DNA of 55,984 nucleotides, taken from NCBI GenBank assembly GCA_021818955.1, contig JAKASR010000024.1, positions 1-55,984 of the forward strand, read 5' to 3'. Positions 1 to 55,984 of this stretch are shown here, piece by piece. Position 1 is the stretch's first letter. Each line of letters opens with the position of its first letter. The notes beneath the pieces are model-generated. The model was given only the letters and a program-made list of their open reading frames with translations. It made no database searches and was not told where the DNA came from. The position numbers and the translations under genes are program-made. The stretch comes from Acidobacteriota bacterium (lineage in GTDB: Bacteria > Acidobacteriota > Terriglobia > Terriglobales > SCQP01).

Positions 1-111
1 CTATTAACGACGATAAACTTTCGGCATCCATGAGTATTCGCCATGCGTCCGGTTTCGGCCGGACCCTTGCGAAAGCGTCAGCGCCTAAAAGTAAAAGCGG
101 CCGAGCCGCTT
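1..111 (+). repeat. Modular intergenic repeat, C-end plus D (locus 1)
   Basis: Starts inside the repeat, so it is cut by the window edge. Visible are the tail of module C (CCTATTAACGACGATAAA-like), then module D with the GTCCGG/CCGGAC hairpin, the GTCAGCGCCTAAAAGTAAAA segment and the terminal AAGCGGC-CGA-GCCGCTT hairpin. Orientation is plus, as for all other copies. Confidence 0.85.
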
Positions 112-295
112 GTGCGCCGGCGGAGGTTTCTCGAAATGCGGCCCGGCTGTGCGGCTCGAGGCGCGGCGAAAAACGAGAATGCGCGGTTTCCGCCACGGCG
201 GCGCGAGAAAGCACAATTGAAACGAAAGATTCGCGCTATCCTGGCAGTCATGCCTGCGATTTTAAGGCAGGCCGAAGGAGAGGTTAAGGGTTCTC

Positions 296-1978
296 ATGCC
301 GGAAACGGTTTACGACGCGATTGTGGTGGGTTCGGGCGCTTCGGGCGGCTGGGCGGCGAAGCGGTTGACGGAAGCGGGCTTGCAGGTGGCGCTGGTGGAT
401 TGCGGCAAGCAGCAGACCGACGCCAATTTCACCGAGCACAAGCCGGCGTTCGAGTTGCCCTTCCGTAATCAGGCGCGTTACCTGCTCAAGGCGGCGCAGC
501 CGGTGCAGACGCAGGTTTATGCCTGCGACGAATACACCCACAAGTGGTACTGCAACGACCACGAGGAGCCCTACACCACCGCGACCGGCATGCCGTTCAG
601 CTGGCAGGCGCGCATCCGCATGAGCGGCGGGCGGACCAACTGCTGGGGACGCGTCAGCCTGCGGCTCAGCGATTTCGATCTCGCCGCCGCCGATCACGAC
701 GGCTACGGGGTGAACTGGCCGCTGCGTTACAAAGACCTGGCGCCCTATTACGACATCGTGGAAGAGTATGTCGGCATCACCGGCATGAAAGAGGGCCTGC
801 CGCAGCTTCCCGATGGGCAGTTCCAGCCGATGATGGGGCTGACTTGCGCCGAATGGCGCTTCCGCGACCGGGTGAAAGCCAAACTGGACCGCACCATGAC
901 CCAGGCGCGCTCGGCTAATCTGACCCGCGGCATCAATGGCCGCGCGCCCTGCCATTATTGCGGACCCTGCCATCGTGGCTGCGTCACCCACTCCTATTTC
1001 AACGCCAACTTCACCACCATTGCCGACGCGCTGCGCACCGGCCGCTGCACCCATATCCTCAACGCCATGGGCTATCGCGTGCTGATGGATGACGCCCGCA
1101 ACCGTGCCCACGGCCTGGAATACATTGATCGCATCACGCGGAAATCGGCGGTAGTGCGCGGCCGGGCGGTGGTGCTCTGCGCCCAGTCGCTGGAGTCGGC
1201 GCGCATCCTGCTGAACTCCAGCACCAAGCATTATCCCAACGGCTTGGCCAACTCCTCCGGGGCGCTGGGGCATTACTTCATGGATAACATCATGGGCGGC
1301 GGCGCATCCGGCGAGCTGGAGGGCGTCAGCGACCGGCCGAATATCGACGGCCCCGTTCGCCCGGCCGACATCTATGTGGTCCGGTTTCAAAATATTCCCG
1401 GCCAGCCCAAAACCTACAACAAAAATTTCATACGCGGCTATGGCTATGAAGGCGGCGGCGGTGCGGGCTATAACTGGGACGCGCGCTTTTTCGGCGATCA
1501 ATTCAAAAAAGCCGTCTTCGATCCGCGCGTGACCATCGGCTTTGGCTGCTTTGGCGAGAGCCTGGCGCGCTACGAAAACCACGTCGCCATCGATCCCAAT
1601 GTGGTGGACGCGTTTGGAATTCCGGTGCTGCGCTTCCATGTGCAGTATGGCGACAACGAGAAGGCGATGGTGGCGGACGCGGCGGTGCAGATGGCGGAGA
1701 TGCTGGAAGCCGCGGGCGCGAAAAACATCCGTACTTACGCCAAGCCCAGCATCCCCGGCTGGGCGATTCACGAGCTGGGGGTGGCGCGCATGGGCAACGA
1801 TCCGCGCACCAGCGTGCTGAACCAGTTTGAACAGTCGCACGATGTCAAAAACCTGTTCGTCATGGACGGCGCGGCATTTCCGTCTTCCGGCTGCCAGAAC
1901 CCGACCCTGACGATCATGACCCTGGCGGTGCGCTCCTGCGACTATCTGATCGACCAGATGAAGAAGGGCGAACTCTAA
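296..1978 (+). CDS. GMC family FAD-dependent oxidoreductase
   Basis: Flavoprotein of the glucose-methanol-choline family, 560 residues, expected to oxidise a sugar or alcohol. The N-terminus has the dinucleotide motif GSGASGG (G12, G14, G17). A GGRTNCWGRVSLR segment matches the FAD-covering region. At the C-terminus H492 (IHELGVARMG) and N535 (CQNPTLTIM) sit where the family has its His/Asn catalytic pair. Length and ending resemble large subunits of membrane-bound gluconate/sugar dehydrogenases, but no small subunit or cytochrome partner is in view; the region to the left holds only repeat. No Tat signal is present. The ATG is preceded by a purine-rich stretch (GGAGAGG at 277-283, rather far). 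Substrate unknown. Confidence 0.9.
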   Translation: MPETVYDAIVVGSGASGGWAAKRLTEAGLQVALVDCGKQQTDANFTEHKPAFELPFRNQARYLLKAAQPVQTQVYACDEYTHKWYCNDHEEPYTTATGMPFSWQARIRMSGGRTNCWGRVSLRLSDFDLAAADHDGYGVNWPLRYKDLAPYYDIVEEYVGITGMKEGLPQLPDGQFQPMMGLTCAEWRFRDRVKAKLDRTMTQARSANLTRGINGRAPCHYCGPCHRGCVTHSYFNANFTTIADALRTGRCTHILNAMGYRVLMDDARNRAHGLEYIDRITRKSAVVRGRAVVLCAQSLESARILLNSSTKHYPNGLANSSGALGHYFMDNIMGGGASGELEGVSDRPNIDGPVRPADIYVVRFQNIPGQPKTYNKNFIRGYGYEGGGGAGYNWDARFFGDQFKKAVFDPRVTIGFGCFGESLARYENHVAIDPNVVDAFGIPVLRFHVQYGDNEKAMVADAAVQMAEMLEAAGAKNIRTYAKPSIPGWAIHELGVARMGNDPRTSVLNQFEQSHDVKNLFVMDGAAFPSSGCQNPTLTIMTLAVRSCDYLIDQMKKGEL

Positions 1979-1992
1979 ATGCACGGCCGCTT

Positions 1993-2130
1993 TAAGCGTT
2001 AACGGCCGAGTCGGACAGCAGTTTTCGTCATTGGCAATTTCGTAGAAATTGTCTTTAGCATGCTCAATTTCGAAGAAATTGCCTGAACATTATCAATTTC
2101 GGTGAAATTGCCTGAAGCCATGCCCGCAGG
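1993..2130 (+). repeat. Modular repeat A + three B hairpins (locus 2)
   Basis: Module A (AAGCGTTAACGGCCGAG, then CAGCAGTTTTCGTC) is followed by three successive B hairpins of type AATTTC-(3 nt)-GAAATT; the loops read GTA, GAA and GGT while the stems stay nearly constant. It lies between the ends of the convergent GMC gene and the rrf2-type gene. Confidence 0.85.
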
Positions 2131-2145
2131 CATCGGCTTCGATCT

Positions 2146-2652
2146 TTACACCCGGCGCGGCGGGGCTGCCGGTACGGCGGATTCAGCCGGGCCGCTGGTG
2201 ATCGTGACCAGGTTGCCGGCCCAATTTTCCATTTGCTGCTCGCTGGCCAGCAAATCTTTCAGGCTGGTGCGGTTGAGCACCTGGTCGACAACCACCTGGA
2301 CGGTGCGCCAGAGCGAGCGCAGGGCGCAATCGTCGGCGAGATTGCAGACGGAGTGGTGGCCGGGGTGGTTATCGCAGAACTCGCCGTCAAACAGGCGTCC
2401 GCCGAGCACGCTGAGCACTTCACCCACCAGGATGCGCTCGGGCGGGCGCGCCAGGGCGTAGCCGCCGGCTTGGCCGCGGATGCTGGTGATCAGCTTGCCC
2501 TGGCGCAGAATGCGCAGCAGCTTGGCGACATAAGGCTCGGAGAGTCCCGCGCGTTGGCTGATTTCGGGAATGGTCAGGCTGCCGCCGGCGGGCTGGCGTC
2601 CAAACTGCAGCAGGCAGCGCAGGCCATATTCTTCCTGGGCGGTGAATTTCAT
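2146..2652 (-). CDS. Rrf2 family transcriptional regulator (probable Fe-S sensor)
   Basis: 168-residue winged-helix regulator of the Rrf2 family (IscR/NsrR/SufR-type). The HTH is at about residues 26-49 (LTIPEISQRAGLSEPYVAK), followed by the wing RGQAGGYALARPPE at 59-72. Three cysteines, C93, C103 and C109, lie where the family binds [2Fe-2S] or [4Fe-4S]; the C-x9-C-x5-C spacing is wider than in IscR (x5/x5) or NsrR (x7/x5). It follows the suf operon on the same strand but is separated from it by a repeat carrying a terminator-like hairpin, so it may be its own transcription unit. Likely role: sensing cluster status and controlling suf. Ligand and targets are inferred. Confidence 0.9.
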   Translation of the reverse strand: MKFTAQEEYGLRCLLQFGRQPAGGSLTIPEISQRAGLSEPYVAKLLRILRQGKLITSIRGQAGGYALARPPERILVGEVLSVLGGRLFDGEFCDNHPGHHSVCNLADDCALRSLWRTVQVVVDQVLNRTSLKDLLASEQQMENWAGNLVTITSGPAESAVPAAPPRRV

Positions 2653-2670
2653 ACCTTCTCCCGCGGCGTC

Positions 2671-2895
2671 AAGCGTTAACGGCCGAGTCGGACAGCAGTT
2701 TTCGTCATCGGCAATTTCGAAGAAATTGCCTCAAACCATGCCCGCAGGCCGGGTTCGCGCGGGGTTCCTATTAGGTCCCGCGCCTATTAACGACAATAAA
2801 CTTTCAGCCGCCATGAGTATTCGCAATGTGTCCGGTTTCGGCCGGACCATTGCGAAAGCGTCAGCGCCTAAAAGTAAAAGCGGCCGAGCCGCTTA
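2671..2895 (+). repeat. Complete modular repeat A-B-C-D (locus 3)
   Basis: One of the most complete copies: A, B hairpin with GAA loop, C hairpin (GCGCGGG/CCCGCGC with inner CCT-ATT-AGG), then D. The final TTA of the repeat (2893-2895) is, on the minus strand, the TAA stop of the DUF59 gene, so the AAGCGGC-TCG-GCCGCTT hairpin and TTTTACTTTT run follow that stop directly. Confidence 0.9.
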
Positions 2896-3291
2896 ATCCA
2901 GGCCCAATTGCAGCCGCGCGGCTTCGGACATCATTTCCTTGGTCCAGGGCGGCTGCCAAACCAGTTCGACGCGGCAGTCGGCGACGCCGGCAACGCCGCG
3001 GGTTTTGTCTTCGACCTCGCCCGGCAGTTGATACACCGAGGGGCAGGCCGGGGAAGTCAGCGTCATCTGCACGTAGGCAAAGCCGTTGGGCTCGACGCGG
3101 ACTTCATAAATCAGTCCCAGGTCATAAATATTGATGGGAATTTCGGGATCGTAGCAGGTGCGAATGCGCTCGATGATCGCATCGCGGATATGGCCCCGCT
3201 GGGCCTCATCGAGCGCCGCCGCGCCGGCGGCGGGCTCCGGGTTCGAAGCGCCCGCCGGCGTTGAATCGGTTTGCGTGCCGGGAAAATCCAT
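2893..3291 (-). CDS. sufT: DUF59/MIP18 family Fe-S assembly protein (SufT-like)
   Basis: 132 residues. The core has the family signature: D48-P-E50-IPINIYDLGLIY followed by MTLTSPACP with C83. Such proteins assist maturation of Fe-S proteins and are often the last gene of bacterial suf operons, as here. Start chosen at the ATG at 3291 because AGGAG lies five bases upstream, overlapping the sufU stop (TAGGAG). The first 30 residues are Ala/Gly/Pro-rich and probably disordered. The stop codon lies at the very edge of the repeat downstream. Confidence 0.88.
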   Translation of the reverse strand: MDFPGTQTDSTPAGASNPEPAAGAAALDEAQRGHIRDAIIERIRTCYDPEIPINIYDLGLIYEVRVEPNGFAYVQMTLTSPACPSVYQLPGEVEDKTRGVAGVADCRVELVWQPPWTKEMMSEAARLQLGLD

Positions 3292-3299
3292 AATGACTC

Positions 3300-3758
3300 C
3301 TACTCTTCCGTGCTGACCAGAGCCTGGCCGCCGGCGAGGGCGGCGTGCAGCGTGTGCCAGGCCAGGGTGGCGCACTTGACCCGCGTGGGAAATTCGGCTA
3401 CGCCGGCCAGGGCCTGCAGTTTGCCCAACTCGGGCTGCGCCGGATCTTCCGGCTCGGGCACGCCGGTGAGCAGCGCATGCATGCGCCGGAACAGCGCTTC
3501 CGCCTCGGCCGCGGTTTTGCCCTTCAAGCGCTCGGTCAGCAGCGAGGCCGAAGCGGTGGAAATGGCGCAGCCGGCGCCTTGAAAGCCAATATCATCGATC
3601 ACGCCGTCGCGCAGTTGAAGATAGAGCACCAGGCGGTCGCCGCATAGACTGTTGAAGCCCTGGGCTTCGCGATTGGCTGCCGCCGGCCGGCGGAAATTGC
3701 GCGGCCGGCGATTATGATCCAGTATCAATTCCTGGTAAAGCTCGCGCCAATCGGGCAT
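3300..3758 (-). CDS. sufU: SufU family sulfur-transfer / scaffold protein
   Basis: 152 residues of the IscU/SufU fold. Conserved ligand positions are visible: C39 and D41 in NSLCGD, C64 in GAGCAIS, C129 in KCATLAW. The insertion between the second and third cysteine is typical of SufU, which takes persulfide sulfur from SufS. The ATG overlaps the sufS stop (TGATG), implying translational coupling with its partner. Confidence 0.93.
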   Translation of the reverse strand: MPDWRELYQELILDHNRRPRNFRRPAAANREAQGFNSLCGDRLVLYLQLRDGVIDDIGFQGAGCAISTASASLLTERLKGKTAAEAEALFRRMHALLTGVPEPEDPAQPELGKLQALAGVAEFPTRVKCATLAWHTLHAALAGGQALVSTEE

Positions 3759-5017
3759 CAGCTCATCATCTCCTGGACTTGGGCGATGCCGGCGGCCAAG
3801 GCCTCGATTTCGGCTGCGGTATTGTAGGCGGCGAGCGAGGCCCGGCTGGTGGCGGGCACGCCAAAGCGATCCATCAGCGGCTGGGCACAGTGATGGCCGG
3901 CGCGGACGGCGATGCCTTGCTGGTCGAGCAGGGTGCTGACGTCGTGCGGGTGAATGCCGGCGAGCACGAACGACAGCACTCCCACCTTTTCCCGCGCCTC
4001 GCCGATCAGCCGCAGGCGGGGAATGCTTTTCAACCGCTCGGTCGCCAACTGGCGCAGGCGCTCTTCATGCGCCGCGCTGGCCTCGAGCCCCAATTGCAAG
4101 GCGAAGTCCAGCGCGGCGGCGAGCGCAATCACGCCGGCGATGTTCGGCGTGCCGGCCTCAAATTTGTAGGGCACGCGATTGTAGCTGGTTGCCTCGAAGC
4201 TCACCGACCGGATCATGTCCCCGCCCCCCTGCCAGGGCGGCATGCGCTCCAGCCATTCGCTCTTCCCATAGAGCACGCCGACGCCGGTGGGCGCGTAAAT
4301 TTTGTGGCCGGAAAAAACGTAAAAATCGCAATCCAGCTCGGCGACATTGACCGGCAAATGCGCCACCGCCTGGGCGCCGTCCACCACCACCGGAATTTTT
4401 TGCGCGTGCGCGGCGGCGATGAGGCGCCGTAGCGGATTGATGGTGCCCAGCGCGTTGGAAACGTGCGTAATCGCCAGCAGGCGGGTGCGCGGGGTGAGCC
4501 GCCGCTCGAACTCTTCCCAAATCAGCTCGCCGGCGTCGCTGATCGGCGCGGCCACCAGCCGGGCGCCCTTTTCCTGGCCGAGCATTTGCCAGGGAACGAT
4601 ATTGGAATGGTGTTCCATGGCCGTGACCAGGATCTCGTCGCCCGGCCCAACTTGCATCCGCCCGAAGGTCTGGGCGATCAGATTGAGGCCGGCGGTGGCG
4701 CCGGCGGTAAAGACGATTTCGCGCGCCGAGCCGGCGCCGAGAAAGCGCTGCGTCACCCGGCGCGCATGCTCGTAGGCTTCGGTGGCGCGCTCGCCCAAAG
4801 TATGAATGCTGCGATGGATGTTGGCGCAGTCCCGCTCGTAGTATTGGCGCAGGGCTGCGAGCACCACCCGCGGCTTCTGCGTGGTGGCGGCGTTGTCGAG
4901 GTAAATCAACGGATGCCCGTTAACCGCTTGCGCCAGGGCGGGGAATTCCCGCCGCACGGCTTCGACATCGTAGCCGGCCGGTCCGGAAGCGCGGGAGGGG
5001 GTGGTCAATGAAGCCAT
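3758..5017 (-). CDS. sufS: Cysteine desulfurase SufS (group II)
   Basis: PLP enzyme releasing sulfur from cysteine as a persulfide for Fe-S assembly; 419 residues, normal for the family. The PLP lysine is K239 (FSGHKIYAPTG) and the persulfide cysteine C377 (RAGHHCAQPLM), the group II signature. IYLDNAATTQKP near residue 40 is the usual N-terminal motif. A longer reading frame exists upstream, but ATG at 5017 gives the family N-terminus and begins 13 bases after the sufD stop; no strong Shine-Dalgarno is seen, so translation may be coupled to sufD. Confidence 0.95.
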   Translation of the reverse strand: MASLTTPSRASGPAGYDVEAVRREFPALAQAVNGHPLIYLDNAATTQKPRVVLAALRQYYERDCANIHRSIHTLGERATEAYEHARRVTQRFLGAGSAREIVFTAGATAGLNLIAQTFGRMQVGPGDEILVTAMEHHSNIVPWQMLGQEKGARLVAAPISDAGELIWEEFERRLTPRTRLLAITHVSNALGTINPLRRLIAAAHAQKIPVVVDGAQAVAHLPVNVAELDCDFYVFSGHKIYAPTGVGVLYGKSEWLERMPPWQGGGDMIRSVSFEATSYNRVPYKFEAGTPNIAGVIALAAALDFALQLGLEASAAHEERLRQLATERLKSIPRLRLIGEAREKVGVLSFVLAGIHPHDVSTLLDQQGIAVRAGHHCAQPLMDRFGVPATSRASLAAYNTAAEIEALAAGIAQVQEMMS

Positions 5018-5030
5018 GGCGGTGGCCGGC

Positions 5031-6440
5031 TCAGGCCGGCGATGGCGCGCTATCCGGCTGGCCGGACCAGCGCGCGAACAGTTCCTTTTCCAGCGTCTGG
5101 CGCAGGCTAGTGACGGCAACCTGGGCCAATATTTCGTTGGCGAATGCGTAAGTCAGCAGCCGGCGGGCGGCGTCGGCGTCCAGGCCGCGCGTGCGAAGGT
5201 AAAACAAGGCTTCGGCGTCGAGCTGGCCGACGGTGGCGCCATGGGTGCAGCGCACGTCGTCGGCATAGATTTCCAACTGCGGCTCGGCGGCGCGCAAACT
5301 GGCGGTTTCGGAAAGCAGCAGGTTTTTATTGCTTTGGATGGCGTCGGTGCGCTGCGCGCCGGGGCGGACGATGATGCGCCCGCTGAAAACGCCGACGCTT
5401 TCGCCATCGAGAATGCCTTTGTAGTATTCGCGGCTGGCGCCGTGCGGGTGGGCATGATCGAGGCGGGTGAAGTTATCCATATGCTGGCGCCCGCTGGCCA
5501 CATAAAGGCCCAGCAGGCGGGTTTCGGCGCCGGCGCCGGCCAGGCGCGCGCCCGTTTCGTTGCGCACCAGCCGCCCGCCGAGCAGAATGGACGAGGTGCG
5601 ATAGCGGGCATCGCGCTCGAGCTGCGCTTCCACCGCGCCAAAATGCAGCGCCGATAGCGATTCGTGCGCAATCTTATAATGATCCACTTCGGCGTTTTCA
5701 TCGAGACGGATTTCGGTAACCGCGTTGGTGAAATGCGCCCCGCCGGAAAGCGTGAGGAAGACCTCGATCACGGCCAGGCGGGAACTGCGGCCCGCCAGGA
5801 TCAGGGCGCGGGGAAACTGTGCCACCGGGCTTCCGCCACTGGCCGGAGTGCCGCCCCCCGCGCTGGCATAGACGAGCAACAGGGGCTGGTCGGCTTCGAT
5901 CCCCGGCGCAACTTCCACCAGCAGGCCATCTTCCGCCAGGGCGGTATTCAAGGCGATCAGTCCATGGCGCTCGCCGGTGGCCAGTTTCGCCCAATAGCTT
6001 TCGGCGGCGGCGTTGTCGCGCCAGGCGCGCGCGAGCGGCGTCACGCTGACGCCGGCGGGCAGGGCCTCAAGCTGCGAAGCTGCCGGCGCGAAGCGGCCGT
6101 TGAGCAGGACGGCGCGCGGCGCCGCAAGCCCGGCCAGCGGCAAGCGGGCCAGCGCGGCGCTGAACGCGGGCGTCCAGGCGGCCTCCACGGCCAGCGCAAA
6201 CTCCGATTGCACGATGGGCGCAAGGCTGGTGTGCCGCCAGCCTTCCTGGCGCTGCGTCGGAAAGCCCAGCGTGGAGAAATGGCGCATGGCCTGCTCGCGC
6301 CGCGTCCGCAGCCACGCGGGCGCGCCCGCGCCGGCCATACTCCGAACGAAGTGGTCGAGGTAGGGCCGGGCCGCGGCGGCGCCGGATATTTCCCCGGCTG
6401 GCGCGGGTTGAGGCAGGCTTTCCGTGCTCATGGACGTCAT
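5031..6440 (-). CDS. sufD: Fe-S cluster assembly protein SufD
   Basis: 469 residues; SufB/SufD beta-helix family, partner of SufB in the SufBC2D scaffold. The C-terminal half carries the characteristic segments (LDHAHPHGASREYYKGI, FSGRIIVRPGAQRTDA, QSNKNLLLSE, PQLEIYADDVRCTHGATVG). The ATG at 6440 overlaps the sufC stop as ATGA; a second ATG nine bases in (6431) is an alternative. Confidence 0.95.
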   Translation of the reverse strand: MTSMSTESLPQPAPAGEISGAAAARPYLDHFVRSMAGAGAPAWLRTRREQAMRHFSTLGFPTQRQEGWRHTSLAPIVQSEFALAVEAAWTPAFSAALARLPLAGLAAPRAVLLNGRFAPAASQLEALPAGVSVTPLARAWRDNAAAESYWAKLATGERHGLIALNTALAEDGLLVEVAPGIEADQPLLLVYASAGGGTPASGGSPVAQFPRALILAGRSSRLAVIEVFLTLSGGAHFTNAVTEIRLDENAEVDHYKIAHESLSALHFGAVEAQLERDARYRTSSILLGGRLVRNETGARLAGAGAETRLLGLYVASGRQHMDNFTRLDHAHPHGASREYYKGILDGESVGVFSGRIIVRPGAQRTDAIQSNKNLLLSETASLRAAEPQLEIYADDVRCTHGATVGQLDAEALFYLRTRGLDADAARRLLTYAFANEILAQVAVTSLRQTLEKELFARWSGQPDSAPSPA

Positions 6441-7201
6441 GCCACCGCCGCCGTTTCAAGCCAGCCGTAGCCTTTTTCTTCCAGCTCCAGCGCCAGTTCC
6501 TTGCCGCCCGAGCGCACGATGCGCCCGTTCGAGAGCACGTGCACGAAATCAGGAATGATGTAGTTGAGCAGGCGTTGATAATGGGTCACCAGCAGGATGC
6601 CGCGCTCCCGACCGCGCAACGCGTTCACGCCCTGGGCGACCACTTTGAGCGCGTCAATGTCGAGGCCGGAGTCGGTTTCGTCGAGCACCGCCAGCTTCGG
6701 CTCGAGCACCGCCATCTGGAAAATCTCGTTGCGCTTCTTCTCGCCCCCGGAAAAGCCTTCATTGACCGAACGCTGCAGCAGCGAGTCTTCCATGCCCAGC
6801 AGCCGGATTTTGTCGCGCACCCGGGTCAGGAAATCGGCGGCGTCGAGTTCTTCCAGGCCCTGCTGCTTGCGCGCCGCATTCAAGGCGGCGCGCAGAAAAT
6901 ACATGTTGCTGACCCCGGGAATCTCGACCGGGTATTGAAAAGCGAGAAACAAGCCTTCGCGGGCGCGTTCCTCGGGTTTCATCTCCAGCAGGTCGCGGCC
7001 CAGGTAGCGTACCGAGCCGCCGGTGACCGTGTAGGTTTCGCGGCCGGCCAGCACCTGCGCCAGCGTGCTCTTGCCCGAGCCGTTCGGGCCCATGATGGCG
7101 TGTACTTCACCCGCCTTCAGGCGCAGATTGATGCCGCGCAGAATCTCGCGTTCTTCCGCCCGGGCGTGCAGATTGTCGATTTCCAGCATGTTCTTATCCA
7201 T
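6437..7201 (-). CDS. sufC: Fe-S cluster assembly ATPase SufC
   Basis: 254-residue ABC-type ATPase driving cluster assembly on SufBD. Walker A GPNGSGKST, ABC signature FSGGEKKR and Walker B followed by DETDSGLD are all present. The frame is open far upstream within sufB but is out-of-frame sequence there; the start is placed at ATG 7201 (MDKNMLEID), with ATG 7189 as an alternative. It begins 35 bases after the sufB stop, inside the operon. Confidence 0.95.
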   Translation of the reverse strand: MDKNMLEIDNLHARAEEREILRGINLRLKAGEVHAIMGPNGSGKSTLAQVLAGRETYTVTGGSVRYLGRDLLEMKPEERAREGLFLAFQYPVEIPGVSNMYFLRAALNAARKQQGLEELDAADFLTRVRDKIRLLGMEDSLLQRSVNEGFSGGEKKRNEIFQMAVLEPKLAVLDETDSGLDIDALKVVAQGVNALRGRERGILLVTHYQRLLNYIIPDFVHVLSNGRIVRSGGKELALELEEKGYGWLETAAVA

Positions 7202-7236
7202 GGGGGTGGTTTTTCCCGGCCGTCCGCCGCGGCGGC

Positions 7237-8685
<1,449 letters not shown>

Positions 8686-8802
8686 TCGGTTCGCTCCAAG
8701 CCTCGTCCCCAAAAAAGTTGTGGCGCGGGCCACGCGGGGGCCTTTGGTTCCCCTAGGTAGTCCCCATGCCGGAAAAACCCCACCGTCTTAACCGGTGCTT
8801 CC

Positions 8803-8836
8803 ATTACAGTTTCGCAAAACTGTACAACTTGGTCAA
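8803..8836 (-). promoter_or_regulatory. Candidate suf operator/promoter palindrome
   Basis: An exact 8-bp inverted repeat, TACAGTTT-CGCA-AAACTGTA, lies at 8805-8824, about 120 bases before sufB. On the minus strand TTGACC (8831-8836) and TGTAAT (8803-8808) flank it, but their spacing (22) is too long for a standard sigma70 promoter. It is a plausible site for the Rrf2-type regulator; no binding evidence is available. Confidence 0.45.
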
Positions 8837-8935
8837 GATTAGGGAAGAGAAAAGCCGCTGTGGAAGTTGTCCCTGCCGGCTAATTATTGACTATTGAATC
8901 AGCCGGCGATGGCAATGCGGTGGTAACGTGGTGGT

Positions 8936-9000
8936 AAAAAACAAGTTGCCGCCACATGAAAACTGTTGAACCGGCGGGAGTTAACCCGCTTGTGGCGGCA
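8936..9000 (-). terminator. Intrinsic terminator after the DUF4337 gene
   Basis: Read on the minus strand, TGCCGCCACA and TGTGGCGGCA form an exact 10-bp stem (9000-8991 with 8956-8947) enclosing a smaller CGGG/CCCG hairpin, followed by a run of six T. It starts seven bases after the stop of the DUF4337 gene and separates it from suf. Confidence 0.6.
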
Positions 9001-9006
9001 GCGCCA

Positions 9007-9525
9007 CTAAATTGACAACGCGATAACCGCGATCACAATGCCAATGGCGGCGCCGGCAAACGAAGCTTTCCAGAAGAGGGTTTGTTCCGAGAGCAGCGCG
9101 ATGGAGCAGAGCACGACCGCAAATTCAAAAAAGATTTCGGAAATATCGAAATAGTCGGCGCGGCGCTCGGCCCTGGCGGTAGCGGTTTCCAGGCGTTCGG
9201 CTTCGGCGAGTACGGCGGGCAGCTTCGTCATTTCGTGCTGATAAAGGCCGAGCAGGGCGGCATCCGCCTTGGCGCCGGCGGCGCCTTGCGCCTGCGCCAG
9301 CAGGCGGTCGGCGGCATACACGTGGCGGCGAATATTCTTGGCCTGGTAATAACTCCACTGGTCGGCGGCGCGCGTGGCGAGCACCGCTTCCTTGGTATGG
9401 TTGCGGTGGGCGAGCATGGTGGCGATCGCCAGCAAAACCGCAAACACGGCGGTGGTCAGGCCAAGGCCTTTTTCCTGGCGGCGCGCCGCCTGCTCGGTCA
9501 TCTCGTGCAATTCATGCGGGTCCAT
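9007..9525 (-). CDS. DUF4337 family membrane protein
   Basis: 172 residues. One hydrophobic segment near residues 22-40 and two at the C-terminus (about 128-145 and 150-170) surround an Ala/Glu/Arg-rich, probably coiled-coil region containing DQWSYYQAKNIRRH, the hallmark of DUF4337. Function unknown. It overlaps the end of the DUF72 gene by 14 bases, so the two are probably co-transcribed. Confidence 0.8.
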   Translation of the reverse strand: MDPHELHEMTEQAARRQEKGLGLTTAVFAVLLAIATMLAHRNHTKEAVLATRAADQWSYYQAKNIRRHVYAADRLLAQAQGAAGAKADAALLGLYQHEMTKLPAVLAEAERLETATARAERRADYFDISEIFFEFAVVLCSIALLSEQTLFWKASFAGAAIGIVIAVIALSI

Positions 9526-10315
9526 AAGCCGAGAAGAGATTATAGCGAATTGCCGGGAAATCTCCGCCGAGCATATGGCGGAACGTTCTTGCGTTCCGCG
9601 GAGCCAAGCCTTGCCAGTCGTTGTTGAAAAAGGCGTATCCCTGTTGAGCCTGCCGCATCAGCCCATGCATGCGCCTTGCCCACAGCCGCAGTTCGTCGTC
9701 TTCAAAGTTGCCATCGCGTCCGTGGCCGGCGTGCAGACGCAAATAAATCAGCGGACTGGTCGCGACCAAGGGCGGCTCGGGCAGGGCGGGACTGACCGGC
9801 AGGCATAGCCCGGCGCCGGCATGCTCGAGGGCGCGATAGACCTCGGGCTGAAACCAGCTCGCGTGGCGGAACTCGAAGGCGAAGCTCAGGCGTCGGGGCA
9901 GCAGCGACAGGAATGCCCGCAAGCGATCGAGGTGCAGATCCCAGCGCGCGGGGAATTGAAAGAGGATGGGGCCGAGTTTGCGTCCCAGGCCGGCGGCGTG
10001 GTCGAGAAACAAATCCAGCGCCTCGCCGCAATCGTGCAGGCGCTTGAGATGCGTGATCAGGCGGCTGGCCTTGACGGCAAAATCGAAGCCGGCGGGCGTG
10101 CCGGCTTTCCATTTTTCAAAAGTCGAGCGCGGCGGCAGATGGTAGAAGGGGTTGTTCAACTCGACCGTTTCAAACTGCGTGGCGTAGAATTCGAGTTCGC
10201 GCCGGACCGGCCATTTTTCCGGGTAGAAGACGCCTCCACGCCAATGCTTATAGACAAAGCCGGAGCAGCCGACACGGACCTTGCCACCCCCACTCCAAGC
10301 CGCTTGAGCAGTCAT
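9512..10315 (-). CDS. DUF72 family protein (YecE-like)
   Basis: 267 residues. The DUF72 TIM-barrel-like family is recognised by VRVGCSGFVYKHW near the start, then FYATQFETVELNNPFYHLP and FDFAVKASRLITHLKRL. Biochemical role not established. Starts at ATG 10315, about 115 bases past the tRNA-Leu 3' end, and overlaps the downstream DUF4337 gene. Confidence 0.85.
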   Translation of the reverse strand: MTAQAAWSGGGKVRVGCSGFVYKHWRGGVFYPEKWPVRRELEFYATQFETVELNNPFYHLPPRSTFEKWKAGTPAGFDFAVKASRLITHLKRLHDCGEALDLFLDHAAGLGRKLGPILFQFPARWDLHLDRLRAFLSLLPRRLSFAFEFRHASWFQPEVYRALEHAGAGLCLPVSPALPEPPLVATSPLIYLRLHAGHGRDGNFEDDELRLWARRMHGLMRQAQQGYAFFNNDWQGLAPRNARTFRHMLGGDFPAIRYNLFSAYGPA

Positions 10316-10430
10316 CGTCCCATTGGATGATGGAAGCGGCCGCTCGGGGCGATGTTGGCGGAAGATGTTGGCGGAAGATGCCGCCGAAAAAGAAGACTGC
10401 TGAAGGAAGAATGATAAAAAAATTTATGGA

Positions 10431-10518
10431 TGGTGCTGGAGGGGGGAGTTGAACCCCCACGAGGCTAAGCCCCGGCAGATTTTGAGTCTGCTGCGTCTGC
10501 CAATTCCGCCACTCCAGC
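10431..10518 (-). tRNA. tRNA-Leu (anticodon CAA)
   Basis: Full cloverleaf on the minus strand: acceptor GCTGGAG/CTCCAGC, anticodon stem GCAGA/TCTGC with loop CTCAAAA (anticodon CAA, codon UUG), a long class II variable arm, T-arm GGGGG-TTCAACT-CCCCC, discriminator A and genomically encoded CCA (10431-10433). Confidence 0.96.
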
Positions 10519-10629
10519 AATCATAACCAATACTTTAATTTACAACCTGCTTGAATACTGCTCTGCCGTTTTCCGCCGAAGCCATCGAAACCGCTGGTGG
10601 CAGTTTTGATGGCTGTTTTGCACCCTTTA

Positions 10630-10830
10630 TCAGCCATCCAGCCGTCCCGGACATGGATAGCGTCCGGCGCCTGGTCGGGAAGCCGGATGAGCGTAGCGCA
10701 GCGTGGTTTGTATCGTGCGATGGCCCATGACTTCCTGTACCACCTTCAAGGCTATACCAGATTGCACCAGCCGGGAAGCGGTCGTATGCCGGTTATCGTG
10801 CCAGACGTAATCTGCGCGCGGTTTGGTTTC
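10630..10830 (-). pseudogene. Tyrosine recombinase (integrase) C-terminal remnant
   Basis: A minus-strand frame ending at TGA 10630-10632 reads WHDNRHTTASRLVQSG, then IALKVVQEVMGHRTIQTTLRY and AHPA. This is the C-terminal catalytic part of a phage-type tyrosine recombinase: HxxR box (HDNRH), the GH box (VMGHRT) and the nucleophile region (TTLRYAH). A TAA interrupts the frame just upstream (about 10837) and nothing integrase-like is visible further on, so only about 65 residues of a roughly 350-400-residue protein remain. It lies 112 bases from the 5' side of tRNA-Leu, next to a toxin-antitoxin pair, suggesting a decayed integrated element. Confidence 0.8.
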
Positions 10831-10977
10831 ATTTTAACGAAACACTGTATCGATTTGGGAGTTGTAAATGCCTCAAGGTACGAGGAGTGAATGGCTGGGC
10901 GGGCCCGAATCGCACGACTCAGCCGAATCGACTTTCGATTGCAAGCATACGATAATCTGTTTAGGCGGAAGGTTTCT

Positions 10978-11235
10978 ATGACGATCCGAGTTGAACTCAA
11001 TCCAGAGATGGAAAGGCAGCTTACCGCCGAAGCATTGGCTAGCGGCATTGCGCTGGAGTTGTATGTGCAACGGCTTCTTCAGGAAGCAATCGCTTCAAGG
11101 GGCAAAGGGCATGCGCGCGCAAGTCAGGAAGAATTTCGAGTCTTTCTGGATGCGCTTGCGAGTAAAGCGCCGAATGTCCCTCAACTACGAACAGAGACCT
11201 TCTCACGTGAAATGATCTACGGTGAACACGCCTGA
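10978..11235 (+). CDS. Putative antitoxin of PIN-domain TA pair
   Basis: 85 residues. Starts MTIRVELNPEMERQLTAEA, a ribbon-helix-helix-like beginning as in CopG/VapB-type antitoxins, followed by a charged tail. Its stop overlaps the PIN toxin start (TGATG), the usual arrangement for type II modules. A frame extension to 10891 exists but adds no recognisable sequence; ATG 10978 fits. The assignment rests on size, N-terminal pattern and the neighbour, not on a recognised family. Confidence 0.65.
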   Translation: MTIRVELNPEMERQLTAEALASGIALELYVQRLLQEAIASRGKGHARASQEEFRVFLDALASKAPNVPQLRTETFSREMIYGEHA

Positions 11236-11696
11236 TGCCCGGCGCGTCCTATCTGGTGGACACGAATATTCTGCTCCGCCTTGTACAGTCCGACAGCCCC
11301 GAATATGGAACGGTTCGGCAATGTATGGATCGTCTTTGGACACAGGGAGCGGAGCTTTACTACACATCGCAAAATTTGGCTGAATTCTGGAACGTCTGTA
11401 CTCGACCGGCTGATAGGAATGGCTTCGGATTTTCGGTTGCAGAGACGGATGAACGTGCTGTCCTCATCGAATCCAACTTCTCTTTTGCCGCCGACAGCGA
11501 AGCAACACATCAAGAGTGGCGCAAAATCGTAGTTGCGGCCGGCGTCTCGGGTATACAGGTCCATGACGCACGAATAGTGGCCGTTATGCACGTGCATGGT
11601 ATCGCGAACCTACTCACGCTCAATGCCAAGGATTTTCGCCGGTTCAGCGACATCACTGTTCTTTCGCCGGATGATGTATTGGCCTCCTTCAGCTAG
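11235..11696 (+). CDS. PIN-domain ribonuclease toxin (VapC-like)
   Basis: 153 residues of PIN fold. Acidic active-site residues are visible: D9 (YLVDTNILL), E50 (NLAEFWN), D111 (VHDARIVA) and D133 (LNAKDF). Such proteins are Mg-dependent RNases acting as toxins when not bound by the antitoxin encoded just upstream. The pair sits beside the integrase remnant and tRNA-Leu, consistent with acquisition by transfer. It ends 121 bases before the convergent glgC. Confidence 0.88.
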   Translation: MPGASYLVDTNILLRLVQSDSPEYGTVRQCMDRLWTQGAELYYTSQNLAEFWNVCTRPADRNGFGFSVAETDERAVLIESNFSFAADSEATHQEWRKIVVAAGVSGIQVHDARIVAVMHVHGIANLLTLNAKDFRRFSDITVLSPDDVLASFS

Positions 11697-11730
11697 GGGC
11701 TGTGTCACCTGAATAAATGCAGAACGTCTG

Positions 11731-11780
11731 AAGCGTTGACGGCCGAGTCGGGCCGAAGTTTTCGTCATTGGCAATTTCGT
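11731..11780 (+). repeat. Repeat fragment, module A and half of B (locus 4)
   Basis: AAGCGTTGACGGCCGAGTCG, then a variant AGTTTTCGTC and GGCAATTTCGT, where the B hairpin breaks off. Lies between the convergent ends of the PIN toxin and glgC. Confidence 0.75.
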
Positions 11781-11817
11781 AATCCGGCCCTGCCGCCGCG
11801 CGAATTTCACGGCATGA

Positions 11818-13053
11818 CTACGGTTCCTTCATGGAACCGCTCGTAACCACCACAATTCCCGTGTCGGAAACATGGTGATGAATGCGATCGTGGTCGGGGT
11901 CGTAGCCGATGCGCGTGCCGTCGGGAACCGCGACATTTTCGTCGAGAATGGCGCGTCGAATGTGGCAATTCCGGCCGATCGTGCAATGATCCAGAATGAT
12001 CGAGTCTTCGATGGTGCTTTGGCTCCGAATGACCACATTGCGACCGAGCACGGAGCCGCGTACCACGCCGCCTGAGAGAATGCATCCGCCCGAGACAATC
12101 GAGCCCGTTGCTTGCCCGGGATTTCCCTCCTCGTCGTAAGTGAATTTCGCGCTCGGATCCGGATAACTGGCGGTCCGGATCGGCCACTGCTGATTGTAGA
12201 GATTAAGCGAAGGCATCAGTCCAAGCAGGTCCATGTGCGCCAAATAATATGCCTCCAGGGTTCCCACGTCCCGCCAATAAGCCAGGGAAGTCGCCGCGTC
12301 ACCCGGAATTACGTTGGTTTGGTAGTCATAGGCGTAGACCGCGCCCCGGCCCAGTAAGGACGGCAGAATGTCGTAGCCAAAATCGTGCTTGCTGTCTTCC
12401 TGGAGGGCATCTGCCCGGAGCGCGTCCAACAGTGTTCGAGCGGAGAATACGTAGTTGCCCATCGACGCATAGACCTTATTGGGCGTGCTGGGAATCGTCG
12501 GCGCATCCACCTTCTTTTCGTGGAAACCGCGGACAACGCCATCCATGTCGGCTTCCAAAACGCCAAATTCTGCCGAAAGTTGCGCCGACACCGGAATCGC
12601 CGCCACCGTGACGTCGGCGTGCATCCGCTCGTGAAATTCAACCATGTGGCGAATATTCATGCGGTAGATGTGATCGGCTCCGAGCACCGCGATCAATTGC
12701 TTATCCAAGTCGTCAATCAGATTGAGGTTCTGAAATATCGCGTCGGCCGTTCCTCGATACCCGCCCTGATGCATGGACCTTAATTGGGCGGATACCGGGA
12801 TAATGAATTGATGGCTGAGCAAGCTGCCAAACTGCCAGCCATCGCGCAGGTGCCGCAGCAGCGACTGGCTCATATATTGGGTCAGCACGTAGATCGAGTA
12901 AATACCTGAATTGATTAGATTGCTAAGGACAAAATCGATAATTCGGTACTTTCCTCCGAAGGGCACTGCCGGCTTGGCGCGTTCCTTTGTGAGCGGCAAT
13001 AAGCGATTGCCGCTGCCTCCGGCAAGAACGAATGCAACGACCTCATGCTCCAT
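11818..13053 (-). CDS. glgC: Glucose-1-phosphate adenylyltransferase
   Basis: 411 residues; makes ADP-glucose from glucose-1-phosphate and ATP, the committed step of bacterial glycogen synthesis. The nucleotidyltransferase motif is [20 protein letters not shown] near residue 8, followed by [18 protein letters not shown]. The C-terminal third shows hexapeptide beta-helix character ([20 protein letters not shown]). Start at ATG 13053 with GGAG seven bases upstream. No other glycogen genes are nearby. Confidence 0.95.
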
Positions 13054-13174
13054 GAATGCTCCCGGGGCGAATGCGTCTCAGTTCAGGACAGCGAGGACTG
13101 GCGTTCGTCTCGATAATCCTGCGCCACTGTTTGCGAGCATGTCCAGGCGGCCTTCGGGCGAGCGTCTGCGCCTA

Positions 13175-13273
13175 GAGTATTCGCCCTGCGTCCGGTTTCG
13201 CCGGACCTTGGCGAAAGCGTCAGCTCCTAAACGTAAAAGCGGCCGTGCCGCAATGTAAAAGCGGCCGAGCCGC
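13175..13273 (+). repeat. Module D with doubled terminal hairpin (locus 5)
   Basis: D starts at GAGTATTCG and runs through CGTCAGCTCCTAAACGTAAAA. The terminal hairpin is doubled: GCGGCC-GTGCCGC then, after AATGTAAAA, GCGGCCGAGCCGC. On the minus strand this gives two successive hairpin plus T-rich units beginning 16 bases after the desaturase stop. Confidence 0.85.
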
Positions 13274-13288
13274 GCGCAAGAGAAAGCA

Positions 13289-14308
13289 TCAAGAGGTGGT
13301 CATATAAGTCGCGCGCTCGGTCTGGCCGGAGCTCCTGTGGGTAAACTTGGCGATCCGGACGTGCTTTGCGAGGCCCAGCTTCTTCAAGATCCAAATGCCG
13401 TAGTAGTTCGGATCGAACTCATACCATGCCAGGCCGTGACGGGCTGAAACGGGATAGGCATGATGATTGTTATGCCAGCCTTCGCCTCCCGTGAGCAAGG
13501 CCACCCACCAGCTATTGCGGGAGTCGTCCCGGGTGGTGAACCGGCGGCCGCCATGGAGATGGGTTGCCGAGTTTACCAGCCATGTCGCGTGGAGGCCGAC
13601 GACAACGCGCAGGAAGATGCCCCAAAGAACGAGACTGACCCCCGCGCCGATGCCACCCGTAAGTGTTCCCCCCAGCAGCAGGCCAATCCCGAGCAGCGTC
13701 AACGGCACCCAATGGTATTTGCTGAGCAAGACGTGAAAGCGGTCTTTGGCAAGATCCGGCGCGTAATGGGCGAGGGCGGCAGTCTGGGTGTTGATCGCGC
13801 GGCCGGAGATAATCCATCCCATGTGCGCCCACCAGGTGCCTTCGCGAGGAGTATGCGGATCCCCCAGGTGGTCGCTATGTTGATGGTGAATGCGATGGGT
13901 GGCCACCCACGCGATCGGACCGCCTTCGAGTGACAGCGTGCCGCAAACGGCCAGGAAGTATTCCACCGCCTTGGGCACCTGGTAGCCGCGGTGTACCAGC
14001 AGGCGATGATAGCCCATGCCGATGCCGGCGTTGACCGCGAATAAATACAGCACCGCCGCGACAATCAGGTTGGTCCAACTGAAGAAGAAAAGTGCCGCAA
14101 TGGCGCCCAGGTGGAAAATGACCATAAATATGGTCGTGACCCAGACCACGCCGGGTTCGGTTTGACTGCGGCCCATCTGGATCTTGCCCTCCGTCCGCCC
14201 CGGACCGGGTTGCCGGCCGTCTTCTTTATTTTCAGGTATGGATGGCGATAAAAGTCCGTCATTGCGTTCGTCTTGCTTGGCGTTTTTGCTGGGTGCCTGC
14301 TCTGGCAT
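13289..14308 (-). CDS. Acyl-CoA/acyl-lipid fatty acid desaturase
   Basis: 339-residue integral membrane di-iron desaturase. The three histidine boxes are intact: H101-RLLV-H106, H138-RI-HH142 (THRIHHQHSD) and H279-NN-HH283 (GEGWHNNHHAYP). Two hydrophobic pairs (about 55-95 and 200-245) carry the membrane hairpins. These enzymes introduce a cis double bond, typically delta-9, and adjust membrane fluidity. ATG 14308 is chosen since GAGAGG stands five bases upstream; an extension to 14371 is less likely. The first 50 residues are charged and probably disordered. No reductase or ferredoxin partner is adjacent. Confidence 0.92.
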   Translation of the reverse strand: MPEQAPSKNAKQDERNDGLLSPSIPENKEDGRQPGPGRTEGKIQMGRSQTEPGVVWVTTIFMVIFHLGAIAALFFFSWTNLIVAAVLYLFAVNAGIGMGYHRLLVHRGYQVPKAVEYFLAVCGTLSLEGGPIAWVATHRIHHQHSDHLGDPHTPREGTWWAHMGWIISGRAINTQTAALAHYAPDLAKDRFHVLLSKYHWVPLTLLGIGLLLGGTLTGGIGAGVSLVLWGIFLRVVVGLHATWLVNSATHLHGGRRFTTRDDSRNSWWVALLTGGEGWHNNHHAYPVSARHGLAWYEFDPNYYGIWILKKLGLAKHVRIAKFTHRSSGQTERATYMTTS

Positions 14309-14331
14309 ATGATCCTCTCGATAATGACCTT

Positions 14332-14538
14332 CTACCGGGTTTTGGGTGCCTGCGATTTGCGCGGGATGCATCGTGTCCTTTCATCAGGCCTGCGTACGGG
14401 TAGTGAACGCGCGGGGGCTTTACTGCGCCGGCGTGGTGAAAAAATGCGATTCACCTGATCGATGGAAAATGCCTCGGGATCGAAGTGACCGCCGAGCCAT
14501 TCGCTCAGTTCCTCATGTTCTGGTTTTTTCGTTGCCAT
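14332..14538 (-). pseudogene. Fragment resembling the C-terminus of pRiA4b ORF-3-like proteins
   Basis: A 68-codon frame whose residues 6-34 (PEHEELSEWLGGHFDPEAFS, then IDQVNRIF) look like the conserved C-terminal end of the plasmid pRiA4b ORF-3/TnpR-like family, normally about 180 residues. The rest of the family is missing and a basic tail follows. No Shine-Dalgarno is visible before the ATG. Probably a gene remnant, possibly from mobile DNA; a short real protein cannot be excluded. Confidence 0.4.
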
Positions 14539-14597
14539 AACGTGGCTAAAGATAGGATAGCCAACAATCCGCTTTCCGTGCTCCGGCGGCCATGTTG

Positions 14598-14638
14598 GCG
14601 AGCGTCTGCTTCTAAACGTAAAAGCGGCCGAGCCGCTT
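14598..14638 (+). repeat. Terminal part of module D (locus 6)
   Basis: Only GCGTCTGCTTCTAAACGTAAAA and the terminal AAGCGGC-CGA-GCCGCTT hairpin remain. On the minus strand it is a hairpin followed by TTTTACGTTT, beginning 38 bases after the KaiC-like gene's stop. Confidence 0.8.
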
Positions 14639-14675
14639 AATGCCGTTTGTAGGTGTCTTCCCGAGGGAGCAATCG

Positions 14676-16109
14676 CTATTTGAGGAAAAAAGGCATGCCC
14701 ACGCGGCTGGCATCCACCTGCTCGATATGTATTCCGCCTTCCCCGATGCGGAACTCCCGTGCGCTATCCGTGTGTCCGCTGCCCCGCGTCTTCAGCACCA
14801 TGAGCGCGCGGCTGAGCCGTTTATTCACTTCCAGGTAGCGCAATAAAATAATGTTATCGACGAAAGTTGAAACCGCGTCTTCGGTCACCATCGCCAAGTC
14901 GCCCAGTTCATGAGTCTCGTTGGTCAGAATTGAGGATATGCGGTGCAGTCGAAACTCCTCCAGCATGGTCACCAACACATCCCGGAAATGCACTGGATTA
15001 CGGGCCGCTGTTCGATATGCGCTCATGGAGTCAACGAGCACGCGCGAATAGCCCTGTCCTATGGTTTCACTCAAGATCATGCCGACATGTTCGTTCAGAT
15101 CCAGCTCTGCCGGGCCTTTGAATACGATCTTCAACCGTTCCGCTTTGATTTCCGTTCTCAAATCAAAGCCCAGGGGCTGTGCATTGCGGATAATCTGTTC
15201 GACATCTTCCTCCAGGCTGAAGATGAGCACTTTTTCGCCGGCTTGAATCCCGGCCAGCATGAATTGTAGGCCGAGCAGTGATTTTCCCGTGCCGGTTGCG
15301 CCCGCCACCATGGTCGCGGTGCCGGCGAACACCCCGCCGTTCAGCATCTCGTCAAGCGCCGAAACGCCGAGGCTCAGCCGCGCATCCCGGCTCGGCATTT
15401 GGGGGCTCTCCTGGGGCGCGTGGCCGCCGATGCGCGGGAAAAGCTCAATCCCCACCTTATCCTTGATCCGAAAGCTATGATTGCCGCTGATGAAATTCTG
15501 CCCGCGAACTTTCCTGATCCGCAGCCGCCGCACCGTATAATCACGGTGCTCGTAAAGCCGGTTGGTAAGCTCCCATATCGAATCCACCGATGAGCGCACC
15601 ATGGGCGATTGCGGGGTGGTTTCCATGATAATCAGCGACGTCAGCCCCAGCCGGTTCAGCGCGTTCAGCATGGCCATGGATACGAGGCGCCGTTCCTGGA
15701 AAGAGGGATACAACTGTTCCAGCATGGTGATGCTGTCAATCACGATTCGCCGCACGCGCATTTCAATGATCGTTCGCTCCAGCGGCGAGTTCGGCGTTTG
15801 TAGCTGCTCGATGGTGTTCGGAATAGAGGCCAGGATTATCGATAGCAGCCCATCCTGCTCGAACTGCCGCATGTCCCAGCCGAAAGCGGCGGCATCGCGG
15901 TAAAGATTGCGCGGCTTCACCTCAAAGCTCAGCAGCAAGCCGGCCTCGCCCTGGCGCACGCCGGCCGCGAGAAATTGCATGCCTAAAATGGATTTGCCTG
16001 TGCCCGGCCTGCCTTCGAGCAAAATTGAACTGCCCCGAATTATGCCGCCGTGGAGGATGCGGTCCAATCCTTCCACTCCGGTGGTCATCTTTTCAGTTTC
16101 TTTCATCAT
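14676..16109 (-). CDS. KaiC-like RecA-family ATPase, two domains
   Basis: 477 residues with two tandem KaiC/RecA domains. Walker A motifs are GRPGTGKS (33-40) and GATGTGKS (270-277); Walker B-like RIVIDS (about 121-126) and RVLVDS follow. Domain 2 keeps the tandem glutamates (FSLEED) while domain 1 has a single one (SFEVKP). True KaiC is the hexameric clock ATPase, but no kaiA or kaiB is present, so this belongs to the broad KaiC-like group used in signalling. It overlaps the preceding winged-helix gene by four bases (ATGA), so the two are coupled. A module D hairpin follows the stop. Confidence 0.88.
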   Translation of the reverse strand: MMKETEKMTTGVEGLDRILHGGIIRGSSILLEGRPGTGKSILGMQFLAAGVRQGEAGLLLSFEVKPRNLYRDAAAFGWDMRQFEQDGLLSIILASIPNTIEQLQTPNSPLERTIIEMRVRRIVIDSITMLEQLYPSFQERRLVSMAMLNALNRLGLTSLIIMETTPQSPMVRSSVDSIWELTNRLYEHRDYTVRRLRIRKVRGQNFISGNHSFRIKDKVGIELFPRIGGHAPQESPQMPSRDARLSLGVSALDEMLNGGVFAGTATMVAGATGTGKSLLGLQFMLAGIQAGEKVLIFSLEEDVEQIIRNAQPLGFDLRTEIKAERLKIVFKGPAELDLNEHVGMILSETIGQGYSRVLVDSMSAYRTAARNPVHFRDVLVTMLEEFRLHRISSILTNETHELGDLAMVTEDAVSTFVDNIILLRYLEVNKRLSRALMVLKTRGSGHTDSAREFRIGEGGIHIEQVDASRVGMPFFLK

Positions 16110-16471
16110 AAGTTCGTCCGCATGCAGGCATTGAGCACATTCCAGCGTGCGTGAAAGCTGCTGTTATAGTATTGGAAAAATTCCTCAATTCGTTTCGCCA
16201 TTTTCGAATTCGGCTCGTAAATCCAAAGCGTGCCGCCCACTGCATCCTCGCCGGGTCGTAAAATTCCGCATTGCATAAAATCATTGATTGCCACTTTGAG
16301 CAAAGGTATATGCTTTCGGCCAATGTGCAAAGCAATATCGGCCGTGGTGCCCAGCAGGCGCGAATTAGAGTGAAAATAAATTAATAAGTCGAGTTTTACG
16401 ATCGAATTGAGCACGTCGTGCATGAAGGACTCGATCGTGGGCGGGATCACTTCAAATGATTTATTCATCAT
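16106..16471 (-). CDS. Winged-helix-like protein upstream of KaiC-like ATPase
   Basis: 121 residues from ATG 16471 (a TTG at 16480 and ATG at 16468 are alternatives). The pattern LDLLIYFHSNSRLLGTTADI, then ALHIGRKHIPLLKVAINDFM, CGILRP and GGTLWIYEP suggests a winged helix-turn-helix of the kind found in small bacterial DNA-binding proteins. Translationally coupled to the KaiC-like gene (ATGA), hence probably a dedicated partner or regulator. No known family assigned. Confidence 0.65.
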   Translation of the reverse strand: MMNKSFEVIPPTIESFMHDVLNSIVKLDLLIYFHSNSRLLGTTADIALHIGRKHIPLLKVAINDFMQCGILRPGEDAVGGTLWIYEPNSKMAKRIEEFFQYYNSSFHARWNVLNACMRTNL

Positions 16472-16482
16472 GGAGCTCAACG

Positions 16483-16534
16483 TGTTATGCCGAGGGGTGA
16501 TGATAGTGTGTTATGCCGAGGGGTGATGATAGTG
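16483..16534 (+). repeat. 26-bp tandem direct repeat, two copies
   Basis: TGTTATGCCGAGGGG followed by TGATGATAGTG occurs twice in exact succession (16483-16508 and 16509-16534), followed by a partial third start (AAGCCGAGG). It sits directly upstream of the winged-helix gene and could lie within its 5' leader. Confidence 0.85.
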
Positions 16535-16697
16535 TCAAGCCGAGGTTGATTGAACGAGGTTATGGAAATTGATCGATGGAAGGCGGTTCCATGCCGAGGA
16601 CCAGTTTTTTGCAGTATAACAGATTTATTTATTGGATGGTCGGCGGACACCCGGGGTTCCGAGTGGCGGGATTAATGCGAGCTCGATCTTAGGGCCG

Positions 16698-16719
16698 AAT
16701 CGCGCGATATTGCGCGATT
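16698..16719. promoter_or_regulatory. Exact inverted repeat AATCGCGC/GCGCGATT
   Basis: Exact 8-bp inverted repeat with a 6-base spacer (GATATT). It could be a protein-binding palindrome; no partner is evident and no T-run follows, so it is not an intrinsic terminator. Confidence 0.35.
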
Positions 16720-16871
16720 AAAGCGTCGCACATCCGCATCGGGCATGGCAGTTCAGGCGCGCGCGGTTTCAGCCTCTCGCGAGTGGAGACGATTGATAAA
16801 CACATCGGCGCGCCGCCGAGGTGGTCATGGCAAAATTATCGGGCGCCCCTTAAAACGTCAAAACGTCCAAT

Positions 16872-16891
16872 AGCGTTAACGGCCGTGCCGG
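16872..16891 (+). repeat. Minimal module A piece (locus 7)
   Basis: AGCGTTAACGGCCGTGCCG only; the rest of the repeat is absent. Same orientation as the others. Confidence 0.55.
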
Positions 16892-16896
16892 CGCAG

Positions 16897-16935
16897 GCTG
16901 ATGTAACCTTGAAGGTAGTGCAAGAAATCCTGGGT
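16897..16935 (+). pseudogene. Integrase-like peptide scrap
   Basis: Frame reads ADVTLKVVQEILG, matching the helix before the GH box of tyrosine recombinases, and at DNA level closely resembles the equivalent part of the remnant at 10630-10830 (ALKVVQEVMG). It breaks off where the GH box should begin. Too short to be sure. Confidence 0.35.
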
Positions 16936-17061
16936 CCTGGCAAATCAAGGTTTCAATGGCTCTTGCGGCAGGGTCTAGGGTCTGAGGGTCTGTGGGTAAG
17001 CGGGTTTTAGAAACTGCCCTCATCGCGGCCGGCGGGGGAAAAGACGGCGGATGGTGTCCTT

Positions 17062-18108
17062 TTGCAAACACGTGAAGCTCTGGGCGCATGGAAAGACATT
17101 TTGGCCGGCCGTACGCCAGCGCTTTCCATCGAAATCACGAAGGAATGTCCGCTGCATTGTCCGGGTTGCTACGCCTTCGACGAGCGCCACTTGGGAGGCG
17201 AGCGCGCGCTGCGCGACTTGAGCGATTTCCGCGGTGACGCGCTGGTTGCAAACGTCTTGAGCGTTGTCGACGTGCGCGCGCCCAGGCTTGTCTCGCTGGT
17301 GGGCGGCGATCCGCTGGTGCGCTTTCGCGAGTTGGAGCTTCTCCTGCCCCAACTGCTGGCGCGCGGCATATTCGTGCAAGTCGTTACCAGCGCATTCCGG
17401 CCGCTGCCGGTTTCGTGGAGCTCGCACCGGCGTCTGCAATGGGTCGTGTCGGTTGACGGCCTAGGGCCGGAGCACGATCGGCGCCGCGCCCCCGCGACCT
17501 ACGAGCGCATTCTTGCCAACATCCGCGGCCATCAGGTCGTCATTCACTGCACCATTACCGCCCAGATGCTGAACCGCCCGGATTACTTAAAGGATTTCGT
17601 GGAGTTCTGGTCGGCCAACCCCCATGCCAAAAAGATCTGGATGAGTGTGTTCACGCCTCAAGTCGGAGCCGATCTGCCCGAGATTCCCAGCCCGGCGCAG
17701 CGACGTTTTATCGTGGCGGAATTGCTGCGTTTGCGGCCGCTCTATTCCAAACTCGATATGAAGGCTGCGGTCATCGAGCAGCTATTGACTCCGCCTTCCT
17801 CGCCGGCGGCGTGCATTTTCGCGCTGACGACAACCTCGCTTTCGGCGGACCTGAAGACCGTAATCTCGCCCTGCCAGTTTGGCGGCATGCCGGACTGCTC
17901 TCGCTGCGGCTGCATGGCCTCGATCGGACTGGCGGCGCTCGGCAAGCATCGCGTGGCGCCGGGCATCACTGCCGGCGCTTTGTTTCAAGCTTCGCTTGCG
18001 ATTGGCAGGCGCGTGGGACAGCTCAAACGGGCGTTCGCCCGGCTGCGCCCAGCCCCGGTCCGCGGCGGCGGGAACGCCGAACGCGTTAACAGCCGCGTCG
18101 GGCAGTAG
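17062..18108 (+). CDS. Radical SAM protein with C-terminal cysteine cluster
   Basis: 348 residues. The radical SAM [4Fe-4S] motif C29-x3-C33-x2-C36 (ECPLHCPGCYAFDE) opens the barrel; VSLVGGDPLVRFRE is the expected GGDP/GGEP element that contacts SAM. From about residue 271, CQFGGMPDCSRCGC suggests an auxiliary cluster or SPASM-like site. Substrate not identifiable and no partner gene adjoins. The only usable in-frame start after the upstream TAG is TTG 17062 with a poor ribosome site, so the start is uncertain. The last nine codons and the stop (RVNSRVGQ*) are read from repeat module A, meaning the original 3' end was changed by the repeat. Confidence 0.82.
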   Translation: MQTREALGAWKDILAGRTPALSIEITKECPLHCPGCYAFDERHLGGERALRDLSDFRGDALVANVLSVVDVRAPRLVSLVGGDPLVRFRELELLLPQLLARGIFVQVVTSAFRPLPVSWSSHRRLQWVVSVDGLGPEHDRRRAPATYERILANIRGHQVVIHCTITAQMLNRPDYLKDFVEFWSANPHAKKIWMSVFTPQVGADLPEIPSPAQRRFIVAELLRLRPLYSKLDMKAAVIEQLLTPPSSPAACIFALTTTSLSADLKTVISPCQFGGMPDCSRCGCMASIGLAALGKHRVAPGITAGALFQASLAIGRRVGQLKRAFARLRPAPVRGGGNAERVNSRVGQ

Positions 18109-18220
18109 TTTTCGTCCGAAGCAATTTCGGAGAAATTGCTGGCAGCCAGGCTCGCCGGCCGGGTTCGCGCGGGGTTGCTTTTAGGTCCCGCGCCTGGGAA
18201 CGACAAATAAGCAATTCCAC
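18083..18220 (+). repeat. Modular repeat A-B-C-(E start) overlapping a gene end (locus 8)
   Basis: GCGTTAACAGCCGCGTCGGG and CAGTAGTTTTCGTC (A), AATTTCGGAGAAATT (B), GCGCGGGG...TCCCGCGCC (C) and the first arm of E (GCAATTCC). Its first 26 bases are coding for the radical SAM protein and supply TAG. Confidence 0.85.
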
Positions 18221-18235
18221 AGCGGATGAAGTCCG

Positions 18236-18342
18236 GTGACAGTTGGTGACAATTGAGTGACAATTGAAAAGCATTCAATTGTCACCACTTAAATTATTGA
18301 ATTTAATGGAATTAATCCGAATGGTTACAAGAGTGACAATTG
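18236..18342. promoter_or_regulatory. Cluster of GTGACAATTG boxes
   Basis: Copies of GTGACA(A/G)TTG start at 18236, 18246, 18257 and 18333; an inverted copy lies at 18275-18285. The third and the inverted copy form an exact 11-bp inverted repeat, GTGACAATTGA-(7)-TCAATTGTCAC. The first three are about one helical turn apart. The segment is AT-rich within GC-rich surroundings and lies between two gene 3' ends. Confidence 0.6.
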
Positions 18343-18358
18343 ATTTTGATTTTTCCTT

Positions 18359-18690
18359 AAGCGTGAATGGCCGAGTCGGGCAGCAGTTTTCGTCACTGGC
18401 AATTTCGGAGAAATTGCCTGAAGCATGCTCAATTTCGGGGAAATTGCCTGAAGCATGCTCAATTTCGGGGAAATTGCCTGAAGCATGCTCAATTTCGGGG
18501 AAATTGCCTGAAGCATGCTCAATTTCGGAGAAATTGCCTTCAGCCAGGCTCGCCGGCCGAAGCGCGGGGTTCCTGTTAGGTCCCGCGCCTAGGAACGACA
18601 AAATAAAGCAATTCCGCGGGAATTGCATCAAGCAAGCCGGCAATTCCGCGGAATTGCGCCCGGCAGCCATGAGTATTCGCCGCGCGCCCG
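18359..18690 (+). repeat. Modular repeat A + five B hairpins + C + E + start of D (locus 9)
   Basis: Longest copy. After A come five B hairpins in register; 18421-18540 are four 30-base tandem units (AAGCATGCTC + AATTTCGGGGAAATTGCCTG type). Then C (GCGCGGGG...GTCCCGCGCC), two E-type hairpins (GCAATTCC-GCG-GGAATTGC and a variant) and the beginning of D (CCATGAGTATTCGCC). It ends four bases before the zinc-ribbon gene's stop. Confidence 0.9.
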
Positions 18691-18693
18691 TCT

Positions 18694-18933
18694 TTACTTC
18701 AACGCCGTGGCCGGAGGGAGTTCAATGGAATGCCGGTGATGGATTTCCTGGATGTGGTCCCACACGAATTTATCCGCCAACCAGACTGCCTGCTGGACGG
18801 CGAGGCCGGCATCCTGCGTGAATAACGAGTGCTGAATGGCAAACCGCTCCCCGCATCGATCACACACGACAACGCGCATGATGATCTTGCCTTCCAGGGG
18901 TTCCAGCGCATTTTTGCGCTGGCGCCTGGCCAT
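18694..18933 (-). CDS. Small hypothetical protein with CxxC pair
   Basis: 79 residues from ATG 18933 (a TTG at 18972 is an alternative). Contains VVVCDRCGERFAIQHSLF, one CxxC knuckle and several histidines in the C-terminal half (DHIQEIHHRHSIE) that could complete a zinc site. Family unknown. It starts just after the RRM gene's stop, so it may be the third gene of that unit. Confidence 0.55.
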   Translation of the reverse strand: MARRQRKNALEPLEGKIIMRVVVCDRCGERFAIQHSLFTQDAGLAVQQAVWLADKFVWDHIQEIHHRHSIELPPATALK

Positions 18934-18941
18934 GCCGGGGC

Positions 18942-19277
18942 TCACGGGACGGAATGAACCGTGCGTTTCCAACGCCGCTCGCGGCCGCCACTGCGGGGCT
19001 TATCGCGTCCGCTGCCGCCGGAGCCGCTGCGGTCCGCTTTGGGACGCGCCTCATTAACGGTTAGCGCCCGCCCGCCGTATTCGTTGCCATTCAGCGACTG
19101 CATCGCTTTCTCGGCGTCCCCATCCGCCATCTCGACAAAACCAAAGCCGCGCGACCGGCCGGTTTCACGGTCGGTGACCAGCGTCGCGCTTTCAACCGCA
19201 CCGAAGGGATTGAACATCGAACGCAGGTCGTCTTCCGTGGTGCTGAAGTGGAGGTTGCCAACATAGATCTTCTTCAT
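18942..19277 (-). CDS. RRM-domain RNA-binding protein
   Basis: 111 residues with one RNA recognition motif: RNP2 IYVGNL (4-9) and RNP1 RGFGFVEM (43-50), then a Gly/Ser/Arg-rich tail (SGSGGSGRDKPRSGGRERR). Resembles bacterial cold-shock-type glycine-rich RNA-binding proteins. The ATG overlaps the preceding small gene as ATGA. Confidence 0.92.
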   Translation of the reverse strand: MKKIYVGNLHFSTTEDDLRSMFNPFGAVESATLVTDRETGRSRGFGFVEMADGDAEKAMQSLNGNEYGGRALTVNEARPKADRSGSGGSGRDKPRSGGRERRWKRTVHSVP

Positions 19278-19465
19278 GGGTTTTCATCTCTTTCGTGGGG
19301 TACTTCCGACGCCTCTACTTCCGGCTCCGGCGAGCCCTGAGTAGGAATGCCGGCGAGCTTTTCCGCCTTGCGTTGGAGTTTGCGCGCCGCCTTGGCGCGC
19401 TGCTTTTCCATGCGCGCAAGCTCTTTCTTTCGTTTCAGTAATGTTGTGCTTTGTCGAGGAGACAA
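19274..19465 (-). CDS. Small highly charged protein upstream of RRM gene
   Basis: 63 residues if read from TTG 19465 (shorter from ATG at the MEKQ position). Very rich in Lys, Arg, Glu and Ala (KRKKELARMEKQRAKAARK), predicted helical. Coupled to the RRM gene by a four-base ATGA overlap, the best reason to consider it real. Function unknown. Confidence 0.5.
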   Translation of the reverse strand: MSPRQSTTLLKRKKELARMEKQRAKAARKLQRKAEKLAGIPTQGSPEPEVEASEVPHERDENP

Positions 19466-19795
19466 TCCAACCTACTTTCCGTGGCTGACTGGCATGGCCA
19501 TCCAGCTTCGTCCTGCCTGACGTTTCCCGGCCTCGAGCGATGCGGAAGCCGAAGTTCCGGAAAATTCCAGCGGCTCAGCCCTGCGCGGAATCTTGCTTGA
19601 TAAAACCAGGATCCCTGGCTCGCGGCAGTTGGCGAAATGGCCGTGTGCTGCTGCATGGTGCCGCATGGATGTCATCGCGCAATGCTGACGGGGTGCGGGA
19701 ATTGCGGTTGCTTAGAAAGGGCCTTCAGTCTAGCTGATTTTGCTCAGGAGATCTGAACGAGGAGAGGAACAGCTCACCTCTTATTTATGCTAGTC
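19466..19795. other. 330-base gap, no gene recognised
   Basis: Open frames here are short and lack both ribosome sites and recognisable sequence. I looked for the missing NAD-binding half of the flavodomain gene (19796-20182) in all frames and did not see it. No repeat module is present. Confidence 0.5.
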
Positions 19796-20182
19796 TCATT
19801 TCACTGCAAAGTCAATGCGCGTTGCGCCTTCCCGCACCCAATTCCAGGCCGCAGGCATCGCCAGGCTACCGAACGGGCCTTCCATCCGCACTTCGCTATG
19901 GAGCGGCATCGATGCCAGCGCTTGCTTGAATGCCGAATCGCGCATTCGGCAGGCCACCATAATCGTTTTTTCATACGGCGCGCTGGCAATCGAAAATCCC
20001 CGTACATTTCCCTTCGCGTCCGGTTCCGGTGGCCGCAGCAGGGTAATATCCACGAATTGTCCGGCCTGGAAATCCCATCCGGAGGGCCGCTCGAAACGAA
20101 AGGCCATGGTTTCATCCGCAATTTTTATTCGGCTGAGCAGTTTCGCGCCGAACCCCGGCCATGCTGCTTGTGCTGCACTCAT
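19796..20182 (-). CDS. FAD-binding (ferredoxin reductase type) domain protein, C-terminally short
   Basis: 128 residues equal to the FAD-binding barrel of the ferredoxin-NADP reductase superfamily: MAFRFERPSGWDFQAGQFVD, then RGFSIASAP (the RxYS-type flavin motif) and RMEGPFGSL. The family normally continues with an NAD(P)-binding half; here the frame ends within about 20 residues. An excellent ribosome site (AAGGAGG, six bases before ATG 20182) suggests it is still translated. Either a truncated gene or a single-domain flavoprotein. Confidence 0.7.
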   Translation of the reverse strand: MSAAQAAWPGFGAKLLSRIKIADETMAFRFERPSGWDFQAGQFVDITLLRPPEPDAKGNVRGFSIASAPYEKTIMVACRMRDSAFKQALASMPLHSEVRMEGPFGSLAMPAAWNWVREGATRIDFAVK

Positions 20183-20195
20183 TTCAATCCTCCTT

Positions 20196-20273
20196 GAGTA
20201 TTCGCCATGCGTCCGGTTTTGGCCGGACCTTTGCGAAAGCGTCAGCCCCTAAAAGTAAAAGCGGCCGTGCCGC
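20196..20273 (+). repeat. Module D (locus 10)
   Basis: GAGTATTCGCCATGCGTCCGG through CGTCAGCCCCTAAAAGTAAAA and hairpin GCGGC-CGT-GCCGC. On the minus strand it lies 18 bases after the metE stop, with a T-rich run behind the hairpin. Confidence 0.88.
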
Positions 20274-20290
20274 GAAATTTATTGCCCGCT

Positions 20291-22597
20291 TCAGGCGCTG
20301 GCGCTTTTATAGAGAGCGGGCTGAATGCGCTTGCGATAAATGCCGGCGCGCACCCGACGGGCGGCGCGCATCATATTTTCCAGCGCCGGGCGAACTTCCT
20401 CCCACCGCCGCGTCTTCAGGCCGCAATCCGGATTGATCCAGAGCCGCTCGGGTGGGAATGCGGTCAGCGCCCTATGGATCAGCGACTGCAATTCCCCGAC
20501 CGAGGGCACTCGGGGTGAATGTATGTCATAAACTCCCGGTCCCAAAGCATGCACCGCCGTGGCGGAAGCTGCCAGGGACATGCGCGAGCGCGCCGCCTCG
20601 ACCGAAATCACGTCGGCGTCCAGCTTGACCATCTCCGGCAGGAAGTCGCGAAAATCGGAGTAACACATATGGGTATGGATCTGGGTTTGATTCATCACCC
20701 CGGAAGTGGCCAGGCGAAAGGCGGCGATGGCCCACTGCAAGTATGCGGATTGGTCTGCCTGGCGAAGCGGCAAACCCTCGCGCAGCGCAGGCTCATCCAC
20801 TTGAATGACGCGGAGTCCGGCCGATTCCAGATCGGCAATTTCCTCCCGCAGCGCCAGGGCAAGCTGGAATGCAATCTCGCCGGCCGGCAGATCGTCGCGC
20901 ACGAATGACCATTGCAACAGGGTCACCGGTCCAGTCAGCATGCCTTTTACGGGGCGATCGGTCAGCGCCTGGGCATAGCGCGACCAGGCGAGCGTCATCG
21001 GCCGGCGCCGCTCGATATCGCCATACAAAATCGGCGGTTTTACGCAACGCGAGCCGTAACTTTGCACCCAGCCTTGGGTGGTCATGGCAAAGCCTTCGAG
21101 CCGCTCGCCGAAATACTCCACCATATCGCAGCGTTCAAATTCGCCATGCACCAGCACGTCCAGGCCGATTGCTTCCTGAAAGCGAATGGCGCGCTCGATT
21201 TCCAGCCGCAGGAAAGTTTCGTATTCCGCCTGGGTAATCAAGCCGGAGCGCCAGCCGGCGCGGGCGCGGCGGATTTCCGCCGTTTGGGGAAATGAGCCGA
21301 TAGTGGTGGAGGGCAGCAACGGCAGGGGGACGGCATGGGCCTGCTGGAGACGCCGCGCCGAGTAGGGCTGCTGGCGCGCGAACATGGCCGGGCGGAGCGC
21401 GCCGGTTCGCGCGCGCACCGATTCTTTGTGCGTCTCAGGAGCGATGCGGCGCTCATCGCGCCGGCGCCGGGCTGCCGCGAATTGCTGTGCGATCTCGAAG
21501 GAGTTTTCCGTGCTTGCCGCCCGCGCCAGCAGCGCCACTTCTTCGAGTTTCTGAAAGGCAAAAGCCATCCAGCCGCGCAGCCGCGGGTCGAGTCCGGTCT
21601 CCTGCCGCAAATCGATTGGCACATGCAATAACGTGCAGGAAGGCGCGACCTGAATTTGTTCCGGTTCGAGATAACCCTGCGCCGCCCGTAATAGATCGAG
21701 GGCGCGGTCCAGGTCGCAGCGCCAGATATTGCGCCCATCCACCAGGCCCAGCGAAAACCGCATGTCCTTAGGCGCGGCGCGCAAGGCCGGCAGCAACTGC
21801 CCGGGGTCGCGGACTAGGTCCAGGTGTAAGCCCTCAACCGGCAATCCCAGCGCCAGCCGCAAATTTTCATGCAGGCCGCCATAATAGGCGGCCAGCATGA
21901 TTTTGGGCTTGCCCCGGCCGAGGCGGCCATAGGCTAATTCATACAGTTCGCGCTGCCCGGAATCCAGATCCAGCCCCAGGCAAGGCTCGTCTATCTGCAC
22001 CCAGCCCGCTCCCGCATTGCTCAGGTGGGCCAATTGCTGCTCATACACCGGCAGTAGTTGTTCAACCAGCGTTCGCAGGGTAGCCGCCCCTTTCTGCCGC
22101 CGGCCCAGCAGCAGAAAACTCACCGGACCGAGCAAAACCGGGCGGGTGTTGAAACCGGCCGCTTTGGCTTCCAGATATTCCTCCACCGCCTTTTCGCCGC
22201 TCAGCCGGAATTCCATGCCGGCTTCAAACTCAGGAACGATGTAGTGATAATTGGTGTCAAACCACTTGGTCATCTGTAAGGGCGCGGCGTTTTTTGCGCC
22301 GCGCGCCAAGGCGAAATAGCCGGCTAAAGGCAACCGGAGGTCTTTGCGTTCGAAACGTGCCGGAATGGCGCCGGTCATGACCACGGTATCCAACACATGG
22401 TCATAGAGCGAAAAATCATTCGAGGGCGGCAGCGCTATGCCGGCTTCCGACTGCAATTGCCAGTGCGACAGACGAAGCCTGCTGGCGGCAGCCAGCAGTG
22501 ACGCTTCATCCCATTCTCCCGACCAGTAACGCTCAACCGCAAACTTTAACTCGCGTCGAATCCCAATGCGCGGAAAACCCAGATTGGCGGCAATCAT
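20291..22597 (-). CDS. metE: Cobalamin-independent methionine synthase
   Basis: 768 residues, full length. Transfers the methyl group of 5-methyltetrahydropteroyltri-L-glutamate to homocysteine, the last step of methionine synthesis. Zinc ligands are H643 and C645 (HTHMCYSD), E667 (SVEAARS) and C725 (NPDCGLKTR). Both halves of the duplicated barrel are present (NLGFPRIGIRRELK at the start, TTIGSFPQT in the second). Single gene; no SAM or cobalamin riboswitch is recognisable in the 80 bases upstream. Confidence 0.97.
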   Translation of the reverse strand: MIAANLGFPRIGIRRELKFAVERYWSGEWDEASLLAAASRLRLSHWQLQSEAGIALPPSNDFSLYDHVLDTVVMTGAIPARFERKDLRLPLAGYFALARGAKNAAPLQMTKWFDTNYHYIVPEFEAGMEFRLSGEKAVEEYLEAKAAGFNTRPVLLGPVSFLLLGRRQKGAATLRTLVEQLLPVYEQQLAHLSNAGAGWVQIDEPCLGLDLDSGQRELYELAYGRLGRGKPKIMLAAYYGGLHENLRLALGLPVEGLHLDLVRDPGQLLPALRAAPKDMRFSLGLVDGRNIWRCDLDRALDLLRAAQGYLEPEQIQVAPSCTLLHVPIDLRQETGLDPRLRGWMAFAFQKLEEVALLARAASTENSFEIAQQFAAARRRRDERRIAPETHKESVRARTGALRPAMFARQQPYSARRLQQAHAVPLPLLPSTTIGSFPQTAEIRRARAGWRSGLITQAEYETFLRLEIERAIRFQEAIGLDVLVHGEFERCDMVEYFGERLEGFAMTTQGWVQSYGSRCVKPPILYGDIERRRPMTLAWSRYAQALTDRPVKGMLTGPVTLLQWSFVRDDLPAGEIAFQLALALREEIADLESAGLRVIQVDEPALREGLPLRQADQSAYLQWAIAAFRLATSGVMNQTQIHTHMCYSDFRDFLPEMVKLDADVISVEAARSRMSLAASATAVHALGPGVYDIHSPRVPSVGELQSLIHRALTAFPPERLWINPDCGLKTRRWEEVRPALENMMRAARRVRAGIYRKRIQPALYKSASA

Positions 22598-22679
22598 GCG
22601 ATTCCTTTCTGCCTGGAATCAGCATGGTGCGAACGCGCCGGCGTCGCAATGGAACGGCCATACCAGTAAATTGATCTAA

Positions 22680-23000
22680 AAGCGTTAACGGCCGGAAGCG
22701 TTAACGGCGGAGTTGGACAGCAGTTTTTGTCCGAAATGGCAGACCGAAGCGCGGGGTTCTGGTCCGGTTAGGTTCCGCGCCTGGGAACGACAAAACAAAG
22801 CCATTCCGCAGGAATTGCATCAGGCAAGCCGGCAATTCTGCGGGAATTGCGCCTGTTAATGCCCGGCAGCCATGCGTGTTCGTTCGTCGCGGCGGTCGTC
22901 CGGTTTCGGCCGGACCTTTGCGAAAGCGCCAGCGCCTAAAAGTAAAAGCGGCCGTGCCGCAGCGTCAATGCCTGAAAGTAAAAGCGGCCGAGCTGCTTTT
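22680..23000 (+). repeat. Modular repeat A(doubled)-C-E-D with doubled end hairpin (locus 11)
   Basis: The A core is duplicated (GCGTTAACGGCC, GGAAGCGTTAACGG). C reads GCGCGGGG...TTCCGCGCC; E has two hairpins (CATTCC-GCA-GGAATTGC and GCAATTC...GAATTGC); D ends in two successive terminal hairpins. The gap 22598-22998 between metE and the glycosylase is otherwise empty. Confidence 0.88.
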
Positions 23001-23700
23001 ACAGGTAATCGCACGCTTGCTGCAGCACGCTTTGGAACATCGCCGGCGTTAATTTTCCGGTTTGCGTATTGCGCTGGCTGGGGTGGTAGGAACAAATCAG
23101 CCGTGGCAAGGGGGCCAGCAGCTCATACACTGCTCCGTGCGCGAACGGCATTTGCGCTCGGGGCGGTAATTTCGCCTCGGTTCGGACAATTTGTAGATAA
23201 GCGTCAAAAGCCACTCTTCCCAGCACGAGCACGGCCTTAACTTGATGCAGCAGGTCCAGTTCCTGGCGCAAAAATGGCAGGCATTGCCGGATTTCCCCTG
23301 GCGTAGGCTTATTCATCGGCGGAGCCCAGCGCACGGCCGCCGTAATATAGCAGCCGGTTAACTTCAATCCATCACGCCGGCGCCGGGACGTCGGCTGGTT
23401 GGCAAAACCGGCCTCATGGAGGCCGCGAAAAAGAAAGTCGCCCGAGCGGTCGCCTGTAAACATTCTTCCGGTCCGGTTACCGCCATGCGCGGCCGGCGCC
23501 AAGCCGATGACCAGTAGCCCGGCCTGAGGATCGCCGAAACTGGGCACGGCTTTTCCCCAATACGTCTGGCCCCGGTACATGGCCCGCTTGGTGCGCGCCA
23601 CGAGTTGGCAATAGCGTACGAGCCGGGAGCAGGCGCGCGAGTTTTCGATTTCATTCTGCAGCCGTTTTAAAGCGGCCATCGTCCGCCTGCGCGACATCAT
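22999..23700 (-). CDS. Uracil-DNA glycosylase, UDGb (family 5) type
   Basis: 233 residues. Removes uracil and possibly other deaminated bases from DNA. Active-site motif GLAPAAHGGNRTGRMFTGD (66-84) is that of UDGb, where Asp/Asn of other families is replaced; the second motif is H206-PS (SYHPSQRNTQTG). Cysteines C24, C31, C117 and C140 fit the [4Fe-4S] cluster. The ATG follows the DUF488 stop directly. Doubled module D hairpins begin at its stop. Confidence 0.92.
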   Translation of the reverse strand: MMSRRRTMAALKRLQNEIENSRACSRLVRYCQLVARTKRAMYRGQTYWGKAVPSFGDPQAGLLVIGLAPAAHGGNRTGRMFTGDRSGDFLFRGLHEAGFANQPTSRRRRDGLKLTGCYITAAVRWAPPMNKPTPGEIRQCLPFLRQELDLLHQVKAVLVLGRVAFDAYLQIVRTEAKLPPRAQMPFAHGAVYELLAPLPRLICSYHPSQRNTQTGKLTPAMFQSVLQQACDYL

Positions 23701-24069
23701 CTAAGCCACTCGCCGGTCTGAGCCGAGCTTCCTCTCCAGGTAATCTTTGAGCGCGACGGCATTGTTGTGGGTCTGATCGTGAGAACTGTAAAGCAGGAAG
23801 ATATTGCCCTTGCGGGCCGCCTTGGCCAAGCCTTGCCAGGCCTCCGGTTTGGCCTCCAGTTCGGCGAAATAACGGCGCTTGAACTCCTGCCAGCGTTGGG
23901 GGGCGTGCCCGAACCAACGCCGCAACTCGTGGCTGGGCGCGGCTTCTTTGACCCAAGCGTCAATCTTGAGCGCGTCTTTCCGGATACCGCGCGGCCACAG
24001 CCGCTCAACCAGAAAATATTCGCCTCCGGCGCGGTGGTTGAGATTATAGACTCTCGCCAGGCTAATCAT
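23701..24069 (-). CDS. DUF488 family protein
   Basis: 122 residues. Matches the short DUF488 family: ARVYNLNHRAGGEYFLVERL, then WPRGIRKDAL and the ending IFLLYSSHDQTHNNA VALKDYL. Function not established. Start ATG 24069 with AGGAGC seven bases upstream. Two-gene unit with the glycosylase downstream. Confidence 0.88.
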   Translation of the reverse strand: MISLARVYNLNHRAGGEYFLVERLWPRGIRKDALKIDAWVKEAAPSHELRRWFGHAPQRWQEFKRRYFAELEAKPEAWQGLAKAARKGNIFLLYSSHDQTHNNAVALKDYLERKLGSDRRVA

Positions 24070-24110
24070 GGGACCGCTCCTCTATCAGAAATCGGCAGAT
24101 TTCATCGTCA

Positions 24111-24575
24111 TCAGGCTTCCACCGCGGCTGGCTGGTACGATCCCGCCACCGCGCGAAAGCTGACGGCCAGCCGGTTCCAGCTATTGATGGCGACTATCGC
24201 CAAGGTCAAATTGACCAATTCCGGTTCGCTGAACTGGTCCCGCGCGGCTTGGTAAACATCGTCCGGCACGCCTGTCCGTGAGAGCAGCGTTACCGATTCC
24301 GTCCATGCCAGCGCGGCCCGTTCGCGTTCGCTGAAAAACGGCGCCTCGCGCCAAACGCCCACCGCATAGAGCCGCTGCTCGGTTTCGCCCGACGAGCGCG
24401 CATCTTTTGTGTGCATGTCCACGCAATAGGCGCAGCCGTTGATCTGCGAAGCGCGCAGCTTGATCAGTTCGAGCAGTTTGCGGTCCAGTCCGCTGTGGTC
24501 AACGTAATGTTGCAAATCACGCAACGCCTGAATCGCATCCGGGGCGGTGTTTCGATAATCAAGTCTGGGCGTCAC
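24111..24575 (-). CDS. AhpD-like carboxymuconolactone decarboxylase family protein
   Basis: 154 residues. The CxxC-x3-H motif (GCAYCVDMHTKDAR) is that of AhpD-like alkylhydroperoxidase proteins, which reduce peroxides through the vicinal thiols. The ending (NLTLAIVAINSWNRLAVSF) is typical of the subgroup. GTG start at 24575 with a strong AGAGGAGG site. It lies 41 bases before the DUF488 gene and may be co-transcribed. Confidence 0.9.
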   Translation of the reverse strand: MTPRLDYRNTAPDAIQALRDLQHYVDHSGLDRKLLELIKLRASQINGCAYCVDMHTKDARSSGETEQRLYAVGVWREAPFFSERERAALAWTESVTLLSRTGVPDDVYQAARDQFSEPELVNLTLAIVAINSWNRLAVSFRAVAGSYQPAAVEA

Positions 24576-24729
24576 AACTGCCTCCTCTATTTCACTATTC
24601 CACTTTCAATATATAAAGCGTACCCGGGAATGTGCAGATGACATTTGTCATATCGCCTGGTACGGTCGATGCCTCTGGGCTGGCGGAGAGTTAGAGCCGC
24701 CTGCGCCGGGACGTTGAATTCCGGCCGGA

Positions 24730-24990
24730 TTAGAGCTTCACATTCAATGCCTTGGCCAGTTTGCCGGCATCGAATGGCGAAACATGAAAGGCGTGCCCAT
24801 CCACTTCAAACGTTGGCGTGCGGCGCTTGCCCTGATTGACGCTTTCCACATAGGACGAAGCCTGGGGCGAGGCTTCTATGTCGATTTCCTCGAAATCAAG
24901 GCCGTGCCGGCTTAAAAATTCCTTTGCCGCCGTCGAGTCCTCGCACCAACTCCGCGTATAAATCCGAATGCTTCCCATTGCTTCGATCAT
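24730..24990 (-). CDS. Glutaredoxin-like protein
   Basis: 86 residues (82 from the alternative ATG 24978). Thioredoxin fold of glutaredoxin type with IRIYTRSWCEDSTAAKEFL; the active site is C-E-D-S, so a single redox cysteine. RRTPTFEVDG supplies the cis-proline TP. Similar proteins act as monothiol oxidoreductases. Not clearly linked to the AhpD-like gene 155 bases downstream. Confidence 0.88.
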   Translation of the reverse strand: MIEAMGSIRIYTRSWCEDSTAAKEFLSRHGLDFEEIDIEASPQASSYVESVNQGKRRTPTFEVDGHAFHVSPFDAGKLAKALNVKL

Positions 24991-25015
24991 ATCTCGGCAA
25001 GGCGTAGAAAGCCGT

Positions 25016-25266
25016 AAGCGTTAACGGCCGAGTCGGACAGCAGTTTTCGTCATGGGCAATTTCGAAGAAATTGACTCAAGCCATGCCCGCAGACCGAAGC
25101 ACGGGGTTCCTATTAGGTCCCGCGCCTATGAACGACAATACCAAGCAATTCCGCAGGAATTGCGCCCGGCAATGCCCGGCATCCATGAGTATTCGCCATG
25201 CGTCCGGTTTTGGCCGGGCCTTTGCGAAAGCGTCAGCGCCTAAAAGTAAAAGCGGCCGAGCCGCTT
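25016..25266 (+). repeat. Complete modular repeat A-B-C-E-D (locus 12)
   Basis: All five modules in order: A; B with GAA loop; C (GCACGGGG...GTCCCGCGCC); E (GCAATTCC-GCA-GGAATTGC); D with terminal AAGCGGC-CGA-GCCGCTT. It lies between divergent genes, not at a gene end. The rest of the gap to 25447 has no gene. Confidence 0.92.
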
Positions 25267-25447
25267 TGCGCGCCCCCGGTCATCTCAGCTCATTGCCGGC
25301 AGCGGATAAGCGGTTGAAGTACGGCCGAGCCTCTTTTGTTGTATGGATGCCGGGATATTCAGCCTATAGCATGGGTACGAGCGTTCTATAGACAAGACGG
25401 TTGTTGCAATATAGCTTAAGGCAAGATATCAATTCAGGAGAATTTTC

Positions 25448-25498
25448 ATGTCCCATGGTGATGCAAACCTGGCCAAAACCCGCGCCGATTATACGTGA
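25448..25498 (+). CDS. 16-codon leader ORF before cupin gene
   Basis: ATG 25448 is preceded by AGGAG at a seven-base spacing, the only good ribosome site here. It encodes MSHGDANLAKTRADYT and stops at 25498, four A residues before the cupin ATG. May couple translation of the cupin gene, or be the original start shifted out of frame by a small indel. Confidence 0.4.
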   Translation: MSHGDANLAKTRADYT

Positions 25499-25502
25499 AA
25501 AA

Positions 25503-25856
25503 ATGCCGGATCGGGCGGCCAGTCTTGATCTGGATGCCGAAATTATCGCCTTACGCAGCGGCTCGGAGTGGAAAAACGGTATCGCCCGCAAAGCGCTGCT
25601 GCGCTACCCCGATTTTCAAATCACGTTAAGGTTGATGCGGGCTCATGCGCGCATTCCGGAGCATTACAATCCCGGGCGCGTCAGCGTGCAGACGCTTTTG
25701 GGCCATATTCGCATGCAGGCCAATGGGCAGGTTTTTGATTTGCCGCAAGGCCGGATTTTGGTCCTGGATCGCTCCGTTACTCATGATGTGGAAGCGCTGG
25801 AGGAAAGCGCTTTCCTGTTAACCGTCTCCGACCCGGTAAGCACGCTGCATCATTAG
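25503..25856 (+). CDS. Small cupin-domain protein
   Basis: 117 residues. Beta-barrel pattern with ALLRYPDFQITLRLMRAHAR, IPEHYNPGRVSVQTLLGH and an ending LDRSVTHDVEALEESAFLLT; histidines in HARIPEHYN and TVHD-like positions could bind a metal. Members near redox genes are usually of unknown role. ATG 25503 fits the family's N-terminus; in-frame ATGs at 25455 and 25461 are alternatives without ribosome sites. Confidence 0.75.
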   Translation: MPDRAASLDLDAEIIALRSGSEWKNGIARKALLRYPDFQITLRLMRAHARIPEHYNPGRVSVQTLLGHIRMQANGQVFDLPQGRILVLDRSVTHDVEALEESAFLLTVSDPVSTLHH

Positions 25857-25902
25857 AGGCAACCGCCAGCGAATCCGGGCCGTGCCGCGCTGGGATCTCG
25901 CC

Positions 25903-26556
25903 TCAGATCAGTTTGCGGCGTGTCGCGTTCATCACCGCTTGCAGGCGGTTGTGGGTGCGCAGCTTCTGGTTTATGTGGTGCAGGTGATTGCGCAGCGTCT
26001 GCAGGCTAATCCCGAGTTGCCCGGCGACTTCGGGCGAATTCCTGCCTTCGGAAAACAGCCGTAGTACCCGCACTTCCTGCTCCGAGAGTTGCGGGATCGG
26101 CGCCGGCCGGGTGGCTGGATCCCCAACCTGATTGAGCTGTCGGGTCAACTCCAGCATCTGATGCAGCAGCTCTTCGGAATGTTTGCGTTCGGTGATGTCG
26201 CGCGCGAGGTGAATTAGCAGTTTCCGGCCGGTGCGCGCGTTGTGGAAATGGAGGGTCGATACATTGACCCAAAGGCGTTCTCCGGAACTGGTTTTGACGT
26301 TGAGATCGAAATTGGGGATGGCCTCGCTATTTCCCGTGCAATCGAGAACACTGCTGTTTTCATGGCAGACTCGCGTGCCGAGCGCGCCGACGCCATCGAG
26401 TATTTCATAACAACTTTTATGCAGCGTTTCCTGCGAGCGATAACCGAAAAGCCGCTCCGCGGCACAGTTCCAGGCGATGATTTCGCCGTCCATCGTAATC
26501 GCAAAAGCGGCGTCGGCCGTTCCTTCCAGCAGCGCAAATAGCTCGCTTTCAAGCAT
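25903..26556 (-). CDS. PAS domain LuxR-type transcriptional regulator
   Basis: 217 residues. PAS domain at about 5-125 (ADAAFAITMDGEIIAWNCAA, ending in the PAC signature LLIHLARDITERK) then a LuxR/FixJ-type HTH (LSEQEVRVLRLFSEGRNSPE, IGISLQTLRNHLHHINQKL) at about 152-210. No receiver domain; the PAS part is the likely sensor, ligand unknown. Divergent from the flavoprotein gene at 26734, which it may control. Confidence 0.9.
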   Translation of the reverse strand: MLESELFALLEGTADAAFAITMDGEIIAWNCAAERLFGYRSQETLHKSCYEILDGVGALGTRVCHENSSVLDCTGNSEAIPNFDLNVKTSSGERLWVNVSTLHFHNARTGRKLLIHLARDITERKHSEELLHQMLELTRQLNQVGDPATRPAPIPQLSEQEVRVLRLFSEGRNSPEVAGQLGISLQTLRNHLHHINQKLRTHNRLQAVMNATRRKLI

Positions 26557-26733
26557 CGATCATCTATTCGTCCAGCGTACTGCATAATATATCGTAGTGT
26601 GATTCAAGTGGCAAGCCCCGGCGTGCGGCCGGCGGGAAAATGCCTGGCCGCAGCGTGCTGGCGGAGCCGGGCCGCCGCCGCGGGCGCAGCCGCGAACTCG
26701 ATGCGCATCTAACCGGAATGAAGGAGGCGTGTA

Positions 26734-27912
26734 ATGCCGCATTACAAATATCTGATCGTGGGCGGAGGCATAACGGCGGATGCCGCGGTGGAAGGCATTC
26801 GCTCCATCGACCGCGAGGCCGCTATCGGCCTGATCGGCGCGGAACCGGATCCGCCTTACAATCGCCCGCCCCTCTCCAAAGGTCTTTGGAAAGGTGACGC
26901 GCTGGAGAGAATCTGGCGCAAGACCCAGGCTCGCGGCGTGGATCTTTACCTCGGCCGCAAAGCCGTATCCCTCGATTTCGCGGCGCGCGCCATCAATGAC
27001 AGCCAGGGCGCGCGTTACACCTATGAAAAGCTCCTGTTGGCCACAGGCGTGACGCCCCGCCGGCTGCCCTCCGCCAGCGGCGTCATTTATTACCGCGCCT
27101 TGAGCGATTACAACACCCTGCGCGCGCTTTCCGGCGAGGGCCGGAGCTTTGCCGTCATCGGCGGCGGCTTCATCGGTTGGGAGATTGCGGCGGCGCTGAA
27201 AATGAACGGGAACGAGGTCGTGATGATTTTTCCCGAAGAGACCATCGGCGCCCGCCTTTATCCCGCCGATTTGGGCCGCTTTCTCAACCGGTATTACCGG
27301 GAAAAGGGCGTTCGAATCGTTGCCGGCGGCCAAATTACCGCCTTGGAGAAAACCCCGCGGGGCGCCCGGGTTCAAACCCAGGCGCACGGAAATTTCGAGG
27401 TGGATGGCGTGGTGGCCGGCATCGGCGTAACTCCGGAGACATCGCTCGCGCAAGCTGCCGGTTTAAAAATTGACAACGGCATCATGGTGGACGAATTCTT
27501 GCGCACTTCGGACCCGCATATTTATGCCGCCGGCGATGTGGCCAATTTCCATAATCCGATTTTGGATCGCCGCCTGCGGGTTGAGCATGAAGACAACGCC
27601 AACGTCATGGGACGCGCCGCGGGCGCCAATATGGCGGGCGGGCAAGCGCCCTACCGGCATCTGCCCTTCTTCTATTCGGATCTGTTCGAGCTGGGTTACG
27701 AAGCGGTCGGTGACCTGGATCCGCGGCTGGAAATCGTGGCCGACTGGAAAGAGCCGTATCGCGAAGGCGTGCTCTATTACCTGCAAGCCGGACGCGTCCG
27801 CGGCGTGCTGCTGTGGAACACCTATGGGCAGGTGGACGAGGCGCGCAAGCTCATCGCCGAGCCTGGACCGTTCCGCCCCGCCGATTTGAAAGGGCGCTTG
27901 CCCGCCGCCTAG
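26734..27912 (+). CDS. FAD/NAD(P)-dependent ferredoxin-reductase-like oxidoreductase
   Basis: 392 residues. FAD motif IVGGGITADAAVEGI at about 8, PPYNRPPLSKGLWKG (typical of rubredoxin/ferredoxin reductases and AIF), NAD motif VIGGGFIGWEIAAAL at about 141, and IYAAGDVANF for the second FAD contact. Probably passes electrons from NAD(P)H to a small redox protein; the partner is not visible. Its stop and that of the methyltransferase share CTAG. Ribosome site GGAGG about seven bases before the ATG. Confidence 0.9.
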   Translation: MPHYKYLIVGGGITADAAVEGIRSIDREAAIGLIGAEPDPPYNRPPLSKGLWKGDALERIWRKTQARGVDLYLGRKAVSLDFAARAINDSQGARYTYEKLLLATGVTPRRLPSASGVIYYRALSDYNTLRALSGEGRSFAVIGGGFIGWEIAAALKMNGNEVVMIFPEETIGARLYPADLGRFLNRYYREKGVRIVAGGQITALEKTPRGARVQTQAHGNFEVDGVVAGIGVTPETSLAQAAGLKIDNGIMVDEFLRTSDPHIYAAGDVANFHNPILDRRLRVEHEDNANVMGRAAGANMAGGQAPYRHLPFFYSDLFELGYEAVGDLDPRLEIVADWKEPYREGVLYYLQAGRVRGVLLWNTYGQVDEARKLIAEPGPFRPADLKGRLPAA

Positions 27913-28493
27913 CCGGTCCGGCGAGGCGGTCGTCTCGCCTGGAAGCGAAATCTTCCGTCTTGCAGATCGACCCGAACCTGCTCGAACTTCGCCGCCCGCA
28001 GTCTCGCCGGCAACTGCGCCGGCTCGATGGGCATCATCGTGTCGCCGAGGTGAAAAAGGCGCAGCCGGAAAGATTCGCGGCTATCGATTCCTGCGAAGAC
28101 TCCGCCCGGTTTCAGCACCCGGTAAGTTTCGGCAAACAGGTCATTCTGCAAAGAAGGCGAAGCGAGATGGTGAAGCATGGTAAACGAGAGCACGGTTGTA
28201 AACCGTCTCTCGCCGAACGGCATGCGGGTGGCGTCGCCGATATAGACCTGGAGTTTGTTGCTCCCCAGCCGCGATTGCAGTTGGCGCGCCAGCCGGTCGT
28301 CGATTTCCAGGCATTTCAGGTCGGCGCATCGGTCCCGCAGCCAGGCTGTGGTCAGCCCCGGTCCCGGGCCCAACTCCAGAACCGGCGCGGCCGGGTCCCA
28401 GGCCAGCCCATCGAACACCCATGGCAACATCTCGGCTTCCAGCCTGCGCCGCCAATGGTTCGATCGGCAGTACCAGCGATGCACTCGGTTCAT
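27909..28493 (-). CDS. Class I SAM-dependent methyltransferase
   Basis: 194 residues. Rossmann-fold motif I VLELGPGPGLTTAWL, acidic end LEIDD, motif region VYIGDATRMPF, and FTMLHHL followed by YRVLKPGG. Substrate unknown; it resembles ubiquinone/phospholipid-type small methyltransferases. Lies 27 bases after the hemerythrin gene on the same strand, so may be co-transcribed. Confidence 0.88.
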   Translation of the reverse strand: MNRVHRWYCRSNHWRRRLEAEMLPWVFDGLAWDPAAPVLELGPGPGLTTAWLRDRCADLKCLEIDDRLARQLQSRLGSNKLQVYIGDATRMPFGERRFTTVLSFTMLHHLASPSLQNDLFAETYRVLKPGGVFAGIDSRESFRLRLFHLGDTMMPIEPAQLPARLRAAKFEQVRVDLQDGRFRFQARRPPRRTG

Positions 28494-28520
28494 CCAGGTC
28501 GTCCTTTGCGAGCAAGCCGC

Positions 28521-29105
28521 TTATTCTTTTTCAGGCCCGGGTGCGATCGGAAGCCCGGGTTTTAAATTTCGCCGGGCGGACATCTCTTGGGCGATGGCGG
28601 CGCGTTCGCCGGGCGGCAATAGCCGATCCGCCGCGGGAAAAACCAGCACGTCCTCGATATGAATATGTTGTCGATACATCGCGGCGAGTTGCGCGACCTG
28701 GCCGCGAAACTTTTCGGCCTCGGCCGGCGCCAGCGGAGCCTGGGAGGCGAGGTATTGCGCTCCCAGGCGGTCCAGTTCGGCGTGCAGGGGAGCGGCCCAT
28801 TCATGCTCGCTTTCAAGCTCTTCCAGTTGCGCCAGCATGGCTTGAGTTTCAACCGCGTGCTGCAGGCGCCGCAGCCGCGGAAACAGGGATTCTTCCTCAT
28901 CCGCATTGTGTTTGGGCGCGGCATGCTTGAAATATTGCAGGGCGGTCGCCAGCGCGCGCGCGGTTTCCTCGCGATATGGCCGGTCCAGTTCCTTCGCCAC
29001 GGCTTCCAGCGTGCCGAGAAACTGCTTGATCCGGCCGTGGCAGTCGGTTAGCAGCCCCATCGGATTCGAAAAGTCGTGAAGCTTTGCGCCAATTTGAACC
29101 GGCAT
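28521..29105 (-). CDS. Hemerythrin HHE domain protein
   Basis: 194 residues, all-helical. Spaced histidines fit the HHE cation-binding domain: DCHGRIKQFL, KHNADEEESLFP, ESEHEWAAPLHAEL and YRQHIHIEDVLVFP. Family members bind a di-iron centre and oxygen or NO. Start at ATG 29105 with AGGAAA upstream; a longer frame to 29156 lacks a ribosome site. Confidence 0.88.
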   Translation of the reverse strand: MPVQIGAKLHDFSNPMGLLTDCHGRIKQFLGTLEAVAKELDRPYREETARALATALQYFKHAAPKHNADEEESLFPRLRRLQHAVETQAMLAQLEELESEHEWAAPLHAELDRLGAQYLASQAPLAPAEAEKFRGQVAQLAAMYRQHIHIEDVLVFPAADRLLPPGERAAIAQEMSARRNLKPGLPIAPGPEKE

Positions 29106-29256
29106 GATGGTTTCCTGGTTTGTTTTTTCGCTGCGGAAAAACGATGGGGAGGCCAAGCCGCCTCTGCTTCCTCTATTATCGTTTAGCTGGCTTCCGCTTG
29201 CTCAGTTCGGCCTGGCCTCGATAGGCGCCGGGGCCGCAGCTCGTGCCGTATTCCAT

Positions 29257-29366
29257 AAGTGTTAACGGCCGAGTCGGACAGCAGTTATCGTTCGAGAAAG
29301 TAGGCCAAAGCGCGGGGTGCCTGTTAGGTCCCGTCAGCGCCTACAAGTAAAAGCGGCCGAGCCGCT
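29257..29366 (+). repeat. Shortened modular repeat A-C-D (locus 13)
   Basis: A (AAGTGTTAACGGCCGAG), then part of C (GCGCGGGGTGCCTGTTAGG) fused directly to the GTCAGCGCC segment of D by an internal deletion, and the terminal hairpin. On the minus strand it begins 36 bases after the stop of the pilin-like gene. Confidence 0.85.
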
Positions 29367-29402
29367 GTGTCGGCAGTCGCGGCTTCGATCGGCAAGCGCG
29401 GC

Positions 29403-29783
29403 TCAATGCTGCGTGATTTGCATGCTTGCATCCATGGATAGCGTCGGCCAGCCCGGGGTAGGGTGGAGGGGGACGGCGGTAAGCGTAAACGACTGGCCGC
29501 CGTTCACCTGGGCCGAATAACGATAGCCATGGCGCTTATGGCCGGAGAAAGCAATGTAGTTGCCCTGCTCGAGTTGGCTGAGGGTCGCATATTGGTTCTT
29601 GGATATCAGATACATGCGCTCGGCCTGGCCAATCGCGATCAGATCGGTTTTTACCCCCACCACGTCGGCCGTCGGCATCGGCGCCGCGCCCTTCGGGGCG
29701 CCGGTCGTCATCTGGGTCTTGAATAGGTACGCCCCGATGACCAGCACAATCAGCAAGCTCACCAAGCCAAACATTTTGCTCAT
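29403..29783 (-). CDS. Membrane-anchored protein, possibly pilin-like
   Basis: 126 residues. One N-terminal hydrophobic segment (FGLVSLLIVLVIGAYLF, 5-21), a short Ala/Pro linker, and a globular part whose DLIAIGQAERMYLISKNQYA and TLSQLEQGNYI resemble the periplasmic domain of minor type IV pilins. No clear prepilin peptidase site. Single gene between two repeats. Function not assigned. Confidence 0.65.
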   Translation of the reverse strand: MSKMFGLVSLLIVLVIGAYLFKTQMTTGAPKGAAPMPTADVVGVKTDLIAIGQAERMYLISKNQYATLSQLEQGNYIAFSGHKRHGYRYSAQVNGGQSFTLTAVPLHPTPGWPTLSMDASMQITQH

Positions 29784-29794
29784 CGCTCCACCTT

Positions 29795-29988
29795 AAGCGT
29801 TAACGGCCGAGTCGGACAGCAGTTTTTGTCCGAAATCGCAGGCCGAAACGCGGGGTTCCTATTAGGTCCCGCGCCTATTAACGACGATAAACTGTCGGCA
29901 TCCATGAGTATTCGCAATGCGTCCGGTTTCGGCCGGACCTTTACGAAAGCGTCAGCGCCTAAAAGTAAAAGCGGCCGAGCCACCGCTT
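29795..29988 (+). repeat. Modular repeat A-C-D (locus 14)
   Basis: A, C (ACGCGGGG...GTCCCGCGCC, CCTATTAACGACGATAAA) and D; B and E are missing. The terminal hairpin is altered (GCGGCCGAGCC-ACCGC). It lies between the amidohydrolase stop and the pilin-like gene's start, both on the minus strand. Confidence 0.88.
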
Positions 29989-29996
29989 GCGGCGGC

Positions 29997-31046
29997 TTAT
30001 ATTTTAACCAGAAATTTCTGCGCATTTTCCGAATAGACCTTGCGCAGCGTCTCCACGGGAAGCTCCAGCCCGTAAATGCGCCAGCGTCCCTGGCCGGATT
30101 CATGCGTGGGGTAGGGAAAGTATTCGTCCGCGGTTTCCAGCATGCGGTAGTACAGCCGGTACATGGAGATCTCGGGAATCAAATCGCTGCCAAACAGGAT
30201 CCGTTCCGGATAGCGCAGAAAAAATCCACGGGCGGTTCGGGGCTGGCGTCCCAGTTCGGCCGCGCGCGCGGAAATATCCACGCTAAAATTCGGGAACCGT
30301 TCGAGGGTGTGGCTGGCCTTCTCCAAATCTTCTTCCATGCTGCCAACATGGGCGCCGAGAAAGGCCGTGCGCGGATGGTTCGCCAGCACCCGGTCGCGCT
30401 GTTCCAGCAAGGCGGCTTTCGAGGGAAAAGCCGCCCCGTGAAAGCCCCAATCGGGATGCGCGGCGAGTTCTTCATAGCGTTCATTGCGGGCGTCGATGGG
30501 CTGAAAAAACGCCGCCGGATCGGCGGTGTGCAGCATCACCGGAATGCCGATTTCCGCCGCCTTTTCAAATACCGCCGCGAAACGCTCATCGTCCAGCCGC
30601 AGCAGTTGCCCCGCGCTGTCGCGCGCGGTCAGCCCCACGTCTTTCCAGACCTTCAGCCCGCGCGCGCCCTGCTCCACCCGCCGCTCCAATTCTTCCGCCA
30701 GCCGGCCCGCCGGTTGATTGCGGGCCAGCGGAGCCGGATCCAGCAGCACAAATAAGGTGAAGCGTCCGGCCGGCGCCGCGGCGAATTTGCGCATGATCGC
30801 GTCCAGCTCGCCGCCCTTCGCCAGCGAAATGTTGACCATGTGCTCGATGCGGCAGGCATCCATGACTTTCACCACCGCTTCCAAATCCAGCCCATCCACG
30901 TGGCAATGCATGTCGATCACCGGCGCGGCCGGCCATGTGATTTCGTGTTCGGGCACGCGCAGGCAGGAGACGGGATCGAACTCGCCCAGCGGCAGCTTCA
31001 CCTGGGCTTTTTTGGCCACCATCTCGAGAAAAGGGTCCGTCGGCAT
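29997..31046 (-). CDS. Amidohydrolase family protein
   Basis: 349 residues. Metal-dependent TIM-barrel hydrolase of the amidohydrolase-2 (ACMSD-like) group: PVIDMHCHVDG supplies HxH, then VMLHTADP, FLGAHVGSM and FGSDLIPE give the further His/Asp metal and catalytic positions. Reaction unknown. Start ATG 31046 with GGAG seven bases upstream. Isolated between repeat loci 14 and 15 and divergent from nuoA. Confidence 0.88.
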   Translation of the reverse strand: MPTDPFLEMVAKKAQVKLPLGEFDPVSCLRVPEHEITWPAAPVIDMHCHVDGLDLEAVVKVMDACRIEHMVNISLAKGGELDAIMRKFAAAPAGRFTLFVLLDPAPLARNQPAGRLAEELERRVEQGARGLKVWKDVGLTARDSAGQLLRLDDERFAAVFEKAAEIGIPVMLHTADPAAFFQPIDARNERYEELAAHPDWGFHGAAFPSKAALLEQRDRVLANHPRTAFLGAHVGSMEEDLEKASHTLERFPNFSVDISARAAELGRQPRTARGFFLRYPERILFGSDLIPEISMYRLYYRMLETADEYFPYPTHESGQGRWRIYGLELPVETLRKVYSENAQKFLVKI

Positions 31047-31086
31047 GAGCAGGCTCCAATGCTGGGAATGGACAAGCGTACACCAG

Positions 31087-31307
31087 AAGCGTTAACGGCC
31101 TAGTCGGACAGAAGTTTTCGTCATGGGCAATTTCGGAGAAATTGCCTGCAGCCATGCCCGTAGGCCGGGTTCGCGCGGGGTTCCTGTTAGGTTTTGCGCC
31201 TATAAACGAAAAAAACTTTCGGCAGCCATGAGTTTTCGCAAAGCGCCCGGCTTCGGCCGGACGTTTGCGAAAGTATCGGCGCCTAAAAGTAAAAGCGGCT
31301 GTGCCGC
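31087..31307 (+). repeat. Complete modular repeat A-B-C-D (locus 15)
   Basis: A (AAGCGTTAACGGCCTAG), B with GGA loop, C (GCGCGGGG with a diverged second arm TTTTGCGCC), D with GCGGCTGTGCCGC. Placed in the divergent gap between the amidohydrolase and nuoA; more diverged than loci 3 and 12. Confidence 0.88.
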
Positions 31308-31377
31308 CCGCGGCCGCAGGCGAATCGCCGGTGGAACGCGCCGCCAGCCAGTCAGTGAGGGGGGTCGCCGCGGCGCT

Positions 31378-31408
31378 TTGCTTAATGTATATCGCGAAGT
31401 GATATAAT
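31378..31408 (+). promoter_or_regulatory. Candidate nuo operon promoter
   Basis: Perfect -10 TATAAT at 31403-31408, 85 bases before nuoA. The -35 is weak (GCTTAA at 17-base spacing or TTGCTT at 19). A 6-bp inverted repeat TATATC-(7)-GATATA (31388-31406) overlaps the -10 and could be an operator. Confidence 0.5.
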
Positions 31409-31492
31409 TGGCCTGTCCGCGGGCGGGTAACTGCTTCACCGCCTGAAGAATCTAAGCCGAAGTTGGGCCAAAATACCTGATTGGCGGTATAG

Positions 31493-31894
31493 ATGACGCT
31501 CTGGGCGATGGGCATCTATTTCGTTCTGGCATTGGCGGTGATCGCCGGCATGCTGGTGCTCTCCTACGTGCTCGGTCAGATCCACGACCAGCCCGCCACC
31601 GGCTCCCCGTACGAATCCGGCATCGTCTCGGAAGGCTCGGCGCATGTGCGGCTTTCGGCCAAGTTCTACCTGGTCGCCATGTTTTTTGTCGTCTTCGACC
31701 TGGAGGCGGTGTTCCTGTTTGCCTGGGCCGTGGCTGCACGCCAGCTGGGCTGGACCGGTTACGTCGAGGCGGCGATTTTTATGGGCGTGTTGCTGCTGGC
31801 CCTGATCTATCTCGCGCGCGTGAAGGCGCTGGATTGGGGCGAACGGCAAATCGCCGTCCACTGCGGGGAGGCGCAGCTATGGCGCCGGCGCTGA
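31493..31894 (+). CDS. nuoA: NADH-quinone oxidoreductase subunit A
   Basis: 133 residues, three membrane helices (about 8-28, 60-82, 92-112). The signature SPYESGI between helices 1 and 2 and [19 protein letters not shown] identify NuoA, which helps form the quinone-access region. First gene of the nuo operon; it overlaps nuoB by 16 bases. Confidence 0.96.
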
Positions 31895-32523
31895 ACCCGC
31901 CCCCCAGCGAGACGCAGCGCCTGTTGGAGTCCCAGGCCGGCGCCTTCGATCGGGAAACCCGCCGCAGCCTGGTGCTGGCGCGCCTCGAAGACCTGCTCGC
32001 CTGGGGTCGTAAAAACTCGATTTGGCCCTTTAACTTTGGCCTTTCCTGCTGCTTTGTGGAAATGGCCACTAGCCTGACCAGCAAATACGATATTGCCCGC
32101 TTCGGCGCCGAGGTGATCCGCGGCACGCCCCGCGAGGCCGACCTGATGGTGATTGCCGGCACGGTCTTCATCAAAATGGCGCCGGTGATCCAGCGCCTAT
32201 ATGAACAAATGATGGAGCCGCGCTGGGTGATTTCGATGGGCTCGTGCGCTAACTCCGGCGGCATGTATGACATCTACAGCGTGGTGCAGGGAGTGGATAA
32301 ATTCCTGCCGGTGGACGTTTACGTGCCGGGCTGCCCGCCTCGTCCCGATGCCTTTATGGAAGGCCTGTTGTTGCTGCAGCACGCGGTGGGCCGCGAGCGC
32401 CGGCCCTTGAGTTGGGTGGTGGGCTCCCAGGAAGTGTTGCGCGGTCCGCTGCCCTCGCTGCGCGATCTGAAACGCCCGCGGCGTCAGGGCGCCACCAGCC
32501 TGCGTCCTCCCGACGAGGTTTGA
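31879..32523 (+). CDS. nuoB: NADH-quinone oxidoreductase subunit B
   Basis: 214 residues; carries Fe-S cluster N2, the last before quinone. Ligands lie in GLSCCFVEM (adjacent cysteines), [10 protein letters not shown] and [13 protein letters not shown] 31879 is chosen for the GGGGAG site eight bases upstream, inside nuoA. The tail after about residue 190 is basic and variable. Confidence 0.97.
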
Positions 32524-32531
32524 GGATTTCA

Positions 32532-34286
32532 ATGCCGGTCGCCGTCGCTACCAGCCTTGCGGATACGGTGCGGGAAAAGTTTCCGCAACTGCCGATCGTC
32601 GAGCAAAGCGTCCGCGACAATATTCCCACGATTTGGGCGCCCGCCGAAAACATTCCCGCGGTGCTGGCTTATCTGAAATCGGAAGCTTCGCCGCGCTATG
32701 CCATGCTTTACGACCTGACGGCGGTTGACCAGCGCGTGCGCGCTCAGCGCGCCGGCGAGCCGCCTGGCGATTTCACCGTCATTTATCACCTGCTCTCGCT
32801 TGAGGGTAATTGTTACGCGCGAGTTAAAACGTCCTTGCGGGAAGATCATCTCTCGCTGCCTTCCATCACTCCCGTATGGCCGGCGGCGAACTGGTACGAG
32901 CGCGAGGCCTGGGATCTGTTGGGCATCGTCTTCGAGGGACATCCTCATTTGCAACGGCTGATCATGCCGAAAACCTGGGTGGGGCATCCGCTGCGCAAAG
33001 ATCATCCCGCCCGCGCCACCGAGATGGGCCCCTATCGGTTGGACCAGGAAAAAGAAGAGCGCGAGCAGGAAGCGCTGCGATTCCGTCCCGAAGATTGGGG
33101 CATGCGGCACAGCCATGAGGGCGTCGATTTCCTCTTCCTTAACGTCGGGCCGCAGCATCCCGGCACGCACGGCGTGCTCCGGATCGCTTTGCAGCTCGAT
33201 GGCGAGGTGATCGTCGACGCGGTGCCCGACATCGGCTATCACCACCGCGGCGCAGAAAAGATGGGCGAGCGGCAGAGCTGGCACACCTACATTCCTTATA
33301 CCGACCGGATCGATTACCTCGGCGGCGTGCTGAACAATTTCGCTTATCTGACCGCGGTGGAAAAACTGGCCGGGATTGACGTGCCGCCGCGGGCGCAGGT
33401 GATCCGGATCATGCTGGCGGAATTGTTCCGTATCATCAGCCACCTGGTCTGGTACGGCACCTTCGCTCAGGATCTGGGCCAGTTGTCGCCGGTGTTTTAC
33501 ACCTTCAACGACCGCGAGCGCGCCTTCGCCATCATCGAAGCGGTCTGCGGGGCGCGCATGCATCCCAACTGGTTTCGCATCGGCGGAGTGGCGCAAGACC
33601 TGCCCCGCGGCTGGGATGCCATGTTTCGCGACTTTATCGCGTATTTTCCCCCGAAACTTCGCGAATACGATCATGAAATCCTGGGCAATCGCATCTTCAA
33701 AGCCCGCACCGTCGGCGTGGGCGGCTGTACCGCGGCCGAGGCGGTGGAATGGGGGGTGACCGGCCCTAACCTGCGCGCCACCGGGCTGGATTGGGATTTC
33801 CGCAAGCGCCAGCCGTACGGCGGCTATGAAAATTTCGCCTTCGATATTCCCACCGGACGGACCGGCGATTGTTACGACCGCGCCCTGGTCCGGGTGGAAG
33901 AGATGCGGCAAAGCCTGCGGATCATCGAGCAATGCGTCAAGCAAATGCCGCCGGGACCTTACAAGTCGCTCGAGCCGGAAGCCACGCCGCCGCTCAAAGA
34001 ACGCACCATGCACGATATCGAGACGCTGATCACGCACTTTCTCGGCGTCAGTTGGGGCCCGGTGGTGCCGCCGGGCGAAGCGTTGGGGGTGATTGAAGCC
34101 AGCAAAGGCGGCAACGGTTACTACCTAGTGAGCGACGGCGGCACAACCTCGTATCGCACCCGCATTCGCACCCCTTCCTTCGCCCACCTGCAGCTTCTGC
34201 CCCAGCTCTGTCGTGGCAGCATGATTCCCGACCTGTTGGCGATTCTTGGCAGCCTCGACTACGTGCTGGCCGACGTGGACCGTTAA
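32532..34286 (+). CDS. nuoCD: NADH-quinone oxidoreductase fused subunits C and D
   Basis: 584 residues. The first 190 are the NuoC (30 kDa) domain with [19 protein letters not shown] and LRKDHP; from about 200 the NuoD (49 kDa) domain follows with [20 protein letters not shown], and the ending DVDR. Fusion of C and D is known in several bacteria. Start ATG 32532 with GAGG overlapping the nuoB stop; the open frame upstream lies within nuoB. Confidence 0.96.
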
Positions 34287-34298
34287 GGAGAACTGGGG

Positions 34299-34763
34299 AT
34301 GCTGGCGGAGCAAGAACGGCGGGAGATCGAAGCGGAGCTTGAGCGCTATCCGCGCCGCGACGCGGCTTCCATTGACGCGCTGCGCATCGTGCAGCGCCAT
34401 CGCGGCTGGATCTCGGATGACAGCTTGCGCGAGATCGCCGAGTTTCTTCAAATGTCGCCCGACGATCTGGACTCGGTCGCCACTTTTTACAACCTGATCT
34501 ACCGCCGCCCGGTGGGGCGGCATGTGATCCTGCTCTGCAATAGCGTCAGTTGCTGGATCATGGGCTACGCCCAGTTGCGCCAGGAGCTGCATCGCCGCCT
34601 GGGCATCGGCTTCGGCGAAACCACCGCCGATGGGCGCTTCACCCTGCTGCCGATTGTCTGCCTGGGCGCTTGCGATCACGCCCCGGCGCTGATGATCGAC
34701 CAGGATCTGCACCGCGACCTCTCCCCGGACGCGCTCGATCGCGTGCTGGAGGGTTACCGCTGA
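34299..34763 (+). CDS. nuoE: NADH-quinone oxidoreductase subunit E
   Basis: 154 residues, thioredoxin-like fold with [2Fe-2S] cluster N1a. Ligands are in CNSVSCW (C-x4-C) and CLGAC (C-x3-C). SVATFYNLIYRRPVGRH is the usual linker. Its stop overlaps the nuoF start (TGATG). Confidence 0.96.
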   Translation: MLAEQERREIEAELERYPRRDAASIDALRIVQRHRGWISDDSLREIAEFLQMSPDDLDSVATFYNLIYRRPVGRHVILLCNSVSCWIMGYAQLRQELHRRLGIGFGETTADGRFTLLPIVCLGACDHAPALMIDQDLHRDLSPDALDRVLEGYR

Positions 34764-36040
34764 TGAACGGCGAGCGCCCTTTGACCCGCGATATGAAACC
34801 CGATGGCGAGCCGCTGTCGCTCCAGGAATATGAGCGCGCCGGCGGCTATCGGGCGGTGCGCCAGGCGCTGCGCATGGCGCCTGAGGCAATTACCAGACTC
34901 GTCTCCGATTCCGGACTGCGTGGCCGCGGCGGCGCCGGGTTCCCCACCGGGCAGAAATGGAGCTTTGTCCCCTTGGGCGCGGAGGCTCCGCATCCGAAAT
35001 ATCTGGCGGCCAACGCCGACGAGATGGAGCCGGGCACGTTTAAAGACCGCTGGCTGCTGGAAGGCAATCCGCACCAGTTGCTGGAAGGCATGATGATTGC
35101 CGCGTGCGCCATCGAAGCCGATGTCGCCTACGTCTTCTTGCGCGGTGAGTACACCCTGGCGGCCAGGCGGGTCGAGCGCGCCATTGCCGAGGCTTACCAG
35201 GCCGGCTATCTCGGGCGGCATCCGTTCGGCGCCGATCGCGGCCTGGAGCTCTACCTGCACGTCAGCGCCGGCCGCTATATGTGCGGCGAGGAAACCGGGC
35301 TCTTGAACGCGCTCGAGGGCAAGCGCGCCAATCCCCGCGCCAAGCCTCCCTATCCGCAAGTCTCCGGGCTGTTTGGCAAGCCCACCATCGTTCAGAACGT
35401 GGAAACCCTGGCCTGCTTGCCGCACATCATCACCCATGGTGCGGCCTGGTTTCATGGCTTAAGCCGCGGCGTCGATGCCGGCAGCAAGCTTTACGGCGCC
35501 AGCGGCAAGGTGAAGCGCCCGGGACTCTGGGAGTTGCCCATGGGCACGCCTTTGGGCGAGTTGTTGGAGGAGCATGCCGGCGGCCTGCGCGACGGGCTGA
35601 AGCTGCGTGGCTTGCTGCCGGGCGGCGCCTCCACCGATTTTTTGACCGAGCGGCATCTCGATGTGGCCATGGATTTTACCCATGTCGAGAAGGCGGGCAG
35701 CCGCCTGGGCACCGGCACCATCATCGTGCTCGACGATCGCACCTGCCCGGTGGGCATGGTCTGGAATCTGGAGGAATTTTTCGCGCAGGAATCCTGCGGC
35801 TGGTGTACTCCCTGTTGGAGCGGCCTGCGTTGGGCCGAGCGCCTGCTCGATGGCCTGGAGCGCGGACAGGGCAGCGAGGCCGACCTGGACCGGCTGGAAT
35901 GGATTGTGAAATTTTGCGCTCCCGGCAATACCTTTTGCGCACTGGCCCCCGGCGCGGTTGAGCCGTTGGGCAGCGCGCTCAAATACTTTCGCGAGGATTT
36001 CATGGCGCACATTCGCGAGCGGCGCTGCCCTTGGAGCTAA
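34763..36040 (+). CDS. nuoF: NADH-quinone oxidoreductase subunit F
   Basis: 425 residues; NADH- and FMN-binding subunit with [4Fe-4S] cluster N3. GLRGRGGAGFPTGQKW binds FMN/NADH, YICGEETG-type sequence (YMCGEETGLLNALEGKR) follows, and ESCGWCTPCWSGL plus FCALAP carry the cluster cysteines. Start at ATG 34763, overlapping nuoE. Confidence 0.97.
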   Translation: MNGERPLTRDMKPDGEPLSLQEYERAGGYRAVRQALRMAPEAITRLVSDSGLRGRGGAGFPTGQKWSFVPLGAEAPHPKYLAANADEMEPGTFKDRWLLEGNPHQLLEGMMIAACAIEADVAYVFLRGEYTLAARRVERAIAEAYQAGYLGRHPFGADRGLELYLHVSAGRYMCGEETGLLNALEGKRANPRAKPPYPQVSGLFGKPTIVQNVETLACLPHIITHGAAWFHGLSRGVDAGSKLYGASGKVKRPGLWELPMGTPLGELLEEHAGGLRDGLKLRGLLPGGASTDFLTERHLDVAMDFTHVEKAGSRLGTGTIIVLDDRTCPVGMVWNLEEFFAQESCGWCTPCWSGLRWAERLLDGLERGQGSEADLDRLEWIVKFCAPGNTFCALAPGAVEPLGSALKYFREDFMAHIRERRCPWS

Positions 36041-36043
36041 GGC

Positions 36044-38803
36044 GTGGCCACGATCTACATTGACGGCCGGCCCTATGCAGTGGATGCGAGACAGAATCTG
36101 CTGCACGCTTGCCTCTCGCTCGGCTTCAATCTGCCCTACTTCTGCTGGCATCCGGCGCTGGGTTCGGTGGGCGCGTGCCGGCAATGCGCCATCAAGCAGT
36201 TTCGCGGCCCGGAGGATCAGCGCGGCAAGCTGGTGATGGCCTGCATGACGGCCGCATCGGAAGGCGCGCGCATCTCCATCGCCGATGCCGAAGCGGTGGC
36301 GTTTCGCGCCGGCATCATCGAAGGCATGATGCAGAACCATCCGCACGACTGCCCGGTCTGCGACGAGGGCGGCGAATGCCATCTGCAGGATATGACCGTG
36401 ATGACCGGCCACGACTACCGCCGTTACCGCTTCGCCAAGCGCACCTTTCGCAACCAGTACCTGGGCCCGTTGGTGCATCACGAAATGAACCGCTGCATCC
36501 AGTGTTATCGCTGCGTGCGCTTCTATCGCGAATATGCCGGCGGGCGGGATTTTAACGTGTTCGGCATCCGCAACCTGGCCTACTTTGGCCGCTATCAGGA
36601 TGGCGTTTTAGAGAGCGAATTTTCCGGCAATCTCGACGAAGTCTGCCCCACCGGCGTTTTCACCGACGCCACCCACAAGCGTCACTACACCCGCAAATGG
36701 GATATGCAATTCGCGCCCTCCATCTGCCCGCATTGCGGCGTGGGCTGCAATCTCAGCCCGGGTGAGCGCTACGGCATGCTGCGGCGCATTGTCAATCGCT
36801 ATCACGGCGGGTTGAACGGCTATTTTTTATGCGACCGCGGCCGCTATGGCTATGAGTTCGTCAACGGCGATCAACGCCTGCGGCAGCCGCGCTTGCGGCT
36901 GGCCGGCGGCCCGCAATCGCTGCCGCAAAAACAGGCGGCGGAACTGCTGGGCGAATGGCTGGCCGATGACCGCGTCATCGGCATTGGCTCGCCGCGGGCT
37001 TCGCTGGAAGCCAACTTCGCCCTGCGCGCGGTGGTGGGCGCGCGGCATTTCTATGCCGGCGTTGCCGATGCCGAACTGGCTTTGCTGCGTTTGGCACTGG
37101 AAATTCTGCGGCGGCAGCCGGCGGCGCCGCTGCGCTCGATGGAAAGTGCCGACGCCGTGCTGGTGCTCGGTGAAGATGTTACCAACACCGCGCCGCGCAT
37201 GGCCTTGAGCTTGCGCCAGGCGGTGCGCCAGCAGCCCATGCAAGCGCTCGAAGCGCTGAAGATTCCTGCCTGGCTCGACCATGCCGCGCGGGAGTTGGCC
37301 CAGCAGCGGCGCGGTCCTTTTTATATCGCCGCGCCGGCCGCCACGCGGCTGGACGATATTGCGCGCGAGCTTTGGCGCGGCGCCCCTGAAGAGCTGGCCC
37401 GGTTGGGGTTCGCGGTGGCGCATGCGCTCGCGCCGGAGTCGCCAGCCGTCGCCGGCCTGGCGCCGGAAGCGGCGGCGCTGGCCGGGCGCATCGCCGCGGC
37501 GCTGCGGTCGGCCCAACGCCCGCTGGTGGTTTCCGGACTTGGCTGCCGCAGCACCGAGCTGCTCCAGGCCGCCGCCAATATCGCCGCCGCGCTGCGCCGT
37601 CTCAATAAGAACAATGGCCGGAACTCGCCCAAAGCCAACTCCACAGCCGAGGCCAGGCCCGATGATTCTTCGTCGGAAAACGATGCGCGGCTGGCGCTGG
37701 CCGTTCCTGAGGCCAACAGCCTGGGACTGGCTTTGCTCGATCCCCATCCGCTATCTCAAGCTTTGGACGCGGTGCGCGCCGGCGCCGCTACCGTCATCGT
37801 GCTGGAAAACGATCTCTATCGCCGGCTGCCGGCCGGCGAGATGCAATCCCTGGCGAGCGGCCTCGACCGGCTGATCGCGCTCGATTGCATCGAAACCCCG
37901 ACCACGCGGCAGGCGCGGCTGGCGCTGCCCGCCGCCGCCTGGGCCGAGGATGATGGCACGTTCATCAATTATGAAGGCCGCGCCCAGCGCTACTACGCCG
38001 CCTATCCGCCGCCCGGGGAAATGCAAGCCAGTTGGCGCTGGCTGCGCGATGCCCTGGCGGTGGCGGGCAGGGAAGCGGGGCGCTGGGAAACGCTCGACGA
38101 CGTGCTGCGCGCGCTCGCCGCCGAGTTTCCCGATCTGGCCGCGGCCGCGACCGCGGCGCCGCCGGAGAGCTTTCGTATCCATGGGGAAAAAGTTCCGCGC
38201 CAGCCGCATCGCTTCAGCGGGCGTACCGCCATGTCCGCCAACCTCAACGTCAGCGAGCCGGCGCCACCCCCCGATCCGGATACCCCGCTGGCCTTTTCCA
38301 TGGAGGGCGCTCCCACCCAGCCCCCGGCGGCTATTCTGCCCTTTGCTTGGGCGCCCGGATGGAATTCCTATCAGGCCTGGAACAAGTTGCAGCGGGAAAT
38401 TGACGGACCTTTGCGCGGCGGCAATCCCGGCGTGCGGGTGTGGCCCGCGCCGTCTTCCGGCGAGCGCTATTTCCGCGATGTGCCGCCGCCGCCGGCGGCG
38501 CGCGCGGGAGAATGGCGCGCCGTGCCGCTCTACCACATTTTTGGTTCGGAGGAATTGAGCCGGCTGGCTCCCGGCATAAGCCAGCTCTCGCCCCAGCCGT
38601 ATCTGGCCTTGAGCGAAGCCGATGCCGCGCGCTTAGGTTTGGGCGCCGGCGAGGCTTTGGTCCTCATTCTGGAATCGCAACGATTCACGCTGCCCTTGGT
38701 CATCCGCCCCGATCTGGCTCCCGGACTGGCTGGCGTGCCGGCAGGCCTTGGGCCGCTGCAAGGCCTGGCGCTGCCGGCCTGGTGCCGAATCGAGCGCGCA
38801 TGA
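36044..38803 (+). CDS. nuoG: NADH-quinone oxidoreductase subunit G
   Basis: 919 residues; holds the chain of Fe-S clusters. N1b: C34, C45, C48, C67. N5: H99, C103, C106, C112. N4: C151, C154, C157, C201. The optional N7 cluster is also present, C228-x2-C231-x3-C235-x27-C263, as in E. coli and Thermus. The rest is a degenerate molybdopterin-oxidoreductase domain. GTG start three bases after the nuoF stop. The segment near residues 525-560 ([20 protein letters not shown]) looks like an unstructured insertion. Confidence 0.95.
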
Positions 38804-38853
38804 TGACGCTTTTCCAATTCGGCCTGTTAGCCGCTCGCGGGTTGCTTTTATGA
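38800..38853 (+). CDS. Mini-ORF bridging nuoG and nuoH
   Basis: ATG 38800 overlaps the nuoG stop (ATGA) and the TGA at 38851-38853 overlaps the nuoH start (ATGA). Encodes 17 residues, [17 protein letters not shown], hydrophobic. nuoH has no clear ribosome site, so this could be a coupling peptide carrying ribosomes from nuoG into nuoH. Could also be chance. Confidence 0.4.
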
Positions 38854-39806
38854 TCAGCCCCCATCCCATTTTTTCGCTGGTTGGGATTCTACTGGTGGTC
38901 TTGGGCATCGCCAGCGGCCTGATCTGGTTGGAACGCCGCCTGCTCGCCCTTTGGCAGGATCGCTATGGCCCCAATCGCGTCGGCCCCTTCGGCTTGCTAC
39001 AGGTGCTGGCCGATATGATCAAAATCTTCGCCAAGGAGGATTGGGTCCCTCCCTTCGCGACTTCCAAGGTCATCTTCGTGCTGGCCCCGGCGGTGATCAT
39101 CCTGACCGTGCTGATGTCGTTTACGGTCATTCCGGTCGCGCCTGGCATCGTCATTAGCGATTTAAATATTGGTCTGCTGTTTTTCCTGGCGATGTCTTCG
39201 CTGGGCGTGTACAGCATCGTGCTGGCGGGCTGGGCCTCGAACAATAAATATTCTTTGCTGGGCGGGCTGCGCGCCGCCGCTCAAATGCTCAGCTATGAAG
39301 TCTTCATGGGACTGTCGCTGATGGGCGTGGTGCTGCTGGCTGGAACCTTTCGCCTTTCGGGCATCGTCGCCGCGCAGCGCCGCCTCTGGTTCGTGGTGCC
39401 GCAGTTTTTAGGCTTTCTGCTGTTTTTAATCGCCGGCCTGGCCGAAACCCGCCGCCTTCCCTTCGATTTGCCCGAAGCCGAAAGTGAATTGGTGGCCGGC
39501 TTTCATTCCGAATACTCCGGCATGAAATTCGGCATGTTTTTCGTGGGCGAGTATATCGGCATTACGTTGATCTCGGCAATGATCGCCATTCTGTTTTTTG
39601 GCGGCTGGCGCGGGCCGCTGCTGCCCCCGCTGGTCTGGTTCCTGCTGAAGGTGTTCGTTTTCCTGGGGTTTTTTATCTTGATGCGCGCCTCGCTGCCGCG
39701 GCCGCGCTTCGATCAACTGATGGCCTGGGCCTGGAAACTGATGCTCCCGCTCGCGCTCGGCAACCTGCTCGTGACCGGGGCGGTGGTGTTGGCCATGCAT
39801 GGGTAA
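38850..39806 (+). CDS. nuoH: NADH-quinone oxidoreductase subunit H
   Basis: 318 residues, about eight helices. Quinone-site signatures: [19 protein letters not shown] at the N-terminus and [20 protein letters not shown] with [14 protein letters not shown] 38850 gives the family N-terminus. Overlaps nuoI by eight bases. Confidence 0.96.
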
Positions 39807-40326
39807 GCCAATGTTTGGAATCGCGCGCACCATCTGGGATATTTTTCTGCACGGCTTCCGCCGCCGCGTGACGCGTCAGTATCCCGAGCAGCCGGCGTAT
39901 TTACCGCCCCGCTGGCGCGGGCGGATTATCCTGTCGCGCGATCCCGACGGCGGCGAGCGCTGCGTCGCCTGCTACCTTTGCGCCATCGCCTGTCCGGTGG
40001 ATTGCATCGCGCTGCAGGCCACGGAAGACTCGACTGGAAGGCGCTACCCGGAATTTTTCCGCATCAATTTTTCGCGCTGTATCTTTTGCGGCTACTGCGA
40101 AGAGGCTTGCCCGACTTACGCCATCCAGCTCACCCCCGATTTCGAGATGAGCGAGTACCGCCGGCCCAACCTGGTTTACGAGAAAGAAGACCTGCTGATT
40201 GCCGGCCCGGGCAAGTACCCCGGCTACAACTTTTGGCGCGTCGCTGGCGTAAGCATAGGCGGCAAAGACAAGGGCGAAGCCGAAAACGAGGCGCCGCCCG
40301 CCGATCTACACCAACTGCTGCCATGA
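39799..40326 (+). CDS. nuoI: NADH-quinone oxidoreductase subunit I
   Basis: 175 residues with two [4Fe-4S] ferredoxin motifs (N6a, N6b): [15 protein letters not shown] and [15 protein letters not shown]. The N-terminal amphipathic helix ([16 protein letters not shown]) anchors it to the membrane arm. Start at ATG 39799, or 39811. Confidence 0.96.
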
Positions 40327-40336
40327 GGCATCGCTG

Positions 40337-40930
40337 ATGAACGCGCTGGCTTTTTACCTTGCTGCGGTGATTGCGGTGGCCGCCACCCTGCTGGCGATTG
40401 CCGGCAAAAACGCGGTGCAATCGCTGCTTTATCTGGCGGTCTCGCTGTTGGCCGTGTCGATTATCTTTTTCGGCTATGGCGCGCCCTTCATTGCGGCGCT
40501 GGAAGTGATCATTTACGCCGGCTCCATTATCGTGCTCTTCATCTTCGTGGTGATGATGCTGAATCTGGGGCGGCGGGCGGCGCAGGCCGAGGAGCAACTG
40601 CTGCCGCCGCATATCTGGATCGGCCCCGCGATTCTCGCCGCGCTCCTGGCGGTCGAGATGATCTATCTGGCCTCGATGGCCGCGCCCGCGGCGGCGCCGG
40701 CGCAAGCCGCCGTTTCCCCGCGCGCCGTCGGCCTGGCGCTCTACGGCCCTTACCTGCTGGGCGTGGAGTTGTCTTCAATGCTCTTGCTGGCTGCCCTGGT
40801 CGGCGCCTATCACCTGGGCTGGCGCCGGCAGGCTTTTCCGGAGGTGAAAGATGGCGAGTCCTCAAGCAGCGCTGCTCCTGGCGGCGATTCTCTTCGCGCT
40901 GGGGGTCGCCGGTCTGCTGGCGCGGCGTAA
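40337..40930 (+). CDS. nuoJ: NADH-quinone oxidoreductase subunit J
   Basis: 197 residues with five predicted membrane helices; [11 protein letters not shown] and [20 protein letters not shown] (with the pi-bulge helix) are typical. Its last 26 codons overlap nuoK by 80 bases, giving an unusual Ser/Gly/Arg-rich tail ([20 protein letters not shown]). Confidence 0.93.
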
Positions 40931-41153
40931 CCTGGTCTACATCCTGTTGTCGATCGAGGTCATGCTCAATGCCGCCGGTTTGGCCTTCGTCGCCGCCGGC
41001 GCGCGCTGGGGCCAGCCCGATGGCCAGGTGATGTTCATCTTCATTTTGACCATGGCGGCTTCGGAAGTCGCCGTCGGCCTGGCGCTGGTGTTGCAGGTGT
41101 ATCGCCGCAGCCAGGGGCTGGACGCGGATGCGGCCAGCCAATTGCGGGGCTGA
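40851..41153 (+). CDS. nuoK: NADH-quinone oxidoreductase subunit K
   Basis: 100 residues, three helices; [18 protein letters not shown] and [18 protein letters not shown] contain the conserved glutamates. Strong ribosome site (GGAGGTGAAAG) before ATG 40851, inside nuoJ. Confidence 0.96.
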
Positions 41154-41154
41154 C

Positions 41155-43035
41155 GTGTATCCTTTGCTCGCTCTCGCTCCCGCCTTCCCCTTCGCCGGCT
41201 TCTTGTGGCTGGCGACGCTGGGCGCCCGCGCCTCGCGCAAAGCCGCCGCCATTGTCGGCGTCGGCTCGGTCGCCGCCAGCACCGTTGTCGCCGCGCTGCT
41301 CGCCTTCGCCTTTTTTACCGCGCCACCGCCCGGCGGCGCCTACACTCAAACGCTTTGGAGCTGGATTGCCGCTGGCGGCTTCTCGGTGCGCGTCTCCTTT
41401 TATCTGGATGCGCTCTCGCTGGTCATGTTGCTGGTGGTCAGTTTCGTCAGCTTCTTGATTCACCTCTACTCGGCCGAGTTCATGCGGGAAGACGACGGCT
41501 ATAGCCGCTTTTTCGCCTACATGAACCTGTTCGTCGCCTCCATGTTGACGCTATCGCTGGCGAATAATCTGTTGCTGCTGTTTCTCGGCTGGGAAGGCGT
41601 GGGCTTGTGCAGCTATCTGCTCATCGGCTTTTGGTATCGCGACCGCGCCAATGGACGGGCGGCGCGCAAAGCCTTTATCGTGACCCGCGTCGGCGATACC
41701 GCCTTCACGCTGGGGTTGTTGTTGCTCTTTAACCGTTTTGGCACGCTCAACCTGCCGCGGCTCATGCATCTGGCGGCGCGGCAATGGCCTGTGGGCTCGG
41801 CGCCGGCCATCGCTGCCGCGGCGCTGTTGCTGGGCGGCGCGGTGGGGAAATCGGCCCAACTCCCGCTGCAAACCTGGCTGCCGGACGCCATGGCTGGCCC
41901 CACCCCCACCAGCGCCCTCATCCACGCCGCCACCATGGTGACCGCCGGCGTCTATCTCATCGCCCGCACCCACGTCCTCTTCGCCCTCGCCCCGCCGGTG
42001 CGGTTGGCGGTGGCCGTGATCGGAGCGGCGACGCTCCTGCTCGCCGGTTGCAGCGCCCTGACCCAGTACGACCTCAAGCGCGTGCTCGCCTATTCCACCA
42101 TCAGCCAGATCGGCTACATGTTTTTGGCGCTGGGCGTGGGCGCCTGGTCCGCCGCGATTTTTCATTTGATGACCCATGCCTTTTTTAAAGCATTGCTATT
42201 CCTCGTCGCCGGCATCGTGATCCAGGCACTTCACGAAGAGCACGACATCCGTAAGATGGGCGGCCTGCGCCGCGATCTGCCCTATGCCTTTTGGGGCTTC
42301 GTCATCGGCGGCTGCGCCCTCGCCGGCTTGCCGTTGGTGACCGCCGGCTTTTACAGCAAAGATTTGATCCTCTGGCGCGCCTGGAGCTCGCCCTCCGGCG
42401 GTCCCGCCTTGTGGGTGGCCGGCATGCTCGGCGTGCTGCTGACCGCGCTGTATATCTTCCGCCTGATTTTTTTAGTCTTTTACGGCGAGCAAAAGACCGC
42501 TCCCGGGCATTGGCCCGCATGGCGCATCAAGCTGCCGGTGCTCACGCTTTCGGTGCTGGCTCTGATCGGCGGCTTCGTCAACCTTCCTCCTTGGATGGGC
42601 AAAGCGGCTTTCTTCACCAACTTTCTGCATGCCGCGCTGCCGCCCGCCGCGCAAACCCGCGGCGGCTTGACCGAGCCTTTATCGGAACTGATTGCCGCAT
42701 GCCTGTTCGCGCTCGGTCTCTTCCTCGCCTGGTGGCTGTACGCCCTGCGGCGCGTGCCTCGTCCGGCGAGCGGTTTCGTGGATGCGATTCGGCGCTTCTG
42801 GTTCGCCGATTGGGGTATGGATTGGCTTTATGACGCCGTCTTCGTGCGCCCCCTCGTGGCTTTTGCGCGGCTCGACCGTCACGACGTGATCGATGCCGGC
42901 TACGCTGCCGTCGCGCGCGTGCATGTTTGGGGCTGGCGCATTCTCCGGCGCAGTGAAAACGGGCGGCTGCGCTGGTATGCGGCCTGGATCACCGCCGGCG
43001 CCGTGATCCTGGCCGCGCTGGCGGTGTGGGCATGA
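41155..43035 (+). CDS. nuoL: NADH-quinone oxidoreductase subunit L
   Basis: 626 residues, antiporter-like proton-pumping subunit with the long lateral helix. LGWEGVGLCSYLLIGFWY, AVGKSAQLPLQTWLPDAMAG, PTPTSALIHAATMVTAGVYL are diagnostic. GTG start at 41155, one base after the nuoK stop. Confidence 0.96.
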   Translation: MYPLLALAPAFPFAGFLWLATLGARASRKAAAIVGVGSVAASTVVAALLAFAFFTAPPPGGAYTQTLWSWIAAGGFSVRVSFYLDALSLVMLLVVSFVSFLIHLYSAEFMREDDGYSRFFAYMNLFVASMLTLSLANNLLLLFLGWEGVGLCSYLLIGFWYRDRANGRAARKAFIVTRVGDTAFTLGLLLLFNRFGTLNLPRLMHLAARQWPVGSAPAIAAAALLLGGAVGKSAQLPLQTWLPDAMAGPTPTSALIHAATMVTAGVYLIARTHVLFALAPPVRLAVAVIGAATLLLAGCSALTQYDLKRVLAYSTISQIGYMFLALGVGAWSAAIFHLMTHAFFKALLFLVAGIVIQALHEEHDIRKMGGLRRDLPYAFWGFVIGGCALAGLPLVTAGFYSKDLILWRAWSSPSGGPALWVAGMLGVLLTALYIFRLIFLVFYGEQKTAPGHWPAWRIKLPVLTLSVLALIGGFVNLPPWMGKAAFFTNFLHAALPPAAQTRGGLTEPLSELIAACLFALGLFLAWWLYALRRVPRPASGFVDAIRRFWFADWGMDWLYDAVFVRPLVAFARLDRHDVIDAGYAAVARVHVWGWRILRRSENGRLRWYAAWITAGAVILAALAVWA

Positions 43036-44702
43036 TGCTGCTTTGGATGCTTGCGATTCCCTTCATGGCCGGCATGCTCGCCGGTGTTTTCGGGCAATCT
43101 TCTTCCCCCTTCTGGCGCGATCGCGCCCCCCGCTGGCTGGCTTTGGGCGCCCTGGCCGTGGATTTCGTCCTCGGCTTAATCAGTTGGCTCTCCGCCGCTC
43201 GCTCCCCGTTTCTGCGCCATCGTCATTGGCTCCTGCAGCTCGACTGGAATTGGATGCCGCGCTTCGGCATCCGCTTCCACCTGGCCATGGATGGCCTCAG
43301 CCTGCTGCTGCTGATGCTTACTTTTTTCCTCGGCATGGTCTCCGTGCTGGTTTCCTGGAATGAAATTCGGGAGCGCGTCGGGTTTTTTCATCTCAACCTG
43401 CTTTGGGTGCTGGCCGGCATTACCGGCGTTTTCCTGGCGATGGATCTGTTTCTCTTTTACTTCGTCTGGGAACTGATGCTGGTCCCGATGTTTTTCCTGA
43501 TTGCGCTTTGGGGACACGAGCGCCGCCGCTATGCCTCGGTGAAATTTTTTATCTTTACCCAGCTCAGCGGCCTGCTGATGCTGGTCGCCATCCTGGCGCT
43601 GGTCTTCGCCCATCGCGCCGCCACCGGCGTAATGACCTTCGAATATCGCGCCCTGCTGGCTACGCCTTTGTCTTCCACCGCCGCCTGGTGGATCATGTTG
43701 GGCTTCTTTATCGCCTTTGCCGTAAAGCTGCCGGCCATCCCGGTGCATACCTGGCTGCCCGACGCGCATACCGAGGCGCCGACGGCGGGCAGCGTCGTGC
43801 TGGCCGGCCTGATGTTGAAGACCGGCGCATATGGCCTGCTGCGGTTTGCGCTGCCGCTGTTCCCCAGTGTGTCTCGCCAATTCGCGCCCTTTGCCATGGC
43901 GCTCGCCGTGGCTGGCATTCTCTACGGCGGCATCCTCGCCTTCGGCCAAACCGACTTCAAGCGCCTGGTGGCCTATACCAGCGTCAGCCATCTCGGCTTC
44001 GTCCTGCTGGGCATCTATGCCTGGAACGCCTTGGCGCTCAACGGCGCGGTGGTCACCATGATCGCTCATGGCATCAGCACCGGCGCGCTGTTTGTCATTG
44101 CCGGGTTGCTGCAGCAGCGCATGCATACCCGCGAGATGGGGCGCATGGGCGGGCTCTGGGACGTCATGCCGCGTTTAAGCGGCGCGGCGCTGTTTTTTGC
44201 GCTGGGTTCGCTCGGCCTGCCCGGCTTGGGCGATTTCGTGGGCGAGTTTCTGGTGCTGCTCGGCGCTTGGCCCGTCAGTCGCTGGCTGGCCGTGCTGGCC
44301 GCCGCCGGCGTGCTGGTGGCCACCTTCTATGCCCTGCGGTTGGTGCAGCGCGCCTTCCACGGCCCCAATGAGCAGGCCTGGAAGCTGCCCGACCTGCGGC
44401 GCATCGAAACGCTCATGCTGGCCCCGATGATCGTGGCGCTGTTGTGGCTGGGGCTGTTCCCCCGTCCGGTCTTGACTGCCGTCGCCCCGGCGCTGGGTTA
44501 TTTGCAATCTCTGGGCAAGCCTGGAATTTTGCGCAGCGACCGTCTTGCAAACCTGGGCGTCCCGCCTCGTGGCATCGCGCTATTCCGCCCTGGGAGTGCG
44601 CTTGTCCCGCCCGTTCTTTTCAGGAACATTCCGGTTGCGCGAGTGCAAGCGCTGCGCCTGCAGGGTAGGGCTCCTCGCCCGAAGGGTGGAAAATTGCGAT
44701 GA
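43032..44702 (+). CDS. nuoM: NADH-quinone oxidoreductase subunit M
   Basis: 556 residues, antiporter-like subunit: DLFLFYFVWELMLVPMFFL, VKLPAIPVHTWLPDAHTEAP. Overlaps nuoL by ATGA. The membrane protein appears to end near residue 495; the following 55-60 residues (from LGKPGILRSDRLANLG to RAPRPKGGKLR) are basic, lack helices and are not expected in NuoM. Confidence 0.95.
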   Translation: MMLLWMLAIPFMAGMLAGVFGQSSSPFWRDRAPRWLALGALAVDFVLGLISWLSAARSPFLRHRHWLLQLDWNWMPRFGIRFHLAMDGLSLLLLMLTFFLGMVSVLVSWNEIRERVGFFHLNLLWVLAGITGVFLAMDLFLFYFVWELMLVPMFFLIALWGHERRRYASVKFFIFTQLSGLLMLVAILALVFAHRAATGVMTFEYRALLATPLSSTAAWWIMLGFFIAFAVKLPAIPVHTWLPDAHTEAPTAGSVVLAGLMLKTGAYGLLRFALPLFPSVSRQFAPFAMALAVAGILYGGILAFGQTDFKRLVAYTSVSHLGFVLLGIYAWNALALNGAVVTMIAHGISTGALFVIAGLLQQRMHTREMGRMGGLWDVMPRLSGAALFFALGSLGLPGLGDFVGEFLVLLGAWPVSRWLAVLAAAGVLVATFYALRLVQRAFHGPNEQAWKLPDLRRIETLMLAPMIVALLWLGLFPRPVLTAVAPALGYLQSLGKPGILRSDRLANLGVPPRGIALFRPGSALVPPVLFRNIPVARVQALRLQGRAPRPKGGKLR

Positions 44703-46156
44703 CCGCCTCCGACGCGCTTGCGCTCTTGCCCTGGATCGTGCTGGCCGCGACCGCCATCGTGGTCATGATGGGCATCGCTTTTCGCCGCCGCCATGGCTTG
44801 ACGCTCGGCTTGTCGCTGGCCGGCCTGGTGGCCTCGCTGGTTTCGCTCTATTTAGCCGCGCCGCTGGCGCCGCGCCAAGTCACGCCGCTGCTGGTGGTCG
44901 ATCGCTACTCGCTTTTCTTTTTCGGCCTGCTGGTGGCGGCGGAGCTGGTCATTGTCATTTTGCTCTACGACTATCTGGGCCGGCAGGAAGGGCCGCGCGA
45001 AGAACTTTACCTGCTCAGCCTGATCGCCACCCTGGGCGGCGCCGTGCTCGTCGCGAGCACCCATTTCGCCTCGTTTTTTCTGGGCTTGGAGATGATGAGC
45101 GTCTCGCTTTACGCCATGATCGCCTATCTCGGCCCGCGCCGGCTTTCGCTCGAGGCCGGCGTCAAATACCTGGTGCTTGCCGCCGCTTCGGCCGCGTTTT
45201 TGCTCTTCGGCATCGCCCTGATCTATGCCGCCCTGGGGACGCTCGCGTTCAACCGTTTCGCCGCCGCGCTTGCCGCCGTGCCTGGGCACGCTGCTCTGGC
45301 GAATACCTCGATGCTGGCCGCCGGCGTGGCCCTGGTGCTTACCGGCATCGGCTTCAAAATGGCCGTCGCCCCGTTTCACCTCTGGACCCCAGACGTCTAT
45401 CAGGGCGCCGCCGCCCCTGTCACCGCCTGGATTTCCACTCTCTCCAAGGGCGCCATCGTGGCGCTCCTGTTGCGCTTTCTGTTGAGCTTTCACGCCGCCC
45501 ACCGCGGCATCCTGCTGGTCGTCAGCCTGATCGCCATCGCGTCCATGATCGTGGGCAATCTGCTCGCCCTGCTGCAGGACAACGTGAAACGCATTCTGGC
45601 CTATTCCTCGATTGCCCACATGGGTTATCTGCTGGTGGCCGTGCTGGCCGCCCTGCGTGCGGGTAATCCGCAATTGGCCATCGAAGCCGCCGCTTTTTAT
45701 CTGGTGGCCTACTTCCTCACCACCCTCGCCGCCTTTGGCGTCATCGGCGCGCTTTCCAACTCCTCCGGCGAGCCGGAATTGGTTGACGATTATCGCGGCC
45801 TGTTTTGGCGCCGTCCGGCGGTGGCTACCGTGTTCGTCTTTTCGCTGTTTTCGCTCGCCGGTATTCCCGCCACCGCCGGCTTCATCGGCAAGTATTATCT
45901 CGTCGCCGCCGGAGCCTCCGTCGCCGTCTGGACGCCGGTGATCGTGCTGGTGGCCTCGAGCGTGATCGGCCTGTTTTACTATTTGCGGATTGTAATGACG
46001 CTCTTCGCCACGCCCGATCCATTGCCGCGGGCCTTCTCCGGCCGCATCACCCCTTGGAGCGGCGTCGTGCTGGGCGTCATGTTGGCCGGCCTCGTCTGGC
46101 TGGGATTTGACCCCAACCCGATGATCCGCCTCCTCCACTCTCTGCCCCCGCTCTAA
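44699..46156 (+). CDS. nuoN: NADH-quinone oxidoreductase subunit N
   Basis: 485 residues, third antiporter-like subunit: GFKMAVAPFHLWTPDVYQGA and NVKRILAYSSIAHMGYLLV are diagnostic. ATGA overlap with nuoM. Last gene of the operon; no strong terminator follows directly, though a GCGGCC-GTGCCGC hairpin lies at 46197-46209. Confidence 0.96.
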   Translation: MTASDALALLPWIVLAATAIVVMMGIAFRRRHGLTLGLSLAGLVASLVSLYLAAPLAPRQVTPLLVVDRYSLFFFGLLVAAELVIVILLYDYLGRQEGPREELYLLSLIATLGGAVLVASTHFASFFLGLEMMSVSLYAMIAYLGPRRLSLEAGVKYLVLAAASAAFLLFGIALIYAALGTLAFNRFAAALAAVPGHAALANTSMLAAGVALVLTGIGFKMAVAPFHLWTPDVYQGAAAPVTAWISTLSKGAIVALLLRFLLSFHAAHRGILLVVSLIAIASMIVGNLLALLQDNVKRILAYSSIAHMGYLLVAVLAALRAGNPQLAIEAAAFYLVAYFLTTLAAFGVIGALSNSSGEPELVDDYRGLFWRRPAVATVFVFSLFSLAGIPATAGFIGKYYLVAAGASVAVWTPVIVLVASSVIGLFYYLRIVMTLFATPDPLPRAFSGRITPWSGVVLGVMLAGLVWLGFDPNPMIRLLHSLPPL

Positions 46157-46292
46157 TTCTTCTTGTTTGTCACGCATTTCATGCTGCGCGGGGTATGCGG
46201 CCGTGCCGCTGTGAACGAAGTGGCTTGGACGCAAGTCTTATCGAGCGGGAAAATCAAGGTGTCATGCTGATAAATTATTGATTCTAAATGGC

Positions 46293-46370
46293 ATATTCGC
46301 CATGCGCCCGATTTCGGCCGGACCTTTGCGAAAGCGTCAGCGCCTAAAAGTAAAAGCGGCCGAGCCGCTT
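46293..46370 (+). repeat. Module D (locus 16)
   Basis: CATATTCGCCATGCGCCCG through CGTCAGCGCCTAAAAGTAAAA to AAGCGGC-CGA-GCCGCTT. Between nuoN and the glycosyltransferase, both plus strand. A lone GCGGCC-GTGCCGC hairpin at 46197-46209 may be a second scrap. Confidence 0.88.
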
Positions 46371-46400
46371 GATGGCCCATAATTTTCGAAAGCCGCTAAG

Positions 46401-47486
46401 ATGAAAATCGCCCTGATTGCACCGCTGGTCGCTCCCTTGCGCGAGCCGCAAATGGGAGGCGCGCAGGCCTTGTTGGCGGATTTAGCCATTGGCTTGTCCG
46501 CGCGCGGGCATCAGGTCCTGGTGTACGCCTCGAGCGGTTCCGTTATTCCGGGTGTCTCGGTCGTGGATACCGGCATAGACGCCACCCGCTTGCTGGCCTC
46601 GCGGGTCGCCATTGAAAAACGCGAGCCGGAAACGGAGCTTGAGGACGAGGGCGCGGTGGAAGCCGCCTTCGCCGGCATCTTTTCCGACCTGCGTCGCCGC
46701 GGCTTCGACCTGGCCCACAATCACGCCTTTGACGCGCCCGCCATTCGCCTCTCCGCTTCGCTATCTATCCCGGTCGTGCATACCCTGCACATGACGCCCG
46801 CGGCGGAAATCGCCGAGGCTTTATTCTCATCCGCCCGCGTTGGCCGCCGGCCCGCGGTGGCTTGCGTTTCGCGCGCATCGGCGCGTGATTGGAGCCGCTT
46901 AATTAATGTTGATGCGGTGCTGTCCAATGGCATTCCGGTTGCGCGCATTCCCTGGTCCGCATCGCCCGGCGAGGGTGCGGTCTTTGCCGGCAGATTCAGC
47001 CCGGAAAAAGGCGCGGCGGAAGCGATTGCGATCGCCCGCGCGGCGGCCATCCCGCTGGCGCTTTATGGGGAAGCCTACGATCCTGCCTACGCGCGGGAAA
47101 AAATCGAGCCATTTCGAGGGATCTCGGGAATCACGCTGCATCCCGCCGCGTCCCGCGCCCGGCTTTGGGAAATCATGCGCCATGCCGCCGTGCTGTTATG
47201 TCCATCGAACTGGGAAGAACCCTTTGGACTGGCGCCGGCCGAAGCGCAGGCCGCGGGCACGCCGGTGGTGGGGTTTCGTCGCGGCGGCTTGCCCGAGGTT
47301 GTGGAAGATGGCGTCACCGGTTTTTTGACCCCGCCCGGCGATATTGCCGCCGCCGCGCGGGCCGTAGCGCAAATCGGCGCCCTGTCCCGCGCCGTTTGCC
47401 GCCGGCATGCGGAAACCAAGCTGGATATGCCGGCTTGCCTGCACGCCCACGAACGCCTCTATGCCCGGCTGGTCGACAAGCGTTAA
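46401..47486 (+). CDS. Glycosyltransferase family 4 (GT-B fold)
   Basis: 361 residues. N-terminal domain starts MKIALIAPLVAP with the nucleotide-loop QMGGAQALLADLAIGLSARG; the C-terminal domain has AVFAGRFSPEKG, CPSNWEEPFGLAPAEAQAAG (EPFG donor-sugar motif) and TPVVGFRRGGLPEVVEDG. Retaining sugar transfer to an unknown acceptor; no polysaccharide cluster around it. Confidence 0.9.
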   Translation: MKIALIAPLVAPLREPQMGGAQALLADLAIGLSARGHQVLVYASSGSVIPGVSVVDTGIDATRLLASRVAIEKREPETELEDEGAVEAAFAGIFSDLRRRGFDLAHNHAFDAPAIRLSASLSIPVVHTLHMTPAAEIAEALFSSARVGRRPAVACVSRASARDWSRLINVDAVLSNGIPVARIPWSASPGEGAVFAGRFSPEKGAAEAIAIARAAAIPLALYGEAYDPAYAREKIEPFRGISGITLHPAASRARLWEIMRHAAVLLCPSNWEEPFGLAPAEAQAAGTPVVGFRRGGLPEVVEDGVTGFLTPPGDIAAAARAVAQIGALSRAVCRRHAETKLDMPACLHAHERLYARLVDKR

Positions 47487-47564
47487 CATCCGCGTCAGGC
47501 CGGGAAAAAGCAAAGCCGAGTCCTCATCGAGCCATCCTTCTGGCGGGAGGGGCTTGATGCAATC

Positions 47565-47598
47565 GTCAGCGCCTGAAAGTAAAAGCGGCCGTGCCGCC
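47565..47598 (+). repeat. End of module D (locus 17)
   Basis: GTCAGCGCCTGAAAGTAAAA followed by GCGGC-CGT-GCCGC only. Between two plus-strand genes. Confidence 0.8.
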
Positions 47599-47675
47599 GC
47601 GAGCGCTATTTGCTTGTCAAAACGCTCTTCCTGGCCTATGATCCCGCCAAGCCTCCACGAATAACGAGGACCAAT

Positions 47676-49007
47676 ATGCCCAACTTGCCCGAATATCTGG
47701 CTGCCTCGACGCCCAATCCCGCCGCCAATCGTGCGCCCTGGTACAAAAATACCGCCCCCGCCTATGCCGGCATTTTTCTCTGGGTGGCGTTTTACCTGCA
47801 AATGTCGGGGACGACCCTGAGCCAGGCCGGGGTGGGCATCTGTCTGCTCGGTCTGTTGTTGGCCGGGCTACTGTGTTTTGCGCTTTATTACTACGTCCCC
47901 GGCATGCTGGGCATGCGGACCGGGCGTCCGCTCTACATCGTCGGCGCTTCCACCTTTGGTTCCACCGGCGGCTATCTGATGCCGGGCCTGCTGATGGGCG
48001 CCTTGCAGATTGGCTGGTTTTCGGTGGCCACCTTCGTTGCCACCGACTTCATCCTGAAAGGTTTCGACAGCCAGCATTGGCTTGCAGGCGAGCCGCGCGG
48101 CCTGTTTATCGCCATCGCCATCGTCTGGGGATACGGCTTGGCTTGGGTTGCCATTAAAGGCATTCAATACATCGCCCGCGTGGCTCAGGTGCTGAATTGG
48201 ATTCCGCTATTAATGCTGTTGATCGTGTTCTTCTCGATGCGCTCCGGCGTGAGTGCCTATCACCCGCCTGCTCAGCATCCCTGGCTGGCGCTGGCGGCTA
48301 TGCTGGAAATCGTCATTGGCTTTTTCGCCACCGCCGGCGCCGCCGGCGCCGATTTCGGTCTTAACAATCGCAACCCTTCCGATATCCGCTGGGGTGGCCT
48401 GATTGGCATTACCCTGGCCATCGTAGTGGCCGGCGGCCTGGCCGTGCTGTCGGTGGCCGGAGCGATTGGCCGCGGCCTGACGGCCAGCTACAATTTTTCT
48501 AACGCCATTTCCGGCGTCGGCGCGCTCTCCGGCATCATGTTTTTCCTCTTCGCGCTGGCCTCGCTGGTGCCCACTTGTTTTTGCGCCTTCATCGCCTCCA
48601 ATAGCTTCACCACCATGCTGCCGCGCATCCCGCGCTGGCTTTCAACCCTGGTGGGCGTCACCATCGGCGTATGGCTTGCGGCCAGCGGAGCCGCCAATCA
48701 CCTGGTCATGTTTTTTAACATCGTCGGCGCCTCCTTTGCGCCTATTTGCGGCGCCATGGCCGCCGATTACCTGTTGGCCGGCAAACAATGGACCGGGCCG
48801 CGCGCCGGCATCAACTGGGCCGGTTACCTGGCCTGGGCGGCCGGCTTCCTGATCGGCCTGGCCGGCATGTTCAACTGGATTTCCTGGGATAACCCGGCGG
48901 CGCTGTACTCCTTCTTCGCCGGCTTCCTGGTCTACTGGGCGCTGGCCAAGGCGGGCCTGCGGCCGGCGGTGCTGAGCCTGGAAAGCGCGGGCCGCGCCGG
49001 CGCTTAA
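47676..49007 (+). CDS. NCS1-type nucleobase:cation symporter-like permease
   Basis: 443 residues, about 12 membrane helices. N-terminus NRAPWYKNTAPAYAGIFLW with motifs like cytosine permease (GTTLSQAG, GADFGLNNRNPSDIRWGG). Transports a purine, pyrimidine or related compound; specificity not readable. ATG 47676 with GAGGA six bases upstream. Convergent with uxaC, 16 bases between stops. Confidence 0.85.
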   Translation: MPNLPEYLAASTPNPAANRAPWYKNTAPAYAGIFLWVAFYLQMSGTTLSQAGVGICLLGLLLAGLLCFALYYYVPGMLGMRTGRPLYIVGASTFGSTGGYLMPGLLMGALQIGWFSVATFVATDFILKGFDSQHWLAGEPRGLFIAIAIVWGYGLAWVAIKGIQYIARVAQVLNWIPLLMLLIVFFSMRSGVSAYHPPAQHPWLALAAMLEIVIGFFATAGAAGADFGLNNRNPSDIRWGGLIGITLAIVVAGGLAVLSVAGAIGRGLTASYNFSNAISGVGALSGIMFFLFALASLVPTCFCAFIASNSFTTMLPRIPRWLSTLVGVTIGVWLAASGAANHLVMFFNIVGASFAPICGAMAADYLLAGKQWTGPRAGINWAGYLAWAAGFLIGLAGMFNWISWDNPAALYSFFAGFLVYWALAKAGLRPAVLSLESAGRAGA

Positions 49008-49023
49008 ATGAAGCGCGTTGCTT

Positions 49024-50460
49024 TCAGGCTTTCACCATCTCCGTGGCGGACTCCTTCCCTAGCGGAAACTGGAAGTACCGCTCCGCGTTGGCGTAGCAAA
49101 TATCCGCGATCATTCGCCCGGCGGACTTTTCCTCGGCCGCCAACTCGCCCGATTCCAGCTCGCGTCCCGCCAGATTGCAAAGCACGCGGCGGAAGTATTC
49201 ATGCCGCGGATACGACATAAATGACCGGGAATCCGTCACCATACCCACAAACCGCGCCAGCAGCCCGGTTTCCGAGAGCGCGTTGAGCTGGGCTTCGATG
49301 CCCGCCTTGTGATCGTTAAACCACCAGGCGCTGCCCAACTGCATTTTGCCCGGAATTGAGCCGTCCTGAAAACAGCCGGCCAGCGTGGAAAGCATGGTGT
49401 TGTCGGCGGGGTTGAGGTTATAAAACACCATTTTCGGCAGCGCATTTTCCTCGCTCAGCCGCCCGAGAAACGCCGCCAATCCGGCGGCCTGCGGGTGATC
49501 GTTGATGGCGTCGTACCCGGTATCGCGCCCGAGCCGGCGCATCATGGGCGGGTTGATGTTGCGCAGCGCGCCGAGATGCAGTTGCATCGCCCAGCCTTGC
49601 TCGGCGTCCAGGTGAGCGCAATAGTGCAGCAGGTAACCGGTCATGCGCGCGGCGTCTTCGGCAGGCAGGGCTTTGCCGGCGCGCAAGCTGGCAAAATGGC
49701 GTTCGGCCTCCGCCCTGGAGCAGATCGTCCCCGGGCACGCCGGCAGTCCATGATCGGATGCCCGGCAGCCGAGTTCATGAAAAGCTTGGTGCCGCGCCTG
49801 CAAAGCCAGCTCCAGGTCGCCGAGCCGCGCGATTTCTGTATTGGCCGCCGCTCCCAGCCGGTTCAGCCAGGCGCGGAAAACGCCTTCTTCCCCCAGTAAG
49901 GTGATGGCGTTGGGACGGAACGTGGGGAAAACCTGCGCCGGCGCCGGATGCTGCGCCAGTTCCCGGTGCGCCGCTAGATCGTCGGCCGGGTCGTCCGTGG
50001 TGCACACCGCCCTTACCTTAAACTTGCGCAGTATGGCTTGTGGCCGCAATTCATCGCCCGCCAGCAGCTCGTTGGCCCGCTTCCAGATTGCCGGCGCGGT
50101 GCTTTCATTGAGCTCCGGCTCGATGTCGAAATATCGCGCCAGCTCGAGCGCGTTCCAGTGATAAATCGGGTTGCGCAGCGTATGCGGCGCGGTTCGCGCC
50201 CAAGCCAGGAATTTATCCCATGCCGGCGCTTCGCCCGTGCACAGCCGCTCCTCGACGCCGTTGGCGCGCATCAGCCGCCATTTGTAATGATCGCCCTCCA
50301 GCCAGATCTGGTGCAGGTCGCGAAACCGCTCGTTGCGCGCGATGGTTTCCGCGGTAAGGTGGCAATGAAAATCCAGGATGGGCTGGCCTTGGGCGTAGTC
50401 ATGAAACAGCCGTTGCGCCGCCGCCGTGGTTAGCAGGAAATTTTCGCTGATCCGGCCCAT
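49024..50460 (-). CDS. uxaC: Glucuronate isomerase
   Basis: 478 residues; interconverts D-glucuronate/D-fructuronate and D-galacturonate/D-tagaturonate, first step of hexuronate use. Amidohydrolase-superfamily barrel: ILDFHCHLTAETIA at the start, VRAVCTTDDPADDL, MQLHLGALRNINPPM, GMVTDSRSFMSYPRHEYFRR. No other uronate genes are in the window. Confidence 0.95.
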   Translation of the reverse strand: MGRISENFLLTTAAAQRLFHDYAQGQPILDFHCHLTAETIARNERFRDLHQIWLEGDHYKWRLMRANGVEERLCTGEAPAWDKFLAWARTAPHTLRNPIYHWNALELARYFDIEPELNESTAPAIWKRANELLAGDELRPQAILRKFKVRAVCTTDDPADDLAAHRELAQHPAPAQVFPTFRPNAITLLGEEGVFRAWLNRLGAAANTEIARLGDLELALQARHQAFHELGCRASDHGLPACPGTICSRAEAERHFASLRAGKALPAEDAARMTGYLLHYCAHLDAEQGWAMQLHLGALRNINPPMMRRLGRDTGYDAINDHPQAAGLAAFLGRLSEENALPKMVFYNLNPADNTMLSTLAGCFQDGSIPGKMQLGSAWWFNDHKAGIEAQLNALSETGLLARFVGMVTDSRSFMSYPRHEYFRRVLCNLAGRELESGELAAEEKSAGRMIADICYANAERYFQFPLGKESATEMVKA

Positions 50461-50584
50461 GGAAATATTTACAGCATAACCCGCCGCAAGCCGGCATTAT
50501 TTGCTTGCTTTTCGTTTGCGGGCGCGCTAGGTTTCGCCCGAGATCGGTTGTATTGCAGTTCACAATGCCACTTCAGGAGGGGGT

Positions 50585-51037
50585 ATGCAACGTCCTACGG
50601 GAGTTACCATTCTGGCGGTGCTCGATTTGATTGGCGCCGCACTTTGTGTCTTGTTTGCCTTAGGCGCGGGCGCATTGAGCGCCTTTCTGGGCACGGCGGC
50701 GGCTTCGCAATCCCACAGCCCGCTAGGGGTCATCGTCGGCCTCGGTGGAGCGGTCGCCGCCGTCGTATTCCTGCTCTTTGCGGCGCTGGCAATTGCGATC
50801 GGCATTGGCATGCTCAAGCTGCACAATTGGGCGCGGCTGACCACCATCGTCTTAACCGCGTTGGGGGTGGCTTCCGCCCTGCTGGGAATCCTGACCTCGA
50901 TGGCGCATTTCGTCATCGGAGTCTTGATTTACCAGTTGATTGTGGTCGCGATTGACGTCTGGATTATCGTCTATTTGCTGAAGCCGCACGTCAAGGCTGC
51001 CTTTGCCGGCGGCAACGCGTCCACGGCCGCGGCCTGA
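50585..51037 (+). CDS. Small membrane protein, four helices
   Basis: 150 residues, four predicted membrane segments; PTGVTILAVLDLIGAALCVL at the start, MLKLHNWARLTTIVL in the middle and DVWIIVYLLKPHVKAAF at the end resemble small bacterial DUF proteins of unknown function. Strong ribosome site AGGAGG four bases before ATG. Confidence 0.7.
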   Translation: MQRPTGVTILAVLDLIGAALCVLFALGAGALSAFLGTAAASQSHSPLGVIVGLGGAVAAVVFLLFAALAIAIGIGMLKLHNWARLTTIVLTALGVASALLGILTSMAHFVIGVLIYQLIVVAIDVWIIVYLLKPHVKAAFAGGNASTAAA

Positions 51038-51054
51038 TGGCGCTTTCGATCGCC

Positions 51055-53082
51055 TTAGGGCAGGGGAATATAGTTCACAATCGGGACGTTATTCACCTCG
51101 GCGGTGGGATCCACCTGGTTGGCGTCCTGAGGTGATGGCGCGGCGGGCGCGGCCAGAAGTTGCTGTAAATCCACCTTCACCAGCATGGTCTGGTCCGCCC
51201 GCAGCGCCAGCGCGTAGGAATGGCCGTTCATGCCGATAAAGGTCGACAGCGAATGCGGCGCCGTGTTCCAGACGATGCCGTCTGGACCGATTCCCAGGTT
51301 GGCCCAGCGCATGCCCATCGCCTTGTCGGTTCCGGGAGAGACGGTGGTGGGAGAGGCTAGGCTGCCGCTCACCGGCGAAGCGGGCAATTGCGCCACCGCC
51401 ACGCATTCGCCCGCGTTGGCCAGCCAGGCCAGATGTGAGGAAAATTCCAGGCTGCTATTTTCCCAGGCGCCGCTGCAGCTCGCGGTAATCGCGAACGAGA
51501 GCGAAGGCGCCGTGATCTGCACATTGCTGGCGCTGGCGAGATTGAAATTCGTCAGCGTGTAATTCGAGCTGGCTTCATCGGCGGTAAGCGCGATGTCCGT
51601 TGCCGGATCGAAGGCGGTGCTGTCGGGTTGAGCGCCAACTCCGTTGCTGCCGCTGGCGGGGGCATAGCTGGCTAGGCTCCCGTTGGCGAGGTTGAGCACG
51701 TCCATGCCGCTGCCGTTGCTGTTGGCGTAGGGGATATAAACGTTCTGGGTATTGGGATCGTAGGCAAAATCTTCCGCCGCCGGCGCGCTCATCGCGGCCG
51801 AGGTCTTGCCGCTGGATAAATCCATCGTCATGTATCCCGACGCGGTATCGAGCACCGCCAGATTGCGGATCGAATCCACCACGATGGCGCAGACGGTGCA
51901 GGAGCCATCGTCCAGCTTCACGCTGCCGCTCGCCGGAATGGGATAGGTGTGTATAACCGTGTCCTGAGTCGCGTCCACTACCGCCAGCTCGGGCGTGGTG
52001 GCGCTGACGACGGCTACGGTGTGGTTGGCCGGATTGGCTGCGGCCGCGGTTGGCGCGAACCCGCTGGGCAGGCTGATGGTGACCGTCTGTCCGGTGGTCG
52101 TCTGCAGCGTCGTGCCGCTGTCGGCGTTGACTACCGCCAGCTCGTTCAAGGCCGTTAACGGCACGAAAGCCGTATTGGCATAGACCGGCAGCGTGCTGCC
52201 GGGGTTGTTGGGATCGGGGGTGGTGCCGATCTGCTCGATCTGCACCGCGATCGTCGAGGCTGCCGCCGGGCTTGAGGGTTCCCCGATGACCAGGGCGGGC
52301 GTCCCGCTGCGGGCGCCGCTGAAATTGGTGGAAGGGGTATTGTTGGCTTTCACCACCAGCAGCCCCGGCAGCGTGACTTGCACCGGCGCTTGCAGCTCGC
52401 CGAAGGGCATGGTCTGGTTGGGGTTGACGTCGGTGACCGTGCCCGTTTGCGCGCCGCTGACCGTCACCGTCGTAGCGGGATAAAAAAACTGGCCTTGGAT
52501 ATCCAGCGTGTATTGGGCTCCCGCGGTCAAAAACGATGGCGAGACCGAACTGATGTTGGCGGTCGGGTATTTCAACTGCAGCGGCGAGATTGCAAAACTG
52601 GCGGGGGCGGCCGCTGGAATCGCCATGAGCTCGATCGTGTTGAAGTTGGGCAGCAGCGTGGGGGCGGTATAGATTCCCGTGCTGGGGGTGATGGTTCCTA
52701 GCGTCGCGCAGGTGCTGCCCGCCGGCGGGTTCTGGGGACACGCTTTCAGGTAATTGTTGCCGTCGTTGGGATCGGGATCTTGAATGGCCCAGGTGATGTT
52801 GGAGCTTTGGCCGCTCTGCAGGTTTTGCAGCACCGCTTTGCACTGAATCTGTGTGGCGATGATGTTTCCGTTGGCATCGGTGGTGGCCAGCGGAATCGAT
52901 AACGGGCTCCCCAGGACAGGGGCGGGCTGCGTAATCGTGACCGCCAGCGCCGGGGGCTGGTAATAGTATTGGCTGCAGCCGCCGAGCACCAGCATGGCGG
53001 CCAGCGTCGCAGCCGCGGTAATAAGCCCGGCCGAACGGAGTTTGGTCACGGCAAGGAGAAAAGAAAAGAAACGGTTCTGCAT
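51055..53082 (-). CDS. Lipoprotein with IPT-like and beta-propeller regions
   Basis: 675 residues. Signal peptide with lipobox LVLGGC (C36). The N-terminal half has Ig/IPT-like strands (ISSVSPSFLTAGAQYTLDIQ), the C-terminal half has propeller-like repeats (LAVVDATQDTVIHTYPI, FAYDPNTQNVYIPYANSNG). Rich in Ala, Ser, Thr, Pro. Such proteins are common in Acidobacteriota; surface role unknown. Confidence 0.8.
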   Translation of the reverse strand: MQNRFFSFLLAVTKLRSAGLITAAATLAAMLVLGGCSQYYYQPPALAVTITQPAPVLGSPLSIPLATTDANGNIIATQIQCKAVLQNLQSGQSSNITWAIQDPDPNDGNNYLKACPQNPPAGSTCATLGTITPSTGIYTAPTLLPNFNTIELMAIPAAAPASFAISPLQLKYPTANISSVSPSFLTAGAQYTLDIQGQFFYPATTVTVSGAQTGTVTDVNPNQTMPFGELQAPVQVTLPGLLVVKANNTPSTNFSGARSGTPALVIGEPSSPAAASTIAVQIEQIGTTPDPNNPGSTLPVYANTAFVPLTALNELAVVNADSGTTLQTTTGQTVTISLPSGFAPTAAAANPANHTVAVVSATTPELAVVDATQDTVIHTYPIPASGSVKLDDGSCTVCAIVVDSIRNLAVLDTASGYMTMDLSSGKTSAAMSAPAAEDFAYDPNTQNVYIPYANSNGSGMDVLNLANGSLASYAPASGSNGVGAQPDSTAFDPATDIALTADEASSNYTLTNFNLASASNVQITAPSLSFAITASCSGAWENSSLEFSSHLAWLANAGECVAVAQLPASPVSGSLASPTTVSPGTDKAMGMRWANLGIGPDGIVWNTAPHSLSTFIGMNGHSYALALRADQTMLVKVDLQQLLAAPAAPSPQDANQVDPTAEVNNVPIVNYIPLP

Positions 53083-53253
53083 CCAGGAATGTCCGATTAT
53101 AACGGAACTCGCCCTTTTGCTGCGGAGATTTCAGCTAGCCGCCGGAGAGGGCCGCCTGTCGGCCGTCATTCCCGGCTGGCCGGTGGCTTGTTTTTCCCCC
53201 GCTGCCCGGGCGTCTTGTCCTCCAGAAGCTTTAAGCAGAACGGCTGCGCCCAT

Positions 53254-53347
53254 AAGCGTTAACGGTCGAGTCGGGCAGCCATGCGTCCGGTTTCGGCCGG
53301 ACCTTTGCGAAAGCGTCAGCGCCTAAAAGTAAAAGCGGCCGAGCCGC
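53254..53347 (+). repeat. Modular repeat A-D, internal modules missing (locus 18)
   Basis: A (AAGCGTTAACGGTCGAGTCG) joined directly to D (CATGCGTCCGGTTTCGG) with a terminal GCGGC-CGA-GCCGC hairpin. In the gap (53083-53460) between divergent lipoprotein and tdh genes; nothing else seen there. Confidence 0.88.
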
Positions 53348-53460
53348 ATTCCGTGCGCAATGGCGCATGCTAACATGCCAGTTTGGCCTGAAGAGGTTCG
53401 ATTCGGCACCTTTAGTTTCGCGGCAGCCGAATCCCTGCCGCTCGCCAGCCGGTAATTTCC

Positions 53461-54558
53461 ATGCAAAAGAGCATGCGCGCATTGGTGAAAGCAACCGCTG
53501 CTCCGGGTGCGGAGTTGCGCGAAGTTCCGCGTCCGGAACCCGCCGCCGGGGAAGTCCTGGTGCGCGTTAAAACCGCCTCCATCTGCGGCACCGATCTGCA
53601 CATCTATGGCTGGGACCGCTGGGCGCAAAGCCGCATTCACCCGCCGCTGGTTTTCGGACATGAGTTCTGCGGCAATATCGAGCGGCTGGGCCCGTCCGTG
53701 ACCGGATTGTCCGAAGGCGATTTCGTCTCCGCCGAAATGCATATCGCTTGCGGGCATTGCTTCCAATGCCGCACCGGTGAAGCCCATATCTGCTCCGACG
53801 TGCGCATCCTGGGCGTCGATGGTCCGGGGTGTTTCGCCGAATACGTCGTCATTCCCGCCGGCAATATCTGGCGCATCGCCGAGGGCATTTCGCCGGATTA
53901 TGCCGCCATCCTCGATCCGCTCGGGAATGCCGTCCACACCGTGCTCGCCGGCGCGGTCGCCGGGCGCAGCGTGGCCGTGGTGGGTTGCGGGCCGATCGGT
54001 TTGATGGCGATCGCCATCTGTTGCGCCGCCGGCGCCTCCCCCATCTTCGCCATCGAACCCCATCCCGAGCGCCGACGCCTGGCCCAAGCCATGGGCGCCG
54101 ACGCCGTCTTCGCTGCCGGCGAGCAGGAAGCCGAAGCCGCCATCCTGGCCCGCACGCCGGGCCGCGGCGTGGATGTGGGGCTGGAGTTTTCCGGCCATCC
54201 CCAGGGCGTGCGTTCCACCCTGCGTTTGACCCGCCGTGGCGGGCGCGTCAGTTTGCTGGGCATTCCGGGACGCCCGCTGGAAATCGATCTCGCCCGCGAT
54301 GTCATTTTCAAGGGCCTCACCCTCCAGGGCATCAACGGCCGGCGCATGTTCGAGACTTGGTATGAAATGGAACGCCTGCTGCTTTCCGGCCAACTCCATC
54401 TCGAACCCCTGTTCACCGATCGCCTGCCGATGGAGCAGTTCGAGCACGGCCTCGACCGCCTGCGCCAGGGCCTGGCCGCGAAAATTTTGTTGTATCCCCA
54501 TGGCATGGAGCCGGCGGCGTCGGCTTCGCGAACGCAAGCTCATGCCCTGCGCGATTGA
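53461..54558 (+). CDS. tdh: L-threonine 3-dehydrogenase
   Basis: 365 residues, zinc-dependent alcohol dehydrogenase family. Catalytic zinc: C42, H67, E68 (SICGTD, FGHEFCG). Structural zinc: C97, C100, C103, C111. VVGCGPIGLMAIAI binds NAD. Oxidises L-threonine to 2-amino-3-ketobutyrate. The adjacent kbl gene confirms the role. Confidence 0.94.
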   Translation: MQKSMRALVKATAAPGAELREVPRPEPAAGEVLVRVKTASICGTDLHIYGWDRWAQSRIHPPLVFGHEFCGNIERLGPSVTGLSEGDFVSAEMHIACGHCFQCRTGEAHICSDVRILGVDGPGCFAEYVVIPAGNIWRIAEGISPDYAAILDPLGNAVHTVLAGAVAGRSVAVVGCGPIGLMAIAICCAAGASPIFAIEPHPERRRLAQAMGADAVFAAGEQEAEAAILARTPGRGVDVGLEFSGHPQGVRSTLRLTRRGGRVSLLGIPGRPLEIDLARDVIFKGLTLQGINGRRMFETWYEMERLLLSGQLHLEPLFTDRLPMEQFEHGLDRLRQGLAAKILLYPHGMEPAASASRTQAHALRD

Positions 54559-54602
54559 GCGCCCGGCCCGCGTGCCGCGCGTCCAAAAAGGAGATGTGCA
54601 TC

Positions 54603-55778
54603 GTGGCGGATCCGCTTGCTTATCTCGATCAGCAACTGCGGCAGCTTGAATCCCAGGGGTTGCGTACCCGCTTGCGCGTGCTCGATGGCGAGCAATTGCC
54701 GGTGGCTGTCTTCGATGGCCGCCGGGTGATCAATCTCAGCTCCAATAATTATCTCGGCCTGGCCACGCATCCGGCGCTGCGCGCCGCCGCGGAAAAAGCG
54801 GTGCGCACCTTGGGCGTGGGCTCGGGCGCCGTGCGCACCATCACCGGCACCATGCGCTCCCATGTCGAGTTGGAAACGCGCATTGCCCGTTTCAAGCAAA
54901 CCGAGGCGGCGATTGTCTTTCAGAGCGGCTTTACCGCCAATGCCGGCGTGGTCGCGGCGGTGCTCGGCCGCGAAGACACCATCATCAGCGACGAACTGAA
55001 CCACGCCAGCATCATTGATGGCGCGCGCCTGTCGCGCGCCGCCATTAAGGTCTTTCCCCATCGGGATGTCGCCGCCGCCGATCGCTTGCTCGCCGAAGTC
55101 ACCAGCGGGCATAAACTGCTGATCACCGATGGCGTCTTCAGCATGGACGGCGATATCGCGCCGCTGCCCGCGCTCTGCGAACTGGCCGAGCGGCATGGCG
55201 CCATTATGATGGTGGACGATGCCCACGCCTCCGGCGTGCTCGGCCGTAACGGGCGCGGGACGGTGGATCATTTTGGCTTGCACGGCCGGGTGCATATCCA
55301 GGTCGGCACGCTGTCGAAAGCCATCGGCGCGCTGGGCGGCTATATCGCCGGCTCCCAATCGCTGATCGAATGGCTGCAATTGCGCGGCCGTCCCTTCCTG
55401 TTTTCCACCTCGCATCCGCCCGCGGTTACGGCCGCTTGTCTGGCCGCCTTTGACGTTTTGGAAAACGAACCCGAGCGCATCGAGCGCCTGTGGTCCAATA
55501 CCCGCCGCTTCAAACTGGGCCTCCAGGCCGCCGGCTTTAATATCGGCGCCAGCGAAACCCCCATCACCCCCGTCATGGTCGGCGAAGGCCGCCGCGCGAT
55601 GGAGTTTTCCCGGGCCTTGTTCGACGCCGGCGTGCTCGCAACCGGTATCGCCTTTCCCACCGTCCCCGAGGGCAAAGCCCGGCTGCGCACCATTGTCACC
55701 GCTACCCATACCGACGACGATCTGGACAAGGCTCTCGAAATCTTTCAGCGTGTTGGCAAAGCCCAGGGCATCCTCTAG
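54603..55778 (+). CDS. kbl: Glycine C-acetyltransferase (2-amino-3-ketobutyrate CoA ligase)
   Basis: 391 residues, alpha-oxoamine synthase family. PLP lysine K239 (GTLSKAIGALGG), aspartate D205 (MMVDDAHASG). Cleaves 2-amino-3-ketobutyrate with CoA into glycine and acetyl-CoA. GTG 54603 is preferred: AAGGAG lies nine bases upstream, and it abuts the alternative ATG at 54594, leaving no room there. 44 bases after tdh; an operon. Confidence 0.93.
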   Translation: MADPLAYLDQQLRQLESQGLRTRLRVLDGEQLPVAVFDGRRVINLSSNNYLGLATHPALRAAAEKAVRTLGVGSGAVRTITGTMRSHVELETRIARFKQTEAAIVFQSGFTANAGVVAAVLGREDTIISDELNHASIIDGARLSRAAIKVFPHRDVAAADRLLAEVTSGHKLLITDGVFSMDGDIAPLPALCELAERHGAIMMVDDAHASGVLGRNGRGTVDHFGLHGRVHIQVGTLSKAIGALGGYIAGSQSLIEWLQLRGRPFLFSTSHPPAVTAACLAAFDVLENEPERIERLWSNTRRFKLGLQAAGFNIGASETPITPVMVGEGRRAMEFSRALFDAGVLATGIAFPTVPEGKARLRTIVTATHTDDDLDKALEIFQRVGKAQGIL

Positions 55779-55913
55779 CACTCGGGCTTTCTGTCACTTT
55801 ATCGGCTTCTGGGCAATCCAATAAAGTTGGCTCATGGCATGATGAGTCTTGGATGAGCCTTGAGAGGCGCCATCGGTTCGGAGTTGCGGGATCATCTCCG
55901 AAGCACAATTGAA

Positions 55914-55984
55914 ATGCACAGTCACGTCAGCATCGCCTATGCCTTCCTGGCCGGCATATTATCCTTCCTGTCTCCCTGCGTGCT
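55914..55984 (+). CDS. CcdA/DsbD-like cytochrome c biogenesis protein, partial
   Basis: Only the first 23 codons are in the window (MHSHVSIAYAFLAGILSFLSPCVL). The FLAGILSFLSPCVL segment with its cysteine is the start of the CcdA/DsbD transmembrane thiol carrier family. Confidence 0.72.
   Translation, partial: MHSHVSIAYAFLAGILSFLSPCV

Follow-up and report, generated by a model that had tools for sequence, protein, structure and literature searches.

Elements of the IS200/IS605 type have no inverted repeats, cause no duplication on insertion, insert 3' of a tetra- or pentanucleotide, carry subterminal hairpins and are associated with the lagging-strand template (PMC7290912, PMC6006769). The interspersed element described here resembles them and their non-autonomous derivatives (PATE) in lacking inverted repeats and target duplication, in inserting 3' of a short target, in bearing hairpins close to either end and in its orientation bias. 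It differs from them in that the genome carrying it has no transposase gene, in a target fixed solely at C (the next base being preferably C), in having as many as five hairpins arrayed internally, and in a density of ~15 copies per 100 kb (168 copies, full or partial, in the 1.09 Mb of sequence read from the focal genome, G000). The BOX elements of Streptococcus pneumoniae, which have terminal inverted repeats, target duplications and a 61% strand bias (PMC3049150), have in common with it fixed outer modules, variable tandem inner modules and a mostly intergenic position (PMC3049150), whereas the focal element is without inverted repeats or target duplication. REP/REPIN sequences with RAYT are likewise abundant, species-specific palindromes, and a RAYT-like gene is present in the sister species. 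However, in the sequences read no GTAG/GTGG tag is found at the foot of the B, E, left or right hairpins, the focal element is modular and 190–460 bp long, RAYT is absent from the genome, and the RAYT of the sister is not flanked by copies. TIR repeats with TIRYT, from Koribacter and other Acidobacteria, share the phylum and a transposase of the tyrosine type (PMC3733652), but are inverted repeats around a gene, of which the focal elements have none.

Architecture of the element

The window (the whole stretch of 55,984 nucleotides that was analysed, contig C35 of the draft genome) contains an array of short hairpins, termed B. The original prediction overlooked that B is one module of what we take to be a gene-less mobile element of ~190–460 bp, whose modules are arranged as S-(B)0-5-H-(E)0-5-M-T (Table 1). 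Across the 168 full or partial copies the ends are sharp and the module order is constant, with SHMT, SBHMT, SBHEMT and the short form MT as the common types. S forms the left end, H is a G+C-rich hairpin, and B units as a rule sit between the two and are seldom found alone. E hairpins (GCAATTCC-GCA-GGAATTGC) recur with a ~32-bp period, zero to five per element; they are followed by the M hairpin (GAGTATTCGC...CCGG-TTTCGG-CCGG...GCGAA) and by T, the right end (GCGCCTAAAAGTAAAAGCGGCCG[A/T]GCCGC). Short M-T copies occur solo 36 times in the focal genome. No match to the element was found in the plasmid collection searched.

Table 1. Coordinates of the focal element, its parts and further copies within the window.
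Feature	Position	Strand	Remark
Target of focal element	18355..18358	+	CCTT, conserved C at -4 (125/133 left ends)
S module (left end), focal element	18359..18395	+	Focal copy begins at 18359; consensus AAGCGTTAACGGCCGAGTCGGACAGCAGTTTTCGTC
B hairpin 1	18400..18416	+	Loop GGA
B hairpin 2	18430..18446	+	Loop GGG
B hairpin 3	18460..18476	+	Loop GGG
B hairpin 4	18490..18506	+	Loop GGG
B hairpin 5	18520..18536	+	Loop GGA
H module, focal element	18562..18588	+	Conserved loop GTTCCTNTTAGGT, also found in relatives
E hairpin 1, focal element	18608..18626	+	Loop GCG
E palindrome 2, focal element	18640..18657	+	Without 3-nt loop
Beginning of M, focal element	18671..18680	+	GAGTATTCGC; remaining M and T absent from focal copy
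Element copy, three B units	1994..2150	+	Right part lost
Complete copy S-B-H-M-T	2671..2892	+	
Copy S-B-H	18081..18205	+	Right part lost; overlaps 3' end of ORF 17062-18108
Copy without B	22696..22996	+	Two E hairpins, tandem T ends
Complete copy S-B-H-E-M-T	25016..25264	+	
Shortened copy without B	29257..29365	+	
Complete copy S-H-M-T	29795..29983	+	Without B or E
Complete copy S-B-H-M-T	31087..31307	+	
Short M-T form	20196..20273	+	Own left end GAGTATTCGC
Short M-T form	46291..46368	+	
Short M-T form	53270..53347	+	S remnant in front

The copy at 18081 meets an open reading frame for a radical-SAM-like protein (17062-18108), whose 3' end and stop codon fall within the S module (18081-18110); the element may have replaced the C-terminus of this protein. 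A second kind of repeat occupies 18205-18355 and has an A+T-rich core (TAAATTNNTGAATTTA) around which a short motif is directly and inversely repeated. The same core recurs on contigs C19 (~292, L119), C17 (~10378, L123), C6 (~76708, L012) and C12 (~142439, L059), and the motif varies by copy (TGACAATTG, GTGACATC, GGCGGCA, CGTTATTCCAA). It is unusual for the core to be conserved while the tags are specific to each copy. A 26-bp tandem repeat (GTGTTATGCCGAGGGGTGATGATAGT, 2.6 copies) at 16482-16545 is unrelated to the element.

Module B: copy number, stem and loop

The focal array (18400-18536, + strand) consists of five 30-bp units that all contain the hairpin CAATTTC-NNN-GAAATTG and are spaced by four identical linkers (CCTGAAGCATGCT); Tandem Repeats Finder returns a period of 30, 4.7 copies, a 98% match and a score of 266. 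This bears out the five tandem 30-base copies with a variable loop that had been described from the letters, and the five loops then listed (GAA, GGA, GGG, GTA and GGT), with rare stem change, are all present in the window, where none of the 12 B units has a stem mismatch. The copy number range of zero to five is also recovered: among 141 S sites, 55 are followed by no unit, 56 by one, 16 by two, eight by three, two by four and four by five. The unit length of 30 bases holds for most spacings, although roughly one in three is 29 bp. The parallel drawn with module E likewise stands in part, as the E loop does vary (GCA in 69/93, GCG in 17/93), whereas the focal E copy at 18640 has no 3-nt loop and forms a perfect palindrome of 18 bp. 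B hairpins are far more abundant than expected by chance. CAATTTCNNNGAAATTG occurs 257 times in the 3.8-Mb draft genome (reversed control, 0), 36 times in the sister species (G001, the sole other genome of the same genus among those searched) and 0–1 times in each of the 58 other genomes searched.

Units within one array differ at 2.1 of 30 positions and units from different arrays at 4.4, and because they are more alike within arrays we conclude that B copies arise by duplication in place. The identical linkers of the focal array and its three neighbouring GGG loops point the same way. The linker carries the palindrome AGCATGCT, and as a single DNA strand the array folds strongly (z -6.2), from which we infer a slippage-prone setting. 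Of the two origins offered in the original prediction, a selected structure or copies made by slippage, local duplication is thus upheld, but loop-only variation is not by itself proof of selection.

Constancy of the stem was measured on 140 B units anchored on S and a 28–31 bp period; units were accepted from 9 matches upward over the 14 stem positions, which keeps the bias towards intact stems weak. Per site, stems diverge by 2.7% on average, against 8.6, 52.9 and 14.3% at the three loop sites, up to 58% at linker sites and an average of 8.6% in S. Stem divergence is therefore ~3–5 times below that of the outer loop positions; stem substitutions are not as frequent as those of the loop, and the claim of a constant stem with a variable loop is sustained. 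Compensation within B is sparse. Stem changes are one-sided in 43 cases, 15 of them G-T/G-U compatible, and two-sided in five, of which four are complementary against 0.7 expected if the sides were independent. The two adjacent double changes in CAATGGCGAAGCCATGG also fit correction of a palindrome by template switching.

This last observation touches on an explanation of stem constancy without selection, in which template switching repairs imperfect palindromes, slippage makes the copies, and B is a passenger. It is compatible with a mobile element, and we regard it as a serious possibility, if rather less than an even one. In its favour, most of the small number of two-sided changes are complementary and some are adjacent, and the loops appear unconstrained after spread. 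Against it, the B, E and sister GCAAAACC units are all 8-bp hairpins with GNA loops despite different stems, and this in two species. Stronger evidence of structure is found outside B, in covariation of the left-end hairpin (see below) and in comparison of B (AATTTC/GAAATT), E (AATTCC/GGAATT) and the sister GCAAAACC hairpin (AAAACC/GGTTTT), between which all differences are compensated stem changes.

C-GNA-G is an unusually stable DNA triloop. Read in element orientation, GNA loops are found in 110/140 B units, 71/93 E units and 26/27 sister B units, the loops of the sister GCAAAACC unit being GCA or GAA. Among the 36 B loops that are neither GAA nor GGA, six keep the GNA pattern and 30 have lost it, and since so few of the minor loops keep it the B loop appears to be drifting. 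The GNA triloop was considered as the object of selection, a proposal weakened by these mostly non-GNA derived variants; the loop sequences give no support to selection acting on the loop once spread had taken place. The folding program gives equal energy to GNA and complementary TNC loops, with no bonus for C-GNA-G.

Insertion sites and orientation

Left flanks of aligned element boundaries are random except beside the joint. There, C stands at -4 of the S left end in 125/133 cases (p=1e-53, background C 0.31) and at -3 in 73/133, the remaining two target bases being free, so that the element inserts immediately 3' of four target bases, CNNN and mostly CCNN. With only one or two of four bases fixed, this target is looser than known IS200/IS605 targets. 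The rule extends to other left ends: the short M-T forms begin differently (GAGTATTCGC), yet have C at -4 in 28/36; in the abundant near-identical family of the sister species, whose left end is different again (TAGCGGCGGC), C is at -4 in 25/27; and among relatives of the element from two other genera the counts are 11/11 and 8/8. In full-length copies CCAT precedes M in 76/96, and this internal left end in target context may be the source of the MT forms.

The flank 3' of the right end is near random, and no signal of target-site duplication was found over 98 flank pairs. Right ends close with AGC-CGC or AGC-ATC, so that the last four bases also read CNNN, and comparison of the 5' end with the reverse complement of the 3' end gives 12/36 identities, that is, no terminal inverted repeats. 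Filled and empty sites can be compared in three cases: locus L034 of the sister species (CGGC|GATTTG), whose empty counterpart is a near-identical paralogue in that genome, and copies nested in a T module (CCTA|AA) and in an S module (CGTT|AACGG), both read against the family consensus. In all three pairs the C was present before insertion and no bases were duplicated or lost. The insertion pattern suggests movement as single-stranded DNA.

Neighbouring copies share their orientation in 128/142 pairs (p=3e-24), with agreement in 10/11 in the sister family; all 28 copies on contig C6 are minus and all 13 in the window plus. Agreement is ~95% below 20 kb, fades beyond ~40 kb and is near chance above 60 kb, and polarity switches several times on contigs C12 and C16. 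Given this decay and these switches, a simple replichore polarity is unproven. Across the draft contigs polarity is correlated with AT skew (rho -0.59, p=1e-5) and not clearly with GC skew. Replication-coupled insertion blurred by rearrangement and local hopping both fit these data. Transcription was rejected as the main cause of orientation, since convergent and divergent sites are polar too and 42/63 copies in tandem gene pairs lie antisense to the genes.

The gene context also bears on a reading of the element as a structured RNA (a terminator, a stabiliser of mRNA or a regulatory RNA) retained because it serves the host, in which B would vary since the RNA needs the stem alone. Hairpins that are conserved and mostly intergenic would suit such an RNA, as would the G-U compatibility of 15/43 one-sided stem changes. 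However, gene ends are not preferred, with 21 convergent, 63 tandem and 17 divergent sites near the share of intergenic length (genes called with a simple hexamer model of our own), and the antisense majority in tandem pairs, the collapse of copy number in most relatives and the clean insertions obeying a target rule all count against it. An Rfam search of the element matched no family. We consider a host RNA improbable.

Movement as double-stranded DNA by a DDE transposase, in a BOX-like or MITE-like element with B as its boxB, is slightly more doubtful still. The plan is that of pneumococcal BOX, with fixed outer and variable tandem inner modules (PMC3049150), but the terminal inverted repeats and target duplications of BOX (PMC3049150) are both absent here, and neighbour orientation is 90% concordant against 61% of BOX on the leading strand. 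Least probable is a non-autonomous group II intron or integron-cassette-like element, which would have the same coarse insertion features (no duplication, one-sided target, orientation bias) but is at odds with a target of a single fixed base 4 nt upstream, with the lack of any RNA family match, group II introns included, and with the absence of a recognisable ribozyme core in 190 bp.

Element ends, relatives and a model for movement

For the end structures, 40 copies with no or almost no B units, drawn from four species, were aligned. A left hairpin is predicted ~18 nt in (TCGGAC/GTCCGA in G000, TCGAACT/AGTTCGA in G003, TCGCAT/ATGCGA in G004) and covaries between genera, with compensation at two pairs, e.g. 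G-C/A-T/C-G and C-G/T-A; a right terminal hairpin is predicted as GCGGC-CNN-GCCGC. Subterminal left and terminal right hairpins are both conserved between genera, and the B modules lie directly behind the left one. The sister species carries a different, near-identical family (L030-L049, 235–356 bp) that has the H loop, the B hairpin and the target rule in common with the focal element and is probably recent, in addition to a few diverged copies of the focal element itself. As diverged relatives also occur in genus g3 (L135-L144) and genus g4 (L145-L154), the element family is old and its copy number strongly species-dependent.

Profile searches (PF01797 and NF047646) found no Y1 transposase in the focal genome, which is 96% complete, and it has no RAYT gene. 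The sister species encodes a RAYT-like protein of 252 aa that scores 64.5 bits, below the 80-bit cut-off, and G003 encodes two Y1 proteins; no element ends were found near the Y1/RAYT genes of these relatives. Beside the RAYT-like (Y1) gene of the sister species, short tandem repeats (L128:683-1072) encode a GRPGENW-type motif and are likewise without element ends. Our analysis indicates that the element works like IS200/IS605; membership is unproven because the focal genome has no Y1 transposase and the Y1/RAYT genes of relatives are without these ends.

Taken together, the B array is probably a hairpin module that is optional, duplicates internally and belongs to a non-autonomous mobile element moving by IS200/IS605-like (HUH-Y1) single-strand transposition. 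A Y1 (HUH) transposase, presumably supplied in trans or since lost, would fold one element strand at its hairpins and cut after CNNN at both ends. The single-stranded copy would then be joined 3' of a CNNN where DNA is exposed as a single strand, probably at replication forks. B hairpins would fold on the transposing strand behind the left-end hairpin, and slippage or unequal recombination would add or remove units of 29–30 bp within their arrays. Stems would be kept either as their folded form matters to the element or via template-switch correction of imperfect palindromes, while loops and linkers drift. B itself may help the element to fold, may serve as a binding site for the transposase, or may be a passenger that template switching keeps palindromic; we place a role in folding slightly above that of a passenger. 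More speculatively, and in our view unlikely, the elements may represent a new branch of the single-strand type in one Acidobacteriota family, with one fixed C at -4 and a variable row of hyperstable C-GNA-G hairpins that tunes folding or transposase loading.

The single-strand model brings together what is usually separate: the variable number of inner hairpins in BOX-like elements, and a one-sided target combined with single-strand transposition. If it is true, hairpin number becomes testable as a control of single-stranded DNA folding and movement, and the CNNN target rule would be unusually loose for single-strand transposition. In an uncultured group of Acidobacteria the elements also serve as a natural record of how strand polarity runs and how arrays grow.
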